NCBI RefSeq assembly: GCF_900105555.1
Contig: NZ_FNTZ01000001.1
Span: forward strand, 1,116,001-1,180,000
Length of the DNA stretch: 64,000 nt
Source: Pseudomonas coleopterorum
Lineage (GTDB): Bacteria > Pseudomonadota > Gammaproteobacteria > Pseudomonadales > Pseudomonadaceae
Direction of reading: 5' to 3'
This document shows, one piece after another, positions 1 through 64,000 of the stretch. Below the pieces are notes generated by a model. It made no database searches and was not told the origin of the DNA. It worked only from the letters and a program-made list of their open reading frames with translations. The position numbers were made by a program, and so were the translations under genes. Positions within the stretch are counted from its first letter, which is position 1. Each line of letters begins with the position of its first letter.

Positions 1-227
1 AAAAGGCGCGGCAGTATAGCGCGGCTGAACCGAGCTGACACGCTGGATCGATGGAGTGGCGTGGGGTTGAGGCCGATACACCGTTGGTCCGATACCCGGT
101 AGACTTCGTCGAGCTCTCCAGAATTGAATAGTTATTTGACCCCTTGGCCATTATTATGGCATCACACCTTTGCACTGTTACGGTGCAATCAGGGGATGGA
201 TTCCCGTTCAGCACAGCGAGTCTGCGA

Positions 228-1334
228 GTGACCGAGTCCGCCCTGCAACATCTACTGATCAAGCGTTTCTCGCTGGCTGCCTGCACCTATGCGTTGGTGC
301 TGGTGCTCGTATGGGTGGCCATCCTGACTCAGTATTGCAGCGTGTCGCTGGTGACAGCGGTGGGTAGTACTTGCCTGGTCGTCGTCAGCCAGGGCGTGCT
401 GTACTGGGTCTTCCGCACCGGCACCAACCAGCGCTTTCGCGACCCCAGCCTTACCGAGTTCCAAGTGCTGCTGGCCGTGGCCTGGCATACCTGGCTGATC
501 GCCAATCTGGAAGTGGCTCGCGGCACCTTCATGGTGGTGTACGTGTTGATCCTGCTGTTCGGCGTGTTCCACCTGCCGCGCCTGGCGTTCGTGCGCTGTG
601 CGCTGGTGGTGTTCGTCGCCTTCGTCGGGGTCAATCTGTGGGAAGCCTATCGCATGGCGCTGCCGGATCCGGGGCTGGCCACGTTGCAGATCTGCGCCAT
701 GCTGGTGGTGCTGCTGTGGTTATGCATGTACGCCAGCTACGTGCAGAGCTCGCGCCAGCGCATGCGCCAGCGTCGCTACGCCCTGCAGGCGCACCAGGAC
801 ACCCTGCGCGGCATGATGCGCCAGCTCGAAGACCTGGTGGCCACCGACGAACTCACGGGCTTGTTCAATCGTCGGCATTTCCTGCGCTTGGCTTCGCGCG
901 AACTGGCCACGCTCAAGCCGGGTGTCGAGCATGGCCTGGCACTGATCGACCTCGACCACTTCAAGCGCATCAACGACATCCACGGCCACGCCGCCGGTGA
1001 TCAGGTGCTGCAGACCTTTGCCACCGTGACCCAGGACTGCCTGCGCGATATCGATGTACTGGCCCGCTATGGCGGCGAAGAATTCGTGCTGCTGATGCCG
1101 CAAGTCGATGCCGATCACCTGGTGCGCAGCTGCGAGCGGCTGCGTCGCGCGTTTGCCGACGCCGACCCGCAAGGCCTGGGCGCGGCCAATCTGAGTCTGT
1201 CGGTGGGCATGACCTTACTGGTGCCGGGCGACGATCTGGATGACGCGCTGCAACGTGCCGACCAGGCTCTGTATCGGGCCAAGCGCGAGGGTCGCAACCG
1301 CTGCGCGGCAGCCTGGGACATGGCCGATGCCTGA
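228..1334 (+). CDS. sadC: Membrane-anchored diguanylate cyclase (GGDEF), SadC-like
   Basis: This enzyme should make cyclic-di-GMP from two GTP at the inner membrane and so promote surface attachment. The N-terminal half (about residues 10-175) is a series of hydrophobic segments, followed by a basic linker and a C-terminal GGDEF domain. The GGEEF active-site motif is near residue 282. An RxxD inhibitory site (R273-D276) lies exactly five residues before it, so product feedback is expected. I chose the GTG at 228; ATG 156 and TTG 144 are in frame upstream but have no visible ribosome-binding site. The stop overlaps the next gene by 8 bases. The name rests on family type and on the ferredoxin reductase and pykA neighbours; it would be the shorter form of SadC. 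The start is uncertain. Confidence 0.82.
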   Translation: MTESALQHLLIKRFSLAACTYALVLVLVWVAILTQYCSVSLVTAVGSTCLVVVSQGVLYWVFRTGTNQRFRDPSLTEFQVLLAVAWHTWLIANLEVARGTFMVVYVLILLFGVFHLPRLAFVRCALVVFVAFVGVNLWEAYRMALPDPGLATLQICAMLVVLLWLCMYASYVQSSRQRMRQRRYALQAHQDTLRGMMRQLEDLVATDELTGLFNRRHFLRLASRELATLKPGVEHGLALIDLDHFKRINDIHGHAAGDQVLQTFATVTQDCLRDIDVLARYGGEEFVLLMPQVDADHLVRSCERLRRAFADADPQGLGAANLSLSVGMTLLVPGDDLDDALQRADQALYRAKREGRNRCAAAWDMADA

Positions 1335-2256
1335 ATTGGAGACAGGCCAGCAGCGCTGGACGGTCGCGGCCGGCAGCAACCTGCTCGATGCCCTCAACGA
1401 GGCCGGCCTGCACGTGCCTTTCAGTTGTCGCGCAGGCAGTTGCCATGCGTGTCTGGTGCGCTGCCTGGTTGGCGAGCCCCACGACCGCAAACCTGACGCC
1501 CTGAGTGTCGGTAAGCGCGAGCAGGGCTGGCGGCTGGCCTGCCAGTGTCATATCGTCGAGGACTTGCGGGTGGCGGTGTTCGATCCTCAAGGTGACGGTA
1601 CGGCTGCGCGAGTGATCGGCTGTGACTGGCTGTCGGCCAACGTGCTGCGCCTGCGGCTGCAGGCGGAACGTGAACTGCGCTATCACGCCGGGCAGCACAT
1701 GGTGCTCTGGACCGCCACGGCCACAGGAGTGCGGGTCGCGCGGCCCTATTCCATCGCCAGCCTCGCCCAGGCCGACGAGTTTCTGGAGTTTCATCTGAGC
1801 TGTCGCCGCCCCGGCGCTTTCATCGATCAGGCCCGTCGGTTCAAGGTGGGCGATGTTGTGCAGGTAGGCGAAGTCCGCGGCGGCGCCTTGCATTACGATC
1901 CCGAATGGCAGTCCCGGCCACTGTGGCTGTTCGCCGCCGGTACCGGTCTGGCTCCCTTGTGGAGTGTGCTGCGCGAGGCGTTGCGGCAAGGGCATCAGGG
2001 ACCGATCCGCGTGCTGCACATGGCCGATGAGCACTATCTGGATGAACCCTTGCGGGCGCTTGCCCAGGCGCATCCCAACCTGATGGTCGAGCAGTTCCCG
2101 GCCGGCGAGCCACCGCCCTTGCGGCTTTCCTCGCGTCAGACCATCGCACTGGTGTGCGGCTCGCCGATCAGCGTGGAAGAGTTCTCCCGACGGCTGTTCC
2201 TGGCCGGGCTGCCCAGAAGCCAGCTGTACAGCGACGTGTTCGTCGGCCGCGGCTGA
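1327..2256 (+). CDS. Iron-sulfur ferredoxin reductase (2Fe-2S / FAD / NAD(P)H)
   Basis: A 309-residue electron-transfer flavoprotein. An N-terminal plant-type 2Fe-2S domain carries C34, C39 and C42 (pattern CxxxxCxxC), with a fourth cysteine at C72 or C74. An FAD-binding domain with RPYSIAS (about residue 140) and an NAD(P)-binding domain with GTGLAP follow. It resembles the reductase components of oxygenases and CDP-6-deoxyhexose reductases. The ATG at 1327 lies inside the end of the diguanylate cyclase gene (8-base overlap), which suggests translational coupling. A longer in-frame start at 1240 is possible, but it would extend the overlap and add no known domain. The electron acceptor is unknown; no oxygenase lies nearby. 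Confidence 0.88.
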   Translation: MPELETGQQRWTVAAGSNLLDALNEAGLHVPFSCRAGSCHACLVRCLVGEPHDRKPDALSVGKREQGWRLACQCHIVEDLRVAVFDPQGDGTAARVIGCDWLSANVLRLRLQAERELRYHAGQHMVLWTATATGVRVARPYSIASLAQADEFLEFHLSCRRPGAFIDQARRFKVGDVVQVGEVRGGALHYDPEWQSRPLWLFAAGTGLAPLWSVLREALRQGHQGPIRVLHMADEHYLDEPLRALAQAHPNLMVEQFPAGEPPPLRLSSRQTIALVCGSPISVEEFSRRLFLAGLPRSQLYSDVFVGRG

Positions 2257-2336
2257 GGCGATGACCGTCCCCTCCAGCAGCGGTCATCGGCCACGAAAAG
2301 AGCGCCAGGCTATACCTGACACACCGCAGCGCATCC

Positions 2337-2362
2337 TTCGCGGCCACAGACCGCTCCTACAG
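2337..2362. repeat. REP-like palindrome
   Basis: A short sequence reading TTCGCGG...CCGCTCCTACAG, the reverse form of the common Pseudomonas REP element. It lies between the ferredoxin reductase gene and the pykA terminator. The match is degenerate in the centre. Confidence 0.6.
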
Positions 2363-2368
2363 AAATGC

Positions 2369-2404
2369 AAAAGGCCCCGAGGTTTCAACCCCGGGGCCTT
2401 TGGT
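2369..2404 (-). terminator. Rho-independent terminator of pykA
   Basis: A GC-rich stem (AAGGCCCCG at 2371-2379 pairing with CGGGGCCTT at 2392-2400) followed on the minus strand by a TTTT run. It sits just beyond the pykA stop. The flanking A and T bases could let it work on the plus strand too. Confidence 0.85.
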
Positions 2405-2421
2405 CTTTCAGCGAGCAATCG

Positions 2422-3876
2422 TCAATCGACCAACTGGTCACCCACATGCAGGATCTTCATCCCGTTCGTGCCACCGGTCTGTGCATAGCTGTCGCCCTTG
2501 GTCAGGATGACCCAGTCGCCCTGTTGCACGATGCCCATTTCCAGCAGCTTGTCGATGGCGGCCTTGCTCACTTCGCTCGGCGGCAACACGGCCGGATCGA
2601 AGTCGACCGGGTAGACCCCGCGGAACATGGCGGCGCGGGCCTGGGTGGCGCGTTGCGGCGAGAAGGCGAAGATCGGGACCGACGAGCGCAGGCGCGACAT
2701 GATCAGCGAGGTGTACCCGGTTTCGGTCAGGGCGATGATCGCCTTCACGCCCGGGAAATGGTTCGCCGTGTACATGGCGGCCAGCGCGATGCTTTCGTCG
2801 CAGCGCTCAAACTGGGTGTACAGACGATGGCTGGACTTCTTGCTGGTCGGATGCTTTTCCGCGCCGACGATGATGCGCGCCATGGCTTGCACGGCTTCGA
2901 TCGGATAGGAACCGGCAGCACTTTCGGCCGAAAGCATCACGGCGTCGGTGTAGTCGAGCACGGCGTTGGCCACGTCGGACACTTCGGCGCGGGTCGGCAT
3001 CGGGTTCTGGATCATCGACTCCATCATCTGGGTCGCCACGATCACCGCCTTGTTGTTGCGGCGTGCGTGCTGGATGATCTTTTTCTGGATACCGATCAGC
3101 TCGGCGTCGCCGATTTCAACACCCAGGTCGCCACGCGCCACCATGACGGCGTCACTGGCGCGGATCAGGCCGTCGAGGGTCTCGTCGTCGGCCACCGCTT
3201 CGGCGCGTTCGATCTTGGCCACCAGCCAGGCGGTGCCGCCGGACTCGTCACGCAGCTGGCGCGCGTATTCCATGTCCGACGCATCGCGCGGGAAGGACAC
3301 GGCCAGGTAGTCCAGGTCCATTTCCGCGGCCAGCTTGATGTCGGCCTTGTCTTTCTCGGTCAGGGCCGGGGCGGTCAGGCCGCCACCGCGACGGTTGATG
3401 CCCTTGTGGTCGGACAGCGGGCCGCCGATCAGCACCGAGCAATGCAGCGAGTCGGCGGTGGCGGTTTCCACGCGCATGACCACACGGCCATCGTCGAGCA
3501 ACAGCTCGTCGCCGACACCGCAGTCCTTGACCAGGTCAGGGTAGTCGATACCCACGACGTCCTGGTTGCCCTCGGTGAGCGGATGGCTGGTGGAGAAGGT
3601 GAAGCGGTCGCCGACCTTCAGTTCGATGCGTTTGTTGGCGAACTTGGCGATGCGGATCTTCGGACCTTGCAGATCGCCCAGCAGGGCGACGTGTCGCCCC
3701 AGCCGTGCAGCGATCTCGCGGATCAGACGGGCGCGAGCCTTGTGCTCATCCGGTGTACCGTGGGAAAAGTTCAGGCGAGCGACATCCAGGCCGGCCTTGA
3801 TCAGTTGTTCGATCACTTCCGGCGAGTTGGAGGCGGGGCCCAGGGTGGCAACGATTTTGGTACGGCGAACGGTCAT
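2422..3876 (-). CDS. pykA: Pyruvate kinase
   Basis: Catalyses the last step of glycolysis and Entner-Doudoroff metabolism, phosphoenolpyruvate plus ADP to pyruvate plus ATP, in the cytoplasm. The 484-residue length matches the family. It begins MTVRRTKIVATLGPAS, the typical pyruvate kinase start. The substrate and metal-binding signatures are visible: ARLNFSHG near residue 35, KIERAEA near 222, and the signature VMVARGDLGVEI near 240. ATQMMESM and SAESAAG follow in the second half of the barrel. It is transcribed alone on the minus strand with its own terminator. Pseudomonads usually carry a second isozyme, and assignment to the PykA type rests on overall resemblance. Confidence 0.97.
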   Translation of the reverse strand: MTVRRTKIVATLGPASNSPEVIEQLIKAGLDVARLNFSHGTPDEHKARARLIREIAARLGRHVALLGDLQGPKIRIAKFANKRIELKVGDRFTFSTSHPLTEGNQDVVGIDYPDLVKDCGVGDELLLDDGRVVMRVETATADSLHCSVLIGGPLSDHKGINRRGGGLTAPALTEKDKADIKLAAEMDLDYLAVSFPRDASDMEYARQLRDESGGTAWLVAKIERAEAVADDETLDGLIRASDAVMVARGDLGVEIGDAELIGIQKKIIQHARRNNKAVIVATQMMESMIQNPMPTRAEVSDVANAVLDYTDAVMLSAESAAGSYPIEAVQAMARIIVGAEKHPTSKKSSHRLYTQFERCDESIALAAMYTANHFPGVKAIIALTETGYTSLIMSRLRSSVPIFAFSPQRATQARAAMFRGVYPVDFDPAVLPPSEVSKAAIDKLLEMGIVQQGDWVILTKGDSYAQTGGTNGMKILHVGDQLVD

Positions 3877-4066
3877 GCACTGACTCCTTTATTGAAGCGC
3901 TGGCAAAGGCTACTCCTCAATTGCGCTGGCGTCATCGTTCCTCTGCACTCGATAGAGAGGATTTGGACAGAGACAGTTGGCGCGCGCCGGCATCGGACGC
4001 CCGGGTATTGAAGATTCCCGGCAACGGGTCGATAAAGCCTCATACCCCCTGCGGCAGGAGAGTCCC

Positions 4067-4441
4067 ATGCGCGCGCTTGTATTGATTGCCCTGGCCATCG
4101 CTGTGTCAGGCTGTACCCGCTGGTCGATGGACCAGCACCTGAACAGCGCCTACCGCGCCTATGACGATGGCAACTGCGAGAAGGTCGTGCTGGAGCTGTC
4201 CCAGGTCGACCGCAAGAGCCGTTCGCGGCCGTACGTGCAACCGGAAGTCTCGATGCTGCGAGGCCAGTGCCTGGAGCGCCAGAAGCTCTACGTCGATGCG
4301 GCACAAACCTACCAGTACATCATCAATCGCTATCCCTCCAGCGAGTACGCCTACCGCGCCCAGGCGCGTCTGCAAACCCTGGATCAGCTTGGCCACGTGC
4401 GTCCCGGTGTACCTGCACAGCCACGTCCGGCGGCATTCTGA
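4067..4441 (+). CDS. TPR-like outer-membrane lipoprotein
   Basis: A 124-residue lipoprotein. It starts at the ATG at 4067 after a clear GCAGGAG ribosome-binding site. The signal peptide ends in the lipobox VSGC (C17). The mature part has helix-turn-helix repeats resembling TPR or BamD-type modules, for example AAQTYQYIINRYPSSEYAYRAQ, described here only by its spacing of small and aromatic residues at about residues 75-98. Such lipoproteins usually act as scaffolds for envelope proteins, but no partner is evident. It lies upstream of and in the same direction as the PilZ gene, with a 93-base gap. No specific function can be assigned. Confidence 0.8.
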   Translation: MRALVLIALAIAVSGCTRWSMDQHLNSAYRAYDDGNCEKVVLELSQVDRKSRSRPYVQPEVSMLRGQCLERQKLYVDAAQTYQYIINRYPSSEYAYRAQARLQTLDQLGHVRPGVPAQPRPAAF

Positions 4442-4534
4442 GGTGCATTTCCTGTACCCTGAAACGATCTGGAAAACGCCTGGGACACCTGAACGGGTGT
4501 ACCTGTGAAACGACAGAGGACGAACGCGACACTT

Positions 4535-4924
4535 ATGCCCGATATCTACAGCAGACCCATCATGTACACCGAGCGTCGGATCGAACGGCACCAGTTGCCG
4601 TACTACCTGAAGGTCTACAACCGCTACACCGGCCGCGCCATGGGCTACATGGGCAACATTTCGGACGTCGGCCTGATGCTGATCAGCGAACTGCCGCTGT
4701 TGGTCGGTCCGGTGTTCGAACTGCAGGTGAAGATTCCCTCGGTCGAGGGCGAGCCCAAGCTGATCGACCTGTCGGCGCATTGCCTGTGGTGCAAGGAAGA
4801 CGCGACCCCTGGTCACTACGATTCAGGCTTCGAATTGCAGGGCCCGGCGCCGACGGAGTTTCTCAAGCTGGTAGACGCGTTGCGCCACTATTTCACGTTC
4901 CATCCTCATGGCACGTCGGCCTGA
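4535..4924 (+). CDS. PilZ-domain cyclic-di-GMP receptor
   Basis: A small cytoplasmic protein of about 129 residues made of a single PilZ domain. Both cyclic-di-GMP-binding motifs are visible: RxxxR within RRIER near the N-terminus, and NxSxxG as NISDVG about 30 residues later. Ligand binding is therefore expected. I chose ATG 4535 (MPDIYSRP); an in-frame GTG at 4505 would add ten residues. The gene converges with the DUF4350::DUF58 gene, with only 15 bases between the stops. A diguanylate cyclase lies about 3 kb upstream, but a functional link is only inference. Its output partner is unknown. Confidence 0.88.
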   Translation: MPDIYSRPIMYTERRIERHQLPYYLKVYNRYTGRAMGYMGNISDVGLMLISELPLLVGPVFELQVKIPSVEGEPKLIDLSAHCLWCKEDATPGHYDSGFELQGPAPTEFLKLVDALRHYFTFHPHGTSA

Positions 4925-4939
4925 CGTAGAACCTGAAAC

Positions 4940-6799
4940 TCAGGCGCGCGGCTGGCGCAGGCTTCGATAGCGCAGCAGCGCTTCGGTGGCGATCTCTCCC
5001 GGCCATGCATCCACGACAGTAACGCCTGCCGCGACCAGCCGATCGTGCAGCCCCTGACGCCAGAGCAGCCGCTGCATCACCCCGCAATAGAGCAGGGCAT
5101 CGGGCCGGGTCTTGACTGGCTGCTGACCCAGGCGCTCGAGGGGCTCGTCGCGCAAGCTGAGCAACAAGACCGGGTGGCGTGCGGCGACTGTGCTCAGCGC
5201 AGCAACCGTGGACGGTTCGTCATCACCTCGAAAGCCGGCCACCATGACTACCAGCGCCCACGCCTGGTCATCGGCGAGAAGGGCTTCCAGGTTTGCGGCT
5301 GAGCTGGCGGTCGGTGAAGTGGGTTGCAGATGCGCAAGTGCCTCGACCATGTGCTGCACATGCTCGGCGCCGCGCTGCGGCATCAGGCTCACCGGCGGCT
5401 CGCAGGAGTACACCTGCAGGCCTACGGCGTACCCGTCAGCCAGCGCTGCTTCGCTCACCTGCCGGCAAGCGTGCGTCGCATGCTTGAGGTCGGTTTCGCG
5501 GTGGCCGGCCCAGGCGCCACAGTCGAGCAGCACCAGCACCGCTTGGCTGGCCTGCCTTGCGGCCGCACTCGAAGGACGGTTGACCCGCGCCCCGGCAGAC
5601 ATCGGTCCCAGGCTGTCCCGCAGGCTTTGCAGTTGCGCCACCGCGCGGGTGAATGCTCGACTGGACAGGCGTCGGCGGTCTGTCGGCATCAACGCGGCGC
5701 CGATACTGCGGGTCGAATGCTGCGACAGTTGCGCCAGTACCTGCCACTTTTCTGCAACGGCGAGCTTGTCGAAGCCGGGATGGTGCAGACACGCGCGTTG
5801 CAGCACATCTCGTCGCAGAGTGCCGAGAAACTCCTGCGGACCCTGCTCGCGCAGGCATTGCCGTCCGTGCTCACGCAGCAGGCGCAGCTCATGTCGGTCC
5901 AGCACGTTCGAGCCCTGGTATGGACGTCGCCGCGTCCTGATCCACCACAGCCCCGACCCGGTGGCCAGCAACAGCACGACCAGCGCCCACGGCACGTACC
6001 GTCCAGGCTGCTCGGCCGCCGGTTCGAACAGCCAGGTCACCTCACTGCCCTGATTCAGGTACCACAGCAGCCAGGCATTGTCGTAGCGCTGGATCTGCTC
6101 GCGCCTCCACAGTTGCGCATCGCTGACCAGGGTGATGAGACCGCTGCCGTAGGCCATCTGCATCAAGTGCGTGGCGCCATTGCTGTTGGCCCATGCCTGA
6201 ACCTTGCCGGTCGGGTCATCCAGATGGCGTTGCGTATCGAAGCTGAGATACGCCGGTGCTTCTTCGTCTTCCAGATAGAGCTTGGTCAGGCTCGGGTACT
6301 CATCGTCCGGAGCAGGGGGAAGCTGCGGCAGCTGCGCGCTCAACTGAACGCGGATCTGCAGGCGATCGAGCAGGGCATCGCCACTGGTGGCGCCGGCCTC
6401 GTCCCACAGGGCGGCGGCCACCGTCAGCAGACGTCCGCCGCGCTGTACCCAGCCCAACAGTCGGTCGACCTGCTGGGTGGACAGCGGGGTTTGCCGGTCC
6501 AGCAGCACCAGGCTGTTTCCCGCTGCAGGCAGGGTGTCCAAGGCGGCCCAGGCGGTAGTCGTGTGGTTGGCCAGCCCCTGAGCCTGCAGAAAGTCGCGGG
6601 CGCTTTGATAGGGCGTATTCCCTGACGGAGGCGAAGCGACGATGCGCGCGATGGATTGCCGGGCGCTCTGGCTATTTAGCGTCTGGTCCAGCAGGCGCGG
6701 GCTGTCGAGATCGGTAGCGCCGGTCAGGCTGACCCACAAGGCCAGCGTGAGGAGCAAGGCCGCAGAACGCCGGATACGCTGCCCCTGGGCTGGCCTCAA
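4940..6799 (-). CDS. DUF4350 protein fused to C-terminal half of a DUF58 (vWA-like) protein
   Basis: This 619-residue frame appears to be two proteins joined. Residues 1 to about 400 are a complete DUF4350-type protein, with an N-terminal hydrophobic segment (about 10-25), a GATase-like periplasmic part, a second membrane helix (about 266-287) and a cytoplasmic tail. From about residue 405 it resembles only the second half of a DUF58 protein, starting at the strand LVLLDCG and ending in RLLWRQGLHDRLV...VVDAWPGEI. The membrane segments and the conserved N-terminal half of DUF58 are missing. In other pseudomonads, as I recall, these families flank a MoxR ATPase gene in the order DUF4350, MoxR, DUF58. 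That gene is absent here. The start is a TTG at 6799 overlapping the pcpS stop. Function unknown; it may be a decayed cluster. Confidence 0.75.
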   Translation of the reverse strand: MRPAQGQRIRRSAALLLTLALWVSLTGATDLDSPRLLDQTLNSQSARQSIARIVASPPSGNTPYQSARDFLQAQGLANHTTTAWAALDTLPAAGNSLVLLDRQTPLSTQQVDRLLGWVQRGGRLLTVAAALWDEAGATSGDALLDRLQIRVQLSAQLPQLPPAPDDEYPSLTKLYLEDEEAPAYLSFDTQRHLDDPTGKVQAWANSNGATHLMQMAYGSGLITLVSDAQLWRREQIQRYDNAWLLWYLNQGSEVTWLFEPAAEQPGRYVPWALVVLLLATGSGLWWIRTRRRPYQGSNVLDRHELRLLREHGRQCLREQGPQEFLGTLRRDVLQRACLHHPGFDKLAVAEKWQVLAQLSQHSTRSIGAALMPTDRRRLSSRAFTRAVAQLQSLRDSLGPMSAGARVNRPSSAAARQASQAVLVLLDCGAWAGHRETDLKHATHACRQVSEAALADGYAVGLQVYSCEPPVSLMPQRGAEHVQHMVEALAHLQPTSPTASSAANLEALLADDQAWALVVMVAGFRGDDEPSTVAALSTVAARHPVLLLSLRDEPLERLGQQPVKTRPDALLYCGVMQRLLWRQGLHDRLVAAGVTVVDAWPGEIATEALLRYRSLRQPRA

Positions 6800-7503
6800 C
6801 GGACCGCTACCAGGCTCAACAGGTGTCCGTCGAACCAGGCAAACTGCCCGTCGATTTCGAATCCGTAGCCAAACTCTGGTGACAGATCGGTCAACAGGCG
6901 CAGCCGCGCATGCCCTTCGGCCGACCACTGCAGCACTTCGGCATGCTCGAAATAGAAACGCTGCCCGACCAACGGGTACAACGCTTTGAACAGGCTTTCC
7001 TTGAGCGAGAAGGTCAGGGTGACCAGCGTATCCACCTGCGCCGGATCCATCCGCGTCATTTCGGCCGGGGTGAGGATTTCGGCGCACAGCCGTTCGGCGC
7101 GCGCCACTGGCAGCAGACTTTCGATATCCAGACCCAGCCCCTGGCAGTGATCCCGATGGGCGACCACGGCCGCGGCCCGACCACTGCCGTGGGTGATCGA
7201 CCCGACGATTTGCTCAGGCCAGACCGGGGCGCGGTCGGCGCCGATGGCCGGCACCTGCGCTTCGCCGGTCAACGCCAGCAGGGCGCCACGTGCGCAGACG
7301 CGCCCCGCCAGGTACTCGGCCTGACGCTTGGCCACCGAACGCTGAATCGACGCAGGCGGGGCAATGCCGCACTGCGCGAAGTCTTCGGCGGTCAGTGCGC
7401 CGTGGTCGAAACGGCTGCTGAACAAGTGTGCGCCGGGCACGTCCTCGGGCAAGGGCCAGTGTTGACGCAGATCGCTCAGGCAAGCGGGGAGGGCTGTATT
7501 CAT
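6796..7503 (-). CDS. pcpS: 4'-phosphopantetheinyl transferase (EntD/PcpS-type)
   Basis: Transfers the 4'-phosphopantetheine arm of coenzyme A to carrier proteins of fatty-acid, siderophore and other nonribosomal or polyketide synthases. The 235-residue length fits the PcpS/EntD group. The metal- and CoA-binding motifs are visible: GSITH at 101-105, GLGLDIE with D126, and FSLKES with K173 at 165-173. I chose ATG 7503 because the upstream in-frame stretch has no family resemblance. The gene sits between sprT and the DUF4350::DUF58 gene, and its TGA overlaps the TTG start of the latter. This neighbourhood is not the one I recall for pcpS in P. aeruginosa. Confidence 0.9.
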   Translation of the reverse strand: MNTALPACLSDLRQHWPLPEDVPGAHLFSSRFDHGALTAEDFAQCGIAPPASIQRSVAKRQAEYLAGRVCARGALLALTGEAQVPAIGADRAPVWPEQIVGSITHGSGRAAAVVAHRDHCQGLGLDIESLLPVARAERLCAEILTPAEMTRMDPAQVDTLVTLTFSLKESLFKALYPLVGQRFYFEHAEVLQWSAEGHARLRLLTDLSPEFGYGFEIDGQFAWFDGHLLSLVAVR

Positions 7504-7544
7504 GTGCGCATTCTGCCCAGCCTGGTCGTGCAAGGGAATGGCGA

Positions 7545-8039
7545 TCATTGCATGCGCGTTTCGCCGCTGAACACCAGGGTCTGGCGGCAGCGCCGGCACA
7601 GGTAGCGACGACCTCTGCCGACCAGGCCATGGCGTTGCGCCGAAAAGGCGAACTCGCTCTCGGGGCAGGGGCATTTGTACAGGTAGCGCATGACCTGGCG
7701 ACGCTTCACGGCGTAGCTGTGGCAGCGGTGCGGGGTCAGTTCATAGACACCGCGCATGATCAGTTGCCATTCCTCGCCGTGAGGCGCGATGCGATCGCCG
7801 AATAGCTGGTGCGCCACCAGGTGCGCGACCTCGTGGGGCACGGTCTGCTTGAGGAAGTCTTCGGCATTCTCGCGGTAGAGCTGCGGATTGAAGCGCAGCA
7901 GGTTTTCGTGCAAGTGCGCCACACCGGCCTTCTGCCCGCGCAGCTGGGTGCTGACCACCGGGCGCCGGAAAGGGCGCTTGAAAAACAGCTCGGCCTGGCG
8001 AAAGCAGGCTTCGACGCGTTGATTGAGTTGCTCGGACAT
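7545..8039 (-). CDS. sprT: SprT-family zinc metalloprotease-like protein
   Basis: A 164-residue SprT-family protein. The zincin motif HEVAH is at residues 69-73, followed by a conserved H at about 87. A C-terminal zinc ribbon has C123, C125, C148 and C151. The ATG at 8039 (MSEQLNQRVEACF) gives the usual family length; the in-frame extension upstream runs into the ttcA promoter region. The family is related to SPRTN proteases, but the bacterial protein's substrate is not known. It is divergent from ttcA and is probably the first gene of a unit with pcpS, 41 bases downstream. Confidence 0.9.
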   Translation of the reverse strand: MSEQLNQRVEACFRQAELFFKRPFRRPVVSTQLRGQKAGVAHLHENLLRFNPQLYRENAEDFLKQTVPHEVAHLVAHQLFGDRIAPHGEEWQLIMRGVYELTPHRCHSYAVKRRQVMRYLYKCPCPESEFAFSAQRHGLVGRGRRYLCRRCRQTLVFSGETRMQ

Positions 8040-8203
8040 TCTTCGACACACTCCAGATGCAGCGATTATGCCGCAACCTCCGAGCGGTGCCGAGCCACCC
8101 GTCGCTCCCGCGCGCCCCTCATGCTTCGCAGACGGTACACGGCACGCATCAAAGTGCGTAAAATGCTCCGCTTTTGTCACACACCTCGCGGGATCCTGTC
8201 GCC

Positions 8204-9028
8204 ATGGGCACTCTTTCAGTCAACCAGAACAAGCTGCAGAAACGCCTTCGTCGGCTGGCCGGTGAAGCCGTCGCCGACTACAACATGATCGAGAACGGCG
8301 ACAAGGTCATGGTCTGCCTCTCGGGCGGCAAGGACAGCTACACCCTGCTCGATGTGCTGCTGCACCTGCAGAAGGTCGCGCCCATCCAGTTCAGCATCGT
8401 GGCGGTGAACATGGACCAGAAGCAGCCGGGCTTCCCCGAGCATGTGCTGCCGGCCTACCTGGAACAGCTGGGCGTCGAATACCACATCGTCGAGAAAGAC
8501 ACCTATTCGGTGGTCAAGGAGCTGATCCCGGAAGGCAAGACCACCTGCTCGCTGTGCTCGCGCCTGCGCCGCGGCACGCTGTACACCTTCGCCGACCAGA
8601 TCGGCGCGACCAAGATGGCCCTGGGTCACCATCGCGACGATATCGTCGAGACATTCTTCCTCAACATGTTCTTCAACGGCTCGCTCAAGGCCATGCCACC
8701 CAAGCTGCGCGCCGACGACGGGCGCAATGTGGTCATTCGGCCGCTGGCCTACTGCCATGAGAAGGACATCCAGGCGTACTCGGACTTCAAAGGCTTTCCG
8801 ATCATCCCGTGCAACCTGTGCGGCTCCCAGGAGAACCTGCAGCGCCAGGTGGTCAAGGACATGCTGCTGGACTGGGAGCGCAAGACGCCCGGCCGCACCG
8901 ACAGCATCTTCCGCAGCCTGCAGAACGTGATGCCGTCGCAGCTGGCCGACCGCGACCTGTTCGATTTTCACAACCTGCGCATCGACGAGAACGCCCCGGT
9001 GCGGATCGCCAATGTGGTGAACCTGTAA
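8204..9028 (+). CDS. ttcA: tRNA 2-thiocytidine(32) synthetase
   Basis: Thiolates cytidine 32 in the anticodon loop of certain tRNAs using ATP and an iron-sulfur cluster. The 274-residue protein shows the ATP PP-loop SGGKDS at 40-45 and two CxxC pairs, C115/C118 (CSLC) and C203/C206 (CNLC), which bind the cluster. The start ATG 8204 gives [15 protein letters not shown], the family's typical N-terminus. It is divergent from sprT and is followed by a REP doublet rather than another gene on the same strand. Confidence 0.96.
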
Positions 9029-9043
9029 CACCGCGGCGCCCCC

Positions 9044-9135
9044 TTCGCGGGCAGAGGCCTCAGCCGCCCGCCCGGCTCCTACAGAAAACAATTCAGCCCG
9101 CAGCGATCACTGTGGGAGCGGGCTCTGCCCGCGAA
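9044..9135. repeat. Inverted REP doublet (REPIN-like)
   Basis: Two REP palindromes face each other: TTCGCGGGC...GGCTCCTACAG at 9044-9084 and CTGTGGGAGCGGGC...GCCCGCGAA at 9110-9135, separated by about 25 bases. They lie between the convergent ends of ttcA and the MscS gene. A partial third copy (GCCCGCGAAGG) occurs near 9189. Such doublets are mobilised by RAYT transposases, none of which is in the window. They may also stabilise the two mRNA 3' ends. Confidence 0.8.
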
Positions 9136-9207
9136 TGGGGCCTGAGCCACACCTCATTTCCTGTGACAAAAAAGTGGGCGAATAAGCTGCCCGCGAAGGC
9201 TACCCCG

Positions 9208-11346
9208 CTATTTCTCGCCAACCGCCCCCGCCGTGACCACCTGCACGCTCAGGCGCGGCGTCGCCAGGTCCAGCCCGGCTTCATCCAGCTGGCGCTTGAG
9301 CGCCAGGTTGAAGGCCCGCGACACTTCCCACTGCTTGATCGGCCCGGTCTTGAACCGCGCGCGCAGAATCGCGGTGCCCGACTCGAAGCTTTCCACCCCC
9401 TGAAACTCCAGCGGAGACCAGATATCGCGCCGATGCAACGGATCGCTGCGCATCTTCTGGCCCACTTCGCGCATCATCTTGATGGCGTCGTCGATCCCCA
9501 TGCTGTAGGGCACCGCCACGCGAAAGATGGCGTAGCCGAATTCCCGCGAGTAGTTCTTGATGCTTTTGATTTCGCTGAAGGGAATGGTGTGCACGATACC
9601 GTCGATGTCGCGCAGGCGAACCGTACGGATGGTGAGGCCCTCGACGGTGCCCAGGTGGCCGCCCACATCCACGTAGTCATCGATGGCCAGCGAGTCCTCG
9701 ATGATGATGAACAACCCGGTGATCAGGTCTGCCACCAACGACTGTGCACCGAAACCGATGGCCAGGCCGATCACCCCCGCACCTGCCAGCAGCGGCGTCA
9801 CGTTCATGCCCATGTTGGCCAGGGCGATGATCGCGGCAATGATGAAAATGGTCACGAACAGCACGTTGCGGATCAGCGGCATCATGGTCTGCGCGCGCGC
9901 GTTGGCCATGCCCTTGCGCGAACGGGTGAGGGCATGATGGATGCCGGTGTCGGCCAGAATCCACACCAGCCAGGCGAAAATCAGAGTGCCCACCAGGCTG
10001 GCCAGGCGCACCGAGATCTCGTGGCCATCGCCCTCGGTGAAACCGATCAGCGACATGCCCCACACACGCAGGCCCAGGTCGATGAACACCACCCAGATCA
10101 GCAGGTGCATCAGGGTGTAGGCGAAGTGACTCAGGCGCTCCGAATACAAGGCATGGCGCCGAGGGCCCTTGGGCGGGCGCAGGGCATGGCGCCGGATCAG
10201 GCCATTGATGACCATGCACAGGATCAGCAGCACCGCGCACATCAGCGACTGGCGCAGCGCCGTGCTGGTGTCGCCGGCCGAGAAGAACGTGGCGAACAGC
10301 GAGATGCCCACCAGCACCAGGGCTGGCAGGTACCAGAAGCTGCCGAGAATCTCGATGGTATCGCTCAACGCCCGACGCGTCAGTCGCCGCGACAAGGGCT
10401 GGTTGCGGATCAGGTGGGCGATGGGCCGACGGAAGCGCAGGATGAACAGGCCGGTCGACAGGGCGGCCAGAACGTTGGCCAGGGTTGCCGCACTGTGGGC
10501 CAGGTGCTGACCGAGCGCGGCGACCATGCGCGGGTCACTGAGCGCTTCGCCGAAGGCCGCGAAACTACCGATCAGCCACAGCGGCCGAAAGGCCCGGTGG
10601 CGCAGGATATTCAGGGCGCGGTGCCGGTGCGGACCGTCCAGCAGGGAAAACGCGATCACGCAGATCGCGGAGAACAGCGTGCCCACCACCAGTGCATAGG
10701 CCATGACCATGGCCAGGCTCTTGCCCAGCGACGAAGGCAACGCGTAGCCCACGTACACGGTAATGACCAGCGCCACCAGCCACGGCCCCAGCTTGCGCAA
10801 GGCAAAGCGCAGCAGGTCGAGGGTGCGTGGATGCTGGGGTAGTTCTTCCGACAGGCCGAAGCGCAGGCGCACGCGATGGCCGATCCAGATCAGACTGTAG
10901 GCGAGCAGGCTCCACACCAGCATGATCAACAAAAAAGCGCCGATGATCGGCGGCCATTCCGCCATGGGCAGGGCCAGCGCCAGCAATTCATCGTGGGCCA
11001 GGGCGACCTCCTCACCCCAGCGCCGGAACGGGCTGTTGTCCCCGGAAAACTGCTGGTCGACGTGGGCCAGGGCGCTGCCGATCATGCCCAGCACGCCTTG
11101 CTCGGCGGCCGGCTGGGCCTGCCGGGTACTGTCCCTCAGCTTTTTCAGGTCGCTCAACAGCTTGGTGCGTTGCTGGTCGTTTTCCAGGGTCTGGATCACC
11201 TGATCCAATGACTGGCCCAACGGCTGGGCGGGCTGTTCGGCCGGCTTCTCCGAGCTGCCCCCCAACAGGCCGGGCAGGCCGACTGCCTGAGCGGTAATGG
11301 GCAGCAAAAGCAGGACGGCAAGCGCCAGGCGCAGGAAAAGGACCAT
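9208..11346 (-). CDS. Large MscS-family mechanosensitive channel
   Basis: A 712-residue inner-membrane channel that should open on hypo-osmotic shock. It has a signal peptide (MVLFLRLALAVLLLLPITAQ), a periplasmic region of about 130 residues, roughly ten predicted membrane helices, and the MscS pore and beta domain near residues 520-640. The pore signature LLAGAGVIGLAIGFGAQ is followed by LVADLITGLFIIIED. I chose ATG 11346, preceded by AGGTGA at ribosome-binding distance. It lies downstream of the M18 aminopeptidase gene on the same strand, with a 112-base gap. It resembles long Pseudomonas MscS homologues of unassigned name. Confidence 0.93.
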   Translation of the reverse strand: MVLFLRLALAVLLLLPITAQAVGLPGLLGGSSEKPAEQPAQPLGQSLDQVIQTLENDQQRTKLLSDLKKLRDSTRQAQPAAEQGVLGMIGSALAHVDQQFSGDNSPFRRWGEEVALAHDELLALALPMAEWPPIIGAFLLIMLVWSLLAYSLIWIGHRVRLRFGLSEELPQHPRTLDLLRFALRKLGPWLVALVITVYVGYALPSSLGKSLAMVMAYALVVGTLFSAICVIAFSLLDGPHRHRALNILRHRAFRPLWLIGSFAAFGEALSDPRMVAALGQHLAHSAATLANVLAALSTGLFILRFRRPIAHLIRNQPLSRRLTRRALSDTIEILGSFWYLPALVLVGISLFATFFSAGDTSTALRQSLMCAVLLILCMVINGLIRRHALRPPKGPRRHALYSERLSHFAYTLMHLLIWVVFIDLGLRVWGMSLIGFTEGDGHEISVRLASLVGTLIFAWLVWILADTGIHHALTRSRKGMANARAQTMMPLIRNVLFVTIFIIAAIIALANMGMNVTPLLAGAGVIGLAIGFGAQSLVADLITGLFIIIEDSLAIDDYVDVGGHLGTVEGLTIRTVRLRDIDGIVHTIPFSEIKSIKNYSREFGYAIFRVAVPYSMGIDDAIKMMREVGQKMRSDPLHRRDIWSPLEFQGVESFESGTAILRARFKTGPIKQWEVSRAFNLALKRQLDEAGLDLATPRLSVQVVTAGAVGEK

Positions 11347-11458
11347 CAGTGGAGTCACCTGTAGATCGGTGTTTGGGTGGTGCGCCCTGCGCGGACAGAG
11401 AACGACCTCTGCCCGCGTACGGGTGTTCAGGTCGGGCCACGTCGCGGCAGGGGCGTGA

Positions 11459-12748
11459 CTAGGGCAGCTCGTTGCTGGCGTAGAAGGCACCCAGCACTTT
11501 GACCAGATGCGCCAGGTCATGGCTGCCAGCCAGCTCGCGAATCGAATGCATGGCGAAGGTCGGCAGGCCTATGTCGACGGTCCTCACCCCCAGGTGACTG
11601 GCGGTGATCGGGCCGATGGTCGAGCCGCAACCCATGTCGCTGCGCACCACGAAACTCTGCACCGGCACTTCCACCGCCATGCACAGGTGCCGGAAGAAAC
11701 CGGCCGTCTCGCTATTGGTCGCGTAGCGCTGGTTGCTGTTGACCTTGATCACCGGCCCGGCATTGAGCTTGGGTCCGTGATTGGCATCGTGCTTCTCGGC
11801 ATAGTTGGGGTGCACGCCGTGGGCGTTGTCCGCCGACACCAGCAGCGAACGCTGGATACTGCGTACGTACTCATCGCCTTCAGGGATCAGGCGTTGCAGC
11901 ACCTGTTCGAGCATCGGCCCGTCGGCGCCACAGGCGGAGCTGGAACCGATCTCTTCATGGTCGGTACACACCAGCACGCAGCTTTCGTCGCCTTGCGTAT
12001 CGAGCAGGGCCTGCAGGCCCGCATAGCAGGACAACAGGTTGTCGAGCCGCGCGCCGGCGATGAAGTCGCCGTTCAGGCCGATGACCGCAGCACTTTGCGT
12101 GTCGTAGAAACTGAGCTCGTAATCGAGCACCACATCGGCGTTCAGCCCATGTTCACGAGCCAGCTGTTCGGTCAGCAGGGCGCGGAAATCGACGCGCTCA
12201 TCCCCGGCCACCTGGGCCAGCACGGGCGGCAGTTCGGTCTGGGCGTTGATTGCCCAGCCCTGATTGGCCTCGCGGTTGAGGTGGATGGCCAGGTTGGGTA
12301 TCACGGCGATCGGCAGGCGGAAATCGATCAGCTGGCTCTCGACCTTGCCGTCGCGGCGGAAGGTGACCCGGCCGGCCAGCGACAGATCGCGGTCGAACCA
12401 GGGTGCCAGCAGGGCACCGCCATACACCTCCACACCCAGTTGGAAAAAGCCCTGGCGCTGCAACTCGGGTTGCGGCTTCACGCGCAGGCAGGGGCTGTCG
12501 GTGTGAGCGCCGACCATGCGCAGCCCGTTGAGCAGCGGTGAGTGCTTGCCCAGCTTGACGGCGATGATCGAGGAATCGTTGCGGGTCACGTAGTAGCGCC
12601 CGCCGGGCACCGTGTTCCAGCTCTCGCGCTCGTCCAGCCGCTGGAAACCGGCTGCCTCGAGGCGTCGCGCCAGGGTGGCAGTGGCGTGAAAGGGGGTAGG
12701 GGAGGCCTTGAGGAAATCGATCAGGCCCTGGTTCAAAGCTTCGCGCAT
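11459..12748 (-). CDS. apeB: M18-family aspartyl/glutamyl aminopeptidase
   Basis: A cytoplasmic zinc aminopeptidase that removes acidic N-terminal residues from peptides. The 429-residue length is typical. Metal-binding signatures are visible: the histidine of [13 protein letters not shown], the carboxylates of [11 protein letters not shown], and a C-terminal histidine in [10 protein letters not shown]. The start ATG 12748 is preceded by CTGGAG at good spacing. The rluA-type gene lies upstream in the same direction, and the MscS gene lies downstream. Confidence 0.95.
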
Positions 12749-12851
12749 AGAAAACTCCAGACAGCAATGCCGCCAGTTTACCCGATTGCCCACGGATAGG
12801 GCTGCTCAATCCATGGCGTCGAGCCCCTGCCCGTGAAGGCGCCACCACCAT

Positions 12852-13487
12852 TCAAAACGGCGCAGCACACTCGAATTTCATCCGCTCACCCGTCACCGGA
12901 TGGGTGAACGCCAGCATGCTCGCATGCAGGCAAAGCCGCTCATGGGCTTCCAACGCCTGGGGATGGGCATACAGCCGGTCGCCCAGCAGCGGATGGCCGA
13001 TCGACAACATGTGCACGCGCAACTGATGCGAACGCCCGGTGATCGGCGTCAGCTCGACGCGACACCATTCCCCGCAGCGCTCCACCACCTTCCAGAAGGT
13101 CAGCGCATGCTTGCCATGTTCGTGATCCACCACATGCCGTGGCTTGGTCGGCGGATCGTAGCGCAGCGGCAGGTCGACACTACCGCTGTCCAGCGCCGGT
13201 TGCCCCCAGGCCAGTGCGGTGTAGGCCTTTTCCGTTTCGCGATCGTGGAACTGACGGGACAGCTCGCGATGGCTGTCGGCATCCCGCGCCAGCAGAATGA
13301 TCCCGCTGGTTTCCCAGTCCAGGCGATGCACGATGCGCGCCTCGGGAAACCCGTTCTCCTGCAGGCGGGTGATCAGGCAGTCCTTGTTGTCTTCGGCGCG
13401 TCCAGGCACCGACAGCAACAGGGTCGGCTTGTCGATGACCAGCACGGCGGCGTCCTGGTGAATGATGCGAATGTTCGACAACGGCAT
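12852..13487 (-). CDS. rluA: RluA-family 23S rRNA/tRNA pseudouridine synthase
   Basis: Converts uridine to pseudouridine, in E. coli at 23S rRNA U746 and tRNA U32. The 211-residue protein has the family motif HRLDWETSG at 54-62, with catalytic D57, and no S4 RNA-binding domain, which fits RluA rather than RluC or RluD. The gene follows minCDE and precedes apeB on the same strand, with short gaps (about 90-100 bases), so partial co-transcription is possible. Confidence 0.93.
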   Translation of the reverse strand: MPLSNIRIIHQDAAVLVIDKPTLLLSVPGRAEDNKDCLITRLQENGFPEARIVHRLDWETSGIILLARDADSHRELSRQFHDRETEKAYTALAWGQPALDSGSVDLPLRYDPPTKPRHVVDHEHGKHALTFWKVVERCGEWCRVELTPITGRSHQLRVHMLSIGHPLLGDRLYAHPQALEAHERLCLHASMLAFTHPVTGERMKFECAAPF

Positions 13488-13576
13488 GAAAGTCTATCTC
13501 TCAGAAACGCCAACGGCGGCGCGTCGACCCTTTTCAACAAAGGGCCGGCGGGCCGCCGTGGAGCCGAGCGCGAGGC

Positions 13577-13831
13577 TCAGCGGTCAGGCAAGGTAATGTT
13601 CAATTCCAGAATCGAGCAGCTACCCTGATTCTCGAGTGCAACCTGTACCTGGTCGCTCTCGATGTTCACATACTTGCGAATCACTTCCACCAGCTCTTTC
13701 TGCAGGGCGGGCAAGTAATCAGGGGTCGTGCGTTGGCCGCGTTCATGCGCCACGATGATCTGTAGACGCTCTTTCGCAACTGACGCGGTGCTGCCTTTCT
13801 TGCGATCGCGAAAGAAGTCGAAAATATTCAT
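13577..13831 (-). CDS. minE: Cell-division topological specificity factor MinE
   Basis: Stimulates MinD ATPase and drives the pole-to-pole oscillation that places the division septum at mid-cell. The 84-residue protein has the N-terminal MinD-interacting helix (about residues 13-31, within [14 protein letters not shown]) and a C-terminal dimer domain. Its start codon shares one base with the minD stop (TAATG), the classic coupled arrangement in minCDE. Confidence 0.97.
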
Positions 13832-14643
13832 TAGCGACCTCCAAACAGGCGCTCGATCCAGCCCTTTTTCTTGAAATCAAGGAAACGGTGCGGCTTTTCC
13901 TTGCCCAACAAACGGTCGACGGCATCGCTGTACGCCTGGCCGGCGTCGCTCTGGTCGTCGAAGATCACCGGCGTACCCGAGTTGGATGCCTTGAGCACGG
14001 CCTCGGATTCCGGGATCACGCCCAGCAGACGGACCGAGAGGATTTCCTCGACGTCCTCGACGCCCAGCATTTCGCCCTTGCTGACGCGCTCGGGGCTGTA
14101 GCGGGTGATCAGCAGGTGTTCCTTGATCGGATCCTCGCCCTGTTCGGCGCGACGCGATTTGCTCGCCAACAAGCCCAGCATGCGGTCCGAATCTCGCACC
14201 GAAGAGACTTCCGGGTTGGTTACCACGATCGCCTCGTCGGCGAAGTACATGGCAAGGTGAGCACCTTTCTCGATGCCCGCCGGGGAGTCGCACAGAATGT
14301 AGTCGTGGGTCTTGGACAGCTCGTTGATGATCTTTTCGACGCCTTCCTTGGTCAGGGCGTCCTTGTCGCGCGTCTGGCTGGCCGCCAGGATGAAGAGGTT
14401 CTCGACGCGCTTGTCCTTGATCAGGGCCTGTTGCAAGGTCGCTTCGCCGTTCACGACGTTGACGAAGTCGTACACCACGCGGCGTTCGCAGCCCATGATC
14501 AAGTCAAGGTTACGCAGGCCGACGTCGAAGTCGATGATGACGGTTTTGTGGCCGCGCAATGCGAGGCCGGTGCCGATGGCGGCGCTGGTGGTGGTCTTGC
14601 CCACGCCACCCTTGCCGGATGTAACCACGAGAATCTTGGCCAA
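13831..14643 (-). CDS. minD: Septum-site ATPase MinD
   Basis: Membrane-associated ATPase that recruits MinC and is cycled by MinE. The 270-residue protein has the deviant Walker A GKGGVGKT at 10-17. The switch motif [11 protein letters not shown] is near residue 120. The C-terminal amphipathic membrane-targeting helix ends [13 protein letters not shown]. It is the middle gene of minCDE. A 153-base gap separates it from minC, and its stop overlaps the minE start. Confidence 0.98.
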
Positions 14644-14796
14644 GGTGTATCACCTCTACTGAAAAAGGGACGGTTAATCCCCGAAAAAACATGACTTCAA
14701 AACATCGGCGGACTGCATGAGCCGGCGGTACTGGAAGCGGTACCGCTCGACAACCGCGCTATTTGAAAGTTGCGCTTAAAATGGCGGCAGTATCCG

Positions 14797-15522
14797 TTAA
14801 AGACGGGTGATGTTCAACACATCCCCGGATAAGCTGATCTGAACGGGTGAACCCCACAACGGGTCGCGTCGCAGATCCTCGGAGACCTTGTATTGCCCGG
14901 CGATGGACAGCAGCTCGGCGCCCAGTTGCTGACAGAAAATGCGCGCCTTGCGGTCGCCCTTGATGCCGGCCAGGGCGCGTCCGCGCATCGGGCCGTAGAC
15001 ATGGATATTGCCATCGGCGAGAAGTTCCGCACCCGAACTGACCGAGCTGATCACCACCAGATCGCAGCCTTGGGCATAAATCTGCTGGCCGCCGCGGATC
15101 GGCGTCGTGATCACGCGAGTGGGCTGGATCAATGGCTCGGGCGGCTTTTCCGGCTTCTTTTCTTCAACTTCCAAAGGTCGCTCGCGCGCGCCCGAAGGCG
15201 GCAGCACGGGCAGGTCGATGGCGATCGCTGCGGCGATGTCTTCGATACGGCTGGCGCGCACCGCCAGGGTCCGCAGGCCATGATGACGGCAGATGCGCAT
15301 CAGGCCGGGCAGGTCGATGCTGCCCTGGTTGGCGGGCAGCTTGTCCAGCGCCAGCACCAGCGGCGTATTGCTGAAGAAGTTCGGTGCCTGCGCCACCTTG
15401 GCTGCCAATTGGCGGTCGAGGGCGGAAAGGTTGTTTTGCGCCAACTCAAGCACGGTGATGGCGAGCATGCTGCCCTTGAGTTGGAACACAGGTTCCTGGT
15501 CTAGCTGATCGGTCTGGCTCAT
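14797..15522 (-). CDS. minC: Septum-site inhibitor MinC
   Basis: Blocks FtsZ polymerisation at cell poles when bound to MinD. The 241-residue protein has an N-terminal FtsZ-binding domain, a proline-rich linker (about residues 105-135) and a C-terminal beta-helical domain with [14 protein letters not shown] and [13 protein letters not shown], which binds MinD and FtsZ. The start ATG 15522 gives [18 protein letters not shown], as expected for pseudomonads. A longer in-frame start at 15591 would reach into the divergent htrB promoter region. Confidence 0.96.
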
Positions 15523-15660
15523 GGTCGGCAAAACGCGCCTTGTAACTAAAAAAGTGCCGAGACTTATAGCGAGAACCACCTTCCCCTGCAAGCCGCGACG
15601 CAGCGATGGAAGGTCAACCCATGTAGAATGCGCGGCCTTGTTGCCTGTACGGAATCGTCA

Positions 15661-16590
15661 ATGGAACGCCCGCGCTTTCGCCGATATTTTCTTCATCCGC
15701 GCTTCTGGCCCCTGTGGCTGGGGCTGGGCGGGTTGTGGCTGGTCGTGCAACTGCCCTACGGCACCTTGCTGCGCCTGGGGCGCTGGCTGGGTCTGGGCAT
15801 GTACCGCGTGGCCAGCGAACGTCGACGCGTGGCGGCGCGCAACCTGGAGCTGTGCTTCCCGCAGATGCCGCCCATCGAAAGAAAACGCCTGCTCAAGGAA
15901 AACTTCGTTTCGACCGGCATCGCCTTCTTCGAAATGGCCATGAGTTGGTGGTGGCCACAGGCACGCCTGGCCAAGTTGGCGCACATCGAAGGGCTTGAAC
16001 ACCTGCAGGCGGCCCAACGTGACGGCGAGGGGGCGATTCTGATGGCCCTGCATTTCACCACCCTGGAGATTGGCGCGGCGCTGCTGGGTCAGCGTCATAC
16101 CATCGACGGCATGTACCGCGAGCATCGCAATGCGTTGTTCGACTTCGTGCAGCGCCAGGGCCGCGAGCGACACAATCCCGATTCGCTGGCGGTGGAGCGC
16201 GAGGACGTGCGCGGCATGATCAAGCTGCTGCGCAAGGGCCGCGCGATCTGGTATGCCCCCGATCAGGACTACGGCGCCAAGCAGAGTATTTTCGTACCGT
16301 TGTTCGGCATCGAAGCAGCAACGGTGACGGCGACCACCCACTTCGCCCGTCTGGGCAAGGCACGGGTCATCCCGTTCACGCAACGACGGCTGGAAGATGG
16401 CAGTGGCTATCGGTTGGTGCTGCATCCGCCGCTGGAAGGGTTCCCCGGCGAGAGCGAAGCGGCTGATGCGTTGCGCATCAACCAGTGGGTGGAGCAGGCC
16501 GTGACCGAATGCCCCGAGCAGTATCTGTGGGCCCACCGGCGCTTCAAGTCACGACCGGCCGGTGCTCCCAAACTCTACGACAAGCGCTGA
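15661..16590 (+). CDS. htrB: Lipid A biosynthesis lauroyl acyltransferase (LpxL/HtrB-type)
   Basis: Adds a secondary acyl chain to lipid A at the inner face of the cytoplasmic membrane. The 309-residue protein has an N-terminal membrane anchor (about residues 14-40) and the acyltransferase motif HX4E (HFTTLE, near residue 132). Conserved YAPDQDYG and PFTQRR segments follow. ATG 15661 (MERPRFRRYF) is the family's typical start. It is divergent from minC and ends just before a REP element. Pseudomonads often have two such genes; which acyl position this one serves cannot be seen. Confidence 0.94.
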   Translation: MERPRFRRYFLHPRFWPLWLGLGGLWLVVQLPYGTLLRLGRWLGLGMYRVASERRRVAARNLELCFPQMPPIERKRLLKENFVSTGIAFFEMAMSWWWPQARLAKLAHIEGLEHLQAAQRDGEGAILMALHFTTLEIGAALLGQRHTIDGMYREHRNALFDFVQRQGRERHNPDSLAVEREDVRGMIKLLRKGRAIWYAPDQDYGAKQSIFVPLFGIEAATVTATTHFARLGKARVIPFTQRRLEDGSGYRLVLHPPLEGFPGESEAADALRINQWVEQAVTECPEQYLWAHRRFKSRPAGAPKLYDKR

Positions 16591-16646
16591 GCGGGGCGAG
16601 GCAGAGGAATCTGCGCCCGCCCTCACAGTGAACCGCAACGCGGTTC

Positions 16647-16672
16647 CTGTGGGAGCGGGTTCTACCCGCGAA
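16647..16672. repeat. REP palindrome
   Basis: A single CTGTGGGAGCGGGT...ACCCGCGAA element between the convergent htrB and mlaA-like genes. It could act as a 3' stabiliser or terminator for either gene. Confidence 0.75.
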
Positions 16673-16692
16673 GAGACCCGTCGCAGATGTAC

Positions 16693-17472
16693 CTACTCGG
16701 CGATCTGCAGCTTACGCGCCTCGGTATACACGTAGCGCACCTTCTCGTACTCGAACGGCGAGTTCATCTGACCGTAGCGAAAGCTGTTGCTGTAGCGCCG
16801 ATCCACGGCGCGCAGTGCCCACAGCTCCGGGTGGTTGCTGCTCACCTCGGCCACATTGAGGAAGTTGATCTGGTTCTCGACGGCAAAGTCGAACACCAGG
16901 CCAGTGGTGTCACGCAGGTTGGACGGACCCAGAATCGGCAGCACCAGGTAGGCACCGTTGGGTACACCGTAGAAGCCCAGGGTCTGGCCGAAATCCTCGG
17001 ACTGCTTCTGCAGGCCGAACCAGGTCGCCGGATCCCACAGTCCCGCCACACCCAGCGTGGTGTTCACCAGCAATCGTCCGGACGTGTCCAGGGCACGCTT
17101 GCCCTTGAACTGCAGCAGGCTGTTGACCAGGCTCGGCACTTCCCCCAGGTTGCTGAAGAAGTTGCTCACGCCGGTGCGCAGGAACGACGGCGTGATATAG
17201 GTGTAGCCATTCACCACCGGCAGGAACACCCACTCGTCGAAGCGGTAGTTGAAGTGGTAGAGGCGTCGGTTCAGGTTTTCCAGCGGGTCGTACACGTTCA
17301 ACGCCGTCAGGGTGGAGCGCTCGAACTCGCGCTGATCCAGACCCGGGTTGAACTTGAGTACCTGCAACGGTTGTTTGAAGCCGTCGCTGTCGACCTTCTG
17401 TACGGTGCTGTCGTCGGCCTGGGCAAGGCCTGCGCAGAGCAGCGTTGCCATCAACAGGAATTTTCTAGCCAC
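16693..17472 (-). CDS. mlaA: MlaA/VacJ-family phospholipid-asymmetry protein
   Basis: An envelope protein of the MlaA family, which removes mislocalised phospholipid from the outer leaflet of the outer membrane for retrograde transport. It has a signal peptide ending near AGLAQA. The family signature DPLENLNRRLYHFN is followed by NFFSNLGEVPSLVNSLLQ and the conserved STLGVAGLWDPA-like segment (NTTLGVAGLWDPA). I chose the GTG at 17472, which lies 8 bases inside the upstream hydrolase gene with TGGAG at correct spacing; a Met seven residues later is the alternative. A clear lipobox is not evident, unlike E. coli MlaA. Coupling to the hydrolase suggests shared lipid function. Confidence 0.88.
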   Translation of the reverse strand: MARKFLLMATLLCAGLAQADDSTVQKVDSDGFKQPLQVLKFNPGLDQREFERSTLTALNVYDPLENLNRRLYHFNYRFDEWVFLPVVNGYTYITPSFLRTGVSNFFSNLGEVPSLVNSLLQFKGKRALDTSGRLLVNTTLGVAGLWDPATWFGLQKQSEDFGQTLGFYGVPNGAYLVLPILGPSNLRDTTGLVFDFAVENQINFLNVAEVSSNHPELWALRAVDRRYSNSFRYGQMNSPFEYEKVRYVYTEARKLQIAE

Positions 17473-18763
17473 GGAAGAACTCCAGCATAGCGTCGCTGTT
17501 GACGCGGTAATTGAGGTTGCCGCAATGGCCGCCATAAGGGTAAACGGTCAGGCGATCGCCAAAGGTCTTGCGCAGGAAGCCCAGGTCGCCAGGGCCCAGG
17601 ATCACGTCGTCGGCATTGTGCATGACGCTGATCTTGGGGCTGTTCTGCAGGTAGTCCTTGATGCCATACAGGCTCACCTGATCCACCAGCTGCAGCAGGC
17701 TGCCGCCATCGGTACGGGCGCGCCACATCGGAATCACCTGCTCGGTCAGGTAGCAGTCGAAGTCGCACTGCAGCGCCCGGCGCAGGAACGGCGTGAGGCT
17801 GGTGCCTTCACTGATCGGATACTTGGGCGGCGTGATCAGCCCACGGCGGTTGATCAGGTCGGACGTGAAGGCAATGTCGGCGGCGGAGAAGCGGAACGAG
17901 GTGCCGATCAACATGGCCATCTGTTCATTGGACAGGTGCTGCTTGGACTGCTGGAAATCGTAGAGCAGGGCATCGTTGAGGTCGATGTAGCCCTTCTGCT
18001 GGAAGTAGCGCGTCAGCTTGTTCAGGACCAGTTCATAGAACGTGGTGCTGTTGTTGATGCCCTTGACCTGCGTCTGCACCAGTTTGTCGAGGTTGGTGAT
18101 CGACGTGTACAGATTGACCGGCGGGTTGAGCAGCAGCACTTTCTTGAAATTGAAACTGCGGCGCGTTTCATCCAGTTGGCTGACGAATGCCGCGTCCAGC
18201 GCACCAAGGCTGTAGCCGGTCAGATAGAACTCGGTGATCGGCAACTTGGGGTGCTGTGCACGCACGGCCTGCATGACTCGGTACAGGTCTTCGGCATCTT
18301 CGCGGGTCACGCCCGGTGTGGCGAAGCGCGAGGCAGCGCTGATGAAGTCGAAGCTGGTCGGCGAGGACAGCTGAACAACGTGGTAGCCGGCTTGGTAATA
18401 CAGCTTCTTCAGGTATTCGTTGAGCGAGCTGCTATAGGGCGCACCGGTACCGGCGATGAGAAAGATCAGCGGCGCGGCATGATCCTGCTGGGCCAGTCGA
18501 TAGCGCAGTTTCTTCACCGCCCAGAAATTGTCCGGCAGGATGAACTCGCGCTCCGGGCGCAGGTTCAGGCTGTAGTCGGCCTGATCGATGTCTTCGTCCA
18601 GAGGCAGCTTGGGGCGCAACTCCGGCGGCGTCGACGCGATGGTGGCCTCGAACGGGTTGGTGAGCGGATAGCCATAGGTGGCGGGGTCGATATCCTTCGC
18701 CAACGCGGACGCACTCATGATGAGGCCGCCAAGCAGGGCAGCGAAGCGCAATGATCGGAGCAT
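17465..18763 (-). CDS. Secreted alpha/beta-hydrolase (serine hydrolase)
   Basis: A 432-residue exported protein. The signal peptide is MLRSLRFAALLGGLIMSASALA. The alpha/beta-hydrolase nucleophile elbow GYSLG is near residue 182, with candidate acid and histidine in the C-terminal MHNADDVILGPGD and GGHCGNLNY segments. It is expected in the periplasm or envelope. The gene overlaps the MlaA-like gene by 8 bases, so the two are probably translated together; a lipase or esterase role in envelope lipid turnover is inference. The start ATG 18763 directly precedes the signal peptide. Confidence 0.82.
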   Translation of the reverse strand: MLRSLRFAALLGGLIMSASALAKDIDPATYGYPLTNPFEATIASTPPELRPKLPLDEDIDQADYSLNLRPEREFILPDNFWAVKKLRYRLAQQDHAAPLIFLIAGTGAPYSSSLNEYLKKLYYQAGYHVVQLSSPTSFDFISAASRFATPGVTREDAEDLYRVMQAVRAQHPKLPITEFYLTGYSLGALDAAFVSQLDETRRSFNFKKVLLLNPPVNLYTSITNLDKLVQTQVKGINNSTTFYELVLNKLTRYFQQKGYIDLNDALLYDFQQSKQHLSNEQMAMLIGTSFRFSAADIAFTSDLINRRGLITPPKYPISEGTSLTPFLRRALQCDFDCYLTEQVIPMWRARTDGGSLLQLVDQVSLYGIKDYLQNSPKISVMHNADDVILGPGDLGFLRKTFGDRLTVYPYGGHCGNLNYRVNSDAMLEFFRG

Positions 18764-18940
18764 GACGGAGTCCCTAGAGGAGAATGCTGTGTTGACGTTC
18801 GAGGCTAGGACAAGCGCACTGGTGGCAAGTTGCCAAACCGCTGAACTTTTAACGCGACCACTCGTCCTGACCGGCCGCACGATACACCGAAACCGCCCCG
18901 CGATGCGCGGGTGCCGATTTCCCTGCCAGCCAGGGCACCG

Positions 18941-19453
18941 CTAGCGCCGTTGCTTGCGTCGGCGCCACTGGCGGCTCACCCACCAGCGCCAGTACAGCAT
19001 GGTCAACAGGTAGGCCAGGGCACCCAGGACCAGGCCCGTCACCACCGAACCGAGCAGGAACGGCTGCCACAGCGTGGACATCTGGCTCATGACCCAGTCC
19101 CAGCTGTAGGAATCGGGCAGTTGCCGGGGCGGCTGGCCCAGCAGCCACGATCCCACCTTGTAGGTGCAATAGAACACCGGCGGCATGGTGATCGGGTTGG
19201 TCAGCCACACCAGGCTGACCGCGATGGGCATGTTGCCACGCACCATGATCGCCAACGCCGCCGCCAAGACCATCTGCAGGGGAATCGGCATGAACGCGGC
19301 GAATAGCCCGACCGCCATGGCCCGAGCCACGGAATGACGATTCAGATGCCACAGATTGGCGTCCTGCAGGAGACGACCCAGAAATCGCAGCGACTTGTGT
19401 TCGCGGATCGTCTCAGGGTCCGGCATGTAGCGCTTGAACAGGCGACGCGGCAT
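18941..19453 (-). CDS. DUF2062 membrane protein
   Basis: A 170-residue inner-membrane protein of the DUF2062 family. A basic N-terminus is followed by a helix rich in small residues (VARAMAVGLFAAFMPIPLQM) and a conserved WLTNPITMPP motif near residue 90. A final hydrophobic segment (about 130-155) leads to an RKQRR tail. ATG 19453 gives the family's usual MPRRLFKRYMPD start. It is divergent from comEC. Function is unknown; some family members are fused to glycosyltransferases. Confidence 0.87.
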   Translation of the reverse strand: MPRRLFKRYMPDPETIREHKSLRFLGRLLQDANLWHLNRHSVARAMAVGLFAAFMPIPLQMVLAAALAIMVRGNMPIAVSLVWLTNPITMPPVFYCTYKVGSWLLGQPPRQLPDSYSWDWVMSQMSTLWQPFLLGSVVTGLVLGALAYLLTMLYWRWWVSRQWRRRKQRR

Positions 19454-19600
19454 AGCGGTCTCGCACATATCTGTCTGGATGTGTCCGGCAGTATGCACAA
19501 GTTCCCCGACGTCGGAGCTCAGACTTTGTGACATTTGATAAGGCGCGCCGCGCTGCGATTCCCCTTAGCCTTGGCCGGCGGTTTTTTCAGGGAGGAAGGT

Positions 19601-21838
19601 ATGCGCACGGCGATGTTGGCGCTGGCGACAGGGATGGTGTGTCTGCGTGGCTTGCCGGCCTTGCCGTCGCTGGGCTGGTTGATGGGCATGGCGGCGGTTG
19701 CATCGCTATCGCTGGTGGCGCGCCGCTGGCACTTCGGGCTGTTTCTGCTGGGATTGTGCTGGGCATGCCTGCATGCCCACTGGGCGATGAATGATCAACT
19801 GGCGCTCGCGCTCGATGGGCAGACCCTGTGGCTCGAAGGCGAAGTGGTCGGTTTGCCTGCGGCGAACGGCAGCAGCGTGCGCTTCGAACTGACGAATGCC
19901 TGGTCGCGCCGCGCGCAGTTGCCGTCACGGCTGCGTCTGGCCTGGTACGGTGGCCCGCCGGTGGCCAGCGGTGAACGGTGGCGCCTGGCGGTAAAGCTCA
20001 AACGCCCGCGTGCGTTGGTCAATCCCGGCGGTTTCGACGCCCGGGCCTGGGCCTTGGCCTTGGCCAAAGGGTTTGGCGCCACGGGCAGCGTCAAGGCCGG
20101 CGAGCGGGTGCGTACAGCCCGCCTGGCCTGGCGCGATGGGCTGCGCCAGCGTCTGCTGGCGGTCGACAGCCAACAACAGGGCGGTACCCTGGCCGCGTTG
20201 CTGCTGGGTGACGGTTCCGCGGTCTCGCGCCAGCAGTGGGAAGTGCTCCAGGCCACCGGCACCGTGCATCTGTTGGTCATTTCCGGCCAGCATGTCGGCC
20301 TGCTGGCGGGGCTGGTGTATGGACTGGTGGCTTTGTTGACCAAAGTCGGTCTGTGGCCGGCGCGGTGGCCGTGGTTACCCTGCGCGTGCGCCTTGGCGTT
20401 CGCCGCCGCGTTGTCATACGGATTGCTGGCCGGCTTCCAGGTGCCGGTACGTCGGGCCTGCATCATGATCGGCCTGGTGCTGATGTGGCGGCTGCGCTTT
20501 CGCCACCTGGGCGTCTGGTGGCCGCTGCTGCTGGCGTTCACCCTGGTGTTGCTGGTCGACCCGTTGGTGAGCCTGCAGCCCGGCTTCTGGCTATCATTCA
20601 CTGCCGTGGGGGTGTTGCTGCTGACGTTCTCAGGGCGCCTCGGGGGGTGGCGCTGGTGGCAGGCCTGGACGCGTGCGCAGTGCTGCGTAGCCGTCGGGCT
20701 GCTGCCGGTGATGGTGGCCCTGGCCCTGCCGGTCAGTGTCAGCGGGCCGCTGGTCAATTTGCTCGCCGTACCCTGGATCAGCCTCGTGGTGCTGCCGGTG
20801 GCCATGGCCGGCGCCGTGCTGCTACCAGTACCCTGGATCGGCGAAAGCCTGTTGTGGCTGGCCGGCGGGGCATTGCGCGGGCTGTTTCAATGGCTGACCT
20901 GGAGCGCCGAATGGAGCCCTCCCTGGCTGCCGCCCGGCGTGTCGCCAGAAGTATGGCTGGTGCTCGCGATCGGCATCCTGCTGCTGTTGCTGCCAGCGGG
21001 CGTGCCGTTGCGCTGGCTGAGCGTGCCGATGGTCGGGCTGCTGCTGTTCAGTCCGCGTCAGGCGCCGCCCGTGGGCCAGGCCGATATCTGGGTGCTGGAC
21101 GTTGGCCAGGGCCTGGCGGTGCTGGTACGCACCGCCCATCACCAAGTGCTCTATGACACCGGTCCTGGACTGGGCGAAGTCGATGCCGGCGCCAGTGTCG
21201 TCGTGCCCAGCCTGGTCGCGCTGGGCGTACGGCGCCTGGATGCGATGATCATCAGTCATGCTCACCTCGATCACTCCGGCGGTGCAGGCTCCGTGCGGCG
21301 ACGCCTGCCCGTCACTCAGACATTGGCCGGCGAACCCGACGCGCTGCCGGCTGCGTGGCAGGCGCAGCCCTGCAAGCCCGGTCGTAGTTGGGAATGGGAT
21401 GGGGTCAGGTTCGTGCTGTGGCGCTGGCCGTCGGCGGTGCCCGGCAATCCTGCTTCCTGCGTGCTCTGGGTCGAAGCCAATGGCGAGCGGCTGTTGCTCG
21501 CAGGCGACATCGACGCGTCGGCCGAAAGGGCCCTGCTCGCCAGTGGCCTGTCGCCTCAGGCGCATTGGTTGCAGGCGCCGCATCATGGTAGCAAGACCTC
21601 ATCGAGCAAGCCGTTCCTGGAAGCGGTGCAGCCTCACGCCGCGCTGATATCGCGTGGCCACGACAATACCTTTGGTCATCCTCATGCTGACGTGCTGGCG
21701 CGTTACCAGGCATTGGGCATCACCCCTCACGACACGGCCGAGGCGGGCGCATTGCGCGTCCAGTTGGGGACCCATGGTCCCGTGCAGTTGCAGCGCGACC
21801 AGCGACGTTTCTGGCGTGACGCGGCCGTTAAGCCCTGA
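19601..21838 (+). CDS. comEC: ComEC/Rec2-type DNA-uptake channel
   Basis: A 745-residue inner-membrane protein of the ComEC family, which carries single-stranded DNA into the cytoplasm during transformation. It has several N-terminal membrane helices, an OB-like periplasmic region, and the central Competence domain with about eight helices (residues about 200-470). The C-terminal metallo-beta-lactamase domain has SHAHLDHSGG near residue 552. ATG 19601 follows a strong GGAGGAAGG ribosome-binding site. It is intact, which is compatible with, but does not prove, natural competence. Downstream lies the exbB/exbD-lpxK group. Confidence 0.93.
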   Translation: MRTAMLALATGMVCLRGLPALPSLGWLMGMAAVASLSLVARRWHFGLFLLGLCWACLHAHWAMNDQLALALDGQTLWLEGEVVGLPAANGSSVRFELTNAWSRRAQLPSRLRLAWYGGPPVASGERWRLAVKLKRPRALVNPGGFDARAWALALAKGFGATGSVKAGERVRTARLAWRDGLRQRLLAVDSQQQGGTLAALLLGDGSAVSRQQWEVLQATGTVHLLVISGQHVGLLAGLVYGLVALLTKVGLWPARWPWLPCACALAFAAALSYGLLAGFQVPVRRACIMIGLVLMWRLRFRHLGVWWPLLLAFTLVLLVDPLVSLQPGFWLSFTAVGVLLLTFSGRLGGWRWWQAWTRAQCCVAVGLLPVMVALALPVSVSGPLVNLLAVPWISLVVLPVAMAGAVLLPVPWIGESLLWLAGGALRGLFQWLTWSAEWSPPWLPPGVSPEVWLVLAIGILLLLLPAGVPLRWLSVPMVGLLLFSPRQAPPVGQADIWVLDVGQGLAVLVRTAHHQVLYDTGPGLGEVDAGASVVVPSLVALGVRRLDAMIISHAHLDHSGGAGSVRRRLPVTQTLAGEPDALPAAWQAQPCKPGRSWEWDGVRFVLWRWPSAVPGNPASCVLWVEANGERLLLAGDIDASAERALLASGLSPQAHWLQAPHHGSKTSSSKPFLEAVQPHAALISRGHDNTFGHPHADVLARYQALGITPHDTAEAGALRVQLGTHGPVQLQRDQRRFWRDAAVKP

Positions 21839-21918
21839 GCTTCCCAGCGGTCATCGCGTACTTCGACCCGCCGCACCCCTATGGTAGAGTGGCGAACTTT
21901 TTCGAGGGGATCGCACCT

Positions 21919-22554
21919 GTGTGGGAATTGGTTAAGTCTGGCGGCTGGATGATGTTGCCAATCATAGTGAGCTCCATCGTTGCGCTGGCCATCATCGCCG
22001 AGCGCTTGTGGACCTTGCGTGCCAGCCGCGTCTCGCCCGCCCATCTGGTCGGCCAGGTCTGGCGCTGGAAGAAAGACAAGCAGTTGAGCAAGGAAAAGCT
22101 CAAGGAGCTGCGCGCCGACTCGCCCCTCGGTGAAATTCTCGCCGCTGGCCTGGCCAACTCGCGTCATGGTCGCGAAATCATGAAGGAAAGCATCGAGGAA
22201 GCCGCCAGCCGCGTCATCCACGAGCTGGAACGCTATATCAGCACCCTGGGCACCATCGCCGCGATGGCCCCACTGCTCGGCCTGCTGGGCACGGTGATCG
22301 GCATGATCGAGATCTTCGGCTCGTTCACCGGCGGCGCCGTGAGCGGCAACCCCAGCGTCATGGCCGGCGGGATCTCCAAGGCACTGGTCACCACCGCGTC
22401 CGGCCTGATCGTCGCGATCCCGGCGCTGTTCTTCCATCGCCTGCTGCAGCGCCGCATCGATGAGTTGGTAGTGGGCATGGAACAGGAAGCCATCAAGCTG
22501 GTGGAAGTCGTGCAGGGTGATCGCGAGGTCGACCTGGCCGAGGAAAAAGCGTGA
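21919..22554 (+). CDS. exbB: ExbB/TolQ-family proton-channel subunit
   Basis: One of two proton-channel subunits that convert proton-motive force into work across the envelope. The 211-residue protein has three membrane helices; the second and third span about residues 110-175, around GTIAAMAPLLGLLGTVIGMI. I chose GTG 21919 after the ribosome-binding site GAGGGGA; a GTG at 21889 is in frame but lacks one. It overlaps exbD by 4 bases and stands at the head of lpxK-kdsB-murB. This copy is the lpxK-linked homologue, not the TonB-linked pair. Its partner is uncertain. Confidence 0.92.
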   Translation: MWELVKSGGWMMLPIIVSSIVALAIIAERLWTLRASRVSPAHLVGQVWRWKKDKQLSKEKLKELRADSPLGEILAAGLANSRHGREIMKESIEEAASRVIHELERYISTLGTIAAMAPLLGLLGTVIGMIEIFGSFTGGAVSGNPSVMAGGISKALVTTASGLIVAIPALFFHRLLQRRIDELVVGMEQEAIKLVEVVQGDREVDLAEEKA

Positions 22555-22979
22555 AGTTTCGTCGTCGCAGTCGGGAGAACATCGAGCTCAACCTGATCTC
22601 GCTGATAGACGTCGTCTTCGTGCTGCTGCTGTTCTTCGTGATCACCACCACGTTCACCCGCGAGACCCAGTTGCGTGTCGAGCTTCCCGAAGCGGTGAAT
22701 GGCGCGCCGGAGCAGGCCAGTGACCTCAAGCGCGTCGACATCGCCATCAGCGCCGAGGGCGTCTACGCGGTCAACAACCAGCTGCTGCCCAAGAGCGATC
22801 TACCGACCTTGATCGAGGCCCTGCGCACGGCATCGGCGGGTGACAGCACGTTGCCCCTGTCGATCAGTGCCGATGGCAAGACGCCCCATCAGGCAGTGAT
22901 CAGTGCCATGGATGCTGCCGGCAAGCTCGGCTTCAGCCAGATCAGCATGATCACCGTCGAGGCGCAGGCAAATCCCTGA
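22551..22979 (+). CDS. exbD: ExbD/TolR-family proton-channel subunit
   Basis: The 142-residue partner of the ExbB-like protein. A short cytoplasmic N-terminus leads to one membrane helix (about residues 15-37), which contains the essential aspartate in [13 protein letters not shown] periplasmic domain follows. It overlaps exbB by 4 bases (GTGA type) and its TGA shares a base with the lpxK start. The tight junctions imply a single transcript with the lipid A gene lpxK. Confidence 0.94.
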
Positions 22980-23974
22980 TGAGCCTCGCCGACCGCTTGT
23001 CCGCCGCCTGGTACACCGGCCATCGTGCGCTTTGGTTGTTACGTCCGCTGGAATGCCTGTACCGCCACGTCGTGCTGCGCAAGCGGCGGCGCTTCGAGGC
23101 CGGGCAGGGCGAGATCTACCGGGCACCGGTACCGGTGCTGGTGGTCGGCAACATTACCCTTGGTGGCACCGGCAAGACACCGATGATCCTCTGGCTGATC
23201 GAGCACTGCCGCGCCCGCGGCCTGCGCGTCGGCGTGGTCAGTCGTGGCTACGGCGCCCAGCCGCCGAGCCTGCCGTGGCGGGTCAGCGCCGATCAGGACG
23301 CTGCCCAGGCGGGCGATGAGCCACTGCTGATCGTGCGGCGTAGTGGCGTACCGCTGGTGATCGACCCCGATCGGGGCCGCGCCGTGCGTGCGCTGCTCGA
23401 CGCCGAACCCGTCGACCTCGTCCTCAGTGACGATGGCCTGCAGCACTACCGCCTGGCTCGCGACATCGAACTGGTGCTGATCGACGCCGCGCGCGGGCTG
23501 GGCAACGGCCGCTGCCTGCCTGCAGGTCCGTTGCGCGAACCTGCCGAACGCCTGCAGACGGTGGATGCCGTGCTGTGCAACGGTGCCGCCAACGATTCCC
23601 CGCAAGGCTACGGCCTGACGTTGCAAGCCCAGGCGCTGATCAACGTGCGCAGCGGCGAACGCCGACCCTTGAGCCATTTTCCCCCTGGGCAGCCGCTGCA
23701 CGCCGTGGCCGGTATCGGTAATCCGCAACGTTTCTTCGACACCCTGCAGGCGCTACACTGGCAGCCTGTCGCGCACCCTTTCGCCGATCATGCCCGGTTC
23801 ACGCTCCAGGCCCTGAGTTTCGAGCCGCCGCTGCCGGTGGTCATGACCGAGAAGGATGCCGTGAAATGCCGCGAGTTCGCCGCCGCGGATTGGTGGTACC
23901 TGGCCGTCGACGCCCAGCCCTCGCCACGCTTCATCGGTTGGCTCGACCAGCGTCTGACCGACCTTTTGCCCTGA
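22979..23974 (+). CDS. lpxK: Tetraacyldisaccharide 4'-kinase
   Basis: Phosphorylates the 4' position of the lipid A disaccharide precursor with ATP at the inner membrane. The 331-residue protein has an N-terminal membrane-associated segment, a Walker A motif in [12 protein letters not shown] (residues about 56-67) and [15 protein letters not shown] near residue 150. It overlaps exbD by one base (TGATG) and is followed after 24 bases by the Trm112-like gene, continuing the envelope-biosynthesis unit. Confidence 0.97.
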
Positions 23975-23998
23975 TTCCCTTGCCTTGAAGGATTTTCC

Positions 23999-24184
23999 AT
24001 GGACACCAAATTGCTCGACATTCTCGCCTGCCCGATCACCAAGGGTCCGCTCAAGCTCAGCGCCGACAAGACCGAACTGATCAGCAAGGGCGCAGGCCTG
24101 GCGTACCCCATTCGCGACGGCATTCCGGTGATGCTGGAAACCGAAGCCCGCACCCTCACCGACGACGAGCGCCTGGATAAATGA
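23999..24184 (+). CDS. Trm112/YcaR-family small protein
   Basis: A 61-residue protein of the Trm112-like (UPF0434/YcaR) family, with the characteristic start [18 protein letters not shown] and [12 protein letters not shown] in the second half. Only one cysteine is present, so the usual zinc ribbon is degenerate. It overlaps kdsB by 4 bases (ATGA), as in many gammaproteobacteria. Its function in bacteria is not established. Confidence 0.93.
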
Positions 24185-24945
24185 GCACGGCCTTCACTGT
24201 CGTGATCCCCGCCCGCTACCAGTCGACGCGCCTGCCGGGCAAGCCGCTGCAGATGATCGCCGGCAAGCCGATGATCCAGCATGTCTGGGAACAGGCTTGC
24301 AAGAGTTCGGCAGCACGGGTGGTGGTCGCCACCGACGATGGCCGCATCGAGTCCGCCTGCCGTGCCTTTGGCGCCGAAGTGGTGATGACCCGTCCTGACC
24401 ACGAGTCCGGCACCGACCGCCTGGCCGAGGTCTGCCAGGCGCTGGGTCTGGATGCCGACGCGATCGTGGTCAATGTGCAGGGTGACGAGCCGTTGATTCC
24501 GCCGGTGGTGATCGACCAGGTGGCGGCCAATCTCGCCGCCAGTCGCGAGGCCGCCATGGCGACCTTGGCCGAGCCGATCGCAGACGTGGAGGCACTGTTC
24601 AACCCCAACGTGGTCAAGGTCGTCACGGACCTTAACGGCCTGGCGCTGACCTTCAGCCGCGCACCGCTGCCCTGGGCGCGCGATGAGTTCGCCAACGATC
24701 GCGACGTCCTGCCAGCCCAGGTGCCCTATCGTCGTCACATCGGCATCTATGCCTACCGTGCCGGCTTCCTGCAGGATTTCGTGCAGTGGGGCCCTTGCTG
24801 GCTGGAAAGCACCGAGCGTCTGGAGCAGCTGCGCGCGCTCTGGCACGGTGTGCGCATCCATGTCGCCGATGCCGTGCAGGCGCCACCCGCCGGTGTCGAC
24901 ACCGCCGAAGATCTTGAGCGCGTGCGGCGCCTGCTGGCGTCATGA
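24181..24945 (+). CDS. kdsB: 3-deoxy-manno-octulosonate cytidylyltransferase
   Basis: Activates Kdo as CMP-Kdo for lipopolysaccharide core synthesis. The 254-residue protein has the nucleotidyltransferase start [15 protein letters not shown] and the nucleotide-binding NVQGDEPLI near residue 100. [13 protein letters not shown] lies near 185. Its stop overlaps the murB start as ATGA. In other pseudomonads I know, a low-molecular-weight phosphotyrosine phosphatase gene lies between kdsB and murB; it is absent here. Confidence 0.97.
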
Positions 24946-25964
24946 GCCTGGACATCCGCGCCAACCAGTCGCTCAAGCCCTACAACACGTTCGGCATCGA
25001 CGTTCGCGCGGCGTTCTTCGTCTCCGTGCACAGCGATGGCGAACTGGAGCAGGCGCTGGCGTGGGCGGCGACGAGGAATCTGCGCGTGCTGGTCATCGGT
25101 GGCGGCAGCAACCTGCTGCTGACCACCGACCTGAGCGAGCTGCTGGTGGTGCGCATGGACAGTCGTGGCGTCCGTGTGCTCGAAGAAAATGGCGATCAGG
25201 TATTGCTGGAAGCCGAAGCCGGCGAGCCGTGGCATCCTTTCGTGTTGCAGACGCTCGAGCTGGGTCTGGCGGGGCTGGAAAACCTCAGCCTGATCCCCGG
25301 CACCGTGGGCGCGGCACCGATGCAGAACATCGGTGCCTACGGTGTCGAGATCAAGGACGTGTTCGCCGGTCTGACCGCGCTTGACCGGGACACGCTGCAG
25401 GTCCGCGACTTCAGTGTCACCGAATGCGCCTTCGGCTATCGCGACAGCGTGTTCAAGCGCCAGCCCGGACGCTGGGTGATCCTGCGTGTGCGTTTCAAGC
25501 TGTCGGGTTCGGCGCCGGTGCATCTGGACTACGGCCCTGTGCGTCAACGATTGGCCGACCAGGGTATCCAGCACCCCACGCCCAAGGACGTCAGTGCCGC
25601 GATCTGCAGCATTCGTCGAGAGAAGCTTCCCGATCCTGCCGAGCTGGGCAACGCCGGCAGCTTCTTCAAGAATCCGGTAGTGACCGCGCCGGTGCTGGAC
25701 GCCATTCGCCGCGAGCACCCTGATGCAGTGGCCTATCCCCAGGCCGATGGGCTCTTCAAGCTGGCGGCCGGCTGGTTGATCGAGCGCGCAGGCTGGAAAG
25801 GCTATCGCGACGGCGACGCTGGCGTGCACCGCTTGCAGTCGCTGGTGCTGGTCAACTACGGCGGCGCCTCGGGCCAGGAGCTGTACGCGCTGGCCCAGCG
25901 CATCCAGGACGATATTCAGTCGCGCTTTGGCGTAACGCTGGAAATGGAACCCAACCTGTATTGA
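24942..25964 (+). CDS. murB: UDP-N-acetylenolpyruvoylglucosamine reductase
   Basis: Reduces UDP-GlcNAc-enolpyruvate to UDP-MurNAc with NADPH and FAD in peptidoglycan synthesis. The 340-residue protein is a type I MurB. It starts [12 protein letters not shown], followed by the FAD-binding GGGSNLLL near 47 and [18 protein letters not shown] near 118. The catalytic serine lies in NAGSFFKNP near 235. It is fused by an ATGA overlap directly to kdsB. The next gene on this strand is a MobA/MocA-like transferase; the RNase E gene that I recall near murB in P. aeruginosa is not here. Confidence 0.97.
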
Positions 25965-26017
25965 TCGCGAAGCCATTCCATCTGCAGTGCGTCATGTGAT
26001 TCCCGGAGCTCAACGAC

Positions 26018-26608
26018 ATGTCAGCCATCATTGCACCTTGCGCCCTGATCCTCGCTGCGGGAGAGGGTCGGCGTTTTCAGGAAGCGGCAGGGCAGGGCAG
26101 CGACAAACTGCTCGCTCGGTGTCGAGGGTTGGATGGCATCGAGCGCAGCGTCATCGAGCAGGTGCTGCGCAATCTCGGCGAGGCAGTCGAGCGTCGCGTG
26201 CTGGTCACCCGTGCGCACAAGACACAGGTGATAGAGGTTGCCCAGACTTACGGCTGCGAAGTGGTGCTGCTCGACTCCGCAGGCATGGGCGACAGCCTGC
26301 GCACCGGCGTCGAGGCCAGTGCCAACGCCGATGGCTGGTTGGTGTGCCTGGGCGACATGCCGTTCGTGACCGCTGGCACCTTCGCCAAGGTGTACCAGTC
26401 CATGGCGCCGGAGCGCATCAGCATCGCCCATGGCCCCCAAGGGAAGGGGCACCCGGTGGGCTTTGGCCGCGCTTTCCGCGAACAGCTGCTGCTGTTGCGT
26501 GGCGATCAAGGTGCACGAAAGCTGTTTGCCGAAGAACACCTGCATCGTGTGGCGTGTGATGACCTGGGCATCTACCGCGATGTGGATCGGCCTGACGACC
26601 TGATTTGA
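26018..26608 (+). CDS. MobA/MocA-like nucleotidyltransferase
   Basis: A 196-residue Rossmann-like nucleotidyltransferase similar to the molybdenum cofactor cytidylyl/guanylyl transferases MocA and MobA. The N-terminal motif LILAAGEGRRF (residues 10-20) and CLGDMPFV (near 110) bind nucleotide and metal. GKGHPVGFGRAFREQLL lies near 149. The substrate cannot be fixed from sequence, and no molybdenum-enzyme gene is nearby. ATG 26018 is preceded by GGAGCTCAACGAC. Confidence 0.82.
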   Translation: MSAIIAPCALILAAGEGRRFQEAAGQGSDKLLARCRGLDGIERSVIEQVLRNLGEAVERRVLVTRAHKTQVIEVAQTYGCEVVLLDSAGMGDSLRTGVEASANADGWLVCLGDMPFVTAGTFAKVYQSMAPERISIAHGPQGKGHPVGFGRAFREQLLLLRGDQGARKLFAEEHLHRVACDDLGIYRDVDRPDDLI

Positions 26609-26638
26609 TAATCAGCGGTGGGGGAAAACGCAGGCAAC

Positions 26639-26666
26639 AAAAAAGGCCACTTTTTCAAGTGGCCTT
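26639..26666 (-). terminator. Rho-independent terminator of the initiator tRNA gene
   Basis: Stem AAGGCCAC (26643-26650) with GTGGCCTT (26659-26666), followed on the minus strand by six T residues. It lies 10 bases beyond the tRNA 3' end. Confidence 0.9.
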
Positions 26667-26676
26667 CTTCGTTGTT

Positions 26677-26753
<77 letters not shown>

Positions 26754-26765
26754 TCTGTGTGGGCT

Positions 26766-26793
26766 ATTCTACAGCGCATCGCGCGCTTGTCAA
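26766..26793 (-). promoter_or_regulatory. Sigma70 promoter of the initiator tRNA gene
   Basis: On the minus strand a perfect -35 TTGACA (26788-26793) and -10 TAGAAT (26766-26771) are separated by 16 bases, 12 bases upstream of the tRNA 5' end. Confidence 0.85.
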
Positions 26794-27008
26794 ACCCTGA
26801 TTTCAAGAAAACTCTTTTCCATCAATCGCTTAGCTTTGCCAATGGCCGGTAGAGGCAGGCGGTGCGGGGCTTTCAGCGGTATTTGCGATGTTTTTCCGAC
26901 GGGCTGGAACAGCGCCGTCAGGCTTTGGTGATGGCGCTTAGCGCTGCGAGTGGGATAATACCGTGGTATGTGTACGATCCATTACCCGCCCGGTACCCCG
27001 CTCAGACC

Positions 27009-28073
27009 ATGACGCAGCGCAAGATCATCCACGTCGACTGTGACTGCTTCTACGCCGCCATCGAAATGCGTGACGACCCGCGGCTGGCCGGCAAGCCTCT
27101 GGCCGTCGGTGGCTCTGCGGAGCGTCGCGGCGTGATCGCCACCTGCAACTACGAGGCGCGCGCCTATGGCGTGCGCTCGGCCATGAGTTCACGTCATGCA
27201 GTCAAACTCTGTCCTGACCTGACCATCGTCAAGCCCCGCATGGATGCCTATAAAGAAGCATCGCGGGAGATTCAGGGCATCTTTCGAGAGTACACCGACC
27301 TGATCGAGCCGCTGTCGCTGGACGAAGCCTACCTCGACGTCTCTGACTGCCCGCATTTTTCCGGCAGCGCCACGCGTATCGCCCAGGACATTCGGCGCAA
27401 AGTTTCCAAGCGCCTGCACATCACGGTTTCGGCCGGGGTGGCGCCGAACAAGTTTCTGGCCAAGATTGCCAGCGACTGGCGCAAGCCGGACGGGCTGTTC
27501 GTCATCACCCCGCCCCAGGTCGAGGATTTCGTCGCGGCCCTGCCGGTCACCAAGCTGCACGGCGTGGGCAAAGTCACTGCCGACAAGCTGGCGCGCCTGG
27601 GCATCGACAGTTGCCTGGAGCTGCGTGAGTGGAGCAAATTGGCGCTGGTGCGCGAATTCGGCAGCTTCGGCGAGCGCCTCTACAGCCTGGCCCGCGGCAT
27701 CGACGATCGCGTGGTGCAGAACGATAGCCGGCGGCAGTCCATCAGCGTGGAAAACACGTACGAGGCCGACCTGCCCGATCTAGCCAGCTGCCTGGGCAAG
27801 CTTCCGGAGTTGATGCAGACCCTGGCCGAACGCATCGGGCGGATCGACAGCAGCTACCGCCCCGGCAAGCCGTTCGTCAAAGTGAAGTTCCACGATTTCA
27901 CCCAGACCACCCTGGAGCAGGCGGGGGCGGGCAGGGACCTGGAAAGCTACCAGCAGCTATTGGGTCAGGCCTTCGCCCGGGGTGGCAAGCCGGTGCGGCT
28001 GTTGGGCATCGGCGTGCGTCTGCTGGACCTGCGTGGCGCCCACGAGCAACTGGAGCTGTTCAGCGAGCGCTGA
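27009..28073 (+). CDS. dinB: DNA polymerase IV (translesion, Y family)
   Basis: An error-prone polymerase that copies damaged templates. The 354-residue protein has IIHVDCDCFYAAIEM at the N-terminus and the catalytic SLDEAYLDVS near 103. Helix-hairpin-helix and little-finger domains follow. It ends in a sliding-clamp-binding motif QLELF just before the C-terminus. I chose ATG 27009; an in-frame extension to 26862 has no family resemblance. I could not find a convincing LexA box (CTGT-N8-ACAG) in the 250 bases upstream. It converges with the lipoprotein gene, with 9 bases between stops. Confidence 0.95.
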   Translation: MTQRKIIHVDCDCFYAAIEMRDDPRLAGKPLAVGGSAERRGVIATCNYEARAYGVRSAMSSRHAVKLCPDLTIVKPRMDAYKEASREIQGIFREYTDLIEPLSLDEAYLDVSDCPHFSGSATRIAQDIRRKVSKRLHITVSAGVAPNKFLAKIASDWRKPDGLFVITPPQVEDFVAALPVTKLHGVGKVTADKLARLGIDSCLELREWSKLALVREFGSFGERLYSLARGIDDRVVQNDSRRQSISVENTYEADLPDLASCLGKLPELMQTLAERIGRIDSSYRPGKPFVKVKFHDFTQTTLEQAGAGRDLESYQQLLGQAFARGGKPVRLLGIGVRLLDLRGAHEQLELFSER

Positions 28074-28082
28074 TCGGCGGGC

Positions 28083-29033
28083 TCAGGTCCCAGGATCGGC
28101 AACCAGTCGCCCGGTTTCCTTGCGCAGCGACTTGAGGAAATCCTGCTGCAATTCAGGGTCGTTGCGGGTCAATTCGATCAGGCTCTGTTCCAGCTCACTG
28201 GCTTCATCTTCCAGACCCAATTCAGCCAGTCGCTTGACCCGAAACACCCACTGACCGACCTCGTCGCCTTCCAAGTCATCGAAAATCAGCCTGTGCGCTT
28301 CGGCAAGCTTGCCGCGCAGATCCGGGCTGACCGGCAGCAGGGCGCTGGCGCGGGTCTGGCTATCCTCGTCCACCACGCTCAGCTGCAAGCGCGTGACACG
28401 GGTCAGATCCTGTTCCGCGAACGGGCTGTCCAGCAGGTTGATGCGCAATACGCCGTTGGCATCGGTCTCCAGGTCGAAGGTCTTGCGACCGGTGCCGACC
28501 TGAACGGGCCGCTCGCTCCAGGGCGTGCTGTTGTGCTCCACGCGCTGGTCGGTCTGCACCTCGTCGATGCTGGCCAGGTTTTGCTCGGCGCGGCCGTTGG
28601 ATTGCACGTTCATGAACGGATTGAGACCGGCGAACCCATAGCTGACCCAATCCTTGGTAACGCTATCGGGCAGACTGCCGAAGGTCGCCACGTTCACCAC
28701 ATTGGCGCCCACGCCCGCCACCACGGCAACCGCGCCCAGCGGGATCTCGTAGACCTCGCGCCAGGGTTGGTAGGGGGTGTAGCGATCGTAGTGACGGGTG
28801 GTCTCGAACGCCGTGACTTCGAAGTCCTTGAGTTCGCGAATGCGCACGCGGCGTTGCGGTGTCTGCAGGACCTCGGGCTTGCCCAAGTCGATCTGCAAGC
28901 TGTGTTCGAGCAGCTTGCGCTCGATCCGCTCCTCGTGTTCGTTGCGTTGCGACATCTGGTTGGCACAGCCACTGACCAGCAGGGTGCTGCACAGGGCAGC
29001 ACCCCCGAGGGCCATGGTAGTTCGCTTGAACAT
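28083..29033 (-). CDS. Conserved lipoprotein of unknown function
   Basis: A 316-residue lipoprotein with signal peptide MFKRTTMALGGAALCSTLLV and lipobox VSGC (C23). The mature protein has a central glycine/valine-rich hydrophobic stretch (AVAVVAGVGANVVNVATFG, about 100-118) and an acidic, leucine-rich C-terminus. I do not recognise a named domain. It lies 15 bases downstream of proS on the same strand and probably shares its transcript. A similar gene sits beside proS in other pseudomonads as far as I recall. Confidence 0.8.
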   Translation of the reverse strand: MFKRTTMALGGAALCSTLLVSGCANQMSQRNEHEERIERKLLEHSLQIDLGKPEVLQTPQRRVRIRELKDFEVTAFETTRHYDRYTPYQPWREVYEIPLGAVAVVAGVGANVVNVATFGSLPDSVTKDWVSYGFAGLNPFMNVQSNGRAEQNLASIDEVQTDQRVEHNSTPWSERPVQVGTGRKTFDLETDANGVLRINLLDSPFAEQDLTRVTRLQLSVVDEDSQTRASALLPVSPDLRGKLAEAHRLIFDDLEGDEVGQWVFRVKRLAELGLEDEASELEQSLIELTRNDPELQQDFLKSLRKETGRLVADPGT

Positions 29034-29048
29034 GGTTTCTCGAGTCTG

Positions 29049-30764
29049 TCAGCGGCGCACGCGAGCCTGGATGAAAGACAGGACTTCGTCCACAGGCAAA
29101 GCCTGGGCTGCGTCCTCGGTACGGCTCTTGTATTCCAGGTTGCCTTCGGCCAGGCCGCGGTCGCTGATGACGATCCGGTGAGGAATGCCGATCAGCTCCA
29201 TGTCGGCGAACTTGATGCCGGGGCTGGTCTTCTTGTCGCGGTCGTCCAGCAGCACTTCGAAGCCCGCTTCGGTGAGTTGCGCGTACAACCGATCGGTGGC
29301 CTCGCGGACCTGTTCGGTTTCGTAGCGCAGCGGCACCAGGGCCACCTGGAAGGGCGCCAGGGTGTCGCTCCAGATGATGCCCCCGGCATCGTTGTTCTGC
29401 TCGATGGCCGCTGCGACCACGCGCGATACGCCAATGCCGTAGCAGCCCATGGCCAGAGTGACCGGCTTGCCATTCTCGCCCAGTACCTGACACTTCATCG
29501 CTTCGCTGTACTTGGTGCCCAGCTGGAAGATATGACCGACCTCGATACCACGCTTGATGGTCAGGGTGCCCTGGCCATCCGGGCTGGCGTCGCCGTCCAC
29601 GACGTTGCGCAGATCGGCCACCTCAGGCAACGGCAGATCACGTTCCCAGTTCACGCCGAAGTAATGCTTGTCGTCGATGTTGGCACCTACGCCGAAATCG
29701 CTCATGAAGGCGACGGAGCGATCGATGATGCACGGCAGGGGCAGGTTCAACGGGCCCAGGGAACCTGCACCTGCACCGATGGCCTCACGCAGTTCGGCTT
29801 CGCTGGCCATGACCAGCGGGCTGGCGACCTGGGGCTGATTGGCTGCCTTGATCTCGTTCAGCTCATGATCGCCACGGATGATCAAGGCGATCAACTTGCC
29901 TTCTTCGGCGGCGTGGACCACCAGCGTCTTGACGGTTTTCTCGATCGGCAGGCCGAAGTTTTCCACCAGTTGCGCGATGGTCTTGGCATTGGGCGTGTCG
30001 ACCAGGCGCAGTTCTTCCTGGGCGGCGCCGCGCTCGGTCTCGCGTGGAATCGCCTCGGCCTTCTCGATGTTGGCCGCGTAGTCGGACGTATCGCTGAAAA
30101 CGATATCGTCTTCGCCCGACTCTGCCAGCACGTGGAACTCATGGGATCCAGCGCCACCGATGGAGCCGTTGTCGGCTTCCACAGCGCGGAACTTCAGACC
30201 CAGGCGAGTGAAGATGTTGCTATACGCCTGGTGCATGCGGTCGTAGGTGACCTGCAGCGACGGCTGGTCGGTATGGAAGGAATACGCATCCTTCATGATG
30301 AATTCGCGACCACGCATCAGGCCGAAGCGTGGACGAATCTCGTCACGGAACTTGGTCTGGATCTGGTACAGATTGATGGGCAGCTGTTTGTAGCTGTTCA
30401 GCTCGTTGCGCATCAGGTCGGTGATGACTTCTTCGTGGGTAGGGCCGGCACAGAACTCACGGTCATGGCGATCCTTCAGGCGCAGCAGTTCAGGACCGTA
30501 CTGCTCCCAACGACCCGATTCCTGCCACAGTTCAGCCGGCTGGATACCCGGCATCAGCACCTCGAGGGCGCCAGCGGCGTCCATTTCCTCGCGCACGATC
30601 CGCTCAACCTTGCGCATCACTCGAAGACCCATCGGCAGCCACGTGTACAGGCCCGAGGCGAGCTTGCGGATCATGCCGGCACGCAGCATCAGCTGGTGGC
30701 TGATCACGACGGCATCGGAAGGAGTTTCTTTCTGTGTGGCGAGCAGATATTGACTGGTGCGCAT
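29049..30764 (-). CDS. proS: Prolyl-tRNA synthetase
   Basis: Charges tRNA-Pro. The 571-residue bacterial-type enzyme has the class II motif 1 region ([23 protein letters not shown]), motif 2 around [17 protein letters not shown] and motif 3 in [13 protein letters not shown] near residue 440. An inserted editing domain lies between motifs 2 and 3 (about 230-390). ATG 30764 gives [15 protein letters not shown], the family start. It is followed by the lipoprotein gene. The upstream oprD gene, on the same strand, has its own terminator. Confidence 0.97.
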
Positions 30765-30876
30765 GGTTGACCGTTGTCTTGGCGAAATTTTATCGAGGCC
30801 TGGCATTGTACGGGCGTGATTGGACGACGTACAGGCATAGGGCCGCGCTTTGCGGAGCACGGGAGCCCAGACGCAG

Positions 30877-30903
30877 AAAAGCCCGGCGGGGCCGGGCTTT
30901 TCA
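30877..30903 (-). terminator. Rho-independent terminator of oprD
   Basis: An 11-base stem (AAAAGCCCGGC at 30877-30887 with GCCGGGCTTTT at 30891-30901) and a three-base loop, 25 bases beyond the oprD stop. The A and T flanks make it potentially bidirectional. Confidence 0.9.
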
Positions 30904-30926
30904 AGGGTGCAGCTACCCGCAGCGGA

Positions 30927-32198
30927 TTACATGATGCTGAGCGGATACTCGACGATGAAGCGCAGGTCGTTGTTCGACGGACCGTAGTCGGCGTCGTAGG
31001 CATTGTTGGCGCGGTACACGGCGCTACGCAGGCGGAAGGACATGTCCTTGATCGGGCCCTGCTGAACCACGTACTTGGTCTCGAAGTCCCACTCGTGCTC
31101 TTTGCCTTCCTCGCCGTTGCTGGCTTCGATGTTGTCGCCAGTGATGTAGCGAGTCATGAAGCTCAGGCCCGGTACGCCGTAGGTAGCCATGTTGAGGTCG
31201 TAGCGAACCTGCCACGACTTCTCTTCGGCGCCGACGAAGTCGGAGTACTGTACGGAGTTGTTCAGGAACACGGTGCCACCACCGTCCACGCCATAGGCGT
31301 AACCGGTGTCACCGGAGCTGCGCTGGTAGCCCAGGGTGAACTTGTGAGCGCCCAGGCTATAGGCAACCGCGGTGCTCCAGATCTTGTTGTCGACGTCGCC
31401 GCCCAGGTCTTCGCCCTGGCTCTTGGTGCGATAGGCGTTGAAGTCGAAGTTCAGCGACTGCAGATCGTCGATCGGCAGGGTGTAGTTCAGGTTGACGTAC
31501 TGACGCTTCCAGTAGTCTTCCACGTCGGACGCTGCAACCGTACCGGTGAAGTTCTTGGTGAAAGCGTAGGTGGCGCCGGCGATGTCGGCGGACTTCAGGC
31601 CCAGGGAGTCGCGACCCATGCCGGTCTGCGCGCTCATCGAGGTGAAGCGGCCGATGTTCAGGGTCAGGTCCTGAATTTCGTTGCTGGTGATCGAGGTGCC
31701 GGTGGCGACTTCAGGCAACAGACGACCGTCATCGGTCGCGAAGACCGGGCTGGCGACGATCTGTTGGCCGTATTTGAGCACGGTGTTGGAGAAGCGGAAC
31801 TTGACGGCCGCGCCACCCTTGGTCTGGCTGTGCTCCAGGTTGCCATCGTCATCGGCTGCGAACAGGCCGTTGCTGCGGCGACCGGTACCGCCGTCCAGAC
31901 GTACCGAACCAAAGCCCATTGCATCCACACCTGCACCGATGGTGCCCTGGGTGAAGCCCGACTCGTAGAACATCTGGGCGCCAAGACCGGTGTCTTCGCG
32001 ATAGCCCTTGTCAGTGCCAGGGGTAGGGTTGCCTGCGCCGTGCTTGTAGTCACGGTTCATGTACAGGGCGCGCAGCTTGAGGTTCAGGGTGCTGTCTTCC
32101 ACGAAACCCTTGGAATCGTCCTGGGCGGACGCCAAAGCCAACTGCGAGGTGCCGGCTGTTACAGCCAGTGCGATCATGCTCCACTTCATCACGCGCAT
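30927..32198 (-). CDS. oprD: OprD-family outer-membrane porin
   Basis: A 423-residue porin of the OprD/Occ family, an 18-stranded barrel for uptake of basic amino acids or other small carboxylates. The signal peptide is MRVMKWSMIALAVTAGTSQLALA. The mature part starts with the family segment FVEDSTLNLKLRALYMNRDYK and ends FIVEYPLSIM, so the terminal residue is Met rather than the usual aromatic or leucine. ATG 32198 follows AAAGGAGC. Location beside proS matches the oprD locus of P. aeruginosa, but substrate and carbapenem relevance cannot be read from sequence. Confidence 0.92.
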   Translation of the reverse strand: MRVMKWSMIALAVTAGTSQLALASAQDDSKGFVEDSTLNLKLRALYMNRDYKHGAGNPTPGTDKGYREDTGLGAQMFYESGFTQGTIGAGVDAMGFGSVRLDGGTGRRSNGLFAADDDGNLEHSQTKGGAAVKFRFSNTVLKYGQQIVASPVFATDDGRLLPEVATGTSITSNEIQDLTLNIGRFTSMSAQTGMGRDSLGLKSADIAGATYAFTKNFTGTVAASDVEDYWKRQYVNLNYTLPIDDLQSLNFDFNAYRTKSQGEDLGGDVDNKIWSTAVAYSLGAHKFTLGYQRSSGDTGYAYGVDGGGTVFLNNSVQYSDFVGAEEKSWQVRYDLNMATYGVPGLSFMTRYITGDNIEASNGEEGKEHEWDFETKYVVQQGPIKDMSFRLRSAVYRANNAYDADYGPSNNDLRFIVEYPLSIM

Positions 32199-33099
32199 CG
32201 TGATTTGCTCCTTTGGTTTTAAGAAGAGTAACCACTGCCTCACCTGTTTTTTTATCTGAGGCAGTTCTTTCTTTTTATGACGGCGCGGAACGTATACCAC
32301 GCCAGCCATGTTGGCGATACTTTCAAGTTCGCTGTTGCAACTGCACTTCGCTTGCGCGTATGCACTAACGCTGTTTCATCCGTCTTGCCTTTACGCACTG
32401 CCGTGGATTGAACCGTTGACACTGCCAAGTTGCGAATGCACGAACACACTCTGCGACGGTTTACTCTTTGTCCACGGTTATCGTCTTCCCACGTCCCCGC
32501 CGGACCTTGCGATGGTGAATGCAACAAGCGTGCACAAACGTGCCAGCAGTTCACATATTTTTCACTTTTCTTCTTTCGCCTTGGCGAAGCCCACGGGATT
32601 CCTGCCTGTCGAGCCATTGCCTGTTTTTTCAGTCACCGTGTCGTGAGTGCGATCGCCTCCCATTTCGCCGCGCAAACGTTACCGCAGGGTGACATGAGTG
32701 GGTAGATTCCGAAGTCTCCATGCACCGACAGCGCTCCCGGTGGATCTTTTTGGTGCGAAAAGTGACGTCCCGAATCGGAAGGCTAGCCCAGCTTATGAAA
32801 TTGGCAATGTGGTGCTGGCCTAAAGAAATACCGCTGGTCAGGTAGTTACGTGTAGTACTGAATGGAATGCGTGAAGTCCTGACAGCGCCTATCGTTCGAG
32901 GTCCGACAAGGCGAGCGATCCTGGGGCGAGGGGCACCAGCACTGTGCCCCGTTCCGGGCATACTGACGGACTTGCGTGGCGCAGTTGATCAGCTGGATGC
33001 GCGACGACCTCGAAAAAAACCGACCGGGCACGGTATCCTTGGTGCCCGATGATTCGTGGCCACGGCCCGGTCCCCCATCCCGCTTTCTGGAGAACGCCC
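32199..33099. other. Gene-free regulatory region upstream of oprD
   Basis: About 900 bases with no open frame that resembles a protein on either strand. Visible elements are an inverted repeat in the oprD leader (32234-32265), A-rich stretches near the oprD start, and two GC-rich hairpins (32930-32950 and 33025-33048). The rest looks unstructured. It is more AT-rich near oprD than the neighbouring genes. A small RNA or a long regulatory leader is possible but unproved. Confidence 0.5.
32234..32265 (-). promoter_or_regulatory. Stem-loop in the oprD 5' leader
   Basis: A perfect 9-base inverted repeat (ACTGCCTCA at 32234-32242 and TGAGGCAGT at 32257-32265) with an A/T-rich 14-base loop, 36 bases upstream of the oprD start codon. 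Read on the minus strand it would form a leader hairpin. On the plus strand it is followed by TCTTTCTTTTT. Confidence 0.5.
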
Positions 33100-33531
33100 G
33101 TGTTCAGCCTGGATGCCCGACTTGCCCAGGACACTCATGTCCTGGGTGACTTCCCACTGTGTCGTCTGCTGCTCAGCAATGATGCCAACTATCCCTGGTT
33201 CATTCTGGTGCCACGTCGTCCCGATATCAGCGAAGTCTTCCAGTTGAACGAGGCGGACCATCAAATGCTGTGGAATGAAACCCATGCCTTGGCGAAGTTG
33301 CTTCACCAAGGCTATCAGGCCGACAAGATCAATATTGCCACCCTAGGCAATGTAGTCAGCCAGTTGCACATGCATGTAATCGTCCGGTATCGCGGCGATG
33401 TCGCCTGGCCCGCGCCGGTCTGGGGCAAGTTGCCCGCCGTACCCTATACCGCTGAGCAGCTGGCGTCGGTTCGTGAAAAGCTGGCCAGCCTGCTGGGCGA
33501 CGAATTCGTTTTCGCGGAGGGCAGGGCATGA
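33100..33531 (+). CDS. HIT-domain protein
   Basis: A 143-residue histidine-triad protein, a family of nucleotide hydrolases and transferases. The triad reads [10 protein letters not shown] near residue 90. The catalytic middle histidine is present, but the first histidine of the usual HxHxH is glutamine, which is common in the bacterial subgroup. I chose the GTG at 33100 with the ribosome-binding site CTGGAG; an upstream ATG at 33049 has none. It overlaps slyX by 4 bases, so the two are co-translated. The physiological substrate is unknown. Confidence 0.9.
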
Positions 33532-33734
33532 GCCTGGAAGATCGAGTGATGGAACTGGAGACGCGCCTGGCGTTTCAGGATGACACCTTGTCCTCGCTCA
33601 GCGACGAATTGATCCTGCAGCAGCGGGCCATCGAACGTCTGCAGATGCAGCTCGCAGCACTGCTCAAGCGTCAGGAAGAAATGGTCGGCCAGTTCGAGAC
33701 GGCCACTCAGGAAGCGCCGCCGCCTCATTATTGA
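33528..33734 (+). CDS. slyX: SlyX-family coiled-coil protein
   Basis: A 68-residue protein that is almost entirely coiled coil, with heptads from [19 protein letters not shown] to [10 protein letters not shown], and ends in PPPHY, the conserved SlyX tail. Its biochemical role is not established. It overlaps the HIT gene by 4 bases and is followed directly by a strong terminator. Confidence 0.93.
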
Positions 33735-33750
33735 GGTCTTTTTCGAGGCA

Positions 33751-33784
33751 ATAAAAAACGCGGGCAGTGCCCGCGTTTTTTATT
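33751..33784. terminator. Bidirectional terminator between slyX and the cold-shock-domain gene
   Basis: A stem CGCGGGC/GCCCGCG (33759-33765 and 33769-33775) flanked by A6 and T6 runs on its two sides. It can serve both converging genes. Confidence 0.93.
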
Positions 33785-33795
33785 GGCTGCTGGAT

Positions 33796-34386
33796 TCAGC
33801 GACGTGGCGATGCCGCGATCACGTCTTCGGCCTGCAGTCCCTTGTCACGGTTCATCACCGAAAACTCGACGCGCTGGCCTTCGACCAATACGCGATGACC
33901 TTCGCCACGAATGGCACGAAAATGCACAAAGATGTCGTCGCCCGAGTCACGCGAAATGAAGCCGAAGCCCTTGGACGTGTTGAACCACTTCACGGTGCCC
34001 GTATCGCGGTTGGTCATGTCGTACTGCACGGCACTGGGCGCCGGTGACGCACGGTAGAAGCTGATCGACAGGTGCGCCAGGCACGCGAGCAGTGCGCACA
34101 GCAGACCCGGCAGGATGCCGATGGCCGGCAGCGGTACCAGCAATGTCAGGGTCTGGGTGATCACCGAGGCGACCAGCAGCACACTGACCAGGTTTTGCAA
34201 CAGATGACGTGGACCTTTGTTCCAGCGTGGTATCACCGGCGCCAAAAGCAGATTGAGCAGACCGAACAGCGCCAGGTAGATTGCGTCGGGTTGTTGCAGG
34301 TAAGGCGCTACATCGGCCCGCAGGCTTGGTATGAAGGACAGCAGCACGGCCGCTGCGCCCGTCAGAAGGTGGACGATTTTCAACAT
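33796..34386 (-). CDS. Membrane protein with C-terminal cold-shock domain
   Basis: A 196-residue protein with an unusual layout. Residues 1-115 hold three or four hydrophobic helices, and residues about 125-192 form a complete cold-shock domain. The RNA-binding motifs are intact (RNP1 KGFGFI, RNP2 DIFVHF), as is the typical [12 protein letters not shown] start. It should therefore tether a single-stranded nucleic-acid-binding domain to the inner membrane. It is a single gene converging on slyX. Similar two-part proteins exist in other pseudomonads; their function is not established to my knowledge. Confidence 0.88.
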
Positions 34387-34698
34387 TTGATTGGCTCACT
34401 CTAAGATCAGGCATCAGGAAGAGCTGATACCGCACCACGCACAGCGTTGGGATGAAAAGAATTGCCGGGCATCTGCAGGGATCAGCCTATGCGCCGCGGC
34501 TTGATGAATCGCCGGGCGACACGCCTCCTATTTAACAGCAAACCCGGATCCTTCTCAAATCGACCGCAGCGCCGTCCACCGCCGTCGGGCGGATAGTCGG
34601 CGCAACACACGCAAGGCAAAGGCTGCGCGGGTCGATGGGTCTTGGTAAAGTGGGCATCCACCAGTGGGGTGTATATTCATCGTCTACAAGGACATTAC
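34387..34698. promoter_or_regulatory. Divergent intergenic region with candidate dps promoter
   Basis: A 312-base gap between the divergent cold-shock-domain gene and dps. A -10-like TATATT lies at 34672-34677, 22 bases before the dps ATG, with no good -35. That would suit a stationary-phase promoter, but this is inference. I see no other feature in the gap. Confidence 0.4.
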
Positions 34699-35169
34699 AT
34701 GGCAATCGATATCGGCATCAGCGAAGAAGATCGCAAATCGATCGTGGACGGCTTGTCCCGTCTGCTCTCCGACACCTACGTGCTTTACCTCAAGACCCAC
34801 AACTTCCACTGGAACGTCACCGGCCCGGCTTTCCGTACCCTCCATCTGATGTTCGAAGAGCAGTACACCGAGCTGGCGCTGGCAGTGGACTCCATTGCCG
34901 AGCGTATTCGTGCCCTGGGCTTCCCGGCACCGGGCGCCTATTCGGTGTATGCCCGTCTGTCTTCGATCAAGGAAGAAGAAGGGGTGCCTTCGGCTCAGGA
35001 CATGATCAAGCAACTGGTCGAAGGCCAGGAAGCCGTCACCCGCACTGCCCGTGGCATTTTCCCGCTGCTGGACAAGGTCAGTGACGAGCCGACGGCCGAC
35101 TTGCTGACCCAGCGCATGCAAGTGCATGAGAAGACTGCCTGGATGCTGCGTTCGCTGCTCGAAGGCTGA
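34699..35169 (+). CDS. dps: Dps-family ferritin-like DNA-protection protein
   Basis: A 156-residue mini-ferritin that oxidises and stores iron with hydrogen peroxide, protecting DNA. The inter-subunit ferroxidase residues have the exact Dps spacing: H37 (HNFHW), H49, D64 and E68. ATG 34699 ([12 protein letters not shown]) follows ACAAGGAC. It is a single gene with its own promoter region. Whether it also binds DNA is unclear, since it lacks a long basic N-terminal tail. Confidence 0.93.
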
Positions 35170-35392
35170 TTCTTTTCGACGCGGCGGCACCCCGCGTGAG
35201 CAGGGGACCCGCCGTGCCGATCCAGGCCTTCGCGGCTGTTCGAAGCACGACTCACTCCTACACAACGACGCCGCTCTTCGCACGACTGCAACTCTTTATT
35301 CCTCTGTCGGCATCGCGCCTCGATACGCTTCCATAGATCCGTCAGCACATCTCCAGGGTTGGAGGTGGCGATCATCAAGGAGGCACGGATCC

Positions 35393-35764
35393 ATGGAAGG
35401 AAACATCACCACCCGAGCACGACAGCTCGACCGGTCGAGCAGGCTTGCCGTCGATCCCTACGCAGAAAACTTCGACATGGGCATGGCTCGACCCGTCTCC
35501 CGCTCGGTTCGCCTGAACGGGTTCGCCACCTGCCTGCGTCTGGAACGGATCTACTGGGAGATCCTCGAACGCATCGCCCTGGCCAATGAGTGCACCGTGA
35601 ACGCACTGCTTTCCTATGTCGACCGCGAAGTCCACCTGCGCCATGGCGGCGTGAAGAATTTCAGCGGGCTGGTGCGCGTGGTCTGTGTCACTCACCTGAT
35701 GGGGCGCGATCGTGCGTCGTCTGTTACCTTGGACGGCTGCGCGGCGCCGATTAACCGGATATAA
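35393..35764 (+). CDS. Ribbon-helix-helix (RHH_4-type) protein
   Basis: A 123-residue protein. The central part, from about residue 40 (RPVSRSVRLNGFATCLRLE) to about 105, matches the RHH_4 ribbon-helix-helix family, with the helix pair WEILERIALANECTVNALL. That suggests a DNA-binding dimer, possibly a repressor. The start at 35393 is well supported by AAGGAGG 12 bases upstream. The gene sits alone between dps and the FmdB-like gene. Its target is unknown; self-regulation would be typical for the fold. Confidence 0.8.
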   Translation: MEGNITTRARQLDRSSRLAVDPYAENFDMGMARPVSRSVRLNGFATCLRLERIYWEILERIALANECTVNALLSYVDREVHLRHGGVKNFSGLVRVVCVTHLMGRDRASSVTLDGCAAPINRI

Positions 35765-35824
35765 TCCCGCGTTTCACCCTGGCGCCGCTCGCGCCGCGGT
35801 TATTTGGTTGCCGAGACACTACCC

Positions 35825-36046
35825 ATGCCGATGTACGACTATCAATGTGCTTCCTGTGGTCACCAGATGGAAGTCATTCAGAAGATCAGCGCCGAGCCTT
35901 TGACCGATTGCCCTGCCTGCCAGGCGCCGGAATTGAAGAAGATGCTTTCCATGCCGGGTTTCCGCCTGAGCGGTACCGGCTGGTACGAGACCGACTTCAA
36001 GACCGGCAACAAGAAGAATCTGGCGGGTGGCGACAAGGCCGAGTGA
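35825..36046 (+). CDS. FmdB-family zinc-ribbon protein
   Basis: A 73-residue protein of the FmdB zinc-ribbon family, starting MPMYDYQCASCGH. Two CxxC pairs (C8/C11 and C29/C32) should bind zinc, and the C-terminal half has the family's GTGWYETDFK segment. It lies 101 bases upstream of aspS. It is often annotated as a regulatory protein, but its function is unproved. Confidence 0.92.
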   Translation: MPMYDYQCASCGHQMEVIQKISAEPLTDCPACQAPELKKMLSMPGFRLSGTGWYETDFKTGNKKNLAGGDKAE

Positions 36047-36147
36047 GTTGTCCGGCTCCCGCCCGCTCCTGCACGATGTCCAGGGTGCCGCGTGTCCAGC
36101 TACACGCCGTCATCGAATCATGAATTACGAGAAGTGAAACCACTACT

Positions 36148-37923
36148 ATGATGCGCAGCCACTATTGCGGCCAACTGAACGAGACCCTGGAAGGTCAGGA
36201 AATAACCCTGTGCGGCTGGGTCCATCGCCGTCGCGACCATGGCGGGGTGATCTTCCTCGACCTTCGGGACCGTGAAGGTATGGCCCAGGTGGTCTTCGAC
36301 CCCGATCGCGCCGACAGCTTCGCCGCCGCTGATCGCGTGCGCAGCGAGTACGTGGTCAAGGTCACTGGCAAGGTCCGCGCGCGCCCGGCCGGTGCGGTCA
36401 ACCCGAACATGGCGTCCGGTGCCATCGAAGTCCTGGGTTACGAGCTCGAAGTGTTGAACGAAGCGGAAACCCCGCCGTTCCCGCTCAACGAATACTCCGA
36501 CGTCGGCGAGGAAACCCGCCTGCGCTACCGCTTCATCGACCTGCGCCGTCCCGAGATGGCCGAGAAGCTGCGCCTGCGCTCGCGTATCACCACCAGCATC
36601 CGTCGCTACCTCGACGAGAACGGCTTCCTCGATGTCGAAACGCCGATCCTGACCCGGGCCACACCCGAGGGCGCGCGTGACTACCTCGTTCCCAGCCGTA
36701 CCCACCCCGGCAGTTTCTTCGCCCTGCCGCAGTCGCCCCAGCTGTTCAAGCAATTGCTGATGGTGGCCGGTTTCGACCGTTACTACCAGATCGCCAAATG
36801 CTTCCGCGACGAAGACCTGCGTGCCGATCGTCAGCCTGAGTTCACTCAGATCGACATCGAGACCAGCTTCCTCGACGAGAAGGAAATCATCGGCCTCACC
36901 GAAACCATGGTGCGCCAGCTGTTCAAGGAAGTGTTGGGCGTCGAATTCGGCGAGTTCCCGCACATGACCTTCGAAGAAGCCATGCGCCGCTACGGTTCTG
37001 ACAAGCCGGACCTGCGCAACCCGATGGAACTGGTCGACGTTGCCGACCAGCTCAAGGACGTCGAATTCAAGGTCTTCAGCGGTCCGGCCAACGATGCCAA
37101 GTGCCGCGTTGCCGCTCTGCGCGTTCCAGGCGGGGCGAGCATGCCGCGCAAGCAGATCGACGACTACACCAAGTTCGTCGGCATCTACGGCGCCAAGGGG
37201 CTGGCCTACATCAAGGTCAACGAGCGCGCCAAGGGCGTCGAAGGCCTGCAGTCGCCGATCGTCAAGAACATCCCGGAAGCCAACCTCAACGTGATCCTGG
37301 ATCGCGTCGGTGCGGTCGATGGCGACATCGTGTTCTTCGGTGCCGACAAGGCCAAGATCGTCAGCGAGGCATTGGGCGCGCTGCGCATCAAGCTGGGTAA
37401 CGATCTTAACCTGCTGACCTGCGAATGGGCACCGATGTGGGTCGTCGACTTCCCGATGTTCGAAGAGAACGAAGACGGCAGCTTCAGCGCGCTGCACCAC
37501 CCGTTCACCGCCCCCAAGTGCACCCCGGCCGAGCTGGAGGCCAATCCGGCCACCGCGCTGTCGCGTGCCTACGACATGGTGCTCAACGGCACCGAGTTGG
37601 GCGGTGGTTCGATCCGTATCCACCGCAAGGACATGCAGCAGGCGGTGTTCCGTCTGCTCGGCATCGAAGCGGCGGAACAGGAAGAGAAGTTCGGCTTCCT
37701 GCTCGATGCCCTGAAATACGGCGCGCCACCACACGGCGGCCTGGCCTTCGGCCTGGATCGTCTGGTCATGCTGATGACCGGCGCGCAGTCGATTCGTGAA
37801 GTCATTGCCTTCCCGAAAACCCAGAGTGCCGCCGATGTCATGACCCAGGCACCTGGCGTCGTCGATGCCAAGGCACTGCGTGAGCTGCACATTCGTCTGC
37901 GCGAACAGCCCAAGGCTGAATAA
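36148..37923 (+). CDS. aspS: Aspartyl-tRNA synthetase (probably non-discriminating)
   Basis: Charges tRNA-Asp. The 591-residue bacterial-type enzyme has an N-terminal OB-fold anticodon-binding domain (1-110), class II motifs and a GAD insertion domain (about 290-420). Motif 2 includes [18 protein letters not shown], and motif 3 [13 protein letters not shown] is near 535. Pseudomonads make Asn-tRNA by the indirect route, so the enzyme may also charge tRNA-Asn; this is known of P. aeruginosa and only inferred here. It is followed by a hairpin terminator and yebC. Confidence 0.97.
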
Positions 37924-37931
37924 CGGCTGAC

Positions 37932-37962
37932 AGGGCGCATCTTCGGATGCGCCCTTGCGTTG
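37932..37962 (+). terminator. Hairpin after aspS
   Basis: Nine-base stem AGGGCGCAT/ATGCGCCCT closed by a C(TTCG)G tetraloop, 9 bases beyond the aspS stop. The T run is weak, so read-through into yebC is likely. Confidence 0.7.
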
Positions 37963-38025
37963 GGCAGTGGAAAACCTTGCCGAGGCAGGGTCGTATGGGT
38001 AATACACAGAAATCGGAGTTGCGTT

Positions 38026-38772
38026 ATGGCTGGTCATTCCAAGTGGGCGAACATCAAGCACCGCAAAGAGCGCCAGGATGCCAAGAGGGGCAAGATCTTC
38101 ACCAAGTGGATTCGTGAGCTGACTGTCGCAGCCCGTCAGGGCGGCGGCGAGCCAGGATCCAACCCGCGTCTGCGGCTGGCGCTGGACAAGGCGCTGAGCG
38201 CCAACATGAGCCGCGATATCATCGATCGTGCGATCGCTCGGGGTACCGGGGCGGCTGGCAGCGATGACGTGGTCGAGTTGAGCTACGAGGGTTATGGTCC
38301 TGGTGGTGTCGCGGTGCTGGTCGAGTGCATGACCGACAACCGCAACCGTACTGCCGCTGCCGTGCGCCACGCGTTCAGCAAATGCGGCGGCAACCTGGGC
38401 ACCGATGGCTCGGTGGCCTACCTGTTCGAGCGCAAGGGGCAATTGTCCTTCGCTCCGGGCGTCGATGAAGATGCCTTGATGGAAGCGGCCATGGAGGCCG
38501 ATGCCGACGACATCGTCACCCACGCTGACGGCTCGATGGATGTATTCACCTCGTTCGCCAGCTTCTACGCGGTGGGCAATGCGCTGCAGGCAGCAGGTTT
38601 CAAGGCCGATGAGGCAGAAATCGTCATGGCCCCGACCACCAGCGCCGAACTGGACGCGGAAGGTGCCGAGAAGGTCCTCAAGCTGATCGACATGCTCGAA
38701 GACCTGGACGACGTGCAAAACGTCTACTCCAATGCCGAAATATCCGATGCCGTGATGGAACAGCTCGGCTGA
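38026..38772 (+). CDS. yebC: YebC/PmpR-family transcriptional regulator
   Basis: A 248-residue protein of the YebC family, starting [20 protein letters not shown]. In P. aeruginosa the homologue PmpR represses a quorum-sensing gene, and in other bacteria YebC-type proteins aid translation of proline-rich tracts; which role holds here is unknown. The gene precedes ruvC, as in most gammaproteobacteria. ATG 38026 gives the canonical N-terminus. Confidence 0.95.
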
Positions 38773-38819
38773 CCGGCCTGTTTGTTTCATCGAAGCCATG
38801 CTTCAACAGGGCTGGCCTC

Positions 38820-38842
38820 CTCGCGGGTAGATGACCCGCGAA
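38820..38842. repeat. Short REP-like stem-loop
   Basis: TCGCGGGT (38821-38828) and ACCCGCGA (38834-38841) form a stem with a 5-base loop between yebC and ruvC. It resembles a trimmed REP core. Confidence 0.5.
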
Positions 38843-38876
38843 GGCGTCAGCCGTGTTTCTCACTACTGCAGGCTTT

Positions 38877-39401
38877 ATGACTTTAATTCTTGGAATCGAC
38901 CCAGGCTCGCGCATCACCGGGTTTGGCGTCGTGCGTGAAACCGGACGAGGCTGCGAGTACGTAGCTTCAGGCTGCATCCGTACCGGCGGGGGGCTGCTGC
39001 ACGATCGTCTGCAGATCGTTTTTCGCGGTGTGCGCGAAGTGATCCAGACCTACGGTCCGGTGACCATGGGCATCGAGCGGGTGTTCATGGCTCGCAATGC
39101 CGACTCGGCCCTGAAGCTGGGTCAGGCACGGGGTGCGGCCATCGTTGCGGCGGCCGAGGAGGGGCTGGAGATTGCCGAGTACAGCGCCACCCAGGTCAAG
39201 CAGGCCATCGTCGGTACCGGTGCCGCCAACAAGGAACAGGTACAGATGATGGTCATGCACCTGCTCAAGCTGACCCAGAAACCCCAGATCGACGCCTCCG
39301 ATGCCCTGGCGATCGCGCTGACCCATGCGCACACCCGGTCCAGTCTCATGCCTCACGGCCTGAGCACCGCCCGCAGCCGTGGTGGCCGCCTGCGTCTTTA
39401 G
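38877..39401 (+). CDS. ruvC: Holliday-junction resolvase RuvC
   Basis: Cuts Holliday junctions in partnership with RuvAB. The 174-residue protein starts [18 protein letters not shown], with the catalytic aspartate D7 in GIDPGS. The other acidic residues lie in GIERVF (near 66) and in [14 protein letters not shown] (near 140). ATG 38877 is the family start. It lies upstream of ruvAB in the standard order, with a 125-base gap that probably holds a second promoter or only a spacer. Confidence 0.97.
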
Positions 39402-39526
39402 CGGCTTACATCGTTTCAAACTTTTTTGCTTGCAGCTCACCCAAGTCCTGCAATGATGGCCACGGATTCGAAGATCCGGCCAGCATGAGCAGGGCGTGAC
39501 TGCGCCTTCCGACAAAGGATTCAAAC

Positions 39527-40135
39527 GTGATTGGACGCCTGCGCGGTACCCTGGCTGAAAAGCAGCCTCCGCACCTGATTCTCGACGTCAACGGGCTGGG
39601 CTATGAGCTCGAAGTGCCGATGACCACGCTCTATCGCCTGCCGCCGGTCGGCGAAACCGTGACCTTGCATACCCATCTGGTGGTACGCGAAGACGCTCAG
39701 TTACTCTATGGCTTCTATGAAAAGCGCGAGCGTGAGCTGTTTCGCGAGCTGATCCGCCTGAACGGCGTCGGTCCCAAACTGGCCCTGGCTCTGATGTCGG
39801 GGCTGGATGTCGATGAGCTGGTGCGCTGCGTACAGGCGCAGGACACCTCGGCGCTGGTCAAGGTGCCCGGCGTGGGCAAGAAGACCGCCGAGCGCCTGCT
39901 GGTCGAACTCAAGGATCGCTTCAAGGCCTGGCAAACCACGCCGAGCATGTTCGAATTGGTGCCCAGTGGACCGCAGGGCCCCGCGCCGGTCAACAGCGCC
40001 GAGGCCGATGCCGTCAGCGCGCTCATCTCCCTGGGGTACAAACCCCAGGAAGCCAGCCGCGCCGTGGCAGCCATCGATGCCAAGGGGCTGAGCAGCGAAG
40101 AATTGATCCGCCGCTCGTTGAAGGGAATGATCTAA
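39527..40135 (+). CDS. ruvA: Holliday-junction branch-migration protein RuvA
   Basis: A tetrameric DNA-binding protein that loads RuvB on Holliday junctions. The 202-residue protein has an N-terminal OB fold (1-63) and two helix-hairpin-helix motifs ([10 protein letters not shown] and [12 protein letters not shown], about 75-125). A flexible linker leads to domain III, which binds RuvB. It starts with GTG at 39527 after AAAGGATT, and its stop directly abuts the ruvB start. Confidence 0.97.
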
Positions 40136-41191
40136 GTGATCGAAGCCGACCGCTTGATCGCCGCCACTGGCCGCGATCGCGAAGAAGTACAGGACCGGGC
40201 CATCCGCCCGCTCAGCCTGGCCGAGTACATCGGCCAGCCCACCGTGCGCGAGCAGATGGAGCTGTTCATCCAGGCCGCACGCGGGCGCAGTGAATCCCTG
40301 GATCACACCTTGATCTTCGGCCCGCCAGGGCTGGGCAAGACGACACTGGCCAACATCATTGCCCAGGAAATGGGCGTATCGATCAAGAGCACCTCGGGCC
40401 CGGTGCTGGAGCGGCCAGGCGATCTGGCGGCCCTGCTGACCAATCTGGAACCCCACGATGTGCTGTTCATCGACGAGATCCACCGGCTGTCGCCCATCGT
40501 CGAGGAAGTCCTGTATCCCGCCATGGAGGATTTCCAGCTCGACATCATGATCGGCGAGGGGCCGGCGGCACGCTCCATCAAGCTCGATCTGCCACCGTTC
40601 ACCCTGGTCGGTGCCACCACCCGTGCCGGCATGCTGACCAACCCGTTGCGCGACCGTTTCGGCATCGTCCAGCGTCTGGAGTTCTACAGCACCGCGGACC
40701 TTGCAACCATCGTCAGCCGCTCGGGTAACATTCTTGGGCTGGCGATCGAGGATGAAGGCGCCTTCGAGATCGCCCGGCGCGCCCGCGGTACGCCGCGAAT
40801 TGCCAATCGGCTGTTGCGCCGTGTCCGGGACTTCGCCCAGGTACGGGGCAAGGGCCACATCACCAAGCCCATCGCCGACCTGGCTCTGAACATGCTGGAC
40901 GTCGACGAGCGCGGCTTCGACCACCAGGACCGGCGCCTGCTGCTGACCATGATCGAGAAATTCGACGGCGGCCCGGTGGGCGTCGACAGCCTGGCGGCGG
41001 CCATCAGTGAAGAGCGGCACACCATCGAGGATGTTCTGGAGCCCTACCTCATTCAACAGGGCTACATCATGCGGACCCCGCGCGGGCGCGTCGTCACTCG
41101 CCACGCCTACCTGCATTTCGGCCTTAACATTCCCAACCGGTTGGGCGACATGCCTGCCGGTGATGCCCAGGCCGAGGAAGTCGACGCGTGA
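40136..41191 (+). CDS. ruvB: Holliday-junction branch-migration ATPase RuvB
   Basis: A hexameric AAA+ motor that drives branch migration. The 351-residue protein has Walker [10 protein letters not shown] near residue 62, Walker B FIDEIHRL near 112 and sensor motif GATTRAGML near 160. A C-terminal winged-helix domain follows. It starts with GTG immediately after the ruvA stop, so the two are coupled. ybgC-tol-pal follows after 140 bases. Confidence 0.98.
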
Positions 41192-41331
41192 AAGGCCCAT
41201 TGCGCAGCGATCTAATTCGGGTTTGCGTGGTCCTAGGGGCTGACGCAGCTTTTGCCTGCGCTTTGCCTGCACACGCGACGAAAAAACAGTTGCCTGGGCG
41301 GATTGGCAACCTGAGGAGTAAGCACTAGAGT

Positions 41332-41787
41332 ATGCGCGCGCAAAACGGGGTTCAGGCGTTCGCCCATCAGTGTCGGGTCTATTACGAAGACACCGATGCC
41401 GGCGGCGTCGTCTATTACGTCAACTACCTCAAATTCATGGAGCGGGCTCGTACCGAGCGCTTGCGTGCGCTGGGGTTCGTCCAGTCGCAGTTGGCAGGAG
41501 AGAACCTGCTGTTCGTCGTCCATTCGGCAGAGGCGCGCTACCATGCGCCAGCGCGGTTGGACGACGAACTGCGGGTGAGCGCCGAAATAACCGAATTGAA
41601 TCGCGCCAGCCTGCGTTTCAAGCAGCAGGTATGGCGGGTGAGGGATGCAACGCTGCTCTGCGAAGGGCAGTTCATGGTGGCCTGTGTGCGCGCCGATAAT
41701 TTCAAACCCCAGGCCATTCCCCCAGCCTTGCGCGCGGCCCTTGCCGACGCGGGCGACCTGGGCAAACAATCCTATGCAGGAGATTAA
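41332..41787 (+). CDS. ybgC: YbgC-family acyl-CoA thioesterase
   Basis: A 151-residue hot-dog-fold thioesterase acting on acyl-CoA or acyl carrier proteins. The catalytic motif [23 protein letters not shown], with the active-site aspartate in EDTDAGG, is near residue 20. It heads the tol-pal cluster, where it may link phospholipid metabolism to envelope constriction. Only 2 bases separate it from tolQ. ATG 41332 lies 7 bases after GAGGAGTAAGC. Confidence 0.94.
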
Positions 41788-41789
41788 GC

Positions 41790-42485
41790 GTGGAAGCTAA
41801 CGTCGTCGACCATACCTCCATGTGGAGTTTGGTCAGCAATGCCAGTGTCGTGGTGCAGTTGGTGATGCTGATTCTGGTGGCCGCCTCGGTCACTTCGTGG
41901 ATCATGATCTTTCAGCGCAGCTCGATGCTGCGCGCCGGGCGTCGTGCTCTGGACAGCTTCGAGGAGCGCTTCTGGTCGGGTATCGACCTCTCCAAGCTGT
42001 ATCGCCAGGCCGGTAGCAATCCGGATCCGGATTCGGGCGTCGAGCAGATCTTCCGTGCCGGCTTCAAGGAGTTCTCCCGCCTGCGCCAGCAGCAGGGCGT
42101 CGACCCCGATGCCGTGATGGAAGGCGTCGGCCGTGCCATGCGCGTCGCGATCTCCCGCGAGGAAGAGAAGCTCGAGCAGGGCCTGCCGTTTCTGGCCACG
42201 GTCGGTTCCACCAGCCCGTACGTCGGTCTGTTCGGTACCGTATGGGGCATCATGAACTCGTTCCGCGGTCTGGCTTCGGCCCAGCAGGCGACGCTTGCGA
42301 CCGTTGCACCGGGCATTGCCGAGGCACTGATCGCCACGGCCATCGGTCTGTTCGCCGCCATTCCGGCCGTTATTGCCTACAACCGTTTTGCTGCCCGCAG
42401 CGAAACCCTGATCAACCGTTACTACACGTTCGCTGACGAGTTCCAGGCCATCCTGCACCGTAAAGTGCACACCAGCGAAGAGTGA
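41790..42485 (+). CDS. tolQ: Tol-Pal proton-channel protein TolQ
   Basis: Inner-membrane component of the Tol-Pal machine, which uses proton-motive force to constrict the outer membrane at division. The 231-residue protein has three helices; the second and third flank TSPYVGLFGTVWGIMNSF and IAEALIATAIGLFAAIPAV. It starts with GTG at 41790, 2 bases after ybgC. Confidence 0.97.
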   Translation: MEANVVDHTSMWSLVSNASVVVQLVMLILVAASVTSWIMIFQRSSMLRAGRRALDSFEERFWSGIDLSKLYRQAGSNPDPDSGVEQIFRAGFKEFSRLRQQQGVDPDAVMEGVGRAMRVAISREEEKLEQGLPFLATVGSTSPYVGLFGTVWGIMNSFRGLASAQQATLATVAPGIAEALIATAIGLFAAIPAVIAYNRFAARSETLINRYYTFADEFQAILHRKVHTSEE

Positions 42486-42499
42486 GCAGGGATAACCCA

Positions 42500-42955
42500 A
42501 TGACTCGAGGTCGTCGCCCAAAACGCAAGCCGGTCGCCGAGATGAACGTGGTGCCCTACATCGACGTGATGTTGGTACTGCTGGTCATCTTCATGGTCAC
42601 CGCTCCGATGATCAACCAAGGTGTGAAGGTCGATCTGCCCAAGGTTTCCAGCGAAGCGTTGCCGCAGGACAACAACACTCAGGTGCTCACCATTTCCATC
42701 AAGGCCGACAAGACCTACTACTGGAACGTCGGCAAGGAAGTAGACACTGAAAAGCAGCAGGACAAGGCCATGACCCTGGCGCAGATGACCCAGGCCGCGA
42801 CCGCGATCATCAACCAGGGCAATGCCAACGGGAAGAAGACCCAGGTCTTCATTCGCGGTGACAAGACCGTGGATTATGGCGCCGTCATGGGCGCCATGGG
42901 TGGTTTGCAGCAGGCAGGTGTCGGTAACGTTGGCTTGATTACCGAGGCCCCGTGA
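42500..42955 (+). CDS. tolR: Tol-Pal protein TolR
   Basis: The ExbD-like partner of TolQ. The 151-residue protein has one N-terminal membrane helix (about 18-40) with the proton-path aspartate in VVPYIDVMLVLLVIF, and a periplasmic domain. I chose ATG 42500 after GCAGGGATAACCC; a GTG at 42482 overlapping the tolQ stop is the alternative. It shares one base with the tolA start (TGATG). Confidence 0.95.
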   Translation: MTRGRRPKRKPVAEMNVVPYIDVMLVLLVIFMVTAPMINQGVKVDLPKVSSEALPQDNNTQVLTISIKADKTYYWNVGKEVDTEKQQDKAMTLAQMTQAATAIINQGNANGKKTQVFIRGDKTVDYGAVMGAMGGLQQAGVGNVGLITEAP

Positions 42956-44061
42956 TGCAAAAGCGAGAGCATTCAGCCTCGGAAAGCTTCTTCTGGCCCA
43001 CGGTCTGGGCGGTGGCCCTGCACGTGCTGGTTTTCGGGATGCTGTTCGTCAGCTTCGCCATGACGCCCGAACTGCCCGAAGCGCGCCCCATCGTGCAGGC
43101 TACGCTCTATCAGCTCAAGTCCAAGAGCCAGGCCACCACTCAGACCAATCAGAAGCTGGCGGGCGAGGCGAAGAAGTCTGCCGCGCGACAAACTGAAGTC
43201 GAGCAGATGGAGACCAAGAAGCTTGAACAGGAAGCCATAAAGGCGGCGGAACAAAAGAAAGAGGAAACCGCTCAAAAGGCCGAAGCAGCGAAGAAGGCCG
43301 ACGAAGCCAAGAAAGCCGACGCCGCCGCCAAGGCGGAAGCGGCAGAGGCGGCCGCAGCCAAGGCTGAAGCGGCCAAGGCCGAAGCGGCAGAAAAAGCTGC
43401 CGAAGCCAAGAAGAGCGAGTTGGCCGATATCGCCAAGAAGAAAGCCGAGCAAGAGGAGGCCAAGAAGGAGGCGGCCGAGGAAGCCAAGAAGAAGGCTGCC
43501 GAAGACGCCAAGAAGAAGGCCGCCGAAGACGCGAAGAAGAAAGCCGAAGACGACGCCAAGAAAGCTGCCGCTGCCGCTGCTGCCGAAGATGCCAAGAAAA
43601 AGGCTGCCGAGGACGCGAAGAAGAAGGCTGCGGCCGACGCTGCGAAGAAGAAGGCCCAGGATGCGGCACGCAAGGCTGCGGAAGACAAGAAGGCGCAGGC
43701 ATTGGCCGATCTGCTTTCCGACAAGCCCGAACGCCAGCAGGCGCTCGCCGATGAGCAGGGTGATGAAGTCGCGGGCAACTTCGATGACCTCATTCGCTCG
43801 CGAGCAGCCGAAGGTTGGGCACGTCCGCCTTCTGCACGCAAGAATATGACTGTGGTACTGCAGATCAACATGTTGCCCGATGGTACCGTCACCAATGTCA
43901 GCGTTTCGCGCTCCAGTGGCGATGGGCCTTTCGACAGTTCGGCGGTTGCTGCGGTCAAGAACATTGGCCGTTTAACGGAAATGCAGGGTTTGAAACCAGC
44001 TGACTTCAACCCCTATCGTTCCTTCAAGATGACATTTACACCTGAGGATCTTGCCTTGTGA
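42955..44061 (+). CDS. tolA: Tol-Pal energy-transducing protein TolA
   Basis: Spans the periplasm to connect TolQR with Pal and TolB. The 368-residue protein has an N-terminal membrane helix (about 15-37), a long alanine/lysine/glutamate-rich helical rod (about 55-265), and a compact C-terminal domain (about 275-368, including [18 protein letters not shown]). The rod contains near-tandem copies of [11 protein letters not shown] 42955 forms TGATG with the tolR stop; a GTG one codon earlier is also possible. It overlaps tolB by 4 bases. Confidence 0.95.
43483..43690 (+). repeat. Imperfect tandem repeats coding the TolA helical rod
   Basis: Repeated 24-base units of the type GCCAAGAAGAAGGCTGCCGA encode eight-residue AKKKAAED modules. 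The repeats are prone to length change by slippage and probably vary between strains. Confidence 0.7.
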
Positions 44062-45362
44062 TTACCCTTCTTCGAGGACTGCTCGTCGTCCTGTGCTGCG
44101 CAGCCGGCATGGCCTCTGCGGACGAAAAGAACATTCTGGTCACCAGCGGTGCCGACCGGGCGACGCCGATCGCGGTCGTCCCGTTCGGCTTCCAGGGCGG
44201 CAGCGTGTTGCCTGACAACATTGCCGAAATCGTCGGCAACGACCTGCGCAACTCTGGCTACTACTCACCCATTCCACCGCAGAACATGATCAGCCAGCCG
44301 TCCCAGGCCAGCGAAGTCATCTACCGCGACTGGCAGGCGCTGGGTGCCCAGTACGTCATGGTCGGCAGCATCACGCCAGCCGGTGGTCGCCTGCAGGTGC
44401 AGTACGCGCTGCTCAACGTCAACACCCAGCAACCCGTGTTGACCGGCAGCGTGTCGGGCACCACTGATCAGCTGCGTGACATGGCCCACTTCATCTCCGA
44501 CCAGTCGTTCGAGAAGCTGACCGGGATCAAGGGTGCGTTCTCCACCCGCATGCTCTATGTCACCGCCGAGCGCGCCGGTACCAACGCCACTCGCTACACC
44601 CTGCAGCGTTCGGACTACGACGGGGCACGTGCCGTGACCCTGCTGCAGTCGCGCGAGCCGATCCTGTCGCCACGCTACTCGCCCAATGGCCGCAACATTG
44701 CCTATGTATCGTTCGAGCAGCGTCGTCCGCGGATCTTCCTGCAGAACGTCGACACCGGTCGCCGCGAGCAGCTGACCAACTTCGAAGGCCTGAACGGCGC
44801 ACCGGCGTTTTCACCTGACGGCAACCGCCTGGCGTTGGTGCTGTCCAAGGATGGCAATCCGGAAATCTACGTGATGAACCTGTCTTCGCGTGCGTTGACC
44901 CGCGTGACCAACAGCCCGGCGATCGATACCGAACCCTTCTGGGGCAAGGACGGCTCGACGCTGTACTTCACGTCGGACCGTGGCGGCAAGCCACAGATCT
45001 ACAAGACCAGCACTTCCGGTGGTGCGAATGCCGAGCGTGTGACGTTCGTGGGCAACTACAACGCCAACCCGAAACTTTCGGCTGACGAAAAGACGCTTGT
45101 AATGATTCATCGGCAAGATGGTTTCACCAATTTCAAGGTGGCGGCGCAGGACTTGGAACGCGGAAGCGTAAAGATCCTCACAGATTCAACTCTTGATGAG
45201 TCGCCTACTGTTGCGCCCAACGGCACCATGGTAATCTACGCCACCCGCCAGCAGGGCCGGGGAGTCTTGATGCTCGTGTCGCTAAATGGCCGCGTGAGGC
45301 TCCCGCTTCCTACCGCTCAAGGCGAAGTCAGAGAACCGTCCTGGTCCCCTTACCTGAACTGA
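44058..45362 (+). CDS. tolB: Tol-Pal periplasmic beta-propeller TolB
   Basis: A 434-residue periplasmic protein that binds Pal and TolA. The signal peptide ends near AAGMASA. An N-terminal alpha/beta domain is followed by a six-bladed propeller (about 170-430), with repeats such as [30 protein letters not shown] and [17 protein letters not shown]. It starts with GTG at 44058 overlapping the tolA stop. Confidence 0.97.
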
Positions 45363-45414
45363 CGCGGCGTAATACGTTGTACTTAACACACTGGGGTTCA
45401 TTAGGAGTTTCACG

Positions 45415-45918
45415 ATGGAAATGCTGAAGTTTGGTAAGTTTGCTGCGCTGGCCCTGGCCTTGTCCGTAGCTGTAGGTTGCTCGTCCAAAGGCGGCGAAGA
45501 TGCTGGTCAAGGCGGCGCTGCTGTCGACCCTAACGCTGGTTACGGCGCAAACACCGGTGCCGTTGACGGTTCCCTGAGCGAAGAAGCTGCTCTGCGCGCA
45601 ATCACCACCTTCTACTTCGAATACGACAGCTCGGACCTGAAGCCAGAAGCCATGCGCGCTCTGGACGTTCACGCCAAGGACCTGAAAGCCAACGGCGCTC
45701 GCGTCGTCCTGGAAGGTAACACCGACGAGCGCGGTACTCGCGAGTACAACCTGGCACTGGGCGAGCGTCGCGCCAAGGCCGTTCAGCGTTACCTGGTACT
45801 GCAAGGCGTTTCGCCAGCTCAGCTGGAACTGGTTTCCTACGGCGAAGAGCGTCCAGTAGCTACCGGCAACGACGAGCAGTCGTGGGCTCAAAACCGTCGC
45901 GTCGAACTGCGTAAGTAA
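45415..45918 (+). CDS. pal: Peptidoglycan-associated lipoprotein Pal (OprL)
   Basis: An outer-membrane lipoprotein that binds peptidoglycan and TolB. The 167-residue protein has a signal peptide with lipobox AVGC (C22), a flexible glycine-rich tether, and an OmpA-like domain (about 60-167) with the diaminopimelate-binding [21 protein letters not shown] region. It is called OprL in Pseudomonas. ATG 45415 follows TTAGGAG. Codon use is very strongly biased, in keeping with high expression. Confidence 0.98.
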
Positions 45919-45924
45919 TTCGTC

Positions 45925-46761
45925 ATGCGAACGTGCCGTCGTGCTGTAACTGTTCTGGCTTTCGCCCTGCCTGTAATGGCTTGGGGCGCGGTGCCTGTGG
46001 TCGATAGCAACAACAATGGAGGCTACGGTAACAGTGGCGCCGTTGGTGGCAGCTATCCGCCTGCAGGTTACGGTACGAACGGCGCCTCGGCCGGGTCAGG
46101 TGCGCAAGCGCCTGTCTCGGCTCAGGGCGAGCTGTTCATGCAACTGCAGCAAATGCAGGAAGACATCGCGCGTCTGCGAGGTCAGGTCGAAGTCCAGCAA
46201 AACGATATCCAGCGCCTGAAACAGGAAGGGCTCGAGCGGTATCAGGATCTCGATCGTCGGATTGGCGCTGGGGTTGCACCTGCACCCGCTGCTCAACCGG
46301 ATAATTCTTCAGCCAGCGGCGCTTCCGGCGGCGCTGGTGCTTCATCGGCTGGCGGTCAATCGACAGCCAGTTCCGAGCCTGGCGATCCGGCCAAGGAGAA
46401 GCTGTATTACGATGCAGCCTTCGACCTGATCAAAGCCAAGGATTTCGACAAGGCCAGCCAGGCATTTGCCGCATTCCTGCGCAAATACCCGAACAGCCAG
46501 TATGCGGGCAATGCCCAGTACTGGCTGGGAGAGGTCAACCTTGCCAAAGGTGATCTGCAAGGCGCTGGTCAAGCCTTCGCCAAGGTCAGTCAGCTCTATC
46601 CCAAGCACAACAAGGTGCCGGATTCGCTGTACAAGCTGGCCGACGTCGAACGTCGCCTCGGTCATACCGATCGAGTGAAAGGCATTCTGCAGCAGGTTGT
46701 GACCCAGTATCCGGGCACTTCCGCTGCGCAGTTGGCGCAGAAAGACCTGCAAAGATTGTGA
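45925..46761 (+). CDS. cpoB: CpoB (YbgF) division coordinator
   Basis: A 278-residue periplasmic protein linking Tol-Pal to peptidoglycan synthesis. The signal peptide ends near AWGA. A glycine/serine-rich stretch and an N-terminal trimeric coiled coil (about 68-110) are followed by a low-complexity linker. A C-terminal TPR domain covers about 155-278 (YYDAAFDLIKAKDFDKASQAF and following). It lies 6 bases after pal and is the last gene of the cluster before the terminator. Confidence 0.95.
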   Translation: MRTCRRAVTVLAFALPVMAWGAVPVVDSNNNGGYGNSGAVGGSYPPAGYGTNGASAGSGAQAPVSAQGELFMQLQQMQEDIARLRGQVEVQQNDIQRLKQEGLERYQDLDRRIGAGVAPAPAAQPDNSSASGASGGAGASSAGGQSTASSEPGDPAKEKLYYDAAFDLIKAKDFDKASQAFAAFLRKYPNSQYAGNAQYWLGEVNLAKGDLQGAGQAFAKVSQLYPKHNKVPDSLYKLADVERRLGHTDRVKGILQQVVTQYPGTSAAQLAQKDLQRL

Positions 46762-46783
46762 AGCTTGCCGTGCTATTCGAAGA

Positions 46784-46808
46784 AACCCGCGCTTGGCGCG
46801 GGTTTTTT
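46784..46808 (+). terminator. Rho-independent terminator of the tol-pal cluster
   Basis: Stem AACCCGCGC/GCGCGGGTT with a 3-base loop and a run of six T, 22 bases beyond the cpoB stop. Confidence 0.93.
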
Positions 46809-46922
46809 GTTAGAATTTGCCGCCATTTTATGAACACGCTTCCTGAAGCCACGCGAGCGCGGGCTGCCTGAAGTGCCCAACGGAGGCGGTCAGCCTGTTT
46901 CGCTGTCACGCCCGTGGACCCT

Positions 46923-47570
46923 ATGCAAGACACACTACGTATCACCGAAGTCTTCTACTCCCTGCAGGGTGAGACGCGGACCGCTGGCCTGCCCACGGTT
47001 TTCGTGCGCCTGACCGGTTGCCCTTTGCGCTGCCAATACTGCGACAGCGCCTATGCATTCAGCGGGGGTACCCAGCGTACCCTAGACTCGCTCATGGAGC
47101 AGGTGGCTAGCTACAAGCCCCGCTATGTGTGCGTGACCGGGGGCGAGCCGTTGGCCCAGCCCAATGCCATTCCATTGATGCAGCGCCTGTGCGATGCCGG
47201 CTATGAGGTTTCCGTGGAAACCAGCGGTGCGCTCGACATCAGCGCAGTGGACACTCGAGTCAGCCGGGTGCTTGATTTGAAGACCCCAGGTTCCCTCGAG
47301 GTCCATCGCAATCGCTACGAGAACATCGAGCTGCTGACCCGCAACGACCAGGTCAAATTCGTCCTGTGCTCGCGCGAAGATTACGACTGGGCCGTCTCCA
47401 AGCTGATCCAGTACGGTCTGGACCAGCGCGCTGGCGAAGTGCTGTTCTCGCCGAGCAAGGATCAACTGCGTGCAACCGATCTGGCCGACTGGATCGTGGC
47501 CGACAACCTGCCGGTGCGCCTGCAGATGCAATTGCACAAACTTCTTTGGAACGACGAGCCGGGGCGCTGA
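46923..47570 (+). CDS. queE: 7-carboxy-7-deazaguanine synthase
   Basis: A radical-SAM enzyme of the queuosine pathway that turns 6-carboxytetrahydropterin into CDG. The 215-residue protein has the cluster motif CxxxCxxC (C33, C37, C40 in GCPLRCQYC), the QueE-specific FYSLQGET start, and [10 protein letters not shown] near 78. I chose ATG 46923; a GTG at 46914 would add three residues. It is one base upstream of queC, the next-but-one enzyme in the pathway. Confidence 0.96.
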
Positions 47571-47571
47571 C

Positions 47572-48261
47572 ATGAACGACACAACCGAGCACCAGAAAAA
47601 AGCGGTCATCCTGCTCTCCGGCGGCCTGGATTCCGCGACCGTAGTGGCGATGGCCAAAGACCAGGGCTACGCCTGCTACACCATGAGTTTCGACTATGGT
47701 CAGCGCCATCGCGCCGAGCTTAACGCGGCAGCGCGGGTGGCTCGCGATCTGGGCGTGGTCCAGCACAAGGTCATTGGACTGAATCTGGACGGGATGGGCG
47801 GTTCGGCGCTGACCGATACGTCGATCGACGTTCCCGAAACCTTGGGCGAGGGTATTCCGGTGACGTACGTACCGGCGCGCAACACGGTCTTTTTGTCGCT
47901 GGCCCTGGGCTGGGCCGAGGTGCTGGAGGCGCGGGACATCTTCATCGGTGTCAACGCGGTCGACTACTCCGGCTATCCGGACTGCCGACCCGAGTTCATC
48001 GAGGCCTTCGAGCGCCTGGCCAATCTGGCTACCAAGGCCGGGGTGGAAGGCAATGGCTTCACCATTCAGGCGCCGTTGCAGAACCTGAGCAAGGCCGAAA
48101 TCGTCAAGGCGGGCGTGGCGCTGGGTGTGGACTACGGCCTGACGGTGTCCTGCTATCAGGCTGACGACGAAGGCCAGGCCTGTGGCAAATGCGACAGCTG
48201 CCGCTTGCGCGCGGAAGGCTTCACTGCAGCCGGTGTGAGTGACCCTACACGTTATTTTTGA
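47572..48261 (+). CDS. queC: 7-cyano-7-deazaguanine (preQ0) synthase
   Basis: Converts CDG to preQ0 using ATP and ammonia, supplying queuosine for tRNA. The 229-residue protein has the PP-loop motif [10 protein letters not shown] near residue 14, [13 protein letters not shown] near 98, and a C-terminal zinc site with cysteines in SCYQ...ACGKCDSC (about 194-213). ATG 47572 is one base after the queE stop. Its stop codon lies inside the loop of an inverted repeat (48242-48278). Confidence 0.97.
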
Positions 48262-48279
48262 TTTTTTTTCTGTAGGGTG

Positions 48280-48307
48280 TTGAATTACCAAAAGAATTCG
48301 GTATTAT
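48280..48307 (+). promoter_or_regulatory. Sigma70 promoter of tRNA-Lys
   Basis: A -35 TTGAAT (48280-48285) and -10 TATTAT (48302-48307) with a 16-base spacer, 14 bases before the tRNA. The upstream sequence is T-rich. Confidence 0.75.
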
Positions 48308-48321
48308 ACGCCCCACGAAAC

Positions 48322-48397
48322 GGGTCGTTAGCTCAGTTGGTAGAGCAGTTGGCTTTTAACCAATTGGTCGTAGGTTCGAATCCCACACGACCCACCA
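48322..48397 (+). tRNA. tRNA-Lys (anticodon UUU)
   Basis: A 76-base tRNA starting GGGTCGTTAGCTCAG, with anticodon TTT in CTTTTAA, T-loop GGTTCGAATCC and an encoded CCA. The acceptor stem GGGTCGT/ACGACCC pairs fully. A terminator follows directly. Confidence 0.97.
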
Positions 48398-48402
48398 TTT
48401 CG

Positions 48403-48438
48403 AAACCCGCAGCTTGCAAAAGCTGCGGGTTTTTTTAT
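48403..48438 (+). terminator. Rho-independent terminator of tRNA-Lys
   Basis: A 12-base stem (AAACCCGCAGCT with AGCTGCGGGTTT) with a 6-base loop and a T run, 5 bases beyond the tRNA. Confidence 0.93.
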
Positions 48439-48611
48439 GCCCGGGATTCGGTGGTTATCCTTGCAGCGATAGGGCTTTGCTAACACCTCGTTTCTCTGTA
48501 GCCTGCGCCAGCCCTCAAAAGCCTCACGAAAGCCAGGGCATATACTCCCAGGCCCTTGTCGGCCCGGTCTATACTCGACTCTCGCGCATCAGCGCTCGCA
48601 GGTCTTGCCCC

Positions 48612-49670
48612 ATGACGCAGATATCCGAACGCCTTCTGGTTCAGGCTCACCTGGATGCCAAGCAGCCCAAGCCTCTGACACTGGAGCAGGAAGCCGACTA
48701 CCGTTCAGCCATCGCTGCCGAGCTCAAGGCTCAGGACGCGGTGCTGGTTGCTCACTACTACTGCGATCCGGTGATCCAGGCGCTGGCCGAGGAAACGGGC
48801 GGTTGTGTGTCCGACTCGCTGGAAATGGCACGTTTTGGCAACCAGCACTCAGCTCGCACCGTGGTGGTGGCGGGCGTTCGGTTCATGGGCGAAACGGCGA
48901 AGATCCTCAACCCTGAAAAACGTGTGCTCATGCCCACTCTGGAAGCGACTTGCTCGCTGGACCTGGGTTGCCCGGTCGATGCATTCTCGGCTTTCTGCGA
49001 TCAGCATCCCGAGCGCACGGTGGTGGTCTATGCCAACACCTCGGCCGCGGTTAAGGCACGTGCCGACTGGGTAGTGACGTCGAGCTGCGCGCTGGAGATC
49101 GTCGAGAGCCTGATGGACAACGGCGAGAAGATCATCTGGGCGCCGGACAAGCATCTGGGCAACTACATCCAGACCCACACTGGCGCTGACATGCTGATGT
49201 GGGACGGTGCCTGCATCGTGCACGAGGAGTTCAAGTCGCGGCAACTGAGCGACATGCGTGCGCTGTATCCCGATGCCGCGATTCTGGTGCACCCCGAGTC
49301 GCCGGCAGAGGTCATCGCACTGGCTGACGCCGTGGGCTCCACCAGCCAATTGATTGCCGCTGCCCGTACGTTGCCGCAGCAGACGCTGATCGTGGCAACC
49401 GATCGCGGTATCTTCTACAAGATGCAACAGGCCGTGCCTGGCAAGACGCTGATCGAGGCCCCCACGGCGGGCAACGGCGCTGCCTGTCGCAGCTGCGCGC
49501 ATTGCCCGTGGATGGCCATGAACACGCTGGAGCGTACGCTGGAATGCCTGCGCGCCGGCAGTAACGAAATTACCGTGAATCCGGCGCTGATTCCCCAGGC
49601 TGTTCGGCCGCTCAAGCGCATGCTGGACTTTACCCAGGCAGCGCGCCTGAAAGCGGCTGGCAACGCCTGA
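48612..49670 (+). CDS. nadA: Quinolinate synthase
   Basis: Condenses iminoaspartate with dihydroxyacetone phosphate to quinolinate for NAD synthesis. The 352-residue protein has three pseudo-repeated domains and cysteines for a 4Fe-4S cluster in [19 protein letters not shown] and [24 protein letters not shown] near residue 47 is typical. ATG 48612 gives the family length. It converges on the opgC-like gene, and the two stop codons abut as TGATCA. Confidence 0.96.
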
Positions 49671-50831
49671 TCAGAGGCCTTTGCCCAGTGCGACCACGGG
49701 CCGTTCGGGCTTAGGCAGCTCAAGCCGCGGACGGCCCAGTCGTTTGTTCAGTTCCAGCCATTCGGCCAGGGCCAGCATCAGGCCTGCGCCGACCAGCGCG
49801 CTGGCGATCTGCATCGCGAGCTGGTCATCCGCCAGGGCATTGGCCATGTCGGCCAACGGTGCCAGCACCACGCTGAGGCAGAAGACCTCGAGCGAATAGC
49901 GTCCCATCAGCCCGACTTTGCGTGCCAACAGGTGATGCACCCATGCGCCCTGTGGTATCAGCTTGGCCACACAGTAGGCCAAGGCCAGGAAGTGCAGAAG
50001 GCGTGACGGCGAGAGGTTGGTCTTGTCGATGGGGTAGAGCAATTGGCTGAACCAGCCGGGCACCAGTGCCTCGTGCAGCATCGGCCAGCGCCATCCCAGG
50101 GCAACCAGCGCGCTGAATGTCACGAGCGTGGCGCACGCCAGGAACAGTGGTTGGCGGCTCAAGGGTCGGGTCGGCGCGGCCTGCCCGCGCGTCGAATGCA
50201 GCGCCGTGGCGCCACCCAGGACGAACAGCACCTGCCAGGCCAGAGGATTGAAATACCAGAGGCCGTTGTCGTGCGCAGGAATGTTCCAGCCCAGCCATTG
50301 CACCATCAGGTACAACACCAGCGACAGGCCGATGGCCTGGGCTGGGCGCTTGATCAGCAACGGCAGGGCGATCGGCAGGCCGAGCAGCAACACGATGTAC
50401 AACGGCAAGGGGTCCATCAGGTTGGGCTTGAAGCGCAGCAGCAGTTCGTCGACCATCGCCTGTTGCGGGTTGGACACGAAATAGGTGAGGTTCATCTCCT
50501 GGATCATGTCGCGGGTTTCGACGTGATTGTTGGCGACGAAGATGATGCCCATCAGGACCGCCAGCAGGAAGATGTGGACCACGTAAAGCACCCAGGCGCG
50601 ACGCAGGATGCGCATGCCGGCCACCAGATAGCCGTCGCGCAGGGCGATCTTGCCGTAGGCCAGCACGGCGGCATAGCCGGCGAGGAACACGAACACTTCT
50701 GCAGCATCGCTGAAGCCGAAATTGCGCAGCGTGAAGCTGGCCAGCGGGTTTTGCGGTATGTGATCCCAGAAAATGAAGATCAACGCCAAACCCCGATAGA
50801 AATCGATCCGATGGTCTCGATCGTTAGTCAT
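49671..50831 (-). CDS. opgC: OpgC-domain membrane acyltransferase
   Basis: A 386-residue inner-membrane protein with about ten helices and the OpgC-family start RIDFYRGLALIFIFWDHIPQ. Members of the family transfer succinyl or other acyl groups to osmoregulated periplasmic glucans or other polysaccharides; no glucan synthase gene lies nearby, so the substrate is open. ATG 50831 gives the best match to the family start. Its stop abuts that of nadA, with no terminator visible between them. Confidence 0.85.
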   Translation of the reverse strand: MTNDRDHRIDFYRGLALIFIFWDHIPQNPLASFTLRNFGFSDAAEVFVFLAGYAAVLAYGKIALRDGYLVAGMRILRRAWVLYVVHIFLLAVLMGIIFVANNHVETRDMIQEMNLTYFVSNPQQAMVDELLLRFKPNLMDPLPLYIVLLLGLPIALPLLIKRPAQAIGLSLVLYLMVQWLGWNIPAHDNGLWYFNPLAWQVLFVLGGATALHSTRGQAAPTRPLSRQPLFLACATLVTFSALVALGWRWPMLHEALVPGWFSQLLYPIDKTNLSPSRLLHFLALAYCVAKLIPQGAWVHHLLARKVGLMGRYSLEVFCLSVVLAPLADMANALADDQLAMQIASALVGAGLMLALAEWLELNKRLGRPRLELPKPERPVVALGKGL

Positions 50832-50994
50832 GGCGACAGGCTCTTGCGAATAGGAAGGATGTAGTAGGGATGGGACAGCGGGCATTGCGGTTCCGCGTCG
50901 GCGACCATTATCGACCAGCGGCGCGGAGGGTGGCGGGTTTCGCAACGAATTGCAAAAGTTTGGCTATTACGGAATGTCACAACGGCGCAGCCCG

Positions 50995-51083
50995 TGTAGC
51001 AGCGGCGCAAGCCGCGTCCGGCCTCACCGCGTCTGTTCAGGCACACCGCGTACACCAATGACGCGGCTCGCGCCGCTGCTACA
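50995..51083. repeat. Inverted REP pair overlapping the 3' end of lhr
   Basis: Two 24-base arms are inverted copies with one mismatch: TGTAGCAGCGGCGCAAGCCG... at 50995-51018 and ...CTCGCGCCGCTGCTACA at 51060-51083, 41 bases apart. The second arm contains the lhr stop codon (TAG, minus strand, 51081-51079). This is a different REP sequence type from the GGGAGCGGGC elements elsewhere in the window. Confidence 0.82.
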
Positions 51084-54000
51084 GGGGGGGATGGATCAGC
51101 TGCTGGCGTAGCTCCGTGGTTTCTTCGCTCCAGTACACCGGCTTGCCGGCGATCAAGGCCGCCACGGGCAGTCCGTCGCGGTAGAGCACACGGTTGCTCG
51201 GCAACGCGGGCACGGTCTTGTGGATCAGTTGGGGGTCGGCGCCGGGCAATGGCAGCAGGGTACCTGCCAGGTTCAATGGGTCGCTGGCCGAAATGGACAC
51301 CAGGCTGCCATCCAAAGGTGTTTTGCGCACCTCGCGCAGGGCTGGGATGGCCTCTGGCAAGGCGAATTGCTCGCCGGACAAGCCGTCGATGAAACGCCCC
51401 CCGCGAATCTGTCCGCGCGCCTCCAGTCGCTGCAATGCCCGCAGCAGGTCGCGCCAGCTGGGCAGCCAGTCGGCCTCGCGTTGCAGCAGGCGCCAGAACA
51501 CCACCCCGTAGCGCCGTAGCAGCACCAGCGCGATCTGTTCGACGGCTTCATCGGGGGCACTGCCGTTTGCCTGGAGCAAGGCCCAGCGCCCCGCATCGTC
51601 CATGCCGCCAATGAAAGCACCGCGACCACGGCGACTGCTGCGCGCCTGACGTTTGCCGGCCGGTGTGATCAGCGCGCGCAATCCGGCGAAACTGTCGGCG
51701 TTTACGCGGCCTGCGGCGACCAGTTCCTGCAGTGCGTTCTCCACTTCGGTGCGCAGCAGGCGCACATCGTGGACGAGATCGTCGAAGAACATCGCGCCCT
51801 GCGCGGCCAGAGTCTCTTCGACCTTCTGCGCACGCATGGACAATTCCTGCGGCTGGACTTTCGGCGCCAGGCTGCGCCACAGGGGCAGGCGCGCGCGGGG
51901 CAGCAGCACGATCGGCGTACCGCGCAGGGTGGTTCCTTTGCCGCTGCTGGCCAGCCGCGCCCAGACCGTCTTGCCGCTGCGGCAGGCGCGGTCCAGCCAC
52001 GATGGGTCGTAGCCACGCAGCCGTGCGGGCAGCAGATCGCTCTCCCAGGCGCCAGCCGGGGCACTGTACCCTTCGAACTGTTCCAGGATTTTGACCAGGG
52101 CCGCCTCGCCTTGCAGGCGGGTGCCGGGCGCCAGGCACTGCCAGTCGAGCAGAAAACGCATGAACACCTGCAGGCTGACCGGTTCGATCTCCCGCCGCAG
52201 GCGCTTCACCGTATAACGATGGATACGCGCCAGCAGGTGCCGTTCGCACCACTGGGTTTCCTCGATGTGGGTGAGAAACTGGCCGCGCATCACATAACCC
52301 TGGGATTCCAGTTCCAGCAGCGCCAGTTCCACCACGGCAGGATGCAGGTTGAGCGGCGCGGCAATGTCCCCCAGTCGCTGCGGGCCGAATCCGCTCAAGC
52401 GGGCGCGGATCAGCTCCAGCGTCGCATTCTCCTGGGTCCACGTCTGGGCCAGGTGCGCCGGCACCTGCAGTGCGGGGGATAGCTGGGCGTTGGGGTAGAG
52501 GGTTTGCAGGCAGGCCATGCGCTCCAGGGCCAGCCAAAGGTGATTACCATCGCCCAGCGTCAGGCGCGCAGCACGGCCGGTGCGCGCCAGCGTCTTCAAC
52601 AGCGCCAGCTCGCCGGGCTGGGCTTCGTGTTCGGCCAAGGCGCCCAGGCTCATCAAGGCTTCGTGCATCTCGTCGCCGTTGATGGGGGCGGGCCATGCTT
52701 CGGCGGCCACGGCAGCGATGGCGTCCGTGTCCAGTTCACCCATGTCGTCTGGCGAGCGGGGTTCGTCCCAGCGTCGGTTGAGGACTGCCTGGGTGCGTCG
52801 CTCTTCCAGCGGCGCGTCGTCGAGGAACGCATAGGGCCGGGCATTGAGGATAGCCGCCGCCAATGGCGAAGGGCTGGGCAGGTCGCGCTGGATGAGGGTG
52901 ATCTGACCGCTCTCGATGCGCCGCAGCAGGGTCAGCCAGCCCGCGCTGTCCATGGCCTCGTGCAGGCAATCGTCGAGGGTCTGCTGGACCAGCGGGTGAT
53001 CGGGAATCTCCCGCTCGCCGACGATATTTTCCAGGCAGGCGATCTGGTCCGGGAATACCGTGGCGATCAAATCCTCGCCTTTCATGCGCTGCAGTTGCGG
53101 GGCCACCTTGCGCCCGCCGCTATAGCGGGGCAGGGCCAGGGCCGTCGCCGCGTTCCAGCGCCAGCGCACGCCGAACAGCGGCGCATCGAGCAGCGCCTGG
53201 ATCAGTATCGCCTCAGCGCTGTTGCTGCGCAGGTAATGCCATACCTCCTCCAGCTCGAAGCTGTGGCTGGTCGACAGCGACAGTACGATTGCATCTTCGC
53301 TGGCGGCCGCCTGCAACTCGAAATTGAAGGTGCGGCAGAAGCGCTTGCGTAGGGCCAGACCCCAGGCGCGGTTGATGCGGCTGCCGAAGGGCGTATGGAT
53401 GACCAGTTGCGTGGCGCCGGAGGCGTCGAAGAAGCGCTCCATGATCAGGGTGTCCTGCGAGGGCAGGGCGCCCAGCGCCTGACGTGCGCGCGCCAGATAA
53501 TCGAGCAGTTGCTCGGCGCTGTCCCGGCCCAGGCCCAGTTCGTCCTGCAACCAGGGCAGCAACGACTCGACGTGACCTTCGCTGAGCGCCAGGCGCTGGT
53601 CGATCGATGCCTGCAATCGCGCCACGCTGGCCGACAGCTCGGCGCTGCGCCCCGGCATTTCGCCGAGCCAGAAGGGGATGTTCGGCGCCTGGCCGTGGGC
53701 GTCTTCGACCCTGACCTTGCCGCCTTCGATGCGCAGGATGCGGTAGGACCGGTTGCCCAGTTGGAAGATGTCGCCGGCGAGGCTTTCCACGGCGAAATCC
53801 TCGTTGACGCTGCCGATGCTCAACGCTTGGGGTTCCAGCAGCACCGCGTAGTCGGCGTTGTCGGCAATCGCCCCACCGCTGGTGACGGCGGTCAGCTTGC
53901 TGCCGCGTCGACCACGCAAGGTGCGGGTCACGGCATCGCGATGCACATAGGCTGCGCGTACGCCCTGACGTCCGCTGTAGCCCTCGGCGAGCATGCGCAG

Positions 54001-55371
54001 CAAGCCCTCGAAACGCGCGTCGTCGAGCCCGGCGTAGGGCGTTGCCTGGCGAAACATCTGCAGCAGCGCCTGCTCCGGCCATTCCTGGCAACTGACCTCG
54101 GCGATGATCTGTTGGGCCAGCACGTCCAGCGGTGCCTGAGGAATCTGCAAGGTGTCCAGTTCGCCGCGGCGCACGCAGTCCAGCAAAGCCACGCATTCGA
54201 TCAGATCATCTCGGGAAATGGGAAACAGGCGACCCTTGGGAACGCCACCGACATGGTGCCCGGACCGCCCCACTCGTTGCAGAAACGCGGAGATGGAGCC
54301 AGGCGAGGCGATCTGGCACACCAGGTCGACGTCACCGATATCGATGCCCAGCTCCAGCGAAGCGGTGGCCACCAATACCTGCAAGTCGCCACGCTTGAGG
54401 CGCTGCTCCGCATCCAGCCGGTGTTCCTTGGCCAGGCTGCCATGGTGGGCCGCAACGTGCTCACGGCCCAGGCGCTCGCTCATATGCCGCGCCACACGTT
54501 CGGCCAGGCGCCGCGTATTGACGAACACCAAAGTGGTTCGATGAGCCTGCGCGAGGGCTGCCAGGCGGTCGTAGAGCAGCTCCCAGACATCGTTGGGCAT
54601 GACCGCGGCAAGCGGCACCGCGGGCACTTCGATCGCCAGGTCCCGAGGCCGCGCGTGACCGATGTCGACGATCGAACATGCGCGTTGCGCCCCCACCAGG
54701 AATTGCGCCACCTGGGCGATGGGCTTCTGCGTGGCGGACAGGCCAATGCGTCGCAAAGGCTGGCTGCACAGCGCCTGAAGACGCTCCAGGCTCAAGGCCA
54801 GATGACTGCCGCGCTTGCTGCCGGCCACCGCGTGGATCTCATCGACGATCACCGTGTGCACATCCGCCAGCATGCCTCGGCCCGAATCCGAGCCGAGCAG
54901 CACGTAGAGCGATTCGGGGGTGGTCACCAGAATGTGCGGAGGCTGCCGACGCATGGCGGCGCGCTCCTTCTGCGGCGTGTCGCCCGTACGTACACCGGCG
55001 ACGATGGTCACCGCGGGCAGGTTCATGGTCGTCAATTGCTCGGCGATCCCCTGCAGCGGGCGTTGCAGATTCAGCTGGATGTCGTTGGACAGCGCCTTGA
55101 GAGGCGAGACGTACAGCACGGTCGTGCGCTGGGGCAACCGACCCTGGTGCTCCAGGCCCCGTTTTACCAGTTCGTCGAGCACGGCCAGGAACGCCGTCAG
55201 TGTCTTGCCCGACCCGGTGGGTGCAGCGATGAGGGTTGAAAGGCCCTGCTGGATCAACGGCCAGGCCTGGGCCTGAGCAGGCGTGACGGCGGCGAAATGC
55301 TGGCTGAACCAGGCGCTTACTGCCGGGTGGAAGTGGGCCAGTGGCGAATCAGGCTGTGCAGGTAGGTTCAT
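51079..55371 (-). CDS. lhr: Lhr-type large ATP-dependent DNA helicase
   Basis: A 1430-residue superfamily 2 helicase of the Lhr family, which translocates 3' to 5' on single-stranded DNA. The core has Walker A AAPTGSGKT near residue 51, VDEIHAV near 175, LSATQKP near 213, and RecA domain 2 with VFVNTRRLAERVARH and QRVGRSGH. A winged-helix and Lhr-specific region follows, then a long C-terminal domain also present in E. coli Lhr. The length is close to the bacterial family. Its role is probably DNA repair. It appears monocistronic. Confidence 0.95.
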   Translation of the reverse strand: MNLPAQPDSPLAHFHPAVSAWFSQHFAAVTPAQAQAWPLIQQGLSTLIAAPTGSGKTLTAFLAVLDELVKRGLEHQGRLPQRTTVLYVSPLKALSNDIQLNLQRPLQGIAEQLTTMNLPAVTIVAGVRTGDTPQKERAAMRRQPPHILVTTPESLYVLLGSDSGRGMLADVHTVIVDEIHAVAGSKRGSHLALSLERLQALCSQPLRRIGLSATQKPIAQVAQFLVGAQRACSIVDIGHARPRDLAIEVPAVPLAAVMPNDVWELLYDRLAALAQAHRTTLVFVNTRRLAERVARHMSERLGREHVAAHHGSLAKEHRLDAEQRLKRGDLQVLVATASLELGIDIGDVDLVCQIASPGSISAFLQRVGRSGHHVGGVPKGRLFPISRDDLIECVALLDCVRRGELDTLQIPQAPLDVLAQQIIAEVSCQEWPEQALLQMFRQATPYAGLDDARFEGLLRMLAEGYSGRQGVRAAYVHRDAVTRTLRGRRGSKLTAVTSGGAIADNADYAVLLEPQALSIGSVNEDFAVESLAGDIFQLGNRSYRILRIEGGKVRVEDAHGQAPNIPFWLGEMPGRSAELSASVARLQASIDQRLALSEGHVESLLPWLQDELGLGRDSAEQLLDYLARARQALGALPSQDTLIMERFFDASGATQLVIHTPFGSRINRAWGLALRKRFCRTFNFELQAAASEDAIVLSLSTSHSFELEEVWHYLRSNSAEAILIQALLDAPLFGVRWRWNAATALALPRYSGGRKVAPQLQRMKGEDLIATVFPDQIACLENIVGEREIPDHPLVQQTLDDCLHEAMDSAGWLTLLRRIESGQITLIQRDLPSPSPLAAAILNARPYAFLDDAPLEERRTQAVLNRRWDEPRSPDDMGELDTDAIAAVAAEAWPAPINGDEMHEALMSLGALAEHEAQPGELALLKTLARTGRAARLTLGDGNHLWLALERMACLQTLYPNAQLSPALQVPAHLAQTWTQENATLELIRARLSGFGPQRLGDIAAPLNLHPAVVELALLELESQGYVMRGQFLTHIEETQWCERHLLARIHRYTVKRLRREIEPVSLQVFMRFLLDWQCLAPGTRLQGEAALVKILEQFEGYSAPAGAWESDLLPARLRGYDPSWLDRACRSGKTVWARLASSGKGTTLRGTPIVLLPRARLPLWRSLAPKVQPQELSMRAQKVEETLAAQGAMFFDDLVHDVRLLRTEVENALQELVAAGRVNADSFAGLRALITPAGKRQARSSRRGRGAFIGGMDDAGRWALLQANGSAPDEAVEQIALVLLRRYGVVFWRLLQREADWLPSWRDLLRALQRLEARGQIRGGRFIDGLSGEQFALPEAIPALREVRKTPLDGSLVSISASDPLNLAGTLLPLPGADPQLIHKTVPALPSNRVLYRDGLPVAALIAGKPVYWSEETTELRQQLIHPPL

Positions 55372-55451
55372 GATCTATTGATGGGGGGAGGGCGTCGAAG
55401 TTGCAATCTGAACAATGCAAACGGCGCATAACCTGCCGTATTTTCGACGCC

Positions 55452-55480
55452 CAAGAAAAAGGGCGACTTTCGTCGCCCTC
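55452..55480 (-). terminator. Rho-independent terminator of htpX
   Basis: Stem GGGCGAC/GTCGCCC (55461-55467 and 55472-55478), followed on the minus strand by TTTTTCTT, 17 bases after the htpX stop. Confidence 0.88.
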
Positions 55481-55496
55481 TGTCCAGCCTGTTGCT

Positions 55497-56384
55497 TCAA
55501 CCCCGACGGCGCAACGCCTCGATACGGTCTTCCAGAGGCGGGTGAGTCATGAGCAGGCCGGCCAGGCCGTGCTTGAGACCACCGTTGATGCCGAACGCAT
55601 TGAGCGAATCGGGCATCTGCACCGGAACGCCCTGTTCGGAGCGCAGGCGTTGCAGCGCGCCGATCATCGCGTTGGTGCCGGCCAAGCGTGCACCGGCTTC
55701 GTCGGCGCGGAACTCGCGGCGACGCGAGAACCACATGACGATGATGCTGGCCAGGATACCCAGCACCAGTTCGGCCACGATGGTCGCGATGTAGTAGGCG
55801 ATACCCTGGCCTTGTTCGTTCTTGAAGATGACCTTGTCGACGAAGTTGCCGATGATTCGCGCGAAGAACATCACGAAGGTGTTCACCACGCCCTGCACCA
55901 GCGCGAGGGTGACCATGTCGCCGTTGGCTACGTGGCCGATCTCGTGGGCCAGGACCGCCTTCACCTCATCGGGCGAGAACCGCTCGAGCAGGCCCTGGCT
56001 GACGGCCACCAGCGCGTCGTTCTTGTTCCAGCCGGTGGCGAAGGCGTTGGCCTCGTACGCCGGGAAGATACCGACCTCGGGCATCTTGATGCCCGCTTCA
56101 CGCGACAGCTCCTCGACGGTCTGCAGCAGCCATTGTTCGTGACGGGTGCGCGGTTGGGTGATGATCTGCGTACCGGTGCTCATCTTCGCCATCCACTTGG
56201 AGATGAACAGCGAAAACAGCGAACCGGCGAAGCCGAACACGGCGCAGAAGATCAGCAGCTGATTGAGGTTCAGATCCACCCCGTTGGCCGCCATGAACCC
56301 ATTGAAGCCAAACAGGCTCAGGGTAATGCTGGCAATCAGCACCACCGCAAGGTTGGTGGCCAGAAACAGCAAGATGCGCATCAT
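55497..56384 (-). CDS. htpX: Membrane zinc metalloprotease HtpX
   Basis: An inner-membrane stress protease that degrades misfolded membrane proteins. The 295-residue protein has two N-terminal helices (about 1-55), the zinc site HEIGH near residue 145, and two further hydrophobic segments. The M48-type glutamate is in the conserved [16 protein letters not shown] region ([10 protein letters not shown]). It is a single gene with its own terminator. Family members are often induced by envelope stress; no regulator site is evident. Confidence 0.96.
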
Positions 56385-56513
56385 GGTTGTAACGTTCTCC
56401 TGACGGATAAAAGTGTTGCGTATGCGCTATATAAGGTGCGCGCCCGGTCGATTCAACCGGGGGACTATTTCAAACTGTGTATATGCAGACGGACACTTGA
56501 ATACGTTCGGTTT

Positions 56514-57725
56514 TTACTGGCGATAATTCTTCAGGAAGCGGCCGATGCGACCGATGGCCTGCTCCAGATCATCGACTCGCGGCAGCGTCACCACGCGGAA
56601 ATGGTCCGGGTTGGGCCAGTTGAACGCAGTGCCCTGGACCACCAGCAGCTTCTCCGACAGCAGCAGGTCGAGCACGAACTTCTCGTCGTTGTGGATCGGG
56701 CAGACCTTGGGGTCGATGCGTGGGAACGCGTACAGCGCGCCCATGGGTTTGACGCAACTGACACCGGGAATATCGTTGAGCAATTCCCAGGTGCGGTTGC
56801 GCTGTTCCAGCAGGCGACCGTTGGGCAGGACCAAGTCGTTGATGCTCTGGTAGCCGCCCAGCGCGGTCTGAATCGCGTGCTGGCTCGGCACGTTGGCGCA
56901 CAGGCGCATGTTGGCCAGGATGTCGATGCCTTCGATGTAGCTCTGGGCGTTGTGCTTGGGCCCTGAAATGGCAATCCAGCCGGAACGGAAACCGGCCACG
57001 CGGTAGGACTTGGACAGGCCGTTGAAGGTCAGGCAGAGCAGGTCCGGCGCCAGCGACGCGGTGCAGATGTGTACGGCATCGTCATAGAGGATCTTGTCGT
57101 AGATCTCGTCGGAGAACACCACCAGATTGTGCTGGCGGGCGATTTCCAGCATGCCCAGCAGCACTTCTTTGGAGTACACGGCGCCGGTCGGGTTGTTCGG
57201 GTTGATGATCACCATGGCCTTGGTGTTGGGGGTGATCTTGGCCTTGATGTCGTCCAGGTCTGGCCACCAGTTGGCCTGCTCGTCGCACAGGTAGTGCACG
57301 GCGTGACCGCCGGCCAGGCTCACCGAAGCGGTCCACAGCGGATAGTCGGGCGCTGGGATGAGGACCTCGTCACCGTTGTTGAGCAGGGCCTGCAGCGACA
57401 TCACGATCAGCTCCGACACACCGTTGCCCAGGTAGATGTCTTCGATGCCGACGCCTTCCACCTGCTTCTGCTGGTAGTACTGCATGACGGCCTTGCGCGC
57501 GCTGAACAGCCCCTTGGAGTCGCTGTAGCCCTGGGCGGTGGGCAGGTTGCGGATGACATCCTGGAGGATCTCGACCGGCGCCTCGAAACCGAACGGCGCC
57601 GGGTTGCCGATGTTCAGCTTGAGGATGCGGTGGCCTTCCTCTTCCAGGCGCTTGGCGTGCTTGAGCACCGGCCCGCGAATGTCGTAGCAGACGTTGGCGA
57701 GCTTGTTCGATTTGCTGAACTGCAT
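56514..57725 (-). CDS. alaA: Alanine-synthesising aminotransferase (AlaA type)
   Basis: A class I pyridoxal-phosphate aminotransferase that makes alanine from pyruvate and glutamate. The 403-residue protein starts MQFSKSNKLANVCYDIRGPV, typical of AlaA. The cofactor lysine is in GLSKSYRVAGFRSGW near residue 240, and NPNNPTGAVYS near 172 holds the conserved asparagine. An in-frame extension to 57827 has no family match. It is divergent from msrB. Confidence 0.94.
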   Translation of the reverse strand: MQFSKSNKLANVCYDIRGPVLKHAKRLEEEGHRILKLNIGNPAPFGFEAPVEILQDVIRNLPTAQGYSDSKGLFSARKAVMQYYQQKQVEGVGIEDIYLGNGVSELIVMSLQALLNNGDEVLIPAPDYPLWTASVSLAGGHAVHYLCDEQANWWPDLDDIKAKITPNTKAMVIINPNNPTGAVYSKEVLLGMLEIARQHNLVVFSDEIYDKILYDDAVHICTASLAPDLLCLTFNGLSKSYRVAGFRSGWIAISGPKHNAQSYIEGIDILANMRLCANVPSQHAIQTALGGYQSINDLVLPNGRLLEQRNRTWELLNDIPGVSCVKPMGALYAFPRIDPKVCPIHNDEKFVLDLLLSEKLLVVQGTAFNWPNPDHFRVVTLPRVDDLEQAIGRIGRFLKNYRQ

Positions 57726-57889
57726 GGTGAGGTCCCGAAAGATGACAAGGCCCGCGCCGGCCCTGAAGATGAAAAAATTGAATCGCTGAAACGCGGGTGA
57801 CAGACTGCTGTCCAAAGGCGCAATCATACGTGCCGCCCGATCGTTGCAAAAGACACAGATCGGGCTTTTTGAACCGCCGAGGTGTACCG

Positions 57890-58297
57890 ATGGCCAAGCT
57901 CACGCGAACCGAACAAGAATGGAAGGAAATGCTCGAACCCGAGCAGTACAACGTCTGCCGGCTGAGCGCGACCGAGCGGCCGTTCACGGGCAAGTACAAC
58001 GATTTCAAAGGTGACGGAACCTTCATCTGCGTGGGTTGTGATGAGCCCCTGTTCGATTCGCGCACCAAGTTCGATTCCGGCTGCGGCTGGCCAAGCTTCT
58101 ACGCGCCGATCGGCGAGCAGGCGATGGTCGAGATCCGTGACACCAGCCACGGCATGATCCGTACCGAGGTCAAGTGCGCCACGTGCGAGTCGCACCTGGG
58201 CCATGTGTTCCCCGATGGGCCGGCGCCGACTGGCTTGCGCTACTGCATCAATTCGGTGTGCCTGGATTTCCAGCCGCGGGCCGAACAGCCTGCATGA
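57890..58297 (+). CDS. msrB: Peptide methionine-(R)-S-oxide reductase
   Basis: Reduces protein methionine-R-sulfoxide with thioredoxin. The 135-residue protein has zinc ligands C47, C50, C96 and C99 in two CxxC pairs and catalytic C119 in [14 protein letters not shown] is the substrate pocket. ATG 57890 gives the family start. It lies 20 bases upstream of the glutathione-peroxidase-like gene, so the two oxidant-defence genes probably share a transcript. Confidence 0.96.
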
Positions 58298-58317
58298 CCT
58301 CTGACAAGAAAGCGACC

Positions 58318-58800
58318 ATGAGCAAAGATCTTCTCTCCATCCCATGCATCACCCTGGACGGCCAGCACAAGACGGTCGGCGATTTCGCCGGCAAGGTGCT
58401 GCTGGTGGTCAATACCGCCAGCCAGTGTGGTTTCACCCCGCAGTACAAGGGGTTGGAGGAACTGTGGCAGACCTATCGCAAGCAGGGGCTGGTGGTGATG
58501 GGCTTCCCCTGCAACCAGTTCGGCAATCAGGAGCCCGGCGATACGCTGGACATCGTGCAGTTCTGCGAGAAGAACTTCGGCGTCACCTTTCCGATGTTCC
58601 GCAAGATCGACGTCAACGGCGAGCTGACCCATCCGTTGTTCGCTCACCTGAAGAAAAGCGCGCCCGGACTGTTCGGTTCGGAAAAGGTGAAATGGAATTT
58701 CACCAAGTTCCTGGTGGCGCCTGACGGCAGCGTCAAACGCTTCGCGCCTTTGACCAAGCCCGCTGACCTGGCGCAGGAGATCGAGCAGGCGCTGGGCTGA
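58318..58800 (+). CDS. gpx: Glutathione-peroxidase-like (thioredoxin-dependent) peroxidase
   Basis: Reduces hydroperoxides. The 160-residue protein has peroxidatic C37 in NTASQCGFTPQY, FPCNQFGNQEPG with the conserved glutamine and asparagine, and WNFTKF. C83 in QFCEKNFGV is at the position of the resolving cysteine of thioredoxin-dependent members, so thioredoxin rather than glutathione is the likely reductant. I chose ATG 58318; an ATG at 58294 overlapping the msrB stop is the alternative. It converges on sagS, with 18 bases between stops. Confidence 0.92.
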   Translation: MSKDLLSIPCITLDGQHKTVGDFAGKVLLVVNTASQCGFTPQYKGLEELWQTYRKQGLVVMGFPCNQFGNQEPGDTLDIVQFCEKNFGVTFPMFRKIDVNGELTHPLFAHLKKSAPGLFGSEKVKWNFTKFLVAPDGSVKRFAPLTKPADLAQEIEQALG

Positions 58801-58818
58801 AGCAGGTTGGGTGCCTGG

Positions 58819-61128
58819 CTATACGGGTACCCATTGGTCGATCAGCATCACCAGCTCTTCACGGCGAAACGGCTTGGCCAGGTAGTCGCTCATGCCTGCG
58901 GCGCGACATCGTTCGCGCTCTTCGGGCATGGCGTTGGCCGTCAGCGCCACGATCGGCAACTGTGGCCAGCGGCCGCTTCGACGTATTTGCCGGCTGGCTT
59001 CGTAGCCATCCATGACCGGCATGTTGCAGTCCATCAGCACCAGGTCGAACTCGCGCTTTTCCAGCTCGCTCAGTGCTTCGCCACCATGGGCGGCCACTGT
59101 GACTTCGCACCCCAGCTTGCTCAGCATGCCCTTGGCCACCAGCTGGTTCACCGGGTTGTCTTCCACCAGAAGAATACGCGCGCGACGCTGCGCGCTACGC
59201 CGATTGGCGAGGTTGTCGAGCGTCGCCGGCTCATCACCCACCAGGCTGCGACGCAATGCCTGATACAGCGCGTTGCGTGCCAGCGGTCGGGCTTGCTGCT
59301 GCAGCGGCATCAGCGCGTTGGCCTGCTCGGTCGGCAGGAAGTTGCCATAGGCGGTCACCAGCAGAATGGGCGCCTGAATGCCTGGGCGCAGACTGAACAG
59401 GCAGTCCAGGTTATCGGTGATCACCAGGTCCGGCGCGATGCCGGAGAGGTCCGCGCCCAGGTCGTAGCGCTGGTAATCGATGCCCCACAGTGGCAGCACG
59501 TCCAGCAACAGCTCCGCCAGACCGCTGCCGGCATGCCCGACCAACACCACCTGGCCACGCAGCAGCGGTGGCACCTGGGCCGGGCTGTGCGCAACCAGCG
59601 GCAGGTCGGCGTAGAACTGACTGCCGAATCCGGCTTCGGAGCTGATGCTCAAGCGGCCCTTCATGGCCTTGCAGAGGTTGTTGGTCAGGGCCAGGCCCAG
59701 GCCGGTGCCGCCGAACTGGCGGGTGATGCCGGCGCCGGCCTGGGTGAAGGGCTGGAAGATCTTGACCTGAGCTTCCTGAGCGATGCCGATGCCGGTGTCG
59801 CTGACTTCGATGCGCACCCCACCTGGCCGGGTATAGAGGCGCACGTCGACCCGGCCGAAGCGGGTGAATTTCAGTGCGTTGGACAGCAGGTTGCTGACGA
59901 TCTGGCGCACTCGAGTCGGATCGCCCAGGACCAGTGCCGGAAAATGCGGGTCGATCAGGCAGGTCAGCTCGACGCTGGGTGCGGCGTTCTGCGACAGCAG
60001 ATTGGCAGTGTCTTCGATCAACGCGCCGAGGTCGAAAGGGATGCGCTCGAGCTCCAGCTGCCCGGCGTCGAACTTGGACAGGTCAAGGATATCGTTGAGC
60101 AACTCCACCAGCACTTTGCCCGAGTCGTGCGCGATGGAGAGTTGCTGCCGCTGTTCGGCATTGAGCGGGCTGTCCAGCGACAGCGCGATCATACCCAGCA
60201 ACCCGTTGAGCGGGGTGCGAATCTCGTGGCTCATGTTGGCCAGAAACGAGGCGCGCGCCTGGGCCATGTCCAAGGCCGTACGGCGCGCTTTCTCCAGCTC
60301 TTCGTTGGACATGCTCAGGCGGGTATTGCTGGCCTTGAGCTCGGTGGTGCGTGCCGAGACGATGTTTTCCAGCTCGCCCAGGTACTCGGTCAGGCGGTTC
60401 TCGGCGCTGCGCCGCTGCTGGATTTCCGTGGCCATGCTGATGAACTGCTGGTTGGCGACCTTCACCAGCACACCAATCTCGTCATGTTCGTGGCCCGGAG
60501 GATAGTCCAGGCGCGCCGGTTTGGGTTGGTGCGGATCGCTATTGCTCAACGCGCGGATGACCCGGTTCAGCGGCTTGGTCAGCATTACGTAGAAAAAGCC
60601 CAGGAGCAGGGCGGTGAGCAGCGCCGTGCGCAGGAAGCCGCTGGCCAGGGTGATTTCGGCACGGCGCAGGAAGCGGTTGCCGATGGCGAAGGTGTCGACG
60701 GTCAACTGCAGCGTGCCGAGGCGGTCGTCGGGCATGTGCGAGAGGAACAGCGGGTCTTCGTACTGGCGTTGGGCATCGAAGAGGATGTCGCTGATGAAGC
60801 GGTAGCTGCTTTCCAGGCGTGGCCGCTGCACGCTGGCCAGGATGTTGCCAGTGTTGTCCGTCAGCCGTGCAGCGGTGATCGACTCCGATTGCAACAGGCC
60901 CAGGGTCAGTTCCTTGGCCAGCTCGGCGTCGATGTTGTAGGCGATGCGCGAGGCGGGGTTGTGGCTGATTTCCAGCAGTGAACGCATTTGCCGATCGATG
61001 GTTTGATCGACGATGGCATAATCGATGCCGATCTGGATAACGCTGAGCAAAGCCCCCAGAATGAAGCCGACCAGTACCGTCAAGCGGGCTTGTTTATAGG
61101 ACAGCCGCTGGGTGAATTTTATATCCAT
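58819..61128 (-). CDS. sagS: Hybrid sensor histidine kinase, SagS-like
   Basis: A 769-residue inner-membrane hybrid kinase. The order is: helix 1 (about 15-37), periplasmic sensor (about 38-165), helix 2 (about 166-186), HAMP, coiled coil, HisKA with H301 in SHEIRTPLNG, and HATPase with NLLSNALKFT, DTGIGI and GGTGLGL. A degenerate receiver (about 520-630) is followed by an intact receiver with D700 in LMDCNMP. It resembles P. aeruginosa SagS, which governs the switch to biofilm and drug tolerance through HptB. ATG 61128 gives MDIKFTQRLSYKQARLT. Position next to the gpx and msrB genes also fits sagS. Confidence 0.9.
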   Translation of the reverse strand: MDIKFTQRLSYKQARLTVLVGFILGALLSVIQIGIDYAIVDQTIDRQMRSLLEISHNPASRIAYNIDAELAKELTLGLLQSESITAARLTDNTGNILASVQRPRLESSYRFISDILFDAQRQYEDPLFLSHMPDDRLGTLQLTVDTFAIGNRFLRRAEITLASGFLRTALLTALLLGFFYVMLTKPLNRVIRALSNSDPHQPKPARLDYPPGHEHDEIGVLVKVANQQFISMATEIQQRRSAENRLTEYLGELENIVSARTTELKASNTRLSMSNEELEKARRTALDMAQARASFLANMSHEIRTPLNGLLGMIALSLDSPLNAEQRQQLSIAHDSGKVLVELLNDILDLSKFDAGQLELERIPFDLGALIEDTANLLSQNAAPSVELTCLIDPHFPALVLGDPTRVRQIVSNLLSNALKFTRFGRVDVRLYTRPGGVRIEVSDTGIGIAQEAQVKIFQPFTQAGAGITRQFGGTGLGLALTNNLCKAMKGRLSISSEAGFGSQFYADLPLVAHSPAQVPPLLRGQVVLVGHAGSGLAELLLDVLPLWGIDYQRYDLGADLSGIAPDLVITDNLDCLFSLRPGIQAPILLVTAYGNFLPTEQANALMPLQQQARPLARNALYQALRRSLVGDEPATLDNLANRRSAQRRARILLVEDNPVNQLVAKGMLSKLGCEVTVAAHGGEALSELEKREFDLVLMDCNMPVMDGYEASRQIRRSGRWPQLPIVALTANAMPEERERCRAAGMSDYLAKPFRREELVMLIDQWVPV

Positions 61129-61253
61129 GGATACTGGGCCAATTTCCATTCCGTGCGCAGGGCCAAAGCATGGACCATGTCTGTGCGCCGCAGTGTGCGA
61201 CGGCATGTCCCCTTGCCGAACCTTTTACACGCAACTTACCTTGAGGAAAAGTC

Positions 61254-62144
61254 GTGGACTCTCGTTTGAATGCCTTTCTTGAGCGCGCCGAATCCGTACT
61301 CGCGCGGCTCGAGCCGCTGCTGCCTGCGCTGCGCCCTGAAATCGACTGGCACCAGTGCCTGGCTGCGCGTTGGCAGCGCGAGGGCCGCAGCGGCTATTTG
61401 CTGCCGCTGGAGGTCAGCCTGGACATGCGCCTGAGCGATCTGATCGGGGTCGATCAACAGCGCCAGCAGCTGGCACGCAACACGCAGCAATTCCTCGACG
61501 GCCATCCGGCCAACCATGCGTTGCTGTGGGGATCGCGCGGCACGGGCAAATCGTCGCTGGTGCGGGCTTTGCTTGCCGAGCACGCCGCCGCGGGCTTGCG
61601 TCTGATCGAGATCGAGCGTGACCACCTGGCCGATCTGCCGCGGGTGGTCGAGCAGTTGCAGCAGCTGCCGCAACGCTTCGTGCTGTTTTGCGATGACCTG
61701 TCGTTCGAGGCGGGCGAGGGCGATTACCGGGTGCTCAAGAGCGTGCTTGACGGTTCGCTGGAGCAGGCGCCGGACAACGTGTTGCTGTACGCCACGTCCA
61801 ACCGCCGCCACCTGGTTCCCGAACATCAGAGCGACAACGAGAACTGGTCCCGGGTCGACGGCGAGTTGCACCCCAGCGAAGCGGTCGAAGACAAGATCGC
61901 CCTGTCGGACCGGTTCGGTCTGTGGCTGTCGTTCTATCCCTTCACCCAGGAGCATTTCCTGCGCGTGGTGGAACACTGGATCGGCGAGCTCGCCCGTGAC
62001 AGCGGCCTGCAATGGTCCCGTGACGAGCAACTGGATATCCTCGCCGTGCGCTGGGCCACTGGCCGCGGCAACCGCAATGGCCGCTGCGCCTACCAATTCG
62101 CCCGCTACTGGGTGGGTCTCAAACTGTTGGAGCAACAACCATGA
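61254..62144 (+). CDS. DUF815-family AAA ATPase
   Basis: A 296-residue cytoplasmic ATPase of the DUF815 family. Walker A is WGSRGTGKSSL near residue 90 and Walker B FCDDLSFE near 145, followed by LLYATSNRRHLVPE (sensor 1) and FGLWLSFYPFTQ. It starts with GTG at 61254 after TGAGGAAAAG. It overlaps the free-methionine sulfoxide reductase gene by 4 bases (ATGA), so the two are co-translated. Its function is unknown. It is divergent from sagS. Confidence 0.92.
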   Translation: MDSRLNAFLERAESVLARLEPLLPALRPEIDWHQCLAARWQREGRSGYLLPLEVSLDMRLSDLIGVDQQRQQLARNTQQFLDGHPANHALLWGSRGTGKSSLVRALLAEHAAAGLRLIEIERDHLADLPRVVEQLQQLPQRFVLFCDDLSFEAGEGDYRVLKSVLDGSLEQAPDNVLLYATSNRRHLVPEHQSDNENWSRVDGELHPSEAVEDKIALSDRFGLWLSFYPFTQEHFLRVVEHWIGELARDSGLQWSRDEQLDILAVRWATGRGNRNGRCAYQFARYWVGLKLLEQQP

Positions 62145-62632
62145 TCGATCTGCACGCTGCAGGCGCGGGGCTGGAAGGCTACCGTATGCTGTGCGCTCAA
62201 CTGGAATCGCTGCTGGCCGACGAGCGTGATTTCGTCGCCAATGCGGCGCAGTTTTCCGCATTTCTGTTCAATCAGGTCGATGACCTGAACTGGGCGGGTT
62301 TCTATCTCAACCGCAATGAGGAACTGGTGCTCGGACCCTTTCAGGGGCAGGTGGCGTGTGTGCGCATTCCGTTTGGTCGTGGCGTGTGCGGTGCGGCTGC
62401 AGCCAGCCGCGAGACCCAGCGGGTCGAGGACGTGCATGCGTTCCCTGGCCACATCGCCTGTGACAGTGCGTCGAACAGCGAACTGGTGATCCCGCTACTC
62501 AAGGACGGCAAGCTGATCGGTGTGCTGGACCTGGACAGCCCACGCCTCGCACGCTTCAGCGAAGCCGACCAGCAGGGTCTGGAACAACTGGCGGCGATCT
62601 TCCTGCAATCGACCGACTGCAGCCGCTACTGA
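62141..62632 (+). CDS. msrC: Free methionine-(R)-sulfoxide reductase (GAF domain)
   Basis: A 163-residue GAF-fold enzyme that reduces free, not protein-bound, methionine-R-sulfoxide. The three cysteines of the family are present: C73 (QVACVRIPF), C83 (RGVCGAA) and C107 (HIACDSAS). It overlaps the DUF815 ATPase gene by 4 bases and converges on the unknown membrane protein, with 13 bases between. Together with msrB about 4 kb away it gives the window both free and protein R-sulfoxide repair. Confidence 0.93.
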   Translation: MIDLHAAGAGLEGYRMLCAQLESLLADERDFVANAAQFSAFLFNQVDDLNWAGFYLNRNEELVLGPFQGQVACVRIPFGRGVCGAAAASRETQRVEDVHAFPGHIACDSASNSELVIPLLKDGKLIGVLDLDSPRLARFSEADQQGLEQLAAIFLQSTDCSRY

Positions 62633-62645
62633 AGCGCGACCGCTT

Positions 62646-63404
62646 TCAGTCGTAGTTGGCTTTCTTCTGGAACGGGTCTTCCTTCTCGTCGGCTTTCAAA
62701 CCGTCGGTGAGTTCGTTGACCTCGTCTCCGGTCGGCTCCATTTCGCTGAGGACCATGGCGTTGGTGCGCTTGAGCATCTTCTGCAGGTATTGCAGTTGCT
62801 CCTGGTAGAGCACGGCGTCGGGTTGACTCTTGAGGTACTGCACGCCGCGCTCGAAAGCCAGGCGGGCGCGACCCGGCAGACCCTCTCCCAGCAGTTGCTG
62901 GCCCAGATTGTTGAAGAACTCGATGTGCAGCAGTACGAGGATGCCGCGGATTTCGTTCGCCCAGTGTTTGGTCTCGACGGGGCTGAGAAAGCCTTCCTGC
63001 CCGGCCCGGGTTACCTGGGCGTGCAGGGCTTCGAGCAGGAAGCGCACTTCCTTGGCTCGGTCTTCGGTCATGATCGGGAGGGGAGGGTTATTGATGGCAA
63101 TGTCATCGCCCTTGGCGATTTCCGCCTGCAAAGCTTCCAGGCGAGCCTTGAGCGGTGCGTCCTGCCTGTCGAGCTGCAGCAGACGCTGGCTGATGTTGAG
63201 TTCCAGTCGCGCGAGCAGTTGCTTGAGGGCAGGGGTCATCAGTTGACCGGGGAACGTCTCGTCGATACGGCCACAGCGGCGCAGGCGGTCGGTGAGCTCG
63301 AGCTTGTCGCGCGCCTTGGCCAGCTTGTTGCTCTCGACCATATTGTTGAGCAGGCCGATGACGATAAGGATGGCGATCCCCGTTACGATGAACAGGGTGA
63401 TCAT
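62646..63404 (-). CDS. Conserved membrane-anchored protein of unknown function
   Basis: A 252-residue protein with one N-terminal membrane helix (MITLFIVTGIAILIVIGLL) and a charged, mostly helical cytoplasmic or periplasmic body with probable coiled coil, ending in a lysine/aspartate-rich tail. I recognise no catalytic motif. ATG 63404 has GGTGA upstream; a GTG at 63416 is an alternative. It lies upstream of a tRNA-Glu/tRNA-Gly pair and on the opposite strand. A similar gene accompanies these tRNAs in other pseudomonads as far as I recall. Confidence 0.78.
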   Translation of the reverse strand: MITLFIVTGIAILIVIGLLNNMVESNKLAKARDKLELTDRLRRCGRIDETFPGQLMTPALKQLLARLELNISQRLLQLDRQDAPLKARLEALQAEIAKGDDIAINNPPLPIMTEDRAKEVRFLLEALHAQVTRAGQEGFLSPVETKHWANEIRGILVLLHIEFFNNLGQQLLGEGLPGRARLAFERGVQYLKSQPDAVLYQEQLQYLQKMLKRTNAMVLSEMEPTGDEVNELTDGLKADEKEDPFQKKANYD

Positions 63405-63634
63405 GAGTGGAGTCACCGGGGAGCTCTCGAGGTGGAATGAAGTTCAAGTGTAGGGCCGCTGTGCTGACACGGGTAGCCTAACCCGCCCCGCCGCAGACAT
63501 GGAGTGCTTATGGAGGGGGTGTGGCAACTATGGCTTTGTGCTACTAACGGTGTCAAAAGCTTATTGGTCCTTCTGAGCATTGCCGCTTGGCAGTGGCCTG
63601 CCACAGGGCCGGTAAAGCGCAGTGAAGTCATTGA

Positions 63635-63687
63635 TTTAAATAAATTTATAACAGGGGGTTGACGACCCTCGAAAGCATCCATAGAAT
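63635..63687 (+). promoter_or_regulatory. Strong tRNA promoter with UP-like element
   Basis: -35 TTGACG (63659-63664) and -10 TAGAAT (63682-63687) with the ideal 17-base spacer, a GC-rich discriminator (GCGCGCC) and an A/T-rich stretch at 63635-63650 that fits an UP element. It precedes tRNA-Glu and tRNA-Gly. The GC-rich discriminator suggests stringent control. Confidence 0.88.
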
Positions 63688-63748
63688 GCGCGCCACTTGC
63701 AGCGTAAAGCATACAGCGAAGCGCGGCAGGGAGTGAATGTTGTAGCGT

Positions 63749-63824
63749 GTCCCCTTCGTCTAGTGGCCTAGGACACCGCCCTTTCACGGCGGTAACAGGG
63801 GTTCGAGTCCCCTAGGGGACGCCA
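63749..63824 (+). tRNA. tRNA-Glu (anticodon UUC)
   Basis: A 76-base tRNA starting GTCCCCTTCGTCTAG, with anticodon TTC in CTTTCAC, T-loop GGTTCGAGTCC, a paired acceptor stem GTCCCCT/AGGGGAC and encoded CCA. It is the first of a tRNA cluster. Confidence 0.98.
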
Positions 63825-63826
63825 TT

Positions 63827-63902
<76 letters not shown>

Positions 63903-64000
63903 GTTTAAGCAGTGTGGCTCTCGGGCGGCACTGAGTGAAACCAGTATCCAGTCTTCGGACATGGGTCTGGGCGCCGGAATACACACCATGTGTTTCGGTC

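Follow-up and report, generated by a model that had tools for sequence, protein, structure and literature searches.

The available part of PMC5898192 describes an archaeal DUF4350 protein with an extracellular flavodoxin-like domain related to GldG, and for vWA domains the usual metal-site pattern is DxSxS-T-D according to the accessible part of PMC9976466. Fusions born by deletion are the subject of a 2026 preprint (PMC12803068), in the available portion of which narX of the Mycobacterium tuberculosis complex is the three-gene example, a clear novel beneficial function is identified in none of the cases, and the dN/dS values of most candidates are consistent with diversifying selection. At issue is whether chance deletions can ever give rise to useful genes. 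Among the open-licence PubMed Central papers listed, none was found on the Pseudomonas fusion described below or on the corresponding cluster.

The unfused arrangement was examined in relatives. In G051, the unfused genome with the pyk gene closest to that of the locus analysed here (93%, among genomes searched with pyk), the minus strand carries RDD-SpoIIM-DUF4129-DUF4350-MoxR-DUF58, named by Pfam, between a gene which we take to be sbcB and a convergent PilZ gene, with a small gene and then pyk following downstream of PilZ. The cluster order beside pyk is identical in G023, G052 and G020, and PilZ adjoins DUF58 in the unfused relatives inspected beside pyk. The initial annotation had expected, for related genomes, a MoxR gene between DUF4350 and DUF58, with RDD, SpoIIM-like and DUF4129 genes on the flanks. 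The full six-gene layout was checked in the 20 regions fetched for synteny: two carry the fusion (G043, G293), four the full cluster beside pyk, and in nine sbcB lies directly beside PilZ with no cluster (G015, G007, G025, G024, G065, G003, G057, G009, G045). Since these nine inspected relatives have lost all of it, the cluster is dispensable in Pseudomonas. The nine do not form one clade on the pyk tree. In G037, DUF58 scraps alone are left between sbcB and PilZ, corresponding to residues 198–226 and 385–440 (L096 9101–9385), a decayed copy of the same cluster and a natural contrast to an in-frame fusion. G041 and G069 have the pyk side, with neither cluster nor sbcB within the fetched stretch; the G064 region was taken at its cluster, which is intact and away from pyk, and the last of the 20 comes from another part of G015, where DUF58 is matched weakly.

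The DNA analysed here, termed the window, is a stretch of 64,000 nucleotides from Pseudomonas coleopterorum. On its minus strand, an open frame of 619 codons with a TTG start and a stop at 4940–4942 occupies 4940–6799, for which the initial coordinates and length proved exact. Pfam places DUF4350 (PF14258) at residues 62–248 (E 1.4e-21, 78 bits, curated cut-off 30.4) and DUF58 (PF01882) at residues 415–557 (E 7.2e-11, 42.1 bits, curated cut-off 23.4), the latter covering profile positions 32–176 of 216 only. With cluster-specific profiles, built from 32–33 unfused homologues per gene, residues 54–397 align to positions 49–398 of 398 of DUF4350 (i-E 4.9e-113) and residues 416–614 to positions 238–439 of 445 of DUF58 (i-E 5.7e-41), 12 sequences being searched each time. 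The frame had been described as a complete DUF4350 protein followed by the second half of a DUF58 protein; both domains are present and DUF4350 runs to its last position, but completeness fails at the N-terminus, where the first 58 residues or so align with an internal part of the DUF4129 protein instead. We regard 4940–6799 as a confirmed, real fusion of DUF4350 with the vWA half of DUF58.

All parts of the frame lie on the minus strand. Residues 1–58 (6626–6799) are assigned by profile match to the membrane half of a DUF4129 protein and comprise a hydrophobic helix at about 13–31 and the beginning of the loop after it. Residues 59–397 (5609–6625; PF14258 and own profile) hold the DUF4350 domain, a membrane helix predicted by hydropathy at residues 269–287 (5939–5995) and a cytoplasmic tail, and reach the final residue of the unfused protein. 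A junction linker (residues 398–415, 5555–5608) leads into residues 416–619 (4943–5554; PF01882 and own profile), the vWA half of DUF58 without the two membrane helices and the remainder of the N-terminal half; a complete DUF58 protein would have an N-terminal membrane hairpin and a GDSLRQIDWKATAR-type motif, and the match starts at position 238 of 445. Directly upstream is a 4'-phosphopantetheinyl transferase gene (6796–7674, minus strand, PF17837/PF01648), and the DUF58 end converges, as initially noted, on a PilZ-domain gene (4505–4924, plus strand, PF07238). Between PilZ and pyk lies a small gene (3977–4441) with a weak BamD-like match (TIGR03302, below cut-off), which also occurs in the inspected pyk regions and is far more variable than pyk.

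The fused frame is the single match in its own genome, and among the 880 window frames of at least 40 residues it is the sole match of the DUF4350 and DUF58 profiles. No NCBIfam family for the fused protein and no credible match among solved structures were found. In the same 880 frames the RDD and SpoIIM profiles had no match, and a MoxR profile trimmed to the true gene start gave nothing at the inclusion threshold in the window. A MoxR match at 5439–5870, in another frame over the fused gene (20.9 bits), was obtained with the untrimmed profile and rejected, as it disappeared on trimming; it corresponds to profile positions 38–121, mostly or wholly before the true MoxR start, which about 105 of the 450 untrimmed positions precede, as judged by length difference. 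For the window, these searches agree with the reported absence of MoxR, RDD and SpoIIM; that of DUF4129 has to be amended, a piece of it being contained in the fusion.

This piece was examined by shuffling. The first 90 residues of the window protein match positions 281–329 of the DUF4129 profile at 24.7 bits, the best of 2000 shuffles reaching 10.3; the test was run on two fusions (the window's own and P0008), and both scored well above their shuffles. All 12 fusions, namely the window's own, nine database proteins and two genomic copies, with two nearly identical pairs among them, match within positions 252–342 (18.2–27.4 bits), and the best of 33 unfused DUF4350 N-termini gave 3.6 bits. Among the 880 window frames, the fused frame is the only match of this profile (E 7.9e-6). 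Because of these matches, the N-terminal helix and the next 30 residues are attributed to DUF4129, replacing the first DUF4350 helix. The DUF4129 domain proper, PF13559 at 429–500 of the unfused protein, is absent, so that the fusion is not a DUF4129 protein by PF13559 and matches only around profile positions 252–342. Judged by the profile matches, the fusion is made of joined pieces of three cluster genes (DUF4129, DUF4350 and DUF58).

At the second junction, the frame runs on from the last residues of unfused DUF4350 through about 18 linker residues into the vWA half, and in other fusions the linker is up to 10 residues longer. The stop of 29 of the 33 unfused DUF4350 genes is a TGA preceded by A (ATGA); in the unfused cluster of G051, where this was verified, the ATGA is at the same time the MoxR start (L081 4915–4918), an overlap which suggests translational coupling. 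The window linker reads LGPMS and resembles a possible former MoxR start. Derivation of the linker from the old MoxR start is suggestive at most, as a MoxR profile trimmed to the true start does not match the linker. Derivation from the DUF58 motif IDWKATAR, with which MAFFT aligns the linker, is not claimed either: the observed score was reached by 12 and 14 of 1000 shuffles for one sequence and its near-duplicate, by 48–64 of 1000 for five other fusions and by 327 or more for another five, which is unconvincing.

Whether a MoxR/DUF58 copy exists elsewhere in the genome had been raised initially. Compared with the cluster MoxR of G051, that of the split genome G023 is 83% identical and that of G052 86%; the best MoxR in the fused genomes (G000, the window's own, G043 and G293) is 46% identical to it, with none higher. 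In G000, this gene sits at about 1.405 Mb with two DUF58-profile matches as neighbours, and another MoxR (44% identical to cluster MoxR), at 3.157 Mb, also adjoins DUF58-profile matches; the search thus returned MoxR/DUF58 matches, but the cluster MoxR itself was not found. The second MoxR match spans nearly the whole length in G000 and G293; in G043 it is in two pieces (C11:403197–403755), the middle of the protein missing. A SpoIIM search gave one match in each of three split genomes; the three fused genomes had none, nor had the three genomes tested that lack the cluster. Cluster MoxR and SpoIIM were thus not found in any of the three fused genomes, and an adjacent dedicated MoxR, as in a MoxR-vWA system, is absent from the window.

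The neighbourhood of the fusion is rearranged relative to the other pseudomonads inspected. In G000, sbcB is about 115 kb from the fusion (G000:C1:1004396–1005856), and the present neighbours of the fusion are the genes for the phosphopantetheinyl transferase, an SprT-like protein and ttcA (window 6796–9028); in G051, G015 and G052, ttcA lies about 258–275 kb from pyk. The TGA of the transferase gene overlaps the TTG start of the fusion (TTGA, 6796–6799), and as this overlap is kept in G043 and G293 too, i.e. in all three genomes, expression of the fusion may now depend on the transferase gene.

The genus search covered 398 genomes, of which 317 gave matches at E 1e-20 or better and 81 gave none. 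A full-length fusion was seen in three of the 398, G000, G043 (P. baltica) and G293 (Pseudomonas sp. 286), which rejects the possibility that the layout is standard in pseudomonads; in most other genomes DUF4350 and DUF58 are two separate matches, the layouts resting on the matches listed, to about E 3e-79. The other DUF4350 matches listed end at about residues 397–429, nearly all of them by read-through of the stop. Six further genomes have a single match: G152, among the matches listed, is unfused, and in G124, G190, G205, G231 and G387 the best match has E 7e-71 or weaker, which would leave room for a very divergent fusion. At class level, 40 of 369 genomes had a match at E 1e-12, which was full-length only in the window's own genome. 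A protein database gave 621 matches, the best 120 of which include at least nine fused protein clusters (P0002–P0010). The fused relatives share 69–95% identity, and the nine database proteins all have both Pfam domains above cut-off, the DUF58 score lying within half a bit of it in P0004 and P0010 (two of the ten fused proteins scanned). A recent deletion, one of the two readings offered initially, or an event confined to a single genome is contradicted by the presence of the same fusion in three species-level genomes, at dS 0.35–0.69, and in nine protein clusters.

In the DUF4350 tree, all fused sequences form one clade (local support 1.00) with P0012 as sister (0.999), and in the pyk tree the fused genomes stand together (1.00) beside G051 (0.918). 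P0012, of 405 residues, opens with a DUF4129 piece scoring 11.7 bits, against 4.7 for the best of 2000 shuffles, and its end is exactly that of unfused DUF4350 (...LQTLRNAL); it has the first junction, DUF4129/DUF4350, and not the second, to DUF58. This protein cluster, the only one of its kind and with the weakest DUF4129 match of the set, suggests a candidate half-way stage of a stepwise collapse. A DUF58 gene partner for P0012 was found neither among 10 proteins found nor among the best 120 of 5832 matches, and nothing was found for P0012 in viral contigs. In a search for P0012-like genes in the 398 genomes of the genus, eight matched at E 1e-95, the three fused genomes being best, and no second P0012 was recognised. 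Tree position and synteny together indicate that the ancestral state is split: the fragments are separate in relatives and joined in frame here. A single origin is indicated, probably in steps.

Selection was assessed as dN/dS from Nei-Gojobori counts between the three genomic copies, a simple method applied to pairs that are not independent, which gave 0.301, 0.280 and 0.241 for the whole frame (dS 0.35–0.69). For the same three pairs, the DUF4350 part has values of 0.258, 0.215 and 0.189 and the DUF58 part of 0.361, 0.325 and 0.263. The 19-codon linker gave 0.399, 0.344 and 0.347, and the first 58 codons gave 0.247, 0.542 (the pair own/G293) and 0.317. Unfused DUF4350 has a median of 0.157 (range 0.069–0.490; 258 pairs) and the unfused DUF58 half one of 0.116 (0.041–0.312; 214 pairs), both at dS 0.3–0.9; pN/pS is 0.011–0.290 for five flanking genes against 0.285–0.394 for the fusion. 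Because dN/dS is below 1 and yet above that of unfused and flanking genes, constraint on the fusion is present but relaxed; the dN/dS check proposed initially thus came out as purifying, and weaker than in either comparison. In a crude neutral simulation, the share of 300 runs still free of stops was 6.3% with 0.05 substitutions per site, 1.3% with 0.1 and zero (0/300) with 0.3. The frame is open in all three genomic copies, to which this comparison is limited because database proteins are open frames by definition. On these counts, the fusion is under purifying selection in one Pseudomonas clade, represented by three genomes. As regards the other initial reading, a new functional fusion protein, its retention is supported (dN/dS 0.24–0.30, open in three copies), whereas its function we only infer.

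Conservation is distributed unevenly along the protein. In DUF4350 (positions 47–386), 82 of 133 near-invariant residues are identical in 12/12 fusions, and 43 of 48 in its core (121–235). For the DUF58 half the count is 28 of 105, or 45 of 105 in the window protein itself. Of 20 near-invariant residues at DUF58 positions 236–262, where unfused proteins read LDCGR[S/R]M, a single one is kept in 12/12, C and G being kept in 11/12; at 341–354 (TNLRDED, the second motif loop) none of seven is kept in all. The corresponding numbers are 7/22 at 263–290, 4/23 at 291–340, 11/20 at 355–400 and 5/13 at 401–444. By analogy with the DxSxS-T-D pattern, 236–262 and 341–354 would form the putative metal-binding site region. 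The first motif (DxSxS) is not present in the fusions, 10/12 of which read [D/E]CGAW; even the seven unfused DUF58 proteins shown depart from it, with DCGR[S/R]M. As few near-invariant residues are left around the expected metal site and in the second loop, the vWA part may be drifting. The term vWA-like module, used initially, holds for the DUF58 vWA half and needs qualifying because few invariant residues remain at that site. At several of the changed positions, 12/12 fusions share the same new residue (R250 to A, N346 to G, E375 to D), the pattern expected if function or constraint has shifted.

By hydropathy, the N-terminal helix at about 13–31 passes the threshold in 9/12 fusions (not in P0005, P0009 and P0010) and may act either as a membrane anchor or as a signal peptide that is cleaved off; helix 269–287 passes in 12/12. 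A stretch inside the vWA part passes in several fusions, the window's own included, and is probably a buried strand. The DUF4350 core would accordingly be predicted as periplasmic, and the tail and vWA part as cytoplasmic. Since the unfused proteins are expected to have these same sides, hydropathy agrees with no domain having changed sides through the fusion.

Taken as a whole, a fusion born by deletion and then retained, likely a single-chain, ATPase-free membrane protein, is the best explanation and in our judgement a probable one. The ancestral cluster RDD-SpoIIM-DUF4129-DUF4350-MoxR-DUF58, between sbcB and the PilZ gene, would have been disrupted; part of the DUF4129 gene would have been joined in frame to DUF4350 and have supplied a new N-terminal membrane or signal helix, and a second in-frame joining would have linked DUF4350 to the vWA half of DUF58, MoxR and the DUF58 membrane hairpin being lost. 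That deletions were the cause is our inference, and so is the order of steps, which a single intermediate suggests. The fused product has been kept by purifying selection in one Pseudomonas clade, as seen in three genomes. Its periplasmic DUF4350 head may bind a partner or ligand, one membrane helix bearing the cytoplasmic tail and the vWA-derived domain, which may offer a docking surface in its C-terminal half, the better conserved one, and not act by a metal-ion adhesion site. As there is no dedicated ATPase and the adhesion site is eroded, we favour a passive scaffold or adaptor in the membrane, born by deletion and working without an ATPase, most likely with its DUF4350 head in the periplasm and its vWA-derived tail in the cytoplasm. 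That stepwise deletions produced a new single-chain transmembrane protein with an ATPase-independent function of its own, kept through speciation, is held more tentatively, at somewhat under even chances.

Conceivably, though we think it rather unlikely, only the DUF4350 half is functional and the DUF58 part is a slowly decaying passenger needing mere solubility: DUF4350 keeps by far the larger share of its near-invariant residues in 12/12 fusions (82/133, core 43/48, against 28/105), and dN/dS of the DUF58 part is the higher in 3/3 pairs and near or above the top of the unfused range. Against a mere passenger, however, dN/dS of that part is still 0.26–0.36, and near-invariant residues are kept at 355–400 (11/20) and 401–444 (5/13), with some positions fixed to a new residue. 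Less credible again is a fused protein that still works with a MoxR ATPase, now a remaining paralogue. Each of nine genomes compared has a MoxR 45–47% identical to cluster MoxR (46% in the three fused), and according to the available part of PMC9976466 altered adhesion-site residues in NorQ-NorD still allow ATPase binding, with binding by a vWA 'finger' modelled; but the paralogue in G000 already adjoins two DUF58-profile matches, and the vWA part has lost conservation over much of its length.

That the frame is a pseudogene, open by chance and slowly accumulating damage, would agree with the relaxed constraint, with the cluster being gone in nine inspected relatives and with the scraps in G037, but is very improbable in view of a dN/dS of 0.24–0.30 at dS 0.35–0.69 and of an open frame and start overlap in 3/3 genomic copies. 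An assembly or frame artefact was rejected with near certainty, since the layout recurs across three genomes and among proteins of other origin. The deletion-born, retained fusion is a rare candidate for a useful new gene made by deletions, and if this is true, a deletion-born gene has moved from chance product to fixed, useful gene. A single, easily grown genus shows the source genes, a candidate half-way stage, purifying selection and natural controls, the latter being relatives without the whole cluster and one with scraps. The fusion also indicates which parts of DUF4350 and DUF58 are most constrained after loss of the ATPase, namely the DUF4350 core and, within the vWA part, the C-terminal half more than the first.

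Compared with known systems, the fusion is closest to the unfused Pseudomonas cluster, with which it shares the place on the PilZ/pyk side, homologous domains and a compatible predicted topology; the cluster differs in its six separate genes including MoxR, in a DUF58 protein with membrane hairpin and N-terminal half, and in stronger constraint. With the archaeal arCOG01314 (DUF4350), COG0714/MoxR and vWA system, as far as described in the available part of PMC5898192, it shares by homology a membrane-anchored, extracellular flavodoxin-like DUF4350. The archaeal protein is encoded with a MoxR-type ATPase and a vWA protein, together predicted to form a complex; there the genes are separate, the vWA protein is described as secreted and the ATPase is present, whereas the vWA-derived part of the fusion is predicted to be cytoplasmic and has no dedicated ATPase. 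As in NorQ/NorD and RavA/ViaA, the vWA part stems from a protein encoded beside a MoxR gene, but the fusion locus is without a partner ATPase and the putative adhesion-site region is eroded. Like the fusions in the available part of PMC12803068, the present one is made of fragments of neighbouring genes joined in frame, most likely by deletion, and like narX it has three source genes; it differs from most candidates there in that its dN/dS across species is clearly below 1, and there is one candidate intermediate. As far as that portion of the preprint allows the comparison, the present case is of the same kind, with stronger signs of retention.
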